Virus record (IMG/VR): IMGVR_UViG_3300009091_000034
Coordinates: 1-37,962 of that record
DNA: 37,962 nucleotides
Strand: one strand, 5' to 3'
DNA from: a virus
In this document: in pieces, positions 1-37,962 of the stretch
Numbering within the stretch: the first letter of the stretch is position 1
Layout: every line of letters begins with the position of its first letter
The notes under the pieces: generated by a model
The model's database searches: none
The model's input: only the letters and a program-made list of their open reading frames with translations
What the model was told of the DNA's origin: nothing
Made by a program: the position numbers and the translations under genes

Positions 1-177
1 AAAGGCGACCTAATAATCCTTGAGGTTTGTGATATACTGGTCGTGCTACCAGGATGGCAGCAAAGCGGGGGGACGCAACGAGAAATCGAAAGAGCTAAAG
101 AGTTAGGAATTCCAATCTACTATTGGACAAATGAGCAAGATAAATTAGCATTGTGCTATTATTATGAGGAGGATTAA
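1..177 (+). CDS. DUF4406-like protein, C-terminal fragment
   Basis: The window opens inside this gene; 58 codons are read in frame 1 before TAA. The segment LPGWQQSGGTQREIERAKE followed by LGIPIYYW matches the C-terminal half of DUF4406 proteins, which are small Rossmann-like relatives of nucleoside 2-deoxyribosyltransferases found widely in phages. In that family the LPGW...G...E segment lies near the presumed nucleotide-binding pocket; the true substrate is unknown. The missing N-terminus prevents checking the rest of the fold. The next gene starts one base after its stop, with GAGGAGG just upstream, so the two are probably co-translated. Confidence 0.6.
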   Translation, partial: KGDLIILEVCDILVVLPGWQQSGGTQREIERAKELGIPIYYWTNEQDKLALCYYYEED

Positions 178-318
178 ATGGCTAAAAAAGAAGAAACTAA
201 AGTATGTCCTAAGTGCGGGGGAAAATCCTTTCTATCTACCTCACTAGGAATAATGTGTAAAGAATGTAAATGTATTGTAAGCACTTTTGTTCCGCTACCA
301 CCTGACCAGTTAGAGTGA
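178..318 (+). CDS. small zinc-ribbon protein (46 aa)
   Basis: A 46-residue protein starting at ATG directly after the previous stop, with GAGGAGG about 5 nt upstream. It has two cysteine pairs, CPKC near residue 10 and CKEC near residue 28, the usual layout of a minimal zinc ribbon. Nothing else in it points to a catalytic role. Its stop overlaps the GTG start of the downstream glycosyltransferase (GTGA). It resembles, in size and cysteine spacing, the two zinc ribbons at 9746-10128. Function unknown; nucleic acid or protein binding is a family-level guess. Confidence 0.65.
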   Translation: MAKKEETKVCPKCGGKSFLSTSLGIMCKECKCIVSTFVPLPPDQLE

Positions 319-1343
319 ATATAAAAATAACGACAGCGTTAGATGTTCGTGATGGTTATGGCTATATTGGTCAGAGCCTTGCTCTTGCTTTAGATGAATT
401 GGGGCATAAGGTTTGGGTTAATCCTATTAAGGTGTGGTATTCAGAAGACCAACTTAATCCTAGAATAAAGGAATTAATGAGGCCAATTGTGCCTGAATTT
501 GAACTCTTGATTATGTATCCCGTACATAAGTTTAATGAAGTGCATACAAAATCTGCAATCATTACCATGTATGAAGCCCATCATTGCCCTACTCAATGGG
601 TTAAAGCACTAAATAGATTGGGGGTACCAATTTTTGCGCCAAGTAAATTCGTTCAAGATATGTTTGTAGACAGCGGGGTAAACGTGCCTGTTCATCACCT
701 ACAATTAGGGATTGATACAGAGTTTTACAAAAAAAGACTTAGAAGATATCCAGAAAAGACATTTAGATTCCTGACAGTAGGAAAGATGGAACCACGCAAG
801 AACGTAAACATTACTACTTGGGCATTTCAAGAGGCTTTCCGCAACAATGAAAATGTAGAACTGGTGATTAAAACTAGGGAAAGATTCTTACCAAAGGAAG
901 TTAAAGAAGCTGCTAAAACTGACAAAAGAATCACCATCATAGAAAAGACTATGACCGAGAGAGAACTCCTTGATTTATATTACTCCTGTCATTGCTTTAT
1001 TTATCCCTCAAGAGGCGAGGGATTCGCTTTCCCACCAAGAAATGCAGTAGCTACTGGAATGCCTACGATTGTAACTAATTGGAGTGCCCTATCTGAAATA
1101 GATGTAGCTCTTAAAATTCCCGTTAAAAAAATGTCACCGATGCATCCGTGTGGATTCTCTTATGGGGAAGAAAATGAACTACTTATGGCTGATATAAATG
1201 AAGACACACTAGTATCTACTATGCAATTGCTCTATAATAATGAAGTTGCCTACGATTTTGCCTCTAATACAACCTACAGAGAAACACAAAATACTTGGAA
1301 AGATTGTGCCCACAATTTGGAGGAATTGATTTATGATTCATGA
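315..1343 (+). CDS. glycosyltransferase, GT-B fold, GT4-like
   Basis: A 342-residue GT-B glycosyltransferase. The N-terminal domain has the loop DGYGYIGQSLALAL (residues 13-26), typical of the acceptor side of GT4 enzymes. The C-terminal domain has TVGKMEPRKN (about 154-163), matching the conserved G-[KR]-...-K-[GN] donor-phosphate segment, and PSRGEGFAFPPRNAVATG (231-248), the EX7E region. The first glutamate is E235, but the position of the second is asparagine (N243), which is unusual. Start is GTG overlapping the upstream stop, with only a weak ribosome binding site, so expression may depend on translational coupling. No membrane segment is visible, so it should be cytosolic. It is the first of nine sugar genes in this block; donor and acceptor cannot be told from sequence. 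Confidence 0.85.
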   Translation: MNIKITTALDVRDGYGYIGQSLALALDELGHKVWVNPIKVWYSEDQLNPRIKELMRPIVPEFELLIMYPVHKFNEVHTKSAIITMYEAHHCPTQWVKALNRLGVPIFAPSKFVQDMFVDSGVNVPVHHLQLGIDTEFYKKRLRRYPEKTFRFLTVGKMEPRKNVNITTWAFQEAFRNNENVELVIKTRERFLPKEVKEAAKTDKRITIIEKTMTERELLDLYYSCHCFIYPSRGEGFAFPPRNAVATGMPTIVTNWSALSEIDVALKIPVKKMSPMHPCGFSYGEENELLMADINEDTLVSTMQLLYNNEVAYDFASNTTYRETQNTWKDCAHNLEELIYDS

Positions 1344-2247
1344 TTATGGGAAGGTTTATACTCACGGCAGTAAGTATGTCTATGAGGTTTTTAATGGCCC
1401 TGTAGTTGTGCAGGAAAAAGTCGATGGCTCTCAGTTTTCTTTTGCTATCGTTAATGACGAGCTAGTATTTCGCAGCAGAAAGCGGCAGATGGATTGTAAT
1501 GATTATGAGCAAATGTTTGAGAAAGGTATCAAGGCATTAGAGGAAATCAAAGACCAGTTAATGAGGGGTGTAATTTACCGGGGGGAATACCTACAATCTC
1601 CTAGACATAACGCTCTTAAATATGACAGAGTACCTATCCGCAACGTTATCTTGTTCGACATTGAGGATTTGTCGATAGGAGACAACTATTATCCTCCTGA
1701 ATTTGTCCAGAAAGAAGCTGAAAGATTGGGTTTAGAGTGTGTGCCTACATATTTTGAGGGTAAGTGTGACTCTCAATTTCTTCTGCAATACCTGGAGAAG
1801 AAACCTATCCTTGGTGGGGAACAAATTGAGGGGGTTGTTGTCAAGAATTATGCTATGCCTGATGCATCGGGAAAATTTCTTAAAGCCAAGATGGTTAGGT
1901 CAGACTATAAAGAAATACAAACTACCGAATGGAAGAAGGCTCATGCCTCTGGAAAAGACGTTTCCTGGCAGATTGTATTAGCTCTGCGTACAGAGGCTAG
2001 ATGGAACAAAGCAGTACAACACCTTAAAGAAGAGGGAAAACTTTTGGATGCTCCGCAGGATATCGGCAACTTAATCAAGGCTGTCAATCTTGATGTTCTT
2101 GAAGAAGAAGCAGACGAGATTAAAGAAATTCTTTTCAAGCACTATTGGAAGGATATCTCTCGCGGTATTACCCGTGGTCTTCCAGAGTGGTACAAGCGTA
2201 AATTGATGGGCATTGACATTGGTATTGACCCAGAGAAGGGAGAATAA
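1333..2247 (+). CDS. RNA ligase, Rnl2-like nucleotidyltransferase family
   Basis: A 304-residue ATP-dependent ligase of the covalent nucleotidyltransferase superfamily. Motif I is EKVDGS, with K29 as the expected AMP-accepting lysine. Motif III-like residues lie around VILFDIEDL, motif IV is EGVVVKNY (about 166-173) and motif V is LKAKMVR. These are the landmarks of the RNA ligase domain typified by T4 Rnl2, and the length suits that family. The C-terminal part (about 200-304) is helical and would be the substrate-specificity domain. Known relatives seal nicks in RNA, often repairing tRNAs cut by host defences; that role is inference here. It overlaps the upstream glycosyltransferase by 11 nt and shares one base with the endolysin start (TAATG). 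Confidence 0.85.
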   Translation: MIHDYGKVYTHGSKYVYEVFNGPVVVQEKVDGSQFSFAIVNDELVFRSRKRQMDCNDYEQMFEKGIKALEEIKDQLMRGVIYRGEYLQSPRHNALKYDRVPIRNVILFDIEDLSIGDNYYPPEFVQKEAERLGLECVPTYFEGKCDSQFLLQYLEKKPILGGEQIEGVVVKNYAMPDASGKFLKAKMVRSDYKEIQTTEWKKAHASGKDVSWQIVLALRTEARWNKAVQHLKEEGKLLDAPQDIGNLIKAVNLDVLEEEADEIKEILFKHYWKDISRGITRGLPEWYKRKLMGIDIGIDPEKGE

Positions 2248-2912
2248 TGGCAAATATATTGACACCAGAACAATTAGCCTTGGTTTGTGCTAAGGCAGGA
2301 TTTCATGATGAATACTTGGTGATTGCTGTAGCTGTAGCTCTGGCAGAATCAGGGGGAAATGCCCTAGCAATAGGGGACAATGGTATGAGTTTTGGTCTTT
2401 TTCAAATCAATGCTCATGCACATCCTACTTTGATTCCTGGTTGGCAGCATGATACCGCCCCAGAAAAAAACATAGCCAATTGTACAGCTAAAGTAGCATG
2501 GTATAATCCATTTACTAACGCAGGATTTGCTTATAAAATCAGCGGAGGAAAGAACTTTAAGCCTTGGTCAGTCTACATACATGAAACCTACAAGAAAAGA
2601 ATGGAACTAGCAAAAACAGGGGTAGCTAAATACCTTGCTAATCCTGATGCTGTACCAGCACCTAAAATTGTAGCACCTACATTGACTAGTACACCTACTA
2701 AACCATATCTAAGACAAGGTTCTACAGGCTCTTACGTAAAAATCCTACAGGAGAAATTAAATAGCGCAGGATACACACCTAAACTGGAGGTTGATGGTAT
2801 ATTTGGCCCTTTAACTCTCGCCGCAGTTAAATGGTTCCAAGCTAAGATGCAAATTGATGTAGATGGTATTGTTGGACCTATTACCTGGGGGAAAATAGAT
2901 GCCTTACATTAA
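2247..2912 (+). CDS. endolysin: lysozyme/transglycosylase-like domain plus peptidoglycan-binding domain
   Basis: A 221-residue two-domain cell wall hydrolase. Residues about 5-130 form a lysozyme-like fold: ALAESGGNA carries the likely catalytic glutamate E34, and GDNGMSFGLFQIN is the typical substrate-cleft segment of the lysozyme/SLT superfamily. A proline-rich linker (about 135-152) leads to a PG_binding_1 domain (about 153-219), with LRQGSTGSYVKILQ and VDGIFGPLTLAAVKWFQ as its signature. There is no signal peptide, so export would need a holin; two tiny membrane proteins lie just downstream. It starts inside the upstream stop (TAATG), with AGAAGGGAG before it. Lysis enzymes usually sit after the tail genes, so this position between an RNA ligase and sugar genes is unusual. 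Confidence 0.88.
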   Translation: MANILTPEQLALVCAKAGFHDEYLVIAVAVALAESGGNALAIGDNGMSFGLFQINAHAHPTLIPGWQHDTAPEKNIANCTAKVAWYNPFTNAGFAYKISGGKNFKPWSVYIHETYKKRMELAKTGVAKYLANPDAVPAPKIVAPTLTSTPTKPYLRQGSTGSYVKILQEKLNSAGYTPKLEVDGIFGPLTLAAVKWFQAKMQIDVDGIVGPITWGKIDALH

Positions 2913-3171
2913 AGCAGCGTACCGCATAGATTTAAACGTTGGTCTTAATGAGCTTTATGACCAATTAGATTTTCTTATAGACAAATATCCTAATGACAAA
3001 AATGGAATGCTTACATACCTCATTTATATGTTAGTAAATGAGTATTATTTTGGTAGTTTTGAGAGCTACTCAGACGGGATAAAAGTGTTAGAGTGTGCTA
3101 AGATGGAATTCTATAGAAAGAGAGTAGCTCCATATGAGGATTTAAAAATCGAGGAGCATGGAGATATCTAA
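2899..3171 (+). CDS. DUF6899 family protein
   Basis: A 90-residue protein that I recognise as the DUF6899 family from its conserved ends: it begins MPYIKAAYR and ends with VLECAKMEFYRKRVAPYED followed by KIEEHGDI. The family is common in phage and metagenome genomes and has no established function. The body looks alpha-helical, with no signal peptide and no membrane segment. It overlaps the endolysin by 14 nt and is followed immediately by a small membrane protein. The position inside the lysis-like stretch does not by itself assign it a lysis role. Confidence 0.75.
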   Translation: MPYIKAAYRIDLNVGLNELYDQLDFLIDKYPNDKNGMLTYLIYMLVNEYYFGSFESYSDGIKVLECAKMEFYRKRVAPYEDLKIEEHGDI

Positions 3172-3282
3172 ATGGACTCAGATATGCTAGATTTTTGGGC
3201 CGCAGGATTGTTCTTCCTAATGTACGTCAGTATACTTTGTATCTGGTGGTATCAAGCAGTAGAGCGGGGGGAATTCGATTGA
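3172..3282 (+). CDS. tiny single-helix membrane protein, holin candidate
   Basis: A 36-residue ORF starting at ATG directly after the preceding stop, with GAGGAGCATGGAG upstream as the probable ribosome binding site. After an acidic start (MDSDMLDF) it is a single hydrophobic segment, roughly residues 9-28, rich in W, F, L and I, followed by a short charged tail. Its stop overlaps the TTG start of the next gene. Length and topology would suit a pinholin-like protein or a holin partner, and it lies two genes after the endolysin. It could instead be an accessory inner-membrane protein; there is no homology evidence. Confidence 0.55.
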   Translation: MDSDMLDFWAAGLFFLMYVSILCIWWYQAVERGEFD

Positions 3283-3386
3283 AAGACAAAATTCTTGATT
3301 TTATTATGAGCCATTTTCCATATATCTTTGGGGGAATGTTTATTGCCGGGTGTCTATTAATTGGATTTTTAAACGGGTGGCAATAA
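3279..3386 (+). CDS. tiny single-helix membrane protein, second holin candidate
   Basis: A 35-residue protein. The best start is TTG at 3279: it overlaps the upstream stop (TTGA) and has CGGGGGGAA about 5 nt before it. A longer in-frame version from 3195 has no comparable ribosome binding site and would run through the neighbouring gene. The N-terminus is basic and amphipathic (KDKILDFIMSHFPY), then one clear transmembrane segment, IFGGMFIAGCLLIGFL, about residues 16-31, and a short end NGWQ. Together with the previous gene it forms a tandem pair of one-helix membrane proteins near the endolysin. A holin/antiholin pair is a reasonable inference only. Confidence 0.5.
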   Translation: MKDKILDFIMSHFPYIFGGMFIAGCLLIGFLNGWQ

Positions 3387-4445
3387 ATGAGTGTAGCTCT
3401 AAATATGATAGTGGGTCCATATGAAGAACCTTTTCTTGAAGCAGCAATCCTATCTACAAAAGACCTTTGTTGGGATTTTGTTTTAATTGATACTGCTCCA
3501 GATAACAATCCTAATCGGATGATTATGGAAAATGTCATCTTCAAACTCCCAAAATATGATAAGAGAGTTAGAATTATTGACATGCCAAGAGGAGAAGATA
3601 AAGATTTCTCCTTTGCTGCTGCTAGAGAATTAGCTAGAGTTAATACAGAGAGTGAGTGGGTTCTTAGATTTGATGCTGATGAAGTATTACATGAAGATAA
3701 TATCCACGAAATAAAAGCAGCAATGCAAATAGCAGAACGAGAAGGCTATACTGGAATAGAGTGTGGCTTTTACCACCATATGATTTATCCTTGGCTGTAT
3801 CAATATATTGAGCCGAGAGTAATTCTAATGAGGACTAACTGTTTTAGTTGGAAATCCTCTCCTAGCGTACATGAAACACCAAACCTTAAAGGAAAGATTT
3901 TTCACACAGGAATTAAGTATCACCACTACGGATATTGTCGGGGACAAGAAGAAGTTTTTAAACGCTGGAAACTCTACATGGAAATAGATAATAATCCTCA
4001 TTGGTATGATGGATATGACCCGAATAATATAATCACAGATAGATTAGAAGTTTGTCAAAATCTTAAAGGTACACACCCTAAAGTAGTACAAGAGACTTTA
4101 GAAAGAATGTTTGGGGGAGTGGTTCCTTTTGAGGTACGAGAGGTTGCCAGGTTTGAAACAGTTGGAACTAAAGTAGGTGTAATTAACGCTGAGATTTGGA
4201 ACCCTTCTATTATGGTAGAGGAAGTTAAAAGACTTATGAGCGTAGAAGAATATGAATACATTGCAATTTGCAATGATAAGTATAGAAACTTAGCACCAAT
4301 GATTGGGGAGTTTCAGGGAAATGTAGGAATGGTTAAAAGTCAGGGAGTTTCCTTAATTAAAAGAGGGGTATTTCTTCAAATAGGATTCCCTAAAAACTTA
4401 GAGGATGCTATCCTGCATGAAGGATTTTCTATCAAGGAGGTATAG
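3387..4445 (+). CDS. glycosyltransferase, GT-A fold, GT2-like
   Basis: A 352-residue protein whose first about 230 residues look like a GT2-type GT-A domain. MSVALNMIVGPYEEPFLEAA opens like GT2 enzymes that carry out capped or branching sugar transfer, and RFDADE (94-99) supplies the metal- and nucleotide-binding DxD motif. The pattern HHYGYCRG around residue 180 is common in tetratricopeptide-linked GT2 proteins. The C-terminal about 120 residues are of unknown type, with a VGMVKSQGVSLIKRGVFL segment. The gene starts at ATG right after the upstream stop and ends four bases after a strong AAGGAGG that serves the next gene. It is likely cytosolic. Donor and acceptor unknown. Confidence 0.8.
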   Translation: MSVALNMIVGPYEEPFLEAAILSTKDLCWDFVLIDTAPDNNPNRMIMENVIFKLPKYDKRVRIIDMPRGEDKDFSFAAARELARVNTESEWVLRFDADEVLHEDNIHEIKAAMQIAEREGYTGIECGFYHHMIYPWLYQYIEPRVILMRTNCFSWKSSPSVHETPNLKGKIFHTGIKYHHYGYCRGQEEVFKRWKLYMEIDNNPHWYDGYDPNNIITDRLEVCQNLKGTHPKVVQETLERMFGGVVPFEVREVARFETVGTKVGVINAEIWNPSIMVEEVKRLMSVEEYEYIAICNDKYRNLAPMIGEFQGNVGMVKSQGVSLIKRGVFLQIGFPKNLEDAILHEGFSIKEV

Positions 4446-5396
4446 TTGAAAAATATACTAATCGTAGGAGGAGCAGGTTATGTAGGTGGTGCTGTTGTTG
4501 ACTCATTCTCAAATTTTGACCCCCTCTCATATCATGTACGAGTTTATGATGCCCTGCTGTATGAAGAGTCTTTTAGAAAACCTGTAGACTTTGTGTACGG
4601 AGATATCCGCGACCATAAGAAACTACTTCCATACTTGAAATGGGCTGATACTGTAATCTGGTTAGCTGCGCTAGTAGGGGATGGGGCGTGTGAGCTACAC
4701 CCTGAAATCTCGCAGGAAATCAACACGAATTCAGTCAAATGGCTCACGGAAAACTTTGATGGTCAAATAGTGTTTACTTCGACTTGTTCTGTCTATGGCT
4801 ACCAAACCGGCGAGTTAACGGAAGAATCACCTGTGAATCCATTGTCAGTATATGCAGCAACTAAGTTAGAAGCAGAAAAGTATTTGAAAGATGCTCTAGT
4901 ATTTAGGCTAGGTACTTTATTTGGGGTAGGAGATAACTACTCTAGAATCAGATTAGACTTAGTAGTGAACACCCTAACTGTAAAAGCTTTCATAGATAGA
5001 GAGCTACACATATATGGTGGGACTCAGATGCGCCCCTTACTTCACGTTAAAGACGTTGCTAATACAATCAAACTCTCGCTTGACAAAAACAAGACGGGCA
5101 TCTACAATCTATGCAGGCAGAACGTGCGGATTACTGACTTAGCATATCAAATAAGAAATCATTTTCCTGACGTAGAAATCATCACAAAAGACGTACCAAT
5201 GCAGGACACAAGAAGCTATCAAGTTTCAGCGAGTAAAGCAAGACAGGAGTTACAACTGACAGCAATCTATAATATAGACTATGGGATTGACCAGTTAAAA
5301 GAGTTGCTAGAAGAGAGGAGAATCAAGGACATAAATAATCCACGATATACTAATCAAGCTTTCCTATCTAAATTCAATACACATTTGGAGTACTAA
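4446..5396 (+). CDS. NAD-dependent nucleotide-sugar epimerase/dehydratase (extended SDR)
   Basis: A 316-residue extended short-chain dehydrogenase. The N-terminus has the Rossmann glycine motif GGAGYVGG (residues 8-15). The catalytic site is intact: TSTCSVYG (about 111-118) supplies the serine/threonine, and VYAATK (135-140) gives Y136 and K140. YGGTQMRPLLHVKDVANTI is the conserved substrate-side segment of UDP-sugar epimerases. Typical substrates are UDP- or dTDP-hexoses; the exact reaction (4-epimerisation or 4,6-dehydration) cannot be read off. Start is TTG with an ideal AAGGAGG 5 nt upstream. It is the first of three consecutive nucleotide-sugar enzymes. The C-terminal extension after residue 285 is short and basic. 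Confidence 0.87.
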   Translation: MKNILIVGGAGYVGGAVVDSFSNFDPLSYHVRVYDALLYEESFRKPVDFVYGDIRDHKKLLPYLKWADTVIWLAALVGDGACELHPEISQEINTNSVKWLTENFDGQIVFTSTCSVYGYQTGELTEESPVNPLSVYAATKLEAEKYLKDALVFRLGTLFGVGDNYSRIRLDLVVNTLTVKAFIDRELHIYGGTQMRPLLHVKDVANTIKLSLDKNKTGIYNLCRQNVRITDLAYQIRNHFPDVEIITKDVPMQDTRSYQVSASKARQELQLTAIYNIDYGIDQLKELLEERRIKDINNPRYTNQAFLSKFNTHLEY

Positions 5397-5848
5397 TGGA
5401 ATTAACAAGCCCGTATTTTTTTGATGACAAAGCAGGAGTTTTCGGGGATGATAGAGGACTTCTCAGTTATGTAGAAAATATCACAATGACAATAGAAAGA
5501 TTCTATATTGTTCAAAATTATAAAGAAGGATTTATTAGAGCATGGCACGGCCATAAAAAAGAGACTAAAACTGCTTACGTAGTAACGGGAGCAGCTTTAT
5601 TCTATGCCATCGAAATGAATGAAGAAACTATGCCACTAAATAAAGTTCCTCTTAAATGGGTACTAGATGAAAGAACCCAAGGAATTTTAATTATTCCACC
5701 AAAATACTATCATGGTTTCAAGACCCTTACCGCAGATACAAAAGTTATGTTCTTCTCTAACATGAGTAGCAGAGATAGCGTAGGGGATGACTTTAGACTT
5801 GAATGGGATTTCTTTGGACGCACACTATGGGAGGAAAAATACAGATGA
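5396..5848 (+). CDS. RmlC-like sugar 3,5-epimerase (cupin)
   Basis: A 150-residue single-domain cupin. DDRGLLSYVE (about 18-27) and FIRAWHGHKKETK (46-58, with H51 and H53) match the RmlC/dTDP-4-dehydrorhamnose 3,5-epimerase-related group, where this strand carries the catalytic histidine. IPPKYYHGFKTLT is the conserved lid and second strand. It is shorter than bona fide RmlC (about 180 residues), so it may be a relative acting on a different 4-keto sugar. It starts within the stop of the upstream epimerase (TAATG) and overlaps the RmlD-like gene (ATGA). The order epimerase/dehydratase, 3,5-epimerase, reductase mirrors 6-deoxysugar pathways. Confidence 0.72.
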   Translation: MELTSPYFFDDKAGVFGDDRGLLSYVENITMTIERFYIVQNYKEGFIRAWHGHKKETKTAYVVTGAALFYAIEMNEETMPLNKVPLKWVLDERTQGILIIPPKYYHGFKTLTADTKVMFFSNMSSRDSVGDDFRLEWDFFGRTLWEEKYR

Positions 5849-6666
5849 AAGTTGTAGTTTTAGGCGCAAAAGGTATGCTAGGGCATATGGTAACTAAGGT
5901 TTTTGAAAACCAAACAAGCTTTGATGTAGTTGGGTATGATAGGAGAGCTTTCGATGCTAGTGAATACTGTAGAACTTTAGATGCTGAACTCTTTGCAGAT
6001 GCAGATTGGATTATTAATTGTATTGGAACCATTAAACCAAAGATTGATGAAAACAAATGGTATTCTATTTCAAATGCTATAAATATTAACTCTTTATTTC
6101 CCCATATGTTGGCGGAACAATTAAAAACTGAACAAAAGATAATTCAAATAGCAACTGACTGTGTATATTCTGGAAAAACAGGCTGGTATAAAGAAATTGA
6201 TTTACATGATGCAACTGATGTGTATGGAAAAACTAAAAGTCTTGGTGAGATAAATCATCCGAACTTCTATAATTTAAGATGCTCTATCATTGGACCAGAA
6301 TTAGGGACAATGAATTCTCTCTTTGAGTGGGTAAGACAGCAACCTAAATTCGCAAGGATTAAGGGCTTTCATAACCACAAGTGGAATGGTATTACCACCT
6401 ACCAATTCGCCAAAATATGTAAACAAATTATTGTTTCAAATATGGAAATTCCAAATCTCCTTCATATCCCCGCAACCCCAACAACTAAAGAGTACCTAGT
6501 TAAATTTATTGCTTCAGAATATGGAAGAGGGGATTTGATTATTAATCAAGCAATTGCACCAGAGGCTATTGATAGAACTCTTAGTACAGATTTCCCAGAA
6601 ATTGTTGCTAAATTTAAAATTCCTAGCTTGAGGGACCAACTAAGAGAAATGAGTCCATATACTTGA
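5845..6666 (+). CDS. RmlD-like NAD(P)H-dependent sugar reductase (SDR)
   Basis: A 273-residue SDR. I place the start at ATG 5845 (overlap ATGA) because GGGAGGA lies about 9 nt upstream and MKVVVLGAKGMLGH begins exactly at the cofactor motif G7-x2-G10-x2-G13; a longer frame from 5803 adds only residues overlapping the previous gene. The active site is TDCVYSG (about 104-110) with DVYGKTK (Y127, K131). These features match dTDP-4-dehydrorhamnose reductase relatives, which reduce the 4-keto group in the last step of deoxysugar synthesis. The substrate is not certain. It is directly coupled on both sides, suggesting one translated pathway unit. Confidence 0.82.
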   Translation: MKVVVLGAKGMLGHMVTKVFENQTSFDVVGYDRRAFDASEYCRTLDAELFADADWIINCIGTIKPKIDENKWYSISNAININSLFPHMLAEQLKTEQKIIQIATDCVYSGKTGWYKEIDLHDATDVYGKTKSLGEINHPNFYNLRCSIIGPELGTMNSLFEWVRQQPKFARIKGFHNHKWNGITTYQFAKICKQIIVSNMEIPNLLHIPATPTTKEYLVKFIASEYGRGDLIINQAIAPEAIDRTLSTDFPEIVAKFKIPSLRDQLREMSPYT

Positions 6667-7304
6667 GCTTCATAACTGAACATAATGAAAAGTATAAAAA
6701 CTTTCGTCCCCTTAACTCTATAAATATTTTATTTCCTGGAGTATGGATAGGAGATAATGTATGTGTAGGAGCAGGTACTATAATTTATCCTGGGGCTGTC
6801 TTATATGATGGGGTAAGGATAGGAAATAATTGTGTTATAGATTCTGGTGCTGTTATTGGGGCGGAAGGATTTAGCACTCGCTTAGAGGATGGAAAAGCTA
6901 CACGCATGAAGAACGTTGGAGGAGTCATCATAGGCGATGAAGTAGAGATTGGAGCAAACACTTGTATTGACCGCGCTTCTCTTGAAGGAAAACATACAAG
7001 AATCTGTGACAGAGCAAAGATTGACAACCTTGTGCATATAGCACATAATGTAATCGTTGGATATGACACAAGAATTGCTCCGCATGTATGCATTGCTGGC
7101 AGTACAGTCATTGGTGATAGAGTATGGATTAGTGTGGGCTGCTCAATTCGTGAGCATTTATATATCGCTGATGATGCCGAAATACAAATGGGGGCTGTAG
7201 TAATCTCTGATGTGTTAGAGGGGCAAAAGGTTGGGGGATTCTACGCTACCGATGCCGACAAATGGAAACGACTAAGTACAATGGTACACCAAGGATTTAT
7301 ATGA
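6663..7304 (+). CDS. LpxD-like left-handed beta-helix N-acyltransferase
   Basis: A 213-residue hexapeptide-repeat acyltransferase. Repeats such as IGDNVCVGAGTIIYPGAV and IGNNCVIDSGAVIGAEGF form the left-handed beta helix. The segment IGANTCIDRASLEGK, then AKIDNLVHIAHNVIVG, is very close to the pattern of LpxD, the UDP-3-O-acylglucosamine N-acyltransferase, with H128 in the position of its catalytic histidine. The start is TTG overlapping the previous stop (TTGA). The upstream ribosome binding site is weak, so coupling is likely. LpxD itself acts in lipid A synthesis, which a Gram-positive host lacks; here a general amino-sugar N-acyltransferase is more plausible. The adjacent deacetylase would supply the free amine. 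The LpxD N-terminal domain is absent. Confidence 0.8.
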   Translation: MSFITEHNEKYKNFRPLNSINILFPGVWIGDNVCVGAGTIIYPGAVLYDGVRIGNNCVIDSGAVIGAEGFSTRLEDGKATRMKNVGGVIIGDEVEIGANTCIDRASLEGKHTRICDRAKIDNLVHIAHNVIVGYDTRIAPHVCIAGSTVIGDRVWISVGCSIREHLYIADDAEIQMGAVVISDVLEGQKVGGFYATDADKWKRLSTMVHQGFI

Positions 7305-7912
7305 AATTAATTATCTCCCCACATATAGATGATGAAGTATATGGATGCAGCAGCATACTAGATGCACAAACACTCGTTTATTATTGTGGAGCAAACGAAG
7401 AGGACCAGGAAAATAGGCCCTCACAAGAGACTAGATTGACTGAAGCTAAAGCTGTCGCAGAAGAAACAGGAAATAGTTTCATGTTGAATCTAGATACTCA
7501 TGTAAATTCTTATTACACCGACTTCACGATGATAAAAGATAGCCTTGAAAAGATGATAAACGACTATAAACCAGAGAAGATTTTTATCCCCTGCAAAGAT
7601 TTTAACCAAGACCATCAATGTATTTATGAGGCTTGTATGATAGCGTTGCGTCCCCATGATAAGAACTTCTTTGTTAAAAAGATTCTTGTTTATGAGTCTG
7701 TTCATGGCTTTTCCTGGCAAGGGCAGATTAACGCCAACTATTTTGTGCCTATAGATATTGAGCGCAAGTGGACATTGTGTGTAAAGCACTATAGCCAAAT
7801 GAGATTTTATAGAAGCCCTGCATTGATGCGAGATTTAGCTGCATTAAGAGGACTTTCAGCGGGAGTAGACCATGCCGAAGGGTTTGAGATATTAAGGTGG
7901 GTAGATGATTAG
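7301..7912 (+). CDS. PIG-L/LmbE-type sugar deacetylase
   Basis: A 203-residue zinc-dependent deacetylase of the GlcNAc-PI de-N-acetylase (PIG-L/LmbE) family. The hallmark PHIDDE lies at residues 7-12 (H8, D10, D11 for zinc and catalysis), and DFNQDHQ in the middle supplies the remaining metal ligand histidine. ETRLTEA and HAEGFE are further family signatures. I choose ATG 7301, which overlaps the previous stop (ATGA), has AAGGA 6 nt upstream, and puts the motif at the usual distance from the N-terminus. Family members remove acetyl from N-acetylated amino sugars. Being adjacent to an N-acyltransferase, it likely prepares the amine that enzyme re-acylates; this is inference. Confidence 0.85.
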   Translation: MKLIISPHIDDEVYGCSSILDAQTLVYYCGANEEDQENRPSQETRLTEAKAVAEETGNSFMLNLDTHVNSYYTDFTMIKDSLEKMINDYKPEKIFIPCKDFNQDHQCIYEACMIALRPHDKNFFVKKILVYESVHGFSWQGQINANYFVPIDIERKWTLCVKHYSQMRFYRSPALMRDLAALRGLSAGVDHAEGFEILRWVDD

Positions 7913-8639
7913 TCATGTAATTTTAACGTGGAATTTATGGGATATTACCAATGGTTTATTAAACTCTCTGTATAGATATACAGATGAAAAGTATTTGCAG
8001 GAAATTATAATTATAGACAATGGTTCAACTGATGGAACAATTGCACAGGTTAGAATAGACCCCCATATTAAACACATCTTATTAAACAAAGAAAACGCTG
8101 GATTTGCTCGTTCATGTAATCAAGGAATTCATTTAGCTACTCAGGATTTGATAGCCATATGGAACAATGATACTGAAGTAAATGAGAATTGGCTTGAGCC
8201 TATGCTTGAACAATTTGGAGATTACTATATGATTGGAGCAGCAGTAGTAGAGCCAAAAACCATGACCTTACGACAATGGAGAGAAAATAAAACTCTTAAT
8301 GGCTCTGATTTACGGAGACTTGACTTTGCTAAGGGTGCGCCCTGGATTTTTAAGAGGGAAGTGTTTGATACCATTGGCTATTTTGATGAAAGATTCTTCC
8401 CAGCGCAATGTGAAGATAGTGATTTTCTTTTAAGAATGGCTCTCGCCAAACTTAAATATGGTATGTGGTGTGGAACAGTTCTTTATCACCACTCTGCTTG
8501 TACACAAAGACATATGCTTATTCCTAAGTACGGAGAAAAATATCCGTGGAATACAAGACAAGCATTTATTGAGAAATGGGGAACACCAGATATAGATATG
8601 GCAAGAGCTTACTATGAAGGAGATATCCACCAGCGATGA
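7905..8639 (+). CDS. glycosyltransferase, GT2 family
   Basis: A 244-residue GT2 enzyme with all landmarks of the rhamnosyltransferase-like subgroup: IIIDNGSTDGT (about 35-45), NAGFARSCNQGI (64-75), the DxD equivalent WNNDTEV (86-92) and the acceptor-side CEDSDFLLR with its catalytic acid. The domain is complete and ends with only a short tail, so it is a minimal cytosolic enzyme with no membrane helices. It starts 8 nt inside the deacetylase gene and its stop overlaps the next glycosyltransferase start (ATGA). Its presence after the sugar-modifying enzymes is consistent with transfer of the finished sugar; donor and acceptor are unknown. Confidence 0.87.
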   Translation: MISHVILTWNLWDITNGLLNSLYRYTDEKYLQEIIIIDNGSTDGTIAQVRIDPHIKHILLNKENAGFARSCNQGIHLATQDLIAIWNNDTEVNENWLEPMLEQFGDYYMIGAAVVEPKTMTLRQWRENKTLNGSDLRRLDFAKGAPWIFKREVFDTIGYFDERFFPAQCEDSDFLLRMALAKLKYGMWCGTVLYHHSACTQRHMLIPKYGEKYPWNTRQAFIEKWGTPDIDMARAYYEGDIHQR

Positions 8640-9574
8640 ACATAGCAATGTTAACAACTTGGAATAGTGCTTGCGGTATTGCAGAATACTCTCGACACTT
8701 GGTAGATGAATGGTCTAGTATGGGACATAATATACTGCTACTTACTAACAAGCCAGAGCCAGGATTATATGCTCACCCCAGAATGGTAGTTACGCCTGTA
8801 TTTGGAGTACATTGGTGGGGAGAAGATTCAACCTTTAAATGTTTTGAGGCCCAACAAGCTTGGAGAGTATTTGAAGATAAGTTTGGAAAGATAGACGTAT
8901 TGTATATACAATACCAATCAAGTCTTTATCAGGAATTTGGATTTAATGAATTTCTTCGATGGGCTAATTCTTGTCCAGTAGTTCTAGTAAAACATGATTC
9001 GTCTTGGAATCCCCAACATAAAATTGTAACGAATAAAATTATTGTTCATAACAAGGAGCTTAACCATAATTATTTTATTCCCTTTCCAACAATAGAAAGA
9101 ACGCCATCAGTATTTAGCTTTGGTATGGGAAGAAATGATTACGCTTTTATTGAACGAGCTTGTACAGAACTAGGGATACTTTTTTGGAGTCACGATTCTA
9201 GAAAAGATGGTTGGTGGAGCGAAGAAAAACTCTTTGAGGCTATGAAAGAAGCAGATGCTATAATATTGTGGTATAATGATGTGAATATAAAAGGACAATC
9301 AGCAGCTTTAAGAACGGCAATATCCAGTCATAGGCCAGTTATAGTAAATGATATTGGATGGTTTGCTGATGCCCCAGATTTTGTACACAAAATAAACACA
9401 ACAGTTCCTAAGTTTAAAGATGGAACTGAGTGGAAAAATTATCCTTCTCCTAAGACGCTACTTCAGGTAGAATTAGAAGATGTACTACACTTAGACTACA
9501 TAAAAGAAAACTCATACAAAAATTGTGCGAAGAAATACTTGGAGGTAATAAATGGAATTACGAAGAATAAATGA
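8636..9574 (+). CDS. glycosyltransferase, GT-B type (divergent)
   Basis: A 312-residue protein that opens like GT-B glycosyltransferases: MNIAMLTTWNSACGIAEYSR has the N-terminal strand and glycine loop for acceptor binding. In the C-terminal half, ADAIILWYN followed by QSAALRTAISSHRPVIVND occupies the position of the donor-binding EX7E region. The canonical first glutamate is not obvious, so the family placement is less certain than for the gene at 315. It is likely cytosolic. The start overlaps the upstream stop (ATGA). Its 3' end overlaps the next gene by 23 nt and contains that gene's GGAGG ribosome binding site. This is the last sugar gene before the packaging module. Confidence 0.72.
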   Translation: MNIAMLTTWNSACGIAEYSRHLVDEWSSMGHNILLLTNKPEPGLYAHPRMVVTPVFGVHWWGEDSTFKCFEAQQAWRVFEDKFGKIDVLYIQYQSSLYQEFGFNEFLRWANSCPVVLVKHDSSWNPQHKIVTNKIIVHNKELNHNYFIPFPTIERTPSVFSFGMGRNDYAFIERACTELGILFWSHDSRKDGWWSEEKLFEAMKEADAIILWYNDVNIKGQSAALRTAISSHRPVIVNDIGWFADAPDFVHKINTTVPKFKDGTEWKNYPSPKTLLQVELEDVLHLDYIKENSYKNCAKKYLEVINGITKNK

Positions 9575-9746
9575 TATTACAGCTATTGATGATGAAGGGG
9601 TTGTTTGGTTTCGGCATGAAATGGATACTCCCCATAGAACTTGGATTACTTGCATGAATTGTTTTAAGCGTGTTAAAGTCTATTGGTATGATTATCCCCA
9701 GAGCATTCTTAAAATTGGTGACGAGTGTATAGAGTGGGAGGAATAA
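9552..9746 (+). CDS. small hypothetical protein with one CxxC pair
   Basis: A 64-residue protein starting at ATG 9552 behind TTGGAGGT, within the end of the upstream glycosyltransferase. It is rich in acidic and aromatic residues and has one CMNC pair near residue 34 plus a single cysteine near residue 59 (GDECIEW), so any metal site would be incomplete or shared. No recognisable domain. It is the first of three consecutive tiny genes leading into the large terminase, linked by one-base TAATG overlaps. A small terminase or packaging partner role is possible from position only. Confidence 0.6.
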   Translation: MELRRINDITAIDDEGVVWFRHEMDTPHRTWITCMNCFKRVKVYWYDYPQSILKIGDECIEWEE

Positions 9747-9916
9747 TGAGTTGTCCTAAATGCAAGAGTGAAAAAATAACTACTATATTCAGTATTCTTG
9801 CTGCAACTTACCATGAATATGAGTATATGTGTGAAGAGTGCTTTTTCACTTGGAAAGAACGACTAGGAGAACAGGAATATTATATTTGCCGCGATGAATT
9901 TTATGGAGGAAGATAA
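9746..9916 (+). CDS. small zinc-ribbon protein (56 aa)
   Basis: A 56-residue protein. ATG 9746 is chosen over an in-frame GTG at 9725 because GGGAGG sits 3-4 nt before it and it shares the A of the upstream stop (TAATG). CPKC at residues 3-6 and CEEC near residue 34 form a two-knuckle zinc ribbon of the kind found in transcription-factor-like and phage regulatory proteins. A short acidic tail follows. Its neighbour at 9916 has the same N-terminal pattern (MSCP-x-C), so the two may be diverged duplicates. Function unknown. Confidence 0.65.
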   Translation: MSCPKCKSEKITTIFSILAATYHEYEYMCEECFFTWKERLGEQEYYICRDEFYGGR

Positions 9917-10128
9917 TGAGTTGTCCCCGGTGTAGTAAAAATCACTACAATACTTTTAAAATTAACCGATATAATATAGTGATGCCAGTTAATAAGTGCC
10001 TCATTTGTGGGTTCTTATGGATTGAAGACAAAGATATACTTGGAGTCAAGGGATTGGCGAAAGCCGAGTCGAAGAAAATATTTATAGACACACTTAGGAA
10101 CATGGGGAAGTATAATGACACAAGCTAA
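9916..10128 (+). CDS. small zinc-ribbon protein (70 aa)
   Basis: A 70-residue protein starting in the upstream stop (TAATG) with TGGAGGAAG as ribosome binding site. MSCPRC and CLIC (about residue 28) make a zinc ribbon, followed by a basic helical tail (GLAKAESKKIFIDTLRNMGK) that could bind nucleic acid. It overlaps the large terminase gene by 14 nt. In many phages the small terminase occupies this slot, but there is no helix-turn-helix typical of that protein here, so I do not name it so. It looks related to the preceding gene. Confidence 0.62.
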   Translation: MSCPRCSKNHYNTFKINRYNIVMPVNKCLICGFLWIEDKDILGVKGLAKAESKKIFIDTLRNMGKYNDTS

Positions 10129-12625
10129 ACTATCATCTGTAGCTTTAGAAAAGATTGTTGACAAAATTGTTGACCTTTCTCAGTATATGGGGGAGGTTAA
10201 ATTTTACCCCTACCAATTACCATTCGCACGAAGACTCACTCAGAGTCTCGTAACCAATGAGGGTGCAACCCTCACCGCCTTATTTTCCCGCCAATGTATC
10301 GCAGAAGATACGCTTATTATGAATAGAAATGGCCTTGTCATGCCTATTCAAAAACACTCTGACGCATGGAAAACAAAAGAATTAGCAGATATTTATGAGA
10401 TAAAAGTTAAGGGGGGACATGTTATCCGCTGTACAGAAGAACACCCTATCTCAACCCCAGAAGGATTTGTTCCAGCGTTCTGCCTTAAAAAATATGACAA
10501 AGTAATTGTCCTTGATAAATGGGATAAATTTGGGGATGGGATTGTGCCTCTTGATAATGGGGGAAGCCTTTTTATAACAGGTAGTTTAGCCGAGTTAGTA
10601 GGCTGGCTTACAGTCTACATCGGGAGGAGTGAGGAGGTAAAGATAAAAGTTGGTAAAGATAGGATTAACCCTATTCTTGAGTCGTTCTTTCCTGACTGTA
10701 AAAAGAGAGTCACCAAGAATACAATAACTATAACCATTAGTGGAACCCTCAAGAAATTTCTCAAAGCAATGAAGTTCAATTCCGATGGGTTTCCCGAGAA
10801 TGTTAACTTCTTTACCAAGGCCCAACTAATACGTTTCTTTTACCCTCTATTTCTTATCCAAGGAAAGAGCTATAAAAAACCGAGGACTGTCAAAACTATC
10901 CTTAAGGGAAGAAATGCACGATACCTGGAGTTTTGTAAGGAGCATTTGAACAAGCTAGGGCTACATGGGGCTGTCGATGTTTGGATAGGGGATTGCTTGA
11001 TTTTTCAAGCATCAAGAAATTACCAAAGAATGAAAGAGCTATTTGGAGACTTACTTCCAGAGAATTACTTTCCCCCATTATATATTCCAAGAAAGCATGT
11101 AGATAGAAGTTTTGAAGGCCCAGATGGAGAGATATTAACAGTTGCTCAAGTCTATTCAGTTAAGAAACTAGATGAACAAATGCCAGTCTGGGATACTACC
11201 ATTGAAGATAAGGGATGGTTTTTAGCTTCTGGTATTAAAGTACATAACTCAGGAAAAACCCAAGCTGTAGCTATGATTACTGCTGCTTGTATGGTGGTCT
11301 TACCATCTTTAGCTGAGAAGTTTCCAGACCAGTTTGGTATGTTCATAAAAGGATTCTGGGCAGGATGTTTTGGTCCTATTGGTGAGCAGGCAGTAACGAT
11401 GTTTGACCGCGTTCATTCTGTATTCACTACTGATAACAGTAAGAGGCTATTTATTGAAGAGTTAAAGATGCCTATTCCCGCGCAGGGGGGAGCAAGAGGA
11501 AACTTAATTAGACTTAGAAATAAGTCTTTTATTCGGTATCAGTCTGGGGGTAAGAGAGCTAAGGTAGAATCCAAGACATACCATCTTATCATCTTAGATG
11601 AATGTCAGGATATGGAAGCCTTTAAAATCCGCAAGAGTATCATCCCTTCTGGTGCAGCAGTAAACGCTACCATTGTTGCTACAGGAACTCCCGATATTTA
11701 TATCGGATACTTTTACGATACTATCGAACAGAACAAGATTCTTGATATCACAAACCCAGGACAAAGCCACTTTGAAGTTGACTACCTTACTGTGCAGAGA
11801 TACAACCCAATGTACAAGAAGTTTATTCAGAAAGAAATTAAACGATTAGGGATAGACTCTGATGAATTCAAGATGGCGTATAGACTGATATGGCCGATTA
11901 CAAAAGGGATGGTATTTAGTAAGGCTCAACTAGAGGAAAAGGCTTACGATAAATCCTTAAAAGTTGTAAAAGAATACAAAGAAACTCCGTGTATAGCTGG
12001 GCTGGATTTAGGAAAAAGCCAAGACTCTACTGTAGTCACCGTACTAAAAGTAGATTGGAATGAGGCAGACGAAGAGGGGAATGTACCCAAACAAATTCTT
12101 AACTGGTTAGAATTAGAGGGAGATAACTGGGAAGACCAGTATGATAAGGTTGTAGACTTCTTAAGTAACTATTGGATTGAGACTTTAGTTTGTGATTCAA
12201 GCGGTGTAGGCGACCCTGTAAGGGAACATTATGCTGTTCTTCTTCCTCAAATTAGCGTGGTTCCTTTTGTTTTCAGCCCAACAACTAAGGATATTGGCTA
12301 CAAGTATTTCATTCAGGAAGTAAATAGTAGACGAGTAGTAATCCCTGCTCATCCTCACGTAAGAGACACGAAGAAGTTTAAAAAGTTTGAGCAGCAAATG
12401 ACCACTCTAAAGAAGAAATATAGCGGAAAGTTTTTAAGTCCTACCTCTGTAGATGAAGAGAAAGGTCACGATGATTATCCTGATTCTCTTATGCTTGCGG
12501 TTTTCGGAACCTACTATGAAATAATGCCAGAGATTGAAATTGACGATAATGATATTTATAAGACCTATAGAGATCATAAGGATTTTTTTGGAAAATCTTA
12601 TGCTGATATTATTAGAAGGAGGTGA
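10115..12625 (+). CDS. terL: large terminase subunit (TerL), interrupted by an intein
   Basis: An 836-residue precursor; without the 318-residue intein the mature protein is 518 residues, a normal TerL length. The intein splits the Walker A loop: residues LFSRQ (56-60) rejoin with SGKTQ (379-383) to give RQSGKT. Downstream are Walker B LIILDECQDM (D495, E496), motif C ATGTP (about 522-526) and the RNase H-like nuclease residues AGLDLGKSQD (D631), VCDSSGVGD (D694) and GHDDYPDSL (D786-D790). TerL cuts concatemeric DNA and pumps it into the prohead through the portal. The start has GGGGAAG 5 nt upstream and overlaps the small zinc-ribbon gene. The only GATC found in the window lies near its 3' end. 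Confidence 0.93.
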   Translation: MTQAKLSSVALEKIVDKIVDLSQYMGEVKFYPYQLPFARRLTQSLVTNEGATLTALFSRQCIAEDTLIMNRNGLVMPIQKHSDAWKTKELADIYEIKVKGGHVIRCTEEHPISTPEGFVPAFCLKKYDKVIVLDKWDKFGDGIVPLDNGGSLFITGSLAELVGWLTVYIGRSEEVKIKVGKDRINPILESFFPDCKKRVTKNTITITISGTLKKFLKAMKFNSDGFPENVNFFTKAQLIRFFYPLFLIQGKSYKKPRTVKTILKGRNARYLEFCKEHLNKLGLHGAVDVWIGDCLIFQASRNYQRMKELFGDLLPENYFPPLYIPRKHVDRSFEGPDGEILTVAQVYSVKKLDEQMPVWDTTIEDKGWFLASGIKVHNSGKTQAVAMITAACMVVLPSLAEKFPDQFGMFIKGFWAGCFGPIGEQAVTMFDRVHSVFTTDNSKRLFIEELKMPIPAQGGARGNLIRLRNKSFIRYQSGGKRAKVESKTYHLIILDECQDMEAFKIRKSIIPSGAAVNATIVATGTPDIYIGYFYDTIEQNKILDITNPGQSHFEVDYLTVQRYNPMYKKFIQKEIKRLGIDSDEFKMAYRLIWPITKGMVFSKAQLEEKAYDKSLKVVKEYKETPCIAGLDLGKSQDSTVVTVLKVDWNEADEEGNVPKQILNWLELEGDNWEDQYDKVVDFLSNYWIETLVCDSSGVGDPVREHYAVLLPQISVVPFVFSPTTKDIGYKYFIQEVNSRRVVIPAHPHVRDTKKFKKFEQQMTTLKKKYSGKFLSPTSVDEEKGHDDYPDSLMLAVFGTYYEIMPEIEIDDNDIYKTYRDHKDFFGKSYADIIRRR
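10295..11248 (+). other. intein in the TerL Walker A motif, with degenerate LAGLIDADG region
   Basis: Residues 61-378 of the terminase precursor. Block A begins CIAEDTLIMNRNG with C61 as the first splicing nucleophile. Block B is HVIRCTEEHPISTPEG, with the T-x-x-H pattern (T107, H110). Block F is VWDTTIEDKGWFLASGIK and block G ends VHN at 376-378, followed by extein Ser379. All splicing residues are present, so it should be active. Between blocks lies about 150 residues where a LAGLIDADG endonuclease normally sits: LAELVGWLTVYIG (158-170) and IRFFYPLFLIQGKS (239-252) keep the helices, but the acidic residue at each helix end is missing (VYI and Q249). The homing endonuclease is therefore probably inactive. 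Confidence 0.9.
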
Positions 12626-12633
12626 GAAAAATC
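12616..12633 (+). promoter_or_regulatory. perfect Shine-Dalgarno leading to an apparent ATC start (portal)
   Basis: AAGGAGGTGA is a full-length match to the 16S anti-Shine-Dalgarno. It contains the terminase stop and the only nearby canonical start (GTG 12622), which would be masked by the ribosome pairing. The in-frame ATC at 12631-12633 lies 8 nt downstream of GGAGG, an ideal distance. This suggests initiation at AUC, or, less likely, poor initiation at the GTG. Confidence 0.55.
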
Positions 12634-14169
12634 ACATACGCACTACCAGGAAATTTTGATTATCAAGTTTTCTCAAGTACTTTCTTTGCACAGGTTTACA
12701 ACTTTGGACCTGACCATACTTCTAGGGTAGCTAAATACCAGAACTGTTGGGATTTTTACGACGGTAAACATTGGAGTTTTGCAGCCCCAGAAGGTTATGA
12801 CCAAGTAACAATAAATTATACTAAAGCTTTTGTAAAGAAATTGAGAAGATTTGCGTTTCGTAATGGCTGGACGATGACTTTTCCAGAGGAGCTTAGAAAC
12901 GATGGAGTTGATGTATGGGTTAACAATGTTTGGAAGATGAACGATGCTACCGATATTAGCAATAAAATTGCCGAGTTTGGCGCTATTTTTGGTGACTGGT
13001 ACGTATATGTTCAATGGCTACCCACCGACACAGACGATGACGAAGAGGAAGAAACAAATCCAGAGAATTTAAAGCTGTCTGTTATAGACCCGAGATATGT
13101 TTTTCCTCAATACAATGGCAAAACAGGAGAAATGGAATTCTGTGTAATTGTTGTTCCCTATCAGGAGTACAAGCTAAAAGGAAATGAGTTTGAGCTTACC
13201 AATAAACTTTATAGGGAGATTCACACCAAAGAAAAAATCTTCATTCAAGAACTAGACGATAAAAATAATGTGGAAAAAGAACAGATATTAGATAATCCAA
13301 TTGGCAAGCTTCTTATTGTACACGGTATTCATCAGTTAAAAGCAGGGAGTCAGTTTGGTAATGGTCTAATAGAGGATATTATTGATGCCCAGAAATTATT
13401 CAATGAAAAGACTTCCAACATATCCGAGATTCTTGATTATCATGCTGCGCCTATTACCATTATTTATGGGGCTAAAGCTAGGCAGCTAGAAAAAGGAGCC
13501 AACAAAATTTGGTCAGGTTTACCAGCAAATGCTAAAGTTGAGAACTTATCCAGCGAGGGCAATATTCCAACTGCAAGAGAGTTTGTTCAAGATGCTAAAC
13601 AATGGATGCATGAACTCGCTAATATACCAGAAGATGCTCTTGGAGCAGAAATGCAGATAAGTAACACTTCCGCTGTTGCTCTATCTATTACTTATGAGCC
13701 ACTAATTGAGCTATCAGAAGACGTTAGATATTATTTTGACAAAGGAATCAAAAAAGTTAATGAGCTTATCATTGACATAGGCATACACATTGACCAAGTA
13801 AACACAAATGTAAAAGAGCCACAGTTATATGAGCATGATATTGAGCATGGTTCATTACTACCAAGAGATAGGTCGTTAGATATTAGTGACCTTACCGCAG
13901 AAATGGCAATCAAAGTAGAATCCAGACGGGGAGCTATGAAGAGATTAGGAGTCAAAGACATTGAAGCTAAGACTGAGGAAATTGATAAAGAACAAGAAGA
14001 GGAACAACAGAAGCAGCTTGAGTATCAAAAGCAGCAGCAAGCGTTAATGCCGAAACCTGAACCAGTAGCAGGACAGGACGCTTACGGTAAAGCAAGAGCA
14101 GCATCAAATAAGAATCCTAATACACATGGGCAGCAAGTAGCCAATGACCAGAAGCAGAAGAAGTCATAG
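12622..14169 (+). CDS. portal protein, SPP1 gp6-like
   Basis: A protein of about 512-515 residues with the composition and order of SPP1 gp6-like portals: an N-terminal wing (CWDFYDGKHW, TINYTKAFVKKLRRFAF), a central SVIDPRYVFPQYN segment, and a long helical stem and crown region (ALSITYEPLIELSEDVRYYF). The end is a low-complexity Q/E/K tail. The portal forms the dodecameric ring through which TerL packages DNA. The start is uncertain: GTG at 12622 lies inside the perfect Shine-Dalgarno AAGGAGGTGA (12616-12625), whereas ATC at 12631 is 8 nt after it, and no ATG, GTG or TTG follows nearby. ATC at 12631 may be the true start. Confidence 0.85.
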   Translation: MRKITYALPGNFDYQVFSSTFFAQVYNFGPDHTSRVAKYQNCWDFYDGKHWSFAAPEGYDQVTINYTKAFVKKLRRFAFRNGWTMTFPEELRNDGVDVWVNNVWKMNDATDISNKIAEFGAIFGDWYVYVQWLPTDTDDDEEEETNPENLKLSVIDPRYVFPQYNGKTGEMEFCVIVVPYQEYKLKGNEFELTNKLYREIHTKEKIFIQELDDKNNVEKEQILDNPIGKLLIVHGIHQLKAGSQFGNGLIEDIIDAQKLFNEKTSNISEILDYHAAPITIIYGAKARQLEKGANKIWSGLPANAKVENLSSEGNIPTAREFVQDAKQWMHELANIPEDALGAEMQISNTSAVALSITYEPLIELSEDVRYYFDKGIKKVNELIIDIGIHIDQVNTNVKEPQLYEHDIEHGSLLPRDRSLDISDLTAEMAIKVESRRGAMKRLGVKDIEAKTEEIDKEQEEEQQKQLEYQKQQQALMPKPEPVAGQDAYGKARAASNKNPNTHGQQVANDQKQKKS

Positions 14170-14232
14170 TTTTAAAGAAAAAGAATTATATAACCGATAT
14201 CATTAATAATAACAATAAGTAAAGGGGGTGAA
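14170..14232 (+). other. short intergenic segment after portal
   Basis: These 63 bases between portal and the next small gene are very AT-rich. They end in the ribosome binding element AAAGGGGGTGAA. I see no convincing -35/-10 pair and no hairpin, so I record it as a spacer with a ribosome binding site. Confidence 0.5.
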
Positions 14233-14439
14233 ATGGCTAGAGGGAGTTTTAAACCAGATAAACCAGCAAAAGTAACTGGAGGTAATGCCTCTACGTTTAA
14301 TGCTGCTATTAGTGAGATTAAATCTAAAGGAGAGATTTCAGATAGCGCGAAGGCTGATGCCTGGGGAATACACGTAAATAAGATTGATTGGGAACATCCT
14401 TATGATGCAATTAATAACCCGGATGGACCGCACGATTAA
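14233..14439 (+). CDS. small hypothetical protein in the head module
   Basis: A 68-residue protein between portal and scaffold. It has a basic, Gly/Lys-rich N-terminus (MARGSFKPDKPAKVTGG), a short helix (FNAAISEIKSKGEI) and an acidic, proline- and asparagine-rich end. No known domain and no membrane segment. It has the 12-base element AAAGGGGGTGAA before it, as the major capsid and tail tube genes do, but the ATG follows only one base after TGA, much closer than in the other two. Such translation signals suggest a virion or head-assembly component; its role is unknown. Confidence 0.65.
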   Translation: MARGSFKPDKPAKVTGGNASTFNAAISEIKSKGEISDSAKADAWGIHVNKIDWEHPYDAINNPDGPHD

Positions 14440-14460
14440 CATATAAGAAAGGAGAAGAAA

Positions 14461-15153
14461 ATGGCTGACGAAACAGAAAATGTTATTGAGCAGAAGAAAG
14501 AAGAAGAGACTAAAGAAAAGCCCGAAGTAAAATCAGAAGAACTTAATGTGGAGGCTTTAACAAAGGCTCTACGTGAGGAAATAGCGGAGAGTATCCGCAA
14601 GGAAGAAAAGGCTAAACTCTATGATTCTTTTGAAAAGTACAAAGAAGATGCTAGAAAAGCCGAGGAAGCTAGATTAGCTTCTGAAGCAAAACTAAAAGAC
14701 TACGAACAGAAGAACCTATCCGCCGAAGAACAGTTAGCAAAGAAACTATCAGAACTTGAAGAGTCCAATGCGAAACTACAGGAGCAGATGGGTGAGATTG
14801 TTCAGAGTGCTACTAAGCAGATTAGTACTCTTCAATTGGAACTAGAAAAAGAAAGATTACTGGCACAGTATAAGGATGAAATTATCCCTTCGATGATTGG
14901 TGGAAATACGCTTGAGGAATTAAGGCAAAGTGCCGAAAATGCACATAGAGAATACCTTAGCATCACCGAGAAAGCCTTAGCTAAAGTTAAAGCCGAAACT
15001 AAAAAAGAAGCTGTAGGAAGTGGTTTAAGTCCGTCTAGTGCGAATTTAAATGCAAGTCCTTCTAAAGCTCAGATAGACAAGATTAGTGACCCGAAGGAAT
15101 GGGAAAAAGTTAGGGATAAGTTCTTGGAGGACGCACTAAAACAACAGATTTAA
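14461..15153 (+). CDS. capsid scaffold protein (DUF4355-like)
   Basis: A 230-residue, highly charged protein directly before the major capsid gene. Residues about 1-40 are acidic and disordered. Residues about 45-145 form a long coiled coil rich in E, K, A and L (AKLKDYEQKNLSAEEQLAKK and onward). The C-terminal part (about 150-230) has a helical domain and ends DPKEWEKVRDKFLEDALKQQ. Length, composition and position match DUF4355-type phage scaffolds, which co-assemble with capsid protein and are expelled or degraded during maturation. No protease motif is visible. The ribosome binding site is GAAAGGAG about 6 nt upstream. Confidence 0.83.
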   Translation: MADETENVIEQKKEEETKEKPEVKSEELNVEALTKALREEIAESIRKEEKAKLYDSFEKYKEDARKAEEARLASEAKLKDYEQKNLSAEEQLAKKLSELEESNAKLQEQMGEIVQSATKQISTLQLELEKERLLAQYKDEIIPSMIGGNTLEELRQSAENAHREYLSITEKALAKVKAETKKEAVGSGLSPSSANLNASPSKAQIDKISDPKEWEKVRDKFLEDALKQQI

Positions 15154-15160
15154 AAATATG

Positions 15161-15172
15161 AAAGGGGGTGAA
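15161..15172 (+). promoter_or_regulatory. extended ribosome binding element of the major capsid gene
   Basis: AAAGGGGGTGAA, ending 8 bases before the capsid ATG. It pairs with the anti-Shine-Dalgarno over ten positions with one G-U wobble. An identical 12-mer precedes the tail tube gene with the same spacing, and another precedes the 68-residue gene at 14233. Confidence 0.7.
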
Positions 15173-15180
15173 CAAATAGA

Positions 15181-16101
15181 ATGACTTCTTATCTTACTAC
15201 TGCTCTGGCTGCAACCGCAGGGACAAATGTAAAGCTACCCGAGGTAGTTCTTACTATTTATTCTAAAGATATCATGTTCCAGGCTCAGCCAGTCCTAAGA
15301 TTTGACCAGTTTGCACAGATTAAAACTGACCTAAATGCAACCCCCGGTAAAACCATTACTTTCTTCAAGTATAATAACTTAACCGCTGGTGGGATTTTAA
15401 CAGAAGGTACGCCTCTCGATACTCAGGCTCTCGCCGGTTCGCAGATTAGCATTTCCGTATACGAATATGGTAATGCAGTTGCCGTGTCTAATATGTTACT
15501 AGTTACCGCCTTTACGGATGTTATGGCTGATACCGCTAAACTACTTGGTCAGGATTACGCTAAAGTGATTGATGGTTTAGCTCGGGACGTAATAGAAAAT
15601 GGTGACGGCTCTACAGTATTTGCTAATGATGCTGCTAACGTAGACGCTATTGGCGCTACTGATTTCATGACTGTTGAAGAAGTTAAGGATGCAGTTGAAA
15701 TCCTTGCTACTAACAACGCTCGTAAAATTGCTAATGACCATTGGGTATGTTTCGTACATCCTCATCAGAGTCGTAATCTTCGTGATGATGATGACTGGAT
15801 TACAGTTGCAAAGCTTGACCCTCAACGTCTATACAATGGGGAGATTGGTCGTATTGATGACGTTATCTTTATTGAAACTACGCAGGTGAGTATTGATGCT
15901 AACGCTGCTGCTACTCCTGTGAATGTTTATTCCGCACTTATGCTTGGCGATGGGGCCTTCGGTAAAGCCGTAGCTCTACCAGTTGAAATGCGTGATAACG
16001 GTGTTGTAGATTTCGGTCGTGAACGCGACTTGGCATGGTACTCTATCTTTGGTTATGGTGTTATTGATGAAGACGCTATCGTAGGTATTAAAACAGCTTA
16101 A
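15181..16101 (+). CDS. major capsid protein, N4-gp56 family
   Basis: A 306-residue protein of the N4-gp56 major capsid family (HK97 fold). Diagnostic segments are QISISVYEYGNAVAVSN and AFTDVMADTAKLLGQDYAK, then HWVCFVHPHQSRNLRDD, and the C-terminal FGRERDLAWYSIFGYGV. It forms the icosahedral shell. Compared with neighbours the gene uses more GCT, GGT and CGT codons, as expected for a very highly expressed gene. It follows the scaffold and is followed by a strong terminator, so the head operon probably ends here for part of the transcripts. Confidence 0.93.
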   Translation: MTSYLTTALAATAGTNVKLPEVVLTIYSKDIMFQAQPVLRFDQFAQIKTDLNATPGKTITFFKYNNLTAGGILTEGTPLDTQALAGSQISISVYEYGNAVAVSNMLLVTAFTDVMADTAKLLGQDYAKVIDGLARDVIENGDGSTVFANDAANVDAIGATDFMTVEEVKDAVEILATNNARKIANDHWVCFVHPHQSRNLRDDDDWITVAKLDPQRLYNGEIGRIDDVIFIETTQVSIDANAAATPVNVYSALMLGDGAFGKAVALPVEMRDNGVVDFGRERDLAWYSIFGYGVIDEDAIVGIKTA

Positions 16102-16123
16102 TCAAAAAGAGTTGACAAAAAAT

Positions 16124-16165
16124 GGGGGCAAGTGCTAAACTTTAGTAACTGCCCCCTGTATTTTT
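16124..16165 (+). terminator. intrinsic terminator after the major capsid gene
   Basis: GGGGGCA at 16124-16130 pairs with TGCCCCC at 16150-16156, extended with a one-base bulge by GT/AC and then CTA/TAG around a small loop. A T-rich run (TGTATTTTTAA) follows immediately. The 24 nt between stop and stem and the GC-rich stem fit a rho-independent terminator. Some read-through is needed for the tail genes unless another promoter exists. Confidence 0.85.
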
Positions 16166-16185
16166 AATTACGTGAAGGAGGATTA

Positions 16186-16497
16186 ATGACTAATGCTAAA
16201 AAGGCAATAATTACAGATGAGGAAGCTGCTAAGAACAGCATAGAAGAACTAGAAAAAACCGAATCCGAGACTATTGAAGATGAAATTGAAAAAGCCTTTG
16301 GCTTTGAACCGATGCAAGTTGATGAAATTCCAAAAAGAGATACAAGTGTGGAAGTAATTCCACTTAGAAGTTTTAAAAGCTCGTTTGGTGGGACTTGGTA
16401 TTACTTTACCAAAGGAAAACCACAAAAAGTACCATTAGAAATGAGAGATTTTCTATTAAAAAATAAACAACAACCTAAGATAAAGGATATATGGTAA
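16186..16497 (+). CDS. hypothetical head-tail region protein
   Basis: A 103-residue protein, first after the capsid terminator, with GAAGGAGG 5 nt before ATG. The first half is acidic and likely disordered (many E, S and D, residues 1-55). The second half is a small folded domain: FGGTWYYFTKGKPQKVPLEM followed by RDFLLKNKQQPKIKDIW. The YYFTKGKPxxVP pattern resembles short phage proteins found between capsid and connector genes, but I do not recognise a named family with confidence. A head-decoration or connector-accessory role is inference from position. Confidence 0.6.
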   Translation: MTNAKKAIITDEEAAKNSIEELEKTESETIEDEIEKAFGFEPMQVDEIPKRDTSVEVIPLRSFKSSFGGTWYYFTKGKPQKVPLEMRDFLLKNKQQPKIKDIW

Positions 16498-16964
16498 ATT
16501 ATAATCAAATATTTATACAAAAAACCGGCCAGATGGAGGATAATAATCCGTGGGATAATACACGAATTCTGGGCTTCTTAGATACTGGCGCTTATCTTGT
16601 CTCTAGAGACTATGCTACCCCTTGGGATGCTTTTGATTCTGTCCCTGATAACTATAAATATGCAGTAACTATTTACTCTGCAATAGAATATTGGTGGGCT
16701 AAAGCAGCCGACCACGCTAATAGATTTGATATGCAGGTAGGGGGAAATGCTTACTCGTCCTATTCTTCAATCAACCAAAGAACTAATGTACTTTTTAGTA
16801 AGGCAGTAGAAATGATTAAACTCCTGAAAGAAGAACTTGCTACATTAGGCTTAATTGATGAAGGTTCTGGTGATATAATTATTGGAGACTTAGTTATAAG
16901 GAGTCTTGATACAGGATACTTAGTTCCTAGAGCAGACGACCCAGCAGGAGATTGGACTAGCTAA
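16491..16964 (+). CDS. probable head-tail connector (adaptor) protein
   Basis: A 157-residue, mostly helical protein in the slot where head-tail adaptors (gp6/gp15-like) occur. Helices are visible around KYAVTIYSAIEYWWAKAADH and LFSKAVEMIKLLKEELATLG, a layout usual for these connectors that stack under the portal. Sequence identity to a named family is not evident to me. It overlaps the preceding gene by 7 nt, with AAAGGA close upstream of the ATG, and overlaps the next by one base (TAATG). The C-terminal tail (VIRSLDTGYLVPRADDPAGD) is extended. Confidence 0.6.
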   Translation: MVNYNQIFIQKTGQMEDNNPWDNTRILGFLDTGAYLVSRDYATPWDAFDSVPDNYKYAVTIYSAIEYWWAKAADHANRFDMQVGGNAYSSYSSINQRTNVLFSKAVEMIKLLKEELATLGLIDEGSGDIIIGDLVIRSLDTGYLVPRADDPAGDWTS

Positions 16965-17713
16965 TGGCTTGGGCACGGTTTCGGGATGATAAAGGTAGAT
17001 TTCTTCCAGGAAATCCTTTTAGATTTATAAAGGGATTGCCTTTTAACGAACAGCCCTCTATTAAACGGCATTTTGAAAAGTTCGTTGCGAAGATGGATGA
17101 CTTTTATGACTACATTCCCGAGCCTGTTCGTCGTGTATGGATTCCAGGATTAGGCTTAAAAACTGAATGGTTTGGCGCACACACCATCATAAAAATTAGT
17201 GAGCTAGATAGAGATTTATTAATAGAAGACCTAAGAAAAATAGAGCATCCAGATGATGAAATACAAAAAGCCCTAAAAGAAATAGGATACTATATTACGG
17301 ATAATGTAGTTCCAAGAATATTTAAAGAAGAAGCAGTAAATCCAAGGAGTGCTTGGCAGCAATTAGCTTCAAGTACTATTAGATGGAGAAACTCAATTGA
17401 TAGACCCTATTCAAAGGGGGCAGAAGAAGGGGGTATGCTTAGGCCATATGGAGGATTATTCAAAGAAGTAAAATCACATCATATGGTATCAGTAGAAGAA
17501 GAGGAAGGTGGCTATCGTATGGTAATTAGTGGACAGAACATTGAGAATGAATTTAGACGAAAGCTATTCTATTGGCATCAATTAGGGACTGACTTTCCTA
17601 TGCCAGATAGAAAAATGATTCCCACCAAAGAAGAAGATTTGACATGGGAAGAAAGAAGCGACATAAATGAAATATTTCAAAATCATATGGATAACTTAAT
17701 GGGGTTTAGATGA
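16964..17713 (+). CDS. virion morphogenesis protein, gpG/HK97 gp10-like
   Basis: A 249-residue protein. It contains the conserved tail-completion pattern seen in phage virion morphogenesis proteins: WQQLASSTIRWRNS (about 126-139), then FYWHQLGTDFPMPDRKMIPT (about 203-222), in which the HQ-G-...-P-x-R element is diagnostic. The N-terminal about 100 residues are specific to this phage. Relatives (Mu gpG, HK97 gp10-like) help close the head-tail junction and start or complete the tail. It starts in the preceding stop and is coupled to the next gene by ATGA. Confidence 0.7.
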   Translation: MAWARFRDDKGRFLPGNPFRFIKGLPFNEQPSIKRHFEKFVAKMDDFYDYIPEPVRRVWIPGLGLKTEWFGAHTIIKISELDRDLLIEDLRKIEHPDDEIQKALKEIGYYITDNVVPRIFKEEAVNPRSAWQQLASSTIRWRNSIDRPYSKGAEEGGMLRPYGGLFKEVKSHHMVSVEEEEGGYRMVISGQNIENEFRRKLFYWHQLGTDFPMPDRKMIPTKEEDLTWEERSDINEIFQNHMDNLMGFR

Positions 17714-18168
17714 TAGTATCACAAATAGAACAGAAAATAACTGACCTACTAACTGCTGCTTGTATTGACAATGTTGATACGTATTTAGTGCAGGGAATTG
17801 ACTCCTATATGAGAAATTGGGAGCCTAATGACTTCCCCCGAATTGTGGTGTTTGTGGATGAGATAGCTAGTACAGAGGAACAAATATCTCCTAACGCCCT
17901 TCAGAATAGAGAGTATACAGTTTTTATAATGGTGATGGTTTTTGGCTCTGATTATGGGGAAATGTTAATCCAACGAGATACAATTGTCGATAGAATTATA
18001 GCGACACTCAAATCAAATAAACGATTAAGTGGATTAGCCGATAATAATACTAATGAGAGCATATGGAATAGTTATATAAGACGCATAAGGTATTCTCGCT
18101 CAGGTACTACAAATAACTATGACGCAGCAGTTCTCATAGAGTTCACAGTTCAAACGGCAGAAATTTAA
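17710..18168 (+). CDS. probable tail terminator protein
   Basis: A 152-residue alpha/beta protein that begins MIVSQIEQKITDLLTAACID and contains alternating strands such as FPRIVVFVDEI, EYTVFIMVMVFG and NYDAAVLIEFTVQTAEI. This fold outline and the position just before the tail tube gene match tail terminator proteins, which cap the tube at its correct length and join it to the head. No catalytic motif. Start overlaps the preceding stop (ATGA). Confidence 0.65.
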   Translation: MIVSQIEQKITDLLTAACIDNVDTYLVQGIDSYMRNWEPNDFPRIVVFVDEIASTEEQISPNALQNREYTVFIMVMVFGSDYGEMLIQRDTIVDRIIATLKSNKRLSGLADNNTNESIWNSYIRRIRYSRSGTTNNYDAAVLIEFTVQTAEI

Positions 18169-18176
18169 GAATAGCG

Positions 18177-18188
18177 AAAGGGGGTGAA
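18177..18188 (+). promoter_or_regulatory. extended ribosome binding element of the tail tube gene
   Basis: AAAGGGGGTGAA ends 8 bases before the ATG of the tail tube gene. Sequence and spacing are identical to the element before the major capsid gene, consistent with very high translation of both main structural proteins. Confidence 0.7.
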
Positions 18189-18196
18189 TAACTTAA

Positions 18197-19198
18197 ATGA
18201 CAACAATTACAGGTTTAGTTGGTCATCTAGGTATAGGTAAGCAGACAGCTTGGACTACTGAAGCTAATGTTACTGACGTTAACTATGTTACTTCTTATGC
18301 TACCACCATTGATACCTTCTTCGTTATTACGTCTGAAAGTTTTGCGTCTGAGAATAACCCACTAACGGCAGATAATGAGATTGGTAGAGGTCGTGACCGT
18401 AGTGGTGCTGTAGCCGGTGGTTATGGTATTGCAGGCGGTTTTGGTGGTTATGCTCGTTCTACTGACCTTGGTATGTTACTAGAAATGGCTCTGTCAAGTA
18501 CTGATTGTACAGCCGATGGTTCAACTGGTGTTACAACCATTACTCCTACGGATTATCAGGCTTGGTATACTATTGAAAAGAATGTTGGTGATACTCTGTA
18601 TCTCCACCTTGTAAATGGTAAAGTTAATAGCTTAACTATTTCAGTAAACCAGGGTGAGATTGCAACATACACTTCCGAGTGGGTAGTTGCAATGGAACGT
18701 AAGATTAGTTCCGGTGATGCAGAAACTCCTTCCTATACTTCGGACGATTTATTAGCATTCCACGGTGGATTAATTAAGATTAATGGTACTCAGTACGATA
18801 ATATGGAGTCAGCAGAGATTGCTATTAATAACAATCTCTCTAATGATGAATATACCGTACATCCTTCCCGATTCCTTAATGGAGTAACTGAAGGTTCTAG
18901 GACATTTGACCTGAACTTTAATCAGGTCTTCACTAGTGAAGACGATTATGAAAAATATACTTATGGTGCAGACAACGCTACTTATCCTGGGTATAGTCTC
19001 TTTGAAGACGATGTAGAAATTACCCTCATGAACGCACAATTATTTGCATCTGCAACTCAGTATGTTAAATTTGTATTTCCCCGTGTTATGTTTGGTGGGT
19101 TGCCTGTAACCCTTACATCTGGTAGAATCGTAGTCGCAAATACTGGTATTGTACTTGCACCATCAGTAGGCGAAATTGTAACCGTCACTTGGAAGTAA
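18197..19198 (+). CDS. major tail tube protein
   Basis: A 333-residue, beta-rich protein with many T, S, G and N and few lysines. It begins MTTITGLVGHLGIGKQTAWT, an opening common to siphovirus tail tube proteins (GLGKETTWGT-like). Segments such as LYLHLVNGKVNSLTISVNQG and YDNMESAEIAINNNL fit the tube fold, in which hexamer rings stack. Size and position (after the terminator, before the chaperone) support the call. Codon use again favours GGT, GCT and ACT as in the capsid gene. It carries the strong 12-base ribosome binding element. Confidence 0.83.
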   Translation: MTTITGLVGHLGIGKQTAWTTEANVTDVNYVTSYATTIDTFFVITSESFASENNPLTADNEIGRGRDRSGAVAGGYGIAGGFGGYARSTDLGMLLEMALSSTDCTADGSTGVTTITPTDYQAWYTIEKNVGDTLYLHLVNGKVNSLTISVNQGEIATYTSEWVVAMERKISSGDAETPSYTSDDLLAFHGGLIKINGTQYDNMESAEIAINNNLSNDEYTVHPSRFLNGVTEGSRTFDLNFNQVFTSEDDYEKYTYGADNATYPGYSLFEDDVEITLMNAQLFASATQYVKFVFPRVMFGGLPVTLTSGRIVVANTGIVLAPSVGEIVTVTWK

Positions 19199-19214
19199 TA
19201 GGAGGAATTTAAAA

Positions 19215-19664
19215 ATGGCTCAAAAAATTTATGTAACAAACGCACCTGAAACATTTCGAGTTTATTTACCGTGGGAGAAAGATGAAGCAGAAGGAGACAA
19301 GACTTGGTTTGAGCATCGCAAAATGACCGAAGCTGACTACCAGAAGTTTGTTGATTTGACTTCAACAGTTAAATTAGCGAACGCTAGGAAAAAAGGTAAG
19401 GAAGACGATAAAGCAGAAGTCGATATGATGTTGGGAACTACAAGAGCATTTCTAGTTGAGAATCTAATTGTTAACTGGAATGTTATTGGAGAAGATAACA
19501 AAGTATTGGCTGTTACACCGAACAACATTAAGAAGCTACCCCCAGAGATTGTTAGGGTTTGGGTTGATGACATTTATGACAAAAACCCAATTCTAAAGAG
19601 TGAAGAAGAAGATGAGGGGGACAAGGTTATAGTTGCTGATGGGAAATCAGTCCCTTTAGCGTAA
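19215..19664 (+). CDS. tail assembly chaperone, short form (gpG-like)
   Basis: A 149-residue protein placed between tail tube and tape measure, as are tail assembly chaperones. It has an N-terminal beta-rich part (IYVTNAPETFRVYLPWEKDE), a helical core (YQKFVDLTSTVKLANARKKG) and an acidic tail (LKSEEEDEGDKVIVADGKS). It carries a CCCTTTA slippery heptamer six bases before its final codons. Normal reading gives this short form; slipping gives a longer fusion that ends at 19927. The short form normally coats the tape measure while the tail grows. The ribosome binding site is AGGAGGA. Confidence 0.82.
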   Translation: MAQKIYVTNAPETFRVYLPWEKDEAEGDKTWFEHRKMTEADYQKFVDLTSTVKLANARKKGKEDDKAEVDMMLGTTRAFLVENLIVNWNVIGEDNKVLAVTPNNIKKLPPEIVRVWVDDIYDKNPILKSEEEDEGDKVIVADGKSVPLA

Positions 19665-19927
19665 TTCTAGAAGACCAAGTATTAGCACTATTACAGGGGC
19701 AGGAGTACGGAGAATATCCGCTCCTGCCCTCTGTTCGACAATGGATAGATTGGAAGTTAACAAATGTACTTCCAAAAGCAGGTGGAACGTTAGACCAAGA
19801 CCCGGTATTTATGCGAGATTTGAGAACCATACAAAGTCTTGAAGGTAAGATGACTGAAATGGAACGTAAGAAAGCAGAAATGGCAGCAAAGATTAAATCT
19901 GGCGCAACGAAAGGGAGGAAAAAATAG
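19640..19927 (+). CDS. -1 frame extension of the tail assembly chaperone (gpGT-like)
   Basis: This frame has no start of its own but is open from 19640 to TAG at 19925 and reads as a normal protein: VILEDQVLALLQGQEYG, LPSVRQWIDWKLTNVLPKAG, then a basic helical tail (TEMERKKAEMAAKIKSG). It is entered by slipping at CCCTTTA (19652-19658): the product is residues 1-148 of the short form followed by 89 residues from AGC at 19658, 237 in all. In lambda and many siphoviruses the T part recruits the tube protein to the tape-measure complex. Its stop overlaps the apparent ATA start of the tape measure (ATAG). Confidence 0.82.
   Translation, partial: WEISPFSVILEDQVLALLQGQEYGEYPLLPSVRQWIDWKLTNVLPKAGGTLDQDPVFMRDLRTIQSLEGKMTEMERKKAEMAAKIKSGATKGRKK
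19652..19658 (+). promoter_or_regulatory. programmed -1 frameshift slippery site CCCTTTA
   Basis: In the chaperone frame the codons read GTC CCT TTA, so C CCT TTA is a perfect X XXY YYZ heptamer. It is the only one between the -1-frame stop TGA at 19637-19639 and the zero-frame stop at 19662-19664, the sole interval in which a shift would produce the extension. Confidence 0.8.
19697..19729 (+). promoter_or_regulatory. strong RNA hairpin downstream of the slippery site
   Basis: GGGCAGGAG (19697-19705) pairs with CTCCTGCCC (19721-19729), and inside it CGGA (19708-19711) pairs with TCCG (19717-19720) around a GAATA loop, leaving a two-base TA bulge. It starts 38 nt after the slippery heptamer, further than the usual 5-9 nt, so a stimulatory role is uncertain; there is no T-run, so it is not a terminator. 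Confidence 0.6.
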
Positions 19928-22900
19928 CTGATAGAGAATACAAATTAATTGTTTCTTTAAAAGACAGAGCCTCTGCACAGGCAAGAATATTGCAGAGAAA
20001 TCTGCAAGGTCTTAATGCTAATTATAAGACAACTGTAACTATGGGGGTTGTAGATAACATCACCCCTAGACTCGGCATTATAGCTAGAGCCTTTGATGCA
20101 ATCCGTTTAAGGAAAGTTGTTGACGTTTCTGATTCTGACGTAAATAAAGTAGGCAGACTAAAAAATCTTATTAGTGGCATCTTCAATAGTGGGGATGGCA
20201 AAAGATGGTATGATAAGACCTTTGGTTATCTGGACAGTTTAGCAAAGAAAGCGGATAAATGGGCAACAATATTTGTTGGAGCATTTGCCGCAGCCGGGGC
20301 TGTTGGAGCTATTGCAGCTATTGGCGCAGGAATACCAATAATTGGTAAAAACCTAGTCAAAGTCAACAGCGAAATGGAAACGTGGACTGTTTCCCTTCAA
20401 ACCACTCTTCACTCACTTACTGCCGCAAAGAAAGAAATGGCAGATATAGTACAATTCGCTAAGGAAACTCCTTTCCAGATTAAACAGATTACTGAAGCAG
20501 TAGTAAAACTATCTGCTTATAATATGGACACTAAAAAATGGTTAAAACCATTAGGAGATATGGCTTCTGCATTTGGTAGAGATATCACCGATGCAGTAGA
20601 AGCTGCCGCAGATGCAATGACTGGTATGTTTAGACGAGCATTGTCCTACGGGATTAAAATGGAACGCGCTGACTTTAAAGCAGGCGGTAAATATGCAGGC
20701 ATGACTTATGCTGATGCGTTTTTGATGGAAGTAGAGAAGAGATTCTCTGGTGGTATGCTACTTCAATCACAGACGCTTAAGGGGCTTTGGTCAAATATTA
20801 AGGATGCCTTATATATTGGGTTCCAGCAAGCTACGGCACCAGCATATGCTTTAATTAAAAATGAAGTTAAAAAACTTTATGATGTATTAAGCGATGCAGC
20901 TACCCAGCAGAAAATTGTAGACTTTTTCTCTAAATTTAGTGACCTTCTCTATAAAGTAATAGGGGCTGTTCACAACTTCTACAATTATTTTAAAGCTCAC
21001 CTTCTTCCAATGCTTTTAGCACTTGGGAAAACTTCATGGTCAATATTTCAAGTTGTTGCTCAAATGGCAAAAGACCTTCTTGAGCATACTCTTGTACCAT
21101 TACTAACAGTAGTTTCAGAAGTAATAACTCTGTTTGCTAGATTACTCGGTGTAATCCAGCCCGTATTAAAATACCTCATAATGATTGGGGTAGCAGTTAA
21201 GATATTCCAGCTTCTTAACCTACACGTTAGTAAAACAGCGACAAGTATGGTAGCTGCTGGAAAAGCCACTAGCGTATTTGCAGCATCAATGAAAATGTTA
21301 GCTACAAGAGTTGCTGTTTTAGCAGCCTCTTTTGCTGCCTTATGGGTAATAAGTAGCTGGCTTGAAGTAAGAGATAATATAAAAGAAATCGGTAATGCTT
21401 TTGATGATGCTGCTGGTGGGGCTGGAAGATTAAAAGAATATCTTCAAGATTTAGGTGACGTTTCTGGATTTTCTCTAAAAGATATGACTAAAGCGGCTAT
21501 GGTCGCTAAAGAGTATGGCGACAATATGACAAATGCCTTAGAGATAGGAACCGCTGCTGCCGCAGAAGCTCAAAAAGGGTTTGCACCTAACTTAAATCTT
21601 CCCCCAGAAGAGGCTGTTAGATTAGTTAGTGAATTATCTAAGGCAATGATTAGAAATGGTGATACGCAAGCAGAAATGCGGAAGAAAACACTAGAAGCCG
21701 CAGGAGCATTAATATACTTCCAAAATAATGTTGATAAAACAGGGGTTACATTCAATAATTTCTCTACAAATATGGAGAGATATAGTGAAGTAGTAAGAAT
21801 GTATGGGGATAATATCTCAGAGCTTACTGATTTAATTACTCTATATGGTAAAGCTATGAAAGAAGCTAATGAGTCAACAAATATTAGCCCATTAATGGAA
21901 GCTATTGAAATGCTTATGCATCCAACTACAGATATGCTTCTCACTCTTCCTATAGATACCTGGATTAGCCATACTACAGACCAATTAAAAGACATGGAGT
22001 ATGTCTTAAATAATATGGTTCCTCCAGAACTTATGCAAGAAGGAAGAGAAGTTGAAAGAATGGAATTCATTAAGAGCATGAAAGATAAGGCTCTATATAT
22101 TGAAGAGTTAATGAAGGAAGCTGGCAAAGGTGGAGAAACCATTGCTCAAGCAGGAAAAACTATGGTTGATGATGCCCGTCAAGTAAGAGACTATATGAAA
22201 GAAGCAGCAGATTATGCCAAGCTATCACTTACTGGCCCATCTGCTACAGCACGACAGATACTAGAAACTCAACAATCAGGACTTCCTATAGCTCCCGCAG
22301 TAGGAAAAACACTAGGAACAAAAGCAGCCGAAGAATCCTATGATGATGTAGCTTCTGCAATTATTACAAGTGCAGGTATCTTAGCTGCTACATATACAGC
22401 ATTCAAAATACTTAACAAAACCACAATAAAAATTGCTGGGTATGTAAAACAAACCGCCGTGGACCAATACAGAATAAGAACAGAGCCAATAGTTGCGGCT
22501 AGAGTAGCAAAAATGCTTGCAAAACAGCCAGAAGTTCCTGAATGGGAACAAATGATGAATCTACGTGGTGCTGGTAATGTTAGATGGGCAAGATTAGAGG
22601 CTCGTAGAACAGCCCAATCTTATCCTAAAGATATGACCAAGCGTATAGAATATAGCATGAAACAACAAACCCAAGCTATAGAAGATTTGGGAAAGAAAAG
22701 AATAGCAAAACTAGAAAAGCAACTAGAAAAAGCTAATGCAAATCTAGCAAAATTATATAAACGGTCTTCCGAATCCTTTAAACCACTTACTGCCAGATGG
22801 ACTGGTACTATGTGGATTGATGAGATAACAGAAGAAATTGAAACTCAGATGCTACGTATGATGGATGAAGTAGCAGGACCAGTTGAACCCTTCTATGGGG

Positions 22901-25900
22901 GTATGTTAGATAGAATTAAGGGTGTTGTAGCTCAACAGCAATTAGTAAGAAGACAATTTTCTAATCTAAGAAATTTAAAAGAGGATGACATAGAAAAAGC
23001 TGTTCTTAAATATAGTAAAGAAAGACTAGGTTATGGAAAAATAATAAAACCTGGATATGAGACTGAAGATTACTTTATAGCCAAAAGAAAAGAAATAAGA
23101 ATTGCTACAATGAAAGTAGAAGAGGCTGAAACTGCACTAGCCTTAGCTAGAAATGATATTACTAGACAAATACAAGAACTACAAAAAGCACATCTTGAAT
23201 TAGTAGATGCTATTAAGAATAAGCATGTTCCCGCACATATGAGAAGTTTTGCTGATTCAATAGTAGACTTAACTAAAGACTTAAAAGAGGCTTATAAAGA
23301 CTTAAATGCATTCAGTAAAAAGGCACCAACAGCAGCGAAAGCAGTACCTAGTACGGGAAGAAGGATTATTGGTTCTTCCATAATTACTGGTCTTCTTGAT
23401 GCCCCAGCATGGAGAAATATAGGTGCGCTATTCACAAGAGGATTCAACCTTAAAAATGCAAGAACAACCACAGTTAGCGCCGAAAGAATCATGGGTGATA
23501 TCGACGCAACTAGAGATATAGAACTAGCAAAAAGTCGAGTCTTTACCTTAACAGTCATGCGCGCTTGGACTAAGCATGTTGTTGCTCCACTTAAACAAGT
23601 TTTTGGATTTTCCAATATCACCAAAGGAATCAAAGGGCAAGGTGGAGCAATAAGTCTTGAACCCTTAGCAGTTATAGTTGATAAAGTAACTGGTGCTTTC
23701 AAAAGACTCTATAAAGAACAAGGTGGATATATAAGATTTGGGGACGAGTTTGAAGTAACCCAAGACTTGATAGACCTTAGAGAAAAAGCTAAAGATTTCT
23801 TCGGTAAAACCCAAGTTAAAACAGATATGGGAGGTTATTTACGACTCACTAATCCTAAAATGCCACTAACTATGAAAGATTTCTTAGCAGAAAATGGAAA
23901 ACTAAGTAAAAGCTTTGGTAATTTAGTTGACAAAATTGCAAGATTAAACCTAGTATTTAAAGGTGGCTATGGAGGGTCAATATATAAGAGGGTAGTTACT
24001 TTTGAAGAGGATTTTGATACTCTATTTGAACATCTTTCTACTTTAGGACATGAAATAGGGCATGATTTAGAAAGAGGCACCGTTAAACAACTTGGACAGC
24101 CTAGACGACCCAGAATAGACTATTCTCTAGATTGGGAAGAACGAGAAGCAAAATATACTGCGGATTTGGCAAGATATGAAAGACAATATAAAGCCTGGGA
24201 TAAGTCTCTTACTAGAGGTACACAAAGCGCACTTGGAAGAATGCGTATAAATATAGGAAAATTAGATGAAGAAATTCTTAAGGATGCCGTTAGAACACAA
24301 GAAGTTCTTGAACAAGAGATAGCATTACTTAGACAAGAACAACAGGCTTGGAAAGCAGGCTACAATATATTTAAAAAGGCCGCCGCTAATACACCAGAAT
24401 TAACTAGACAGTTTGCTGTAGATGCAGTTAAGAGTTATGGTGGTTATTTTAGTGCCGTAGTAAAACATTTTGTTGCGGCAGGAAAAAGTGGGCGTGATAT
24501 TCCAAGAGAATTACGTCCAACAGTTTTGGCAAGAAATATTATGGATAGGGGTGGCCTACAAAATGAACCATTACCACAGTACCGCACCCCTACAGGAGTT
24601 AGAGTAAAGCCCTTTAAATTAACGCCCGTTGATACAATACCCCAAAAAATGATAGCACAACTAAAAAATCTCTTAAAAGATGAGCGTGGAGCTATAGGAT
24701 TAGGAAAAGAAGCTAAATTAACTCCAGCTATAGAAAAACTAGAAAAAACCTTAACAGAGATTAGTAGTAAACAGGGATTCATAATGGGAAAAGTTCCTCC
24801 TGATTTTGCTGTTAGAGCATCGACACAGATAGCCCCCGATAATCTACTGGGTGAATGGCAGAGAGAGGGCTGGGTAACTACAATTTTTGGCAAAAACATA
24901 GCTGTAGATAGAGAAAATGTAAATAATATAATTAAAACTCTTGAAAAGGGACAAAAAATAGAAAAGAGAATTCTTTTAGAGATAGACTCAATTGGAAATA
25001 TAAGACTCGCAGACGGAAACCATAGAACTATTGCAGCTTATGAAAAAGGAGTAAAAGAATTAAAGGTAGAGTTTCGTAAAGATTACGCAGGAAGAGTACT
25101 AAGTAGGGGAGGAGTGTTTCCCGGAGAACTCCCTAGTGTCTTAGAACTTAAAGGGACTTCTTTAGGAGATAGATTACTAAGACTATTTAAAGATGAAAAA
25201 GGAGCTATCAGTTTAAAGGGGATAGAGAGTATATTCACTAAACTTACTGATACCACTCAAAAACTAAATGAGACTCTTAAAGGATTAACCTCTACTATCA
25301 AAGAATCTATTACAAAACTTCCTTCTATACTTACTCCAGGAGGAAGGGCTGCTAGAGAAATGGGGGCTATGTTTGCCCCTGAAGCAGAAATTTTTGGTAA
25401 GTTTTTAAAGCCATTAAGAGAAGTAGCAGAAGAAGCAGATATCTTTGGCCTTATTGGAAAAGATGCAGAGAGGTTCTTTAGCACGGGAGCTAAGGATATA
25501 TTTGTCCCCGCAGTTGAAAATGCCGCTAAAATAGCTGCTACACAAGCTGCGGAAGCAGCAGTAAGAACTTCTTTTGGAGAGGTATTTCCAAAAGGATTAG
25601 GCGCACTTATGAAAACTGCTCCAATGAAAGCAGTTGGTGCAGCTACAGCAGTTACTATTCCTATAGATATCTTAAGATTGATTCAATGGGGGTATGGTGG
25701 AAAAGAGAAATTCCAGCAGGCATACATGGGTGAGAACTATGAAAATCCAGCAGCAAGAGCGGCTGAAGATGTAAAAGTGGCCTTTATGACAGGACTATCA
25801 GATGCTATTGGTGGATTTTCTACAGCATTTCTTGCTGCGGTTCCAGCATTAGTAGTGCCTCAAGTTAGAGGATTCTTTGTAGACCAGTTAGAAATGGGGG

Positions 25901-28900
25901 CTAAAGCTTTCCTTGATATGATTAAAGCCCCTCAAGAGATACTTTATGAGGCATTCGCAGAACAACTTAGGTTAACAATGCACGAAAAAGAACTTGAAAA
26001 AATAGCAGAATGGAAGCAAACACATCAAGAAGAATACTATCAAAACTTAGAGAATCTCTACATTCAGAATGTTAAAAATATGCCTGAAGGATTCTTAAAA
26101 TTTGAAAAGCAGCTTGGTATTTTAATCGCCAAAGCAGCAGGAACAGAATTATCAGCATATGAACAAGGACAAAGAGCAGCCCAAAGAACAAAACTTGGTC
26201 TACCTATTACAGCAGAAGAAGCTTTACGAGGGCCAGCATATCAGGCACCCCAACCAAGTTTCCAAGAACAAGTGTATGCTCAGAGAGAAGCACAAAGACA
26301 AGCACAGCGAGAATTGCCAAATATTCCTGGTACTAATTACAATATGGAACAAGCAATAGAGCTACTAAAAGAATATGATGCCGCATATAAGAAACTAAAT
26401 ATAACCATAGAAGAACAAACCGCAAAATCTCAGGAACTAGAGATACAAATAGGTAATTTGAACCATGAAATTCAAGGTTTAACTCTTGAACTTAATAATG
26501 CTACTAGCATTATGAGTAGAATTTCTGGCGTGTGGGATTTAATGGAAGCTATAAATGAGACACAGCTATTCTCGGATTCTACTTTAGCCTTAGAGTCAGA
26601 AGTTGCCAGATTAAATGTAAGACTTGCTGAACAGCGGTCTGCTTTACAGCCTTTACAGGAACGTCTACATGCTGTTACTAGTCAATTTGACCGTGTAAGT
26701 GAGAAAATTAGTAAGGCCCAAGAAGACCTTGATAACTTCCTCAATCCTAAAATTGCTGGGGAAGGGGTTTATCAAGACCAACTCTTTGCAATTGATAAAC
26801 AACTAAATGCTTTACAACGGAAAAGGCTAGACTTAACTCTATACTTAAGGTCACTAGAAGAGGCAGGCTTAGGAAATACTGATATCTACAGACAAGCTGC
26901 TGCACCACTTCAGGCTATAGATGACGAGATAGCTAAACTACAAAATGATAGAGACAAAATTGAGTTAGATAGAAAGATTGCAACTCAAGATATAGTGCAT
27001 TGGCTTGAAAAAGAGCGTGATACCCGTGAGGAAATGAATGAGTCTGAGATTAAAGCGGGAGTTAGAAAAGCTAAAGCAGTATTAGCAGCCAACAAACCAC
27101 TATTAGAAATGTATAAAAGACAAAAAGAAGCTATTGAAGAACAAATTAGAAGACAAGAAGAGTCAATACAAAGAACAGAAGACCACATAGCTAGGCATCA
27201 AAATGAACTTGACCTAATTAATGCAAAAGTAACCGCTGATAACGCAGAAGTAACAGCTATGAAGAAAAAGGCAGAGTGGCAAAAACGGATTGCAGATTTA
27301 ACAGGACAAATTAATGATAGTCAAATGGTTGCAGCCGCATATGCATATGCTTCTGGAACCATGAGTAGAGAGCAGTTTCAATCGCTCTACTCTGTGTATG
27401 TTCAAGCCGCAAATAAAGCTGCTCAACTAACAGCAGAAATAGAGGGAAAACAAGGAGAAGTAGCAAAAGCAACCTTTGATAAAGACACTATAGATAGATT
27501 ACTCTCAGAGAATCAGAGTGCGGCCTCAGAATTACAGGCTAAAATAGTTGGCCTTACTGATGCTATTAATGCTCTAGTAGCAGGGGTTAGTGTAAAGGGT
27601 CTGGCTGGAACTACCCAAGAAGCATTAGAGAATGTTTTCGGAAAAGGTGTAGCAGCTAAAATAGATTTAATGGTTGGTTATTTAGCTGAAGCTGCTGGAA
27701 GACCAATTCCTCCAGGAATAAATATGGGTTCAGCAACCCAAAAACTTGCTACTGCACATGCTGAACAAGCTGTAAGTGATGCTTACGCTGGAAAAGTTCC
27801 CTTCTCAGAGGGATGGTCTAATGCAAAAACAGGAGTAGCAGATGCAGGACATGCTGCTGAGATAGCTGCTGGAAAATTTGCAAATGTAAATGCTGTAATT
27901 GCAACCACTAAGGACACAGTAAGTACTAGCAATACTACAATGACAGAATCCGGGAGAAAACTAGTAGAAGCTTGGCAAAGAGCTTATGCTAATATGGCTA
28001 CAAGTAATACCAAACTTGATACCTCAAATGCTACTACTAGTAAAAATGCAAGCGCACAATTCTTAGCTATGCAGGCCCGTCTTAATGAGCTTGATAAAAC
28101 TGCTGCAACTACAATGCCAAGTGTTAACAAGAGTGTTCAAACAGGAATTGGTGCTGCCGCAAGTGCAAATGTAGGCGCTTTCTACACTTTAGGAAGAAAT
28201 ATTCTAAATACCTTTGCAAAAGGTTTAGGATATACTATTCCTACTGGAATTGGGGCTGGAACTAGTGGGGGAGTTAGGGCTGGTGGGGAAGGTCAATCAC
28301 TTCCTAATGTAACACAACTTGCTGGTGGGCCAGGACAGATGATGCAGAATGTACTCTCAGATATTCTTAATCGTTCTAATCTCAGCAACTATATAACCAT
28401 GTTTCCTAACTACCCTGTAAATACAGGAAATGTAAACACAAATAAGACATACGAACCTGGACATTTGCAGCCAGAAGCAGGAATGGTAATAGAAGCACTA
28501 AAGAACGCTTTTGGTCCCATTAGTTATGGTGGTAGAGCGAGTCGTACTGGTGGTTATGTATCACAACATCCAGTAGGACTTGCTGCTGACTTATTCTCCA
28601 ACAAATCAAAGATGGACCAGTATGCTAATTGGTTAGCTGCTAACTTCAACACTCTTAAATTAAGATATATTATCTGGAACAATAGAATAACGAGTTCTGG
28701 AGCTAGAGGATGGAGGGCTTATACTCCCCCAGCAGGAAAACCAAATACTCCTACATGGAGACATGAAGACCATGTTCATGTAAGTGTAAAAGACTGGATT
28801 CCTGGCGACCCTTATGTTCAGAGATTTCATTCAGGAGGAATTACACCAGGAGCTAGATTCCAAGAAAGTCTTGCATTACTTCGTGGACAAGAAGCTGTAG

Positions 28901-29094
28901 TACCACTTGAAAGTGGCGCAATACCTGTTAAAATAACAAAGAGTGATAATGAGACAATCATAAACAACTACTTTGATTCAGGAGCTTTTAACTTTGAAGT
29001 ACGTAATGATAAAGAGTTGGAAGAACTTAAAGCATTCTTACTTAAACTACTTAACAATCAGAACCCATATAAATTTAGTCCATTCAATGCTTAA
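19924..29094 (+). CDS. tape measure protein with embedded protease-like, ParB-like and LAS-peptidase-like domains
   Basis: A giant protein of 3056 residues if started at ATA 19924 (5 nt after GGGAGG); the first canonical start, TTG 19990, has no ribosome binding site and would remove the typical opening ADREYKLIVSLKDRASAQ. Order: tape measure N-domain with FAKETPFQIKQITEAVVKLS (about 175-195); hydrophobic segments near 113-140, 410-430, 455-475, 810-830 and 1955-1985; helical regions; a GHEIGH zincin-like motif (H1376, E1377, H1380); a ParB-like segment with DGNHRTIAAYEKG (about 1697-1709); long coiled coil (about 2140-2520); LAS-type peptidase domain (about 2845-2965: H2882, D2889, H2947, H2950, H2952); then the usual GG-rich tape measure end. 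It sets tail length and is ejected during infection. Confidence 0.88.
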   Translation: MADREYKLIVSLKDRASAQARILQRNLQGLNANYKTTVTMGVVDNITPRLGIIARAFDAIRLRKVVDVSDSDVNKVGRLKNLISGIFNSGDGKRWYDKTFGYLDSLAKKADKWATIFVGAFAAAGAVGAIAAIGAGIPIIGKNLVKVNSEMETWTVSLQTTLHSLTAAKKEMADIVQFAKETPFQIKQITEAVVKLSAYNMDTKKWLKPLGDMASAFGRDITDAVEAAADAMTGMFRRALSYGIKMERADFKAGGKYAGMTYADAFLMEVEKRFSGGMLLQSQTLKGLWSNIKDALYIGFQQATAPAYALIKNEVKKLYDVLSDAATQQKIVDFFSKFSDLLYKVIGAVHNFYNYFKAHLLPMLLALGKTSWSIFQVVAQMAKDLLEHTLVPLLTVVSEVITLFARLLGVIQPVLKYLIMIGVAVKIFQLLNLHVSKTATSMVAAGKATSVFAASMKMLATRVAVLAASFAALWVISSWLEVRDNIKEIGNAFDDAAGGAGRLKEYLQDLGDVSGFSLKDMTKAAMVAKEYGDNMTNALEIGTAAAAEAQKGFAPNLNLPPEEAVRLVSELSKAMIRNGDTQAEMRKKTLEAAGALIYFQNNVDKTGVTFNNFSTNMERYSEVVRMYGDNISELTDLITLYGKAMKEANESTNISPLMEAIEMLMHPTTDMLLTLPIDTWISHTTDQLKDMEYVLNNMVPPELMQEGREVERMEFIKSMKDKALYIEELMKEAGKGGETIAQAGKTMVDDARQVRDYMKEAADYAKLSLTGPSATARQILETQQSGLPIAPAVGKTLGTKAAEESYDDVASAIITSAGILAATYTAFKILNKTTIKIAGYVKQTAVDQYRIRTEPIVAARVAKMLAKQPEVPEWEQMMNLRGAGNVRWARLEARRTAQSYPKDMTKRIEYSMKQQTQAIEDLGKKRIAKLEKQLEKANANLAKLYKRSSESFKPLTARWTGTMWIDEITEEIETQMLRMMDEVAGPVEPFYGGMLDRIKGVVAQQQLVRRQFSNLRNLKEDDIEKAVLKYSKERLGYGKIIKPGYETEDYFIAKRKEIRIATMKVEEAETALALARNDITRQIQELQKAHLELVDAIKNKHVPAHMRSFADSIVDLTKDLKEAYKDLNAFSKKAPTAAKAVPSTGRRIIGSSIITGLLDAPAWRNIGALFTRGFNLKNARTTTVSAERIMGDIDATRDIELAKSRVFTLTVMRAWTKHVVAPLKQVFGFSNITKGIKGQGGAISLEPLAVIVDKVTGAFKRLYKEQGGYIRFGDEFEVTQDLIDLREKAKDFFGKTQVKTDMGGYLRLTNPKMPLTMKDFLAENGKLSKSFGNLVDKIARLNLVFKGGYGGSIYKRVVTFEEDFDTLFEHLSTLGHEIGHDLERGTVKQLGQPRRPRIDYSLDWEEREAKYTADLARYERQYKAWDKSLTRGTQSALGRMRINIGKLDEEILKDAVRTQEVLEQEIALLRQEQQAWKAGYNIFKKAAANTPELTRQFAVDAVKSYGGYFSAVVKHFVAAGKSGRDIPRELRPTVLARNIMDRGGLQNEPLPQYRTPTGVRVKPFKLTPVDTIPQKMIAQLKNLLKDERGAIGLGKEAKLTPAIEKLEKTLTEISSKQGFIMGKVPPDFAVRASTQIAPDNLLGEWQREGWVTTIFGKNIAVDRENVNNIIKTLEKGQKIEKRILLEIDSIGNIRLADGNHRTIAAYEKGVKELKVEFRKDYAGRVLSRGGVFPGELPSVLELKGTSLGDRLLRLFKDEKGAISLKGIESIFTKLTDTTQKLNETLKGLTSTIKESITKLPSILTPGGRAAREMGAMFAPEAEIFGKFLKPLREVAEEADIFGLIGKDAERFFSTGAKDIFVPAVENAAKIAATQAAEAAVRTSFGEVFPKGLGALMKTAPMKAVGAATAVTIPIDILRLIQWGYGGKEKFQQAYMGENYENPAARAAEDVKVAFMTGLSDAIGGFSTAFLAAVPALVVPQVRGFFVDQLEMGAKAFLDMIKAPQEILYEAFAEQLRLTMHEKELEKIAEWKQTHQEEYYQNLENLYIQNVKNMPEGFLKFEKQLGILIAKAAGTELSAYEQGQRAAQRTKLGLPITAEEALRGPAYQAPQPSFQEQVYAQREAQRQAQRELPNIPGTNYNMEQAIELLKEYDAAYKKLNITIEEQTAKSQELEIQIGNLNHEIQGLTLELNNATSIMSRISGVWDLMEAINETQLFSDSTLALESEVARLNVRLAEQRSALQPLQERLHAVTSQFDRVSEKISKAQEDLDNFLNPKIAGEGVYQDQLFAIDKQLNALQRKRLDLTLYLRSLEEAGLGNTDIYRQAAAPLQAIDDEIAKLQNDRDKIELDRKIATQDIVHWLEKERDTREEMNESEIKAGVRKAKAVLAANKPLLEMYKRQKEAIEEQIRRQEESIQRTEDHIARHQNELDLINAKVTADNAEVTAMKKKAEWQKRIADLTGQINDSQMVAAAYAYASGTMSREQFQSLYSVYVQAANKAAQLTAEIEGKQGEVAKATFDKDTIDRLLSENQSAASELQAKIVGLTDAINALVAGVSVKGLAGTTQEALENVFGKGVAAKIDLMVGYLAEAAGRPIPPGINMGSATQKLATAHAEQAVSDAYAGKVPFSEGWSNAKTGVADAGHAAEIAAGKFANVNAVIATTKDTVSTSNTTMTESGRKLVEAWQRAYANMATSNTKLDTSNATTSKNASAQFLAMQARLNELDKTAATTMPSVNKSVQTGIGAAASANVGAFYTLGRNILNTFAKGLGYTIPTGIGAGTSGGVRAGGEGQSLPNVTQLAGGPGQMMQNVLSDILNRSNLSNYITMFPNYPVNTGNVNTNKTYEPGHLQPEAGMVIEALKNAFGPISYGGRASRTGGYVSQHPVGLAADLFSNKSKMDQYANWLAANFNTLKLRYIIWNNRITSSGARGWRAYTPPAGKPNTPTWRHEDHVHVSVKDWIPGDPYVQRFHSGGITPGARFQESLALLRGQEAVVPLESGAIPVKITKSDNETIINNYFDSGAFNFEVRNDKELEELKAFLLKLLNNQNPYKFSPFNA

Positions 29095-29105
29095 AGGAGA
29101 GGAAG

Positions 29106-29504
29106 ATGGCTGATACAAGTCCACAAGAGTTTCTTTGGGAGAATCTCCTTGGTGAAGACCCCACAACGTATTACATTTATGTCACTAGCCAAACGTTACC
29201 TACTTTGGAAGAGGCTTGGACAAACGTAGAATTAGGAACTACAACCTATGCCTTTAGACGGAGTACAAACAAGTCAAAAGTCTTCACAATTTCTGGCTAT
29301 ATTCAGTCCACAGATATGAATACTACAAGAACCGCAGCAGAAGGTTTAAATAGTGATTTACTTGAAAATCCCGCAGGAATATTTACTGATGGTTATGGAA
29401 CCCAGTATAATTGTTATGTAGTTTCATGGACGATTAACCCCGTAGCAGCAATAAATAGGTATGATTTTACTATGTCTCTTAGAGTCTGGGAAGAAGGGGC
29501 GTAA
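29106..29504 (+). CDS. small tail-tip protein, distal-tail-like
   Basis: A 132-residue protein directly after the tape measure, where distal tail proteins start the tip. It reads as a compact beta domain: YYIYVTSQTLPTLEEAW, KVFTISGYIQSTDMNT and YNCYVVSWTINPVAAINRYD. It is shorter than classical Dit (about 200-250 residues), so it may correspond to the core ring domain alone. Good ribosome binding site (AAAGGAGAGGAAG). It shares one base with the next gene (TAATG). Assignment rests on position and general fold impression. Confidence 0.55.
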   Translation: MADTSPQEFLWENLLGEDPTTYYIYVTSQTLPTLEEAWTNVELGTTTYAFRRSTNKSKVFTISGYIQSTDMNTTRTAAEGLNSDLLENPAGIFTDGYGTQYNCYVVSWTINPVAAINRYDFTMSLRVWEEGA

Positions 29505-31936
29505 TGGCTAACCCACAAGCACTCGCCACATTTCAACCATATGCTCCTGGAACTGGCCCCGATACAACAGTAAAACCAGTCAAGTTAATAACAAATTTAG
29601 CTGGCGACCCTATAAGATTTACCTTAAATGAGGATTTAAGTAGTATTGTTTCTACGGCAACTCTAACCGTACTTAATGCTACGGTATCTGAGCTTGGACC
29701 TTTGGGTGGAGTACCAGGAGAAGATGATTCCTCTATATATGGAAAAGAAATTGAACAATCAACTGTTGAACCTAATGTATATTTATATGTTGTTGAAATT
29801 GTTGGAAATGATGACGAATATGACTATACAGAGGATGGAAATGGTAATAGAACTTATTTTGCTATAGGGGACGGCCAAGTATGTCAAACCCATTGGAGAA
29901 TAGTAAGTGCCTCAATGAATATCTCAGAAGAAGGGATTCCTACGTGTGATATCGACTTAGAAAGCCTTTCTAAAATCGCTCAAGAAGCAAAATTAAATGC
30001 CCAGAATATGGATAATAACGACCTTCATAGGTCAAGGGATAATTCATTTATTATAATTGAGGGCACCTATTTAGACTCTATATTCTACTACCATAATTTA
30101 TACGCAGGGGAAGATGGATATGCAGTAATAGACTCTCTAGCAGATTTGTTAGAGTCATTTCAAAATGGAACTGAGGTAGTAACTACCACAGGAGGGACTC
30201 CATACCCTAATAGTTTTACTCTTCAATATATATCTTCTCATCCTATGGAAGATGGACATACTTATAACGGACAAACTATAGATGGTATTCAAGAAGTACA
30301 ACTATTTCTAAGAGATAAAGGCTATCATGGATGTGATGGTGTTTATGTTTTTCAAGGAACTGGTGTATATGCTCAGAATACTTATTGCGGCGTTAGAGAA
30401 TATCAGAAAAAACTATGGCCCAATACTCCTGGCAACTGGACAGGAAAAGTAGATAAAAATCTGTGGGAAACATATATGTTTCCTTCACAAACTACCTCTG
30501 TTCATGGTGAACCCGCTTGTTTTATGCTTGAAGTAAGAGAAGAAAATGGTGGTTATAATGATTATTGTGATATCTTTTTCAATCGTATTATCTATATGGG
30601 GTATAACTTTGCAAATGTAGGGGATTCAGAGTATCCTAATTATACCTTTAAAAGTTATACCGCAGACCACCCCGAGATTAACCTTCAATATATTCCTTTA
30701 TATACTGTTTATGAAACAGGAGGGAATGTATGGGAGATAATTTCAGACATTTTTGCCCTTAATGGTTATAGCTTAAGATTTAGAAGGGATGGCTCTCTAG
30801 CTGTATGGGAAACATCACAGTTAACTGTATTAAGTGATGAAGTTACTATAGGTGATTATGATGTAGGATTAACCTTAAGTTATACTAAAGAAGGTGTAAT
30901 AAATAAAGCTGTTGTTAAAGGATGGATAGGAACATGGGGGGATGAAACAGTAACCGTTGACCCTGTTTATGCTCCTACTATCCCTAGCCAAGCCAACACA
31001 TATCCCAATAAAGTAAACCTTCAATATCCTGGCGTTACTGGGTATACTTGTAATGGTTTTATGCGGGATGACTATGCTTGTCATGGAATAACAGGCGTTC
31101 ATGCAGTACAGGTAGCACTCATTAACAAGGGATTTTCTTGTGGTCCTCAAGGACATGATGGGATTTTTGGCCCCGATACTAGAGCAGGAGTTAGGGCTTT
31201 TCAAACGGCTGCAAAAATTACAGTAGATGGAAAAGTTGGTTCTGTAACTTGGGGTAAATTATTCCCCAGCACAGCAATTACTACTATGACATATGCTCAA
31301 GTCACCACGGAACTTCGTAAAGTAAGGGGAATAGTAGTTCATGAAGACTATGGATTTGCTACTGTTCCAAGCGGAACAACCCCAGCTACAGTATCTTGGT
31401 TAGATAGCCTTTATCCTGCCCTTAAAGTTTCCGAAGTAGTTAATATTGTTCCTGGTCAAACTTTATTATGGTCAGTATTTTCTACAATCATAAACCATTA
31501 CTACGATATTACTCCTGATATTACAATAATAAACTACTGGATTCCAGATTCAAAGGAACAGAAATCAGTAGAGGCTTATAGTGCATTAGCAGATAGAGTA
31601 TTAAATATTTCTGGAACTTCAAGATTTGCTGTAGAAGGTGAGTTTGAAGTTAGCCCAGATTACTGCTTAACTAGTGAGCAAGCACTATCTAATTATGGAG
31701 TCAAAGAGATATTTAAAACCGTAATGCTTGCTAGAAGTGGTTCATATACAAGTAATAATCTTCCTTTATATGCAGAGGTAGGAATGAAGCTCACAGGACA
31801 ATCGCCAATAACAGGGACTACTACGATGCTTATTGTTTCTCTTAATAGAACTACTGATGTTCAGCAGCAACAAGTATCTACACAAATATCAGGAAACTTA
31901 ATCTCTGTTGTAGAGCCAGGTGACGCATGGGTATAA
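29504..31936 (+). CDS. tail hub/Tal-like protein with two peptidoglycan-binding domains
   Basis: An 810-residue protein in the hub slot. The N-terminal about 170 residues (IRFTLNEDLSSIVSTATLTV and ICQ-type strands) look like a baseplate hub domain. Two PG_binding_1 modules are embedded: about residues 242-326 (DGIQEVQLFLRDKGYHGCDG) and 505-588 (HAVQVALINKGFSCGPQGHD, then GIFGPDTRAGVRAFQ). Each is preceded by a matching YPN-x2-x2-LQY stretch, so they likely arose by duplication. Between and after them are hub-like segments (VWEIISDIFALNGYSLRF). No catalytic glutamate or cysteine/histidine pair of a wall hydrolase is evident, so it probably binds the wall at the tail tip while the tape measure supplies cutting activity. 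Confidence 0.72.
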   Translation: MANPQALATFQPYAPGTGPDTTVKPVKLITNLAGDPIRFTLNEDLSSIVSTATLTVLNATVSELGPLGGVPGEDDSSIYGKEIEQSTVEPNVYLYVVEIVGNDDEYDYTEDGNGNRTYFAIGDGQVCQTHWRIVSASMNISEEGIPTCDIDLESLSKIAQEAKLNAQNMDNNDLHRSRDNSFIIIEGTYLDSIFYYHNLYAGEDGYAVIDSLADLLESFQNGTEVVTTTGGTPYPNSFTLQYISSHPMEDGHTYNGQTIDGIQEVQLFLRDKGYHGCDGVYVFQGTGVYAQNTYCGVREYQKKLWPNTPGNWTGKVDKNLWETYMFPSQTTSVHGEPACFMLEVREENGGYNDYCDIFFNRIIYMGYNFANVGDSEYPNYTFKSYTADHPEINLQYIPLYTVYETGGNVWEIISDIFALNGYSLRFRRDGSLAVWETSQLTVLSDEVTIGDYDVGLTLSYTKEGVINKAVVKGWIGTWGDETVTVDPVYAPTIPSQANTYPNKVNLQYPGVTGYTCNGFMRDDYACHGITGVHAVQVALINKGFSCGPQGHDGIFGPDTRAGVRAFQTAAKITVDGKVGSVTWGKLFPSTAITTMTYAQVTTELRKVRGIVVHEDYGFATVPSGTTPATVSWLDSLYPALKVSEVVNIVPGQTLLWSVFSTIINHYYDITPDITIINYWIPDSKEQKSVEAYSALADRVLNISGTSRFAVEGEFEVSPDYCLTSEQALSNYGVKEIFKTVMLARSGSYTSNNLPLYAEVGMKLTGQSPITGTTTMLIVSLNRTTDVQQQQVSTQISGNLISVVEPGDAWV

Positions 31937-32430
31937 ATCTAAAATCGTATGTTTTTCCCCCTACTCAGCCAGATTATTCTGCCTCAGACATTTTAAGAAA
32001 AGTTAAAAATGACTTATCTGCCAGAGAACACCAGAAAAAACAAGGCTTAGTTACTACTGGTTATACGGATGTTACTTTAACTGTGGCCGGAATATCTTGG
32101 GCAGTAAGTGATTACATCGAGTTTCCCTACACATACTCTGAAAGACCCATTTTTTCTTGGGGTATGGAAGGGACTTATTCAGAAGGAGTATCAATTACAC
32201 CCACTTACGGACTAGACTTACCTGATACTTTAGCCGATTATATAGCTAGTGAAGATTACACAACATACTCACCAGCAATTTTAGTTCCGAGAGTGATTCA
32301 TTGGTGTAAAACAGTTTCGGTTTATCATGGTTGCTATCTTTTGGTGTTTCAAATAAACCCAGATTGTAACGAATCGGAAGGAAAAAAACTTAGGCTTCAT
32401 TTTAGATTTGAAGGCGCAGGATACTTGTAA
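31927..32430 (+). CDS. tail-tip structural protein, unknown family
   Basis: A 167-residue, beta-rich protein overlapping the hub gene by 10 nt, with AGGTGA just upstream of ATG. It opens MGINLKSYVFPPTQPDYSAS, then a short helix (ILRKVKNDLSAREHQKKQGL), and continues with strands such as YTDVTLTVAGISWAVSDYIE and ends LRLHFRFEGAGYL. The jelly-roll-like impression and position suggest a baseplate or tip protein. I do not recognise a family. Confidence 0.6.
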   Translation: MGINLKSYVFPPTQPDYSASDILRKVKNDLSAREHQKKQGLVTTGYTDVTLTVAGISWAVSDYIEFPYTYSERPIFSWGMEGTYSEGVSITPTYGLDLPDTLADYIASEDYTTYSPAILVPRVIHWCKTVSVYHGCYLLVFQINPDCNESEGKKLRLHFRFEGAGYL

Positions 32431-32441
32431 AGGAGAGATAA

Positions 32442-33704
32442 ATGTCAACACTTATAACCACATATTTTGGATTCACAGCAGTAAAAGAGCAAGTACCCTC
32501 AACTAACGATTGGGCTGCTACTTACTGGAATTGGATAACAGTAGACACAGTATTAAATGGGTTAATCGAACACAGACATACTGGAAATGTAGCTCTATCT
32601 GACCCGCTTGGAAGTTTAACTCTAACAGATACCGAGACTGGTGGTGTGCTGTTAGCTGGAGTAACTTATTATGTAGCAGCAACTTATATTGATAGTGCGG
32701 GATTAGAAACAGGAATATCGGCAATTGCTCAAGTAACTATGCCATCAGGATTAACTCCCCCTGATACGCCAACAAATAACGACCAAGCTACTCCTACTGA
32801 TATTCAACCACATACAGGTGGATTAACCGGAGGTTCTTATTGGTATAAATTAACTTATGTAAAAGGTGGAGGAGAAAGCTTACCTAGTAACGCACTTTAT
32901 GTTGTTGTTCCCTCAGACCAAACTTATGAAGTAACTATCCATTTCACATCTTTAACTGATGCTGCCAATGGTGCAGACACAATAAGAATTTATAGAAAAA
33001 TAGGAACTAGCGGCACTTATGACCTCATAGACTCAATAACTGATGTTAATACTAATTCATATACTAATGATAGCCCATCTACGTATAGCTGTTCTACTCA
33101 TCCACCTACAACCGCATCTACAAACTCATTAAATAAATTAGAAATAGATTGTTCTACACTTACTAATTATACTGATGCTACAGCTATTAATCTTTATGTT
33201 AGTACAACAGGAACATTCAATAGTTCTAATATGCTTATTCAAAATCCAGATTTTTCTACAAATAACTGTCCCCATACTATAGATTTAACCGATGCTACTC
33301 CTGGAGTTTCTATAATTTATACTGGTTTAGTTGCTTTAGTTACTGGTAAACCCCCAGCAGTATCTCAAACCATAGCTTCTCCAACAATGATTGATTTAAC
33401 TTCAGAAGTAACAGGTGGACTAGCATGGAGTCAGATGCCAGAAGAATTTCCGTGGCAGGAATATGTTAATACCCAAGTTGATTTAGCTGCTACAGCAGTA
33501 GTTGGAGAAGTAAGGATGGTGGCTGATGAGTTCATTCTTTATGGGTGGGACCAATCGTTAGCCACACCTATTTGGCGACCAATTAGCATTATTCGCCAAG
33601 CAGAAATTGCAGATGTAGAAGAAAGTGCAACTCCTACTCCAGTAGAAGAAAAGATAAATGAAATTCTTGCGGCATTAAGGAGCGCAGGAGTTATAGAAAC
33701 ATAA
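32442..33704 (+). CDS. tail protein with fibronectin-III-like repeats
   Basis: A 420-residue protein. The N-terminal about 50 residues (FGFTAVKEQVPSTNDWAATY) resemble virion-anchoring segments of phage tail proteins. Residues about 65-125 and 130-205 look like two Fn3-like beta sandwiches (GVTYYVAATYIDSAGLETGI and GGSYWYKLTYVKGGGESLPS), and a third related domain spans about 225-300. The C-terminus (about 335-420) returns to a virion-type sequence with VGEVRMVADEFILYGWDQS and a short coiled coil (EEKINEILAALRSAGV). Probably an elongated tip or fibre component. Good ribosome binding site (AAAGGAGAG). Confidence 0.65.
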   Translation: MSTLITTYFGFTAVKEQVPSTNDWAATYWNWITVDTVLNGLIEHRHTGNVALSDPLGSLTLTDTETGGVLLAGVTYYVAATYIDSAGLETGISAIAQVTMPSGLTPPDTPTNNDQATPTDIQPHTGGLTGGSYWYKLTYVKGGGESLPSNALYVVVPSDQTYEVTIHFTSLTDAANGADTIRIYRKIGTSGTYDLIDSITDVNTNSYTNDSPSTYSCSTHPPTTASTNSLNKLEIDCSTLTNYTDATAINLYVSTTGTFNSSNMLIQNPDFSTNNCPHTIDLTDATPGVSIIYTGLVALVTGKPPAVSQTIASPTMIDLTSEVTGGLAWSQMPEEFPWQEYVNTQVDLAATAVVGEVRMVADEFILYGWDQSLATPIWRPISIIRQAEIADVEESATPTPVEEKINEILAALRSAGVIET

Positions 33705-33714
33705 GGGAGAATAA

Positions 33715-36348
33715 ATGACTACGTTTTATGTAGACCCACGTATAGGTTCTGATACTTTTGATGGTACTAGTTATGCTGACCCCTATTCTGGTATTACAGA
33801 TGAATACATGTATGTATTTTTTGGTATTGCCTACCATGCTACTGCTCAATCAGCTACAGTAGTTTCTCCTTGGACAGAGCGTAGTGATACCTATTATACA
33901 GCTAACTATGATATTTATATCGCAGATTACCTAGCAACAAGTTTAAGAAAGCCAACTATTGCAACTTTAGCAAGTTCTACTCCTTATAAACACGCTATGG
34001 TAGCAGAGCTAATCCCCGCTGCTGGCTCTAACATAACCTTTAGGTCAGCTAGTTCTATGGTTGCAGAAGCAGATGCTAGTGTAGATTGTACTCCTCCTGC
34101 TGGAATTGTAGATGGAGATATACTTCTTGCTTATGTATATGCTAAAAAAAGTTCAGGAACTCCAACAATAACTCCCCCCGCTGGGTGGTCTAATTTAGAT
34201 GCTTCTTCTACAGCAATAACCAATACTACTTATGCATCAGATAAACGACTTTCTATTTACTGGAAACGTGCTTCTAGTGAAAGCGGTAACTACACTTTTA
34301 GTCATGATGGCACAACTAGTAGTGTTACTCAAGTAGTAATTGTTGACTATTATAACTGTGTAGCTACTGGTACTCCTGTTAATGGGTTTTCTAATGTAGC
34401 ATACGTAACAAATAATACCTCACTTATAGGATACCCGTTACCTAAAACTGGCCCTTGGTATTCAGGTCTAGGAGCAACAGCAGCTAGAATAGCTGGGGGA
34501 GATACTATTAAATATGCCAAATCTGAAACACCAACTTCTTTAGGAAGCTGTACATTCACAACCGATTCTGTTTCTGTAACAATTCCTTCTGGGCTTATTT
34601 TAGCAGTAGATGACGGAGAATCTGTCTGGTCAGAAGATAATGCTCTTACAACAACAGCAGTTTATACTACATATAAAATCAATGGGAGTTACTCAAGTAG
34701 AATAAATTGTTCTGCTGGGGCAACAGGTAAATTAGCCTATAAAGCTTTAGCAGGAGCAACAGATTACTCTGGATATCAACAACTTTCATTTTGGATTATG
34801 TCTTCTGTTGAAATTCTTCAAGAAGGAATATTACAAGTTTGTTTATGTTCTGATACGTCTGGAAATACAGTAGTTGATACTTTTAATGTTCCTCCACTAA
34901 CAGATTCTAAGTGGTCAGCTATAACAGTAGATAAAGGTTCTGCATTAGGTTCTTCGATACAAAGTGTTGCTGTTTATGCTACAGTAGCGATGCCTGCTTG
35001 TTATATTTATACTGATACAATTATTGCTTGTAAATCTTCAAGCTCTGCCGATGCAATTTCTCTTTCTTCTGTTATTAGTGATAACAGTTCTGACGCTCCC
35101 CCATTTTACCCTGTTAGAAATATTGTAACTACTACGGTTACTTTAGGCTCTGCTTGTGGGGGTACATCTGCATATCCAAGCTATTTTAATGGGTCTTCAG
35201 GAACAAAAACTGGATACAAAATAGAACCATTGAGAATGAATGATTATTTTGTTCTGACCTATGAAAACTATTCTGCCACAAGCTATCCTAAATTTAGCGG
35301 TGGTTGGGATTCCACTTTTAGTAGCCAAACAGGATATACTTGGCTACGAAATTCAAAAGCACACGCCGCTTTCTATAATAATGATTATAATTGGATAGAA
35401 ATAGAAAGATTATGTTCAGTAGGAGCGGTATATGGAGTATATAATTACGGTAATGGTGGAATATACCTACATGACTTTGCAATAGTAGGTTCCTATTCAC
35501 CACTTTATAGTTATGCGAGTGGTGTAGCAAATACTATTATATTGAAAGATGGATATATTATAGGAAATACTACTTTTGATATGACTAGTTCTTGGAATGC
35601 TTATCATATAAAATTTGATAATATAAAAGTCTATACTACATATGATGACACCGTTATAGACAGGTCTTATGATATAGTGTTCATTAATTGTGTATTTGAC
35701 CATCTTTATGCATATGCATCTAGCTCTAGTTATAGTGGAATATATCTTTACACACCAGCATCTTTTTACAATTGTGTTTGGACAGATACCTCTGGTTCAG
35801 TAAATGATGTGCTTCATGGATACGGAGGAGAGCATAAATTTTTTAATTGTTTATTTGATAATGGACCTTCTATTTCCACTTCTGCCTATGATAAGTTCAT
35901 CAGTATAAAACACAATCAAACAGAAAATAACCATCTTATTTACTTAAATCCATATGATATAGTAGAAGATGAAGCAACTACGAGGCACACAGCATCAGGA
36001 ATTTCTTGGAAAATGACTCTTGGGGCTTCAACTAGAGCAACATCATGGTTTCCAACGGCATTTAGTATAGCACAAGTAGCTTGTGGTGCTGATACACAAG
36101 TTACTGTTTCTGTATATGTAAAAAGACAAACCAGTTCAGTTATGACTGTAAAACTGGTTTGTCCTGCTTATCAAATTGCAGATGTAGATACCAATGTAGA
36201 AGATTCAGCCGCAGCTTCAGATGGTAGTTGGGAACAGCTAACAATTAATTTTACTCCTGGAGAAGCAGGAGTAGTAGATATTCAAATTCATGCTTATGGC
36301 GCAAGCGAGTCTGTTTATATAGATGATATAAGTATAACACAGGCTTAA
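33715..36348 (+). CDS. tail spike-like protein with beta-helix and carbohydrate-binding-type domains
   Basis: An 877-residue, S/T/Y-rich protein. It opens FYVDPRIGSDTFDGTSYADP, the pattern found at the start of right-handed beta-helix tail spikes and pectate-lyase-like proteins. Residues about 110-230 form a beta domain (DGDILLAYVYAKKSSGTPT). Residues about 300-440 look like a galactose-binding or jelly-roll module (LSFWIMSSVEILQEGILQVC). Residues about 500-730 have beta-helix-like ladders (YNNDYNWIEIERLCSVGAVY, IVFINCVFDHLYAY, ASFYNCVWTDTSG, HKFFNCLFDNG). The last about 120 residues are another carbohydrate-binding-like jelly roll ending VYIDDISITQA. It would recognise and possibly cleave a surface glycan; catalytic residues cannot be named. 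Ribosome binding site AGGGAG. Confidence 0.72.
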   Translation: MTTFYVDPRIGSDTFDGTSYADPYSGITDEYMYVFFGIAYHATAQSATVVSPWTERSDTYYTANYDIYIADYLATSLRKPTIATLASSTPYKHAMVAELIPAAGSNITFRSASSMVAEADASVDCTPPAGIVDGDILLAYVYAKKSSGTPTITPPAGWSNLDASSTAITNTTYASDKRLSIYWKRASSESGNYTFSHDGTTSSVTQVVIVDYYNCVATGTPVNGFSNVAYVTNNTSLIGYPLPKTGPWYSGLGATAARIAGGDTIKYAKSETPTSLGSCTFTTDSVSVTIPSGLILAVDDGESVWSEDNALTTTAVYTTYKINGSYSSRINCSAGATGKLAYKALAGATDYSGYQQLSFWIMSSVEILQEGILQVCLCSDTSGNTVVDTFNVPPLTDSKWSAITVDKGSALGSSIQSVAVYATVAMPACYIYTDTIIACKSSSSADAISLSSVISDNSSDAPPFYPVRNIVTTTVTLGSACGGTSAYPSYFNGSSGTKTGYKIEPLRMNDYFVLTYENYSATSYPKFSGGWDSTFSSQTGYTWLRNSKAHAAFYNNDYNWIEIERLCSVGAVYGVYNYGNGGIYLHDFAIVGSYSPLYSYASGVANTIILKDGYIIGNTTFDMTSSWNAYHIKFDNIKVYTTYDDTVIDRSYDIVFINCVFDHLYAYASSSSYSGIYLYTPASFYNCVWTDTSGSVNDVLHGYGGEHKFFNCLFDNGPSISTSAYDKFISIKHNQTENNHLIYLNPYDIVEDEATTRHTASGISWKMTLGASTRATSWFPTAFSIAQVACGADTQVTVSVYVKRQTSSVMTVKLVCPAYQIADVDTNVEDSAAASDGSWEQLTINFTPGEAGVVDIQIHAYGASESVYIDDISITQA
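36125..36163 (+). repeat. inverted repeat inside the tail spike gene
   Basis: GACAAACCAGTT (36125-36136) is the exact reverse complement of AACTGGTTTGTC (36152-36163). Inside, CAGT (36137-36140) pairs with ACTG (36145-36148) around a TATG loop, leaving TAA unpaired on one side. The 16-pair hairpin lies in the sequence encoding the C-terminal carbohydrate-binding-like domain. No T-run follows, so it is not a terminator. Confidence 0.8.
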
Positions 36349-36349
36349 T

Positions 36350-37962
36350 ATGGCAACCCCTGATGTAAAAACTCTAGACCTTGCTTGGCTAGGGAGTGGG
36401 GTATTTGCTAAAGTTTCTACTGTTGATACTACTAGTTTAGATGTTGCACATCTAGAAACAGGTGTATTTGCCATTGCTGGTGGAGATATTGCTTCTAGTC
36501 TTACTGAAGTACCACCAATAACTTGTTCTCATGCTCAACTGTTAACTCCTTCAATTGATACTAATATTGCAATTATTAATGCTACTCCTATCACTTGTTC
36601 TCAAACTAAAATTCTAACTGCAAGTACAAATGCAGTATTTAGAATGGATATTGAAGTTCCTATTGAGCTATGTAGTATTTATAATGGACCTCATAATCAA
36701 GGAGATTTTACTTATCCTAATGAGGCAAAATTTTGGTTCACACAACAAACAATAAACACAAATGATTATGATGGAGAATGCACCTATTACTTTGAAGTAA
36801 CTGCTGATAATGATGATACTATAGATTGTGTTGTTACACTAATTAATTATAATACAGATGATGAAATAGTATCTGTAACAGTTCCTTATTCTCTAGGTGA
36901 TGATATTGGAAGAGTGAGAAGTACGGCGTTTACTCCCGTAAGTGGAAGTGCCACTTATGGTGTAAAAATGGAAGGGTATGGTACTTATCCTAATGGTACA
37001 GCCGTACACTCAGCAAAAATTATTATTGTACAAAAAGGTGCAACAAAAACTCGTATTCAAATTCAACTTTTTCAAGATACTGATTATGAGTACCCAAGTT
37101 CTACTGATTACGTTACCATACCGGGGGGAGGAATTTGGCTTAAAACTGAAAGCCATTGGGAAAATGTTGACCATTGTAATCTAGAAATAAAAACATATAA
37201 TGTTGGCACTCATTATCTTGCCCTTTATAATTACACAGATAGTTCTATAGTTGCTGAATTAAGTGCGGTTGGTAATGAACAGTATACAATAGGTGATGAC
37301 TTTGAATGGGATGCCACTAATTTTCATGATGGTGATGAGTTTATCCCAGCCCATAAAAGTTCTCTTTCCTATTCAGGTCAGTTATATGCAGCCAACCTTT
37401 TTCTTACTTTAACAGACTTACAGAAAGTTGAAATTCAATACCCTATAGCTCACGCGCATGATAGTACTTGGACTTGGGCTACTGATTCTAGAATGCTTTA
37501 TACAGAGGCAAATTATAGCGTCTTAAATGCAACCTATTGGGATAGTATTGGTAGATACTATTCTGAACCTGATAACGAAGTTGATTTTCAATTACACTCT
37601 GATTTACATGATAGTGGAACTGCTAGTACATCAGTAGTTGAAACTCACACGCATTTAGCTTTTGATAGAATACGAAGCGAAGTTACACTTACAGATGGTT
37701 ATAGATACATAACTAAAAAACTTGAGCTTGGTATAATATATGGGTCTGATTTGTATTTTTATGTCTCTCATTATCAAATAGATATTTATGCCAGCATTTC
37801 TGCCACTATTTTAACAGCACAACAAACTAAAATAATTCCTCCAGAAGTAACTGCAACTACTCAACATTCTGGTCAAGCTGATGCTGTACCTTTAACTGCA
37901 AGTCATGCTCAACTTTTAGCTCCAACTCTTCCTTCATCAAAGGAAATAGTAGCAGAAATACT
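36350..37962 (+). CDS. large tail/receptor-binding region protein, 3' end missing
   Basis: An open frame from ATG 36350 to the end of the window, 537 codons without a stop. It starts two bases after the spike gene; there is no strong ribosome binding site, so coupling is likely. Near the N-terminus a short motif repeats imperfectly: TCSHAQLLTPS (about 61-71) and TCSQTKILTAST (about 83-94). It returns late in the fragment as TAQQTKIIPP and TASHAQLLAPT. Between them are beta-rich segments, for example YYFEVTADNDDTIDCVVTLI and THYLALYNYTDSSIVAELSA, consistent with stacked carbohydrate-binding-type domains. Probably a fibre or tip protein; the missing end limits the call. Confidence 0.7.
   Translation, partial: MATPDVKTLDLAWLGSGVFAKVSTVDTTSLDVAHLETGVFAIAGGDIASSLTEVPPITCSHAQLLTPSIDTNIAIINATPITCSQTKILTASTNAVFRMDIEVPIELCSIYNGPHNQGDFTYPNEAKFWFTQQTINTNDYDGECTYYFEVTADNDDTIDCVVTLINYNTDDEIVSVTVPYSLGDDIGRVRSTAFTPVSGSATYGVKMEGYGTYPNGTAVHSAKIIIVQKGATKTRIQIQLFQDTDYEYPSSTDYVTIPGGGIWLKTESHWENVDHCNLEIKTYNVGTHYLALYNYTDSSIVAELSAVGNEQYTIGDDFEWDATNFHDGDEFIPAHKSSLSYSGQLYAANLFLTLTDLQKVEIQYPIAHAHDSTWTWATDSRMLYTEANYSVLNATYWDSIGRYYSEPDNEVDFQLHSDLHDSGTASTSVVETHTHLAFDRIRSEVTLTDGYRYITKKLELGIIYGSDLYFYVSHYQIDIYASISATILTAQQTKIIPPEVTATTQHSGQADAVPLTASHAQLLAPTLPSSKEIVAEI

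Follow-up and report, generated by a model that had tools for sequence, protein, structure and literature searches.

Why does a phage packaging ATPase gene carry, in the middle of its Walker A motif, an intein whose homing endonuclease no longer looks able to cut, and what keeps this domain in place? The window analysed here is the whole of one virus record, IMG/VR record IMGVR_UViG_3300009091_000034, of 37962 bases. Its TerL gene (10115-12625, plus strand) encodes 836 residues in a single frame. The TerL exteins match terminase large subunits (phrog_2, E 3.6e-25; Terminase_6C) and the next gene after TerL encodes the portal protein; therefore, TerL and portal belong to a packaging module of the kind usual in tailed phages. 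The G+C content was 0.38 for the intein and 0.39 for the extein, and a match to phrog_17415 spans the intein junction of the window. Elsewhere in the window, two small cysteine-rich ORFs (9725-9916 and 9916-10128, with CPKC/CEEC and CPRC/CLIC patterns) lie immediately upstream of TerL, genes for a group 1 glycosyltransferase and, after it, a protein with an RNA ligase domain lie well upstream of TerL (315-2247), and an ORF of 3034 residues between the tail-tube gene and later genes (19990-29094) has no Pfam match at E<=0.01. The parts of the TerL gene outside the endonuclease domain are as follows:

10115-10294, plus strand: the 60-residue TerL N-extein, whose last residues, FSRQ, open the Walker A motif; this sequence is uninterrupted in relatives.
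10295-11248, plus strand: intein, 318 codons without a stop, in frame with both exteins (precursor residues 61-378).
10295-10570, plus strand: N-terminal splicing (HINT) part, with C1 at 10295-10297 and block B T47 at 10433-10435 and H50 at 10442-10444.
11081-11248, plus strand: C-terminal splicing part, with block F D300, the block F His replaced by G307, and H317-N318 at 11243-11248.
11249-12625, plus strand: C-extein of TerL, 458 residues and the stop, beginning with Ser+1 and the SGKT part of Walker A.

The junctions read FSRQ/C and HN/SGKT, which places the insertion between RQ and SGKT of Walker A. The intein was matched by Pfam Intein_splicing PF14890 (40.4 bits, cut-off 35.8, E 3.2e-10), the only domain that Pfam found in the insert, and by NCBIfam intein_Nterm TIGR01445 (27.7, cut-off 24.5). 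The class 1 residues C1, block B T47/H50 (TxxH), H317-N318 and Ser+1 are present, and the splicing residues are invariant across the window clade where readable (C1 is readable in 4/5 copies, as L013 starts at residue 39). The block F His was not present in any of the 9 aligned copies (the window and all eight relatives, the live-looking ones described below included), each having Gly307. Since this His is common among class 1 inteins and absent from some working ones, its replacement is not treated as excluding class 1 membership. The insert is a class-1-type cis-splicing intein in TerL Walker A by these marks; site and splicing residues are read from the sequence itself, and from them we infer splicing. 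An earlier note on this DNA had placed a 318-residue intein at 10295-11248 between RQ and SGKT, and coordinates, length and insertion point proved exact. The residues it listed in precursor numbering (C61, T107, H110, V167-Y168-I169, Q249, H377, N378 and S379) are as stated; its view of intact splicing residues holds for all those it named and misses the commonly conserved block F His. A chance or artefactual insert was also considered and was ruled out because the profile matches exceed curated cut-offs, relatives have empty sites and separate contigs carry the same intein.

Because Walker A is split, no ATPase would be expected before splicing, and Kelley et al. 2016 argue likewise for TerL inteins (PMC5050341, in extract). 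As a separate observation, C46 (10430-10432) and C63 (10481-10483) are invariant in 5/5 inactive-looking copies and absent from 4/4 live-looking ones. A redox switch through C46/C63 of the intein is conceivable, and a C46-C63 disulphide in the clade inteins was considered as an idea only.

TerL loci in IMG/VR were surveyed over the best 80 of 173 matching loci. Among these 80, the window-clade members L003, L004, L005, L020 and L021 all carry the intein (5/5), and 74 of the remaining 75 loci are uninterrupted, reading [RQ]/[SA]GK[ST]; the sole exception, L044, is interrupted there by a different intein. TerL loci of cellular genomes were without the insert in 18/18 cases, so that comparison with homologues lacking it, the check proposed in the earlier note, revealed the empty site in 74/75 and 18/18 loci. 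The Streptomyces phages BRock and pSt2308 also read FSRQSGKT, uninterrupted. Four further, separate TerL lineages (L003, L013, L020 and L021) carry the same intein at the same site; its length is 318 residues in the window, L003 and L020, 316 in L021 and at least 280 in the truncated L013. These four inteins are 55-69% identical to that of the window, and the C-exteins 74-89%.

For counting, loci with inteins identical to that of the window (L001, L002 and the repeats L004-L006, L097, L098, L129 and L130, hence also L004 and L005 above) were taken as one lineage with it, and repeats of L003, L013, L020, L021 and L103 (L099-L102, L123, L127, L131, L133 and L134) were counted once. All counts omit L014-L019, which match the splicing domain only over a short length, and L104 (1342-4821), a phage DNA polymerase-like protein that surfaced in the intein scan with an apparent intein having an HN/S junction. 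When the intein was searched against annotated phages, only short splicing-domain matches were obtained, and the C-extein of L103, used as query for close relatives, found only L103 itself.

More distant TerL genes carry inteins at RQ/SGK[ST] too, three detected by alignment scans (L103, L128 and L132) and one by the empty-site check (L044). They are 355-369 residues long, alignable throughout at 22-36% identity to the window intein, and Asp-Gly ends both LAGLIDADG helices in each. The LAGLIDADG_3 E values were 6.5e-16, 3.9e-17, 5.6e-16 and 3.4e-13 for L044, L103, L128 and L132, respectively. The penultimate His is absent from the L044 intein (Ser-Asn). These four are called live-looking because they keep both acids and match the profile; they may be able to cut.

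Aligned with the four same-site inteins that keep them, both catalytic acids are missing in 5/5 clade inteins. At the first site, the MAFFT alignment with those four has the Asp-Gly pair deleted, two residues, rather than replaced; the ungapped alternative gives Asp to Tyr/Asn. No match to PF14528 LAGLIDADG_3 was obtained at E<=1 in any of the five clade inteins. The features of the domain are as follows:

10580-11080, plus strand: LAGLIDADG-fold domain without catalytic acids, residues 96-262, from model pLDDT and fold matches.
10613-10621, plus strand: V107-Y108-I109, the end of the first LAGLIDADG helix, where the Asp-Gly of live-looking relatives is missing.
10859-10861, plus strand: Q189 (precursor Q249), the second catalytic Asp position, which is H, N, K and N in L003, L020, L021 and L013, respectively.
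10862-10906, plus strand: lysine-rich predicted hairpin G190-K204 (K191, K194, K195, K200 and K204) after the second helix, invariant in 5/5 inactive-looking copies.

The AlphaFold2 model (five-row alignment) had a mean pLDDT of 71.8, with 77-93 over most of residues 90-220 and a poor splicing part (34-48 over residues 1-30, about 30 over the last 18). Its two long helices end at 108 and 189, the expected positions of the missing acids. Using Foldseek, with VIA-align Z scores, the model resembled TliVMA (15.2), PI-PfuI (14.6), WhiA (13.2), I-DmoI (12.9) and PhoVMA (12.3), and the LAGLIDADG fold is predicted to be kept. Very probably, this endonuclease can no longer cut. The dead-looking endonuclease of the earlier note thus stands, both catalytic acids being lost by comparison with four same-site inteins that have them; of its VYI at the first site the missing acid is right, and the Asp-Gly aligns as a deletion and not as a replacement.

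The nine-intein tree groups the five inactive-looking copies as one clade with support 100/100, and one state change is needed. Within this clade C-extein identity exceeds that of the endonuclease domain (HEN) in 10/10 pairs (e.g. 0.89 vs 0.74). Live-looking pairs show the opposite, the HEN being more similar than the C-extein in 6/6 (0.53 vs 0.33 for L103/L128, with some margins as small as 0.36 vs 0.35), which fits mobility of the live-looking copies. The window groups with L003, and L020 with L013, in intein and extein trees alike, with modest support in places, and the eight-taxon extein tree, with its long outgroup branches, leaves the branching order within the clade unsettled. Since extein identity exceeds HEN identity in 10/10 clade pairs, the simplest reading would be a single loss of both acids followed by vertical descent. 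The domain also became shorter: HEN length is 155-157 residues in the inactive-looking clade vs 178-187 in the live-looking four, and several loops of both LAGLIDADG repeats are shorter than in the live-looking relatives. An element past its homing stage, as previously suggested, agrees with the lack of both acids in 5/5 distinct clade members and with the matching intein and extein trees.

The inactive domain was then compared at the codon level. Synonymous sites of the HEN are saturated in 9/10 clade pairs, and the dS/dN ratio is that of the window-L003 pair alone: dN 0.17, dS 1.2-1.3 and dS/dN 7.5-7.8 (bootstrap dN/dS 0.05-0.20), with a dS/dN of 9.3 for the splicing part. HEN differences of this pair at codon positions 1, 2 and 3 were 33, 23 and 70 of 167 (p 2e-9), and positions 1 and 2 lag behind position 3 in all 10 clade pairs. 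Invariant columns were not significantly fewer in the HEN (61/167) than in the splicing parts (47/112; p 0.38). As a yardstick, Butler et al. 2006, comparing a shorter region of inactive yeast VMA endonucleases, obtained dS/dN below 4 in 70/74 pairs (PMC1508164, in extract). By that yardstick the inactive domain looks constrained, under purifying selection about as strong as that on the splicing domain, and so it would not be simply a leftover. HEN identity exceeds HINT identity in 6/6 live-looking pairs and in 1/10 pairs of the inactive clade (two ties); the extra constraint of a working nuclease therefore appears to be gone, and some relaxation is visible in the inactive clade. The former nuclease probably still does something other than cutting. 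The interpretation of the earlier note, accordingly, survives as to a non-cutting intein past homing, and had missed that the inactive domain is constrained (window-L003 dS/dN about 7.5).

For the reason behind this constraint, we consider it fairly probable that the element is a Walker A cis-splicing intein whose homing ancestor lost its acids once, that it has descended vertically, and that the domain is kept folded via HEN-HINT mutualism. The ancestor would have been a homing intein, of a family that entered TerL at this exact point, and in the ancestor of the window clade the nuclease would have lost both acids together with about 20-30 residues, mostly in loops. Since the loss of the acids the intein would have been inherited along with the host gene, and the splicing domain would have come to need the former nuclease domain for folding or splicing; excision through C1, N318 and Ser+1 would rebuild FSRQSGKT. 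Extracts of the literature describe such dependence: the TliVMA intein mostly fails to splice once its HEN is removed (PMC8966425), the HEN is required in TFIIB inteins (PMC6801210), and Gogarten and Hilario 2006 gave a neutral route to it, described for intron maturases (PMC1654191). The dependence is not automatic, because the degenerate PhoVMA intein splices without its HEN (PMC8966425, in extract). The weakest form of mutualism could be fold maintenance only, as an insert that misfolds would disable an essential protein, and mutualism is favoured because no new activity is needed. As for the intein as a whole, its retention because excision must be exact is plausible, as is splicing as a timer for packaging.

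An unlikely alternative is that the domain is kept for nucleic-acid binding, in non-cutting, DNA- or RNA-responsive splicing or in terminase assembly. The lysine hairpin of the clade presumably lies at the DNA-facing side of LAGLIDADG proteins, and its K191, K194, K200 and K204 are clade-invariant and non-basic in 4/4 live-looking relatives. Invariant Lys/Arg amount to 9/15 in the second repeat vs 1/13 in the first (p 0.006; the comparison was chosen post hoc). The HEN pI is 9.3-9.9 in 5/5 copies vs 5.3-7.1 for the splicing part, but live-looking relatives are also basic (7.9-9.7), so the pI may be inheritance. For comparison, extracts of PMC8966425 give a pI of 5.45 for the non-DNA-binding PhoVMA and 10.23 for the active TliVMA, and splicing of the RadA intein responds to ssDNA (PMC8987985, in extract). 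One of the best fold matches (Z 13.2) is to WhiA, itself a degenerate LAGLIDADG protein; however, WhiA binds DNA mainly by a separate HTH domain (PMC3781837, in extract), and no HTH was matched here by Pfam. The shortened loops of the LAGLIDADG repeats likewise count against nucleic-acid binding. Carried further, the inactive nuclease would be a nucleic-acid-sensing gate, with the lysine hairpin and the basic second repeat binding DNA or RNA and thereby holding back or releasing splicing. If this very unlikely gate existed, the packaging ATPase would arise only once DNA is there to package.

According to the homing-cycle model, an intein endonuclease decays once its spread stops. A plain remnant of that cycle, in which the nuclease lost its activity after fixation and has since drifted neutrally, the element persisting because it is rarely excised exactly, would account for the lost acids, the shortened loops and the occupied site in all five clade members, and precise deletion is likely needed for removal (Barzel et al. 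2011, PMC3229294, in extract). Neutral drift, however, sits poorly with a dS/dN of about 7.5 in the one measurable pair, when 70/74 inactive yeast VMA pairs fall below 4, with the codon-position bias in all 10 pairs and with the near-constant HEN length of 155-157, and we regard such a remnant as slightly less likely than a domain kept for nucleic-acid binding. That the nuclease still cuts via acids placed elsewhere, e.g. E114, which adjoins the first site shortly past the first helix and is invariant in 5/5, is highly improbable, as Asp/Glu are absent between residues 177 and 204 (second site) in all five copies and the intein descends vertically.

Both degenerate endonucleases and HEN-HINT mutualism have been described before. 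The closest known systems are the mycobacteriophage inteins TerL1-a and TerL1-b (Kelley et al. 2016), likewise Walker A inteins of phage TerL; in extracts of that work (PMC5050341) five TerL inteins spliced, TerL1-b among them, and both tested ones cut. The TerL1-a insertion separates Lys from Thr in the P-loop, whereas the window insert precedes SGKT, and TerL1-b cleaved intein-less DNA, whereas the window intein is without both acids (PMC5050341, in extract). The Alexandravirus TerL inteins (Erwinia phage Alexandra, NC_047995, and Dickeya phage AD1, NC_048054) occupy the same Walker A point, directly before SGKS, but at about 220 residues by eye they are too short for a whole HEN, and only their C-terminal part matched the window. 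In our scans these two phages gave L124 and L125 (1382-4210), with the short TerL intein at GQR/SGKS. Two gut phages have TerL inteins as well: in L008 (2234-4957; Bacteroides phage BS162P1, OP172706) the intein follows VQK in the ATPase domain of a gene annotated only as hypothetical protein, and in L009 (2237-4954; MT835482), the second gut phage, it follows MLSA in the ATPase domain. Both have live-looking LAGLIDADG motifs and lie at two different points, each distinct from the window site.

Two other proteins share the loss of catalytic residues. The PhoVMA intein (PDB 7qst; model Z 12.3), like the window intein, is a full-length intein with a folded HEN that has no catalytic Asp; unlike it, PhoVMA is an archaeal VMA intein with acidic pI, no DNA binding and HEN-free splicing (PMC8966425, in extract). 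A PhoVMA-like loss of basic charge was sought in the clade HENs and was not found (pI 9.3-9.9). WhiA (PDB 8dy7 and 3hyi) resembles the window domain in a LAGLIDADG fold that was retained with its catalytic residues lost (PMC3781837, in extract), and differs in being a cellular transcription factor with its own C-terminal HTH and in not belonging to an intein. In the literature on inactive but constrained intein endonucleases and on TerL or P-loop inteins (titles and abstract starts, subscription journals mostly outside the scope), we recognised none at this site and found no description of an inactive TerL endonuclease constrained across a clade.

In conclusion, five inactive-looking and four live-looking inteins share one codon junction in one protein family, and the inactive group stays constrained. 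This set permits a direct test of whether a selfish nuclease is captured, after cutting ends, as an essential splicing part or as a sensor.

Follow-up and report, generated by a model that had tools for sequence, protein, structure and literature searches.

A zincin-like HEXXH motif alongside ParB/sulfiredoxin-type and M15-type domains in the tape measure protein of an uncultured siphovirus

What is the signature of a zinc protease doing inside a phage tape measure protein (TMP)? The question comes from an IMG/VR record of an uncultured siphovirus, analysed here over its whole length of 37,962 bases (the window); IMGVR_UViG_3300006224_000012 (57,308 bases) is a near-identical copy, with 99.98-99.99% DNA identity over the shared part. 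The tail open reading frame concerned (19990-29094, + strand), which encodes TLGHEIGHDLERG and SLDWEEREAKYTADLARYE in frame, has its first ATG, GTG or TTG codon at 19990 (TTG), giving 3,034 residues, and residues are numbered from there. The original prediction took the gene for the tail tape measure, and this holds: the N-terminal part of the protein matches three PHROG tape-measure families, and genes for a tail tube protein and a tail-assembly chaperone pair come before it. Homology with the TMP of a sister phage, G004, reaches upstream of the TTG (IADREYKLIVSLKD versus IIDRELRFVVSLKD), and therefore the reading frame extends further upstream. The gene thus probably occupies 19924-29094 (+ strand), with a non-AUG start, AUA at 19924, and an SD sequence, GGGAGG, at 19913-19918. 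At this site (19924-19926) G004 likewise has no ATG, GTG or TTG (ATC/ATA), and a second sister phage, G009, has ATG. Such a non-AUG start, recurring among these phages, could limit how much TMP is made.

An HEXXH motif had been reported at 23980-24140, and we found it present and in frame as HEIGH (H1354, E1355 and H1358; nt 24049-24063, + strand), the sole HEXXH of the 3,034-residue protein. The residue numbers first given to it (H1376/E1377/H1380) fit the AUA start at 19924 but are 22 above those of the TTG count. By itself HEIGH is mildly unlikely and hence weak evidence, because at least one HEXXH arises by chance in 2.1% of composition shuffles of the window TMP (P = 0.02). Sister phages were then reached via the capsid gene, and G004 and G009 are the only two with complete TMPs (2,205 and 2,275 aa). 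Each of these has one HEXXH and no more (HEFMH at 1230 for G004, HELGH at 1648 for G009); they hold 13 and 15 histidines, and shuffles yield the motif in 0.4% of cases (P about 0.004 each). The two sister segments are 33% identical over 102 aa (E about 1e-8), are the best conserved part of the sister TMPs outside the ruler blocks, and both keep HEXXH followed by E-x-x-A-W. Because they are related, their two motifs are not independent evidence of each other. HEXXH was absent from nine of nine other TMPs (T5 pb2, P23-45 gp96, three relatives from GenBank and four from IMG/VR), a control that is modest because some of these TMPs are short. The accompanying statement, that enzymes of other kinds are usual in tape measures, agrees with this set, in which T5 pb2 is without HEXXH, P23-45 gp96 has an M23-type motif and the seven others have none.

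The occurrence of HEXXH in both sister TMPs strongly helps the case for a zincin, and of the possible identities a zincin-type metallopeptidase is the most likely one; zinc binding and catalysis by the domain are inferred. If HEXXH had arisen by chance in a helical stretch of the tape measure, with no metallopeptidase behind it, this would fit the shuffling result for the window TMP taken alone, and the region is without family or fold support. Set against the motif in both sisters and in none of the nine other TMPs, we regard this explanation as distinctly unlikely.

The searches on the zincin-like region (residues 1219-1460; 23644-24369, + strand) covered families, folds and other genomes. 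The original prediction had looked to profile searches against zincin families for support, and these gave none: there was no match in Pfam, NCBIfam or PHROG, searched with the whole TMP and with segments, or in PDB. For Peptidase_M78 (PF06114) the near-identical contig gave no match even when E was allowed to reach 10, and hmmscan gave none; MPTase-PolyVal (PF18818) did not match the TMP sequence; a genome search with the PF18818 model adds little, because the model matched nowhere at all. A single-sequence AF2 model of residues 1219-1460 places a helix, two strands, the HEXXH helix and a further helix around the motif at low confidence (pLDDT 45), and a model of the sister G009 domain from three sequences is all-helical (pLDDT 58, pTM 0.61). 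The window model is thus neither a plain coiled coil, the outcome that was to have overturned the earlier reading, nor a confident zincin. Foldseek returned no significant fold match for the window or sister models; weak matches to a peptidase of a Bacillus phage and to 3c37, a putative Zn peptidase, fell short of significance and were left uncounted. Searches of phages and plasmids with tblastn gave chance matches only, those in Rhizobium plasmids being rejected as relatives since they run antisense to a gene, and a DNA search of phages gave no match. A degenerate HEIGHD scan of viral contigs recovered ImmA proteins of phages and, besides these, frames that were unrelated or spurious, with no further TMP, and two genome-collection scans found no relative.

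Do the window and sister zincins form one family? In unconstrained global alignments of the window with G004 the HEXXH motifs superpose (Z about 3, P 0.004-0.012), a score that is partly due to the motif itself. A profile of the two sister zincins does not detect the window domain, scoring below zero bits on it, and we therefore rejected the one-family claim as unproven; the two domains may have diverged extremely or have been acquired separately. The modules have nearly the G+C of the remaining sequence, and base composition gave no sign of recent transfer.

The window domain has some likeness to ImmA/IrrE (M78) in its GHEIGHD core, a strand-rich stretch before the motif helix and an E-x-x-A 26-27 residues past the second histidine. 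The resemblance goes a little further than the motif, its score being reached by 43 of 2000 shuffles that kept the motif. It differs from ImmA/IrrE in having no PF06114 match at E = 10 and in being embedded in a TMP. A third zinc ligand had been predicted downstream of HEXXH, and candidates do exist, but spacing and sister alignment pick different glutamates. Phage ImmA spacing points to E1384, the glutamate of E-x-x-A, 26 residues past the second histidine of HEIGH (E1384-R1385-E1386; 24139-24147, + strand), a candidate chosen by reading and spacing only. Alignment with the sister E-x-x-A-W points instead to the area of E1397 (24178-24180, + strand), near an A-W pair at 1402-1403 that is common to the sister zincins. 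Such ambiguity would suit a zincin-derived domain that is now inactive, a structural remnant or an inhibitor-like domain, but HEXXH is intact in three of three TMPs despite their strong divergence, which makes that reading very improbable.

Comparison with the sisters also revealed how the protein is built. The N-terminal 670-950 residues of the window TMP match the sister TMPs at 37-43% identity, and the coil at about 2104-2604 and the C-terminus match as well; against G004 the matching blocks are residues 1-946, 1061-1129, 2126-2604 and the tail. The section that holds the zincin-like region and a second domain has no sequence match in the sister TMPs. The protein can thus be described as conserved ruler blocks (about 1-920, 1061-1129, 2104-2604 and the C-terminus) that are interrupted by a putative cargo section. 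In the G009 TMP (L080) the C-terminal coil block (window 2104-2569) follows immediately on the N-terminal block and precedes the zincin. As judged from the order of matching segments, ruler modules are apparently rearranged between G009 and the window.

The second domain of this section (24829-25113, + strand) is of the ParB/sulfiredoxin superfamily, with DGNHR at 25012-25026. The DGNHR segment aligns with a phage polyvalent protein, L035, and with a protein of Acinetobacter phage nACB2, whose matching stretch matches a ParB-like PHROG. A profile of these three sequences matches chains of SbnI, which has a ParB/Srx fold, at a best E of 0.0048 with DG-HR aligned. The DG-HR motif was found in the strand and helix context of the ParB/sulfiredoxin superfamily; ParB_N (PF02195) had no match at E up to 10. 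The window domain would be at most a divergent member, and a DGNHR-type motif was not found in the sister TMPs.

Short GAI(S/G)L repeats flank these domains: GAISL at residue 1219 (23644-23658, + strand) precedes the zincin, GAIGL in KDERGAIGL at 1567 (24688-24702, + strand) lies between the zincin and the ParB-like domain, and GAISL in KDEKGAISL at 1738 (25201-25215, + strand) follows the latter. As a speculation, they may mark linkers or a cleavage site. KDERGAI failed as a general marker of polyvalent linkers, its sole outside match being a terminase-like protein.

Near the C-terminus we found a third enzyme domain, of M15 peptidase type (28480-28824, + strand), which matches PDB 9flh (E = 3e-6). 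It carries both the SxHxxGxAxD motif of family M15, as SQHPVGLAADL (H2860, D2867), and the C-terminal HxH, in HEDHVHV. The motif was not found in the sister TMPs, and the domain is probably a peptidoglycan hydrolase. The earlier account of the enzymology of this TMP thus gave a plausible zincin but overlooked its ParB/Srx neighbour and the M15 peptidase.

Proteins are what HEXXH zincins normally cut. With the M15 domain of the window TMP already a candidate for cutting the wall, the zincin more likely acts on protein. A real zincin working on the wall or envelope, the role suggested for the T5 pb2 metallopeptidase motif, would nevertheless find some support in the absence of an M15 motif from the sister TMPs and in the T5 motif being reported as muralytic (PMC10038345). 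The T5 protein is a tape measure that undergoes proteolytic maturation, being cut after R1127 (PMC10038345), but its motif is C-terminal and it is without HEXXH. Together with the M15 domain, a peptidoglycan-binding domain in the 810-aa tail protein and the usual protein substrates of HEXXH zincins, this leaves a wall enzyme improbable.

Thermus phage P23-45 gp96 is, like the window TMP, a giant TMP carrying enzymes; its cargo differs, being a virion RNA polymerase fused to the TMP, and its metallopeptidase is M23-like (HRGYD at 3162), with no HEXXH. A closer comparison is with polyvalent proteins. Virion or injected phage proteins that combine zincin, DdrB-type ParB and DD-peptidase domains have been described, with the proposal that the zincin cleaves the chain ahead of packaging or once it has been injected (Iyer et al. 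2017, PMC5512222). In such multidomain proteins the zincin would serve to process or to arm what is injected. Like the polyvalent proteins with MPTase domains (P1 DdrB, N4 virion RNAP), the window TMP is a huge multidomain virion protein, and it has the same domain set of HEXXH zincin, ParB/Srx-type domain and wall peptidase. It also brings together, in a single virion-associated chain, several enzyme domains unrelated to one another, with M15 and ParB/Srx supported and the zincin probable, and its gene lies in the tail gene cluster. It differs in that it matches no MPTase-PolyVal or DdrB-ParB Pfam model, and the polyvalent proteins of Iyer et al. are not described as tape measures (the word 'tape' is absent from PMC5512222). 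L035 (about 3,152-3,153 aa) has the same order as the window TMP, zincin and then DGNHR domain. The gene (L035:1070-10528) encodes a typical polyvalent protein, with an HEITH zincin motif, the DGNHR ParB-like domain and a DNA methyltransferase domain. What is new here is that the proposed zincin and ParB/Srx cargo section sits in a tape measure and not in another injected virion protein.

On these grounds we propose, as a reading that is quite possible though short of probable, that the protein is a polyvalent tape measure, with a zincin that cuts the TMP itself or releases the cargo. The TMP would sit in the tail tube and be ejected at infection, delivery into the host cell being expected for TMPs from the literature. 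The M15 domain, inserted near the C-terminus, would help to breach the wall, and the zincin-type metallopeptidase would cut the TMP between modules, after ejection or earlier in tail maturation. The cut could free the ParB/Srx domain, and perhaps the zincin too, for the inner membrane or the cytoplasm. Self-cleavage and cytoplasmic delivery are likewise inferred.

The more likely substrate is the TMP itself, with a host protein second. ImmA-type proteases cut regulators, and a real zincin might likewise act as an effector that, after ejection, cleaves not the TMP but some protein of the host, for instance one of defence or regulation close to the membrane. During injection TMPs come into contact with host proteins of the inner membrane, and the SNIPE defence is directed against TMPs (PMC13190303), so a protease on the TMP would be well placed; such a role is also listed by Iyer et al. 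(PMC5512222), and the window zincin is slightly ImmA-like. But that resemblance is marginal, the effector has no known target, and processing is the usual proposal for large injected phage proteins, so we hold it unlikely.

Extending the polyvalent reading to the sisters, the TMPs may share a recurrent cargo slot, in which sister phages acquired different zincins, and here a ParB/Srx domain too, the protease freeing cargo during ejection and the ruler serving as an effector-delivery protein. We consider this generalization rather doubtful. If the polyvalent tape measure is real, tape measures would rank with the injected polyvalent proteins in bringing enzymes along as cargo, and TMP processing, a process known in lambda and T5, would gain a protease candidate. 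A protease or nuclease-like domain would also be ideally placed against early host defences, since the TMP is one of the earliest phage proteins to arrive at the inner membrane.

Several neighbouring genes were also noted. The tail-assembly chaperone ORF (19215-19664) ends at a slippery C CCT TTA (19652-19658), where a predicted -1 shift would carry translation on into another ORF, which stops at TAG 19925-19927. This is an arrangement of the G/GT type, and in both sister phages the ORFs are laid out similarly. Within the ORF for the terminase large subunit (10115-12625, 836 aa) there is an intein N-terminal splicing region (TIGR01445, above cut-off). An RNA ligase-like gene (1333-2247) and a glycosyltransferase-like gene (315-1343) lie upstream of the genes for packaging.
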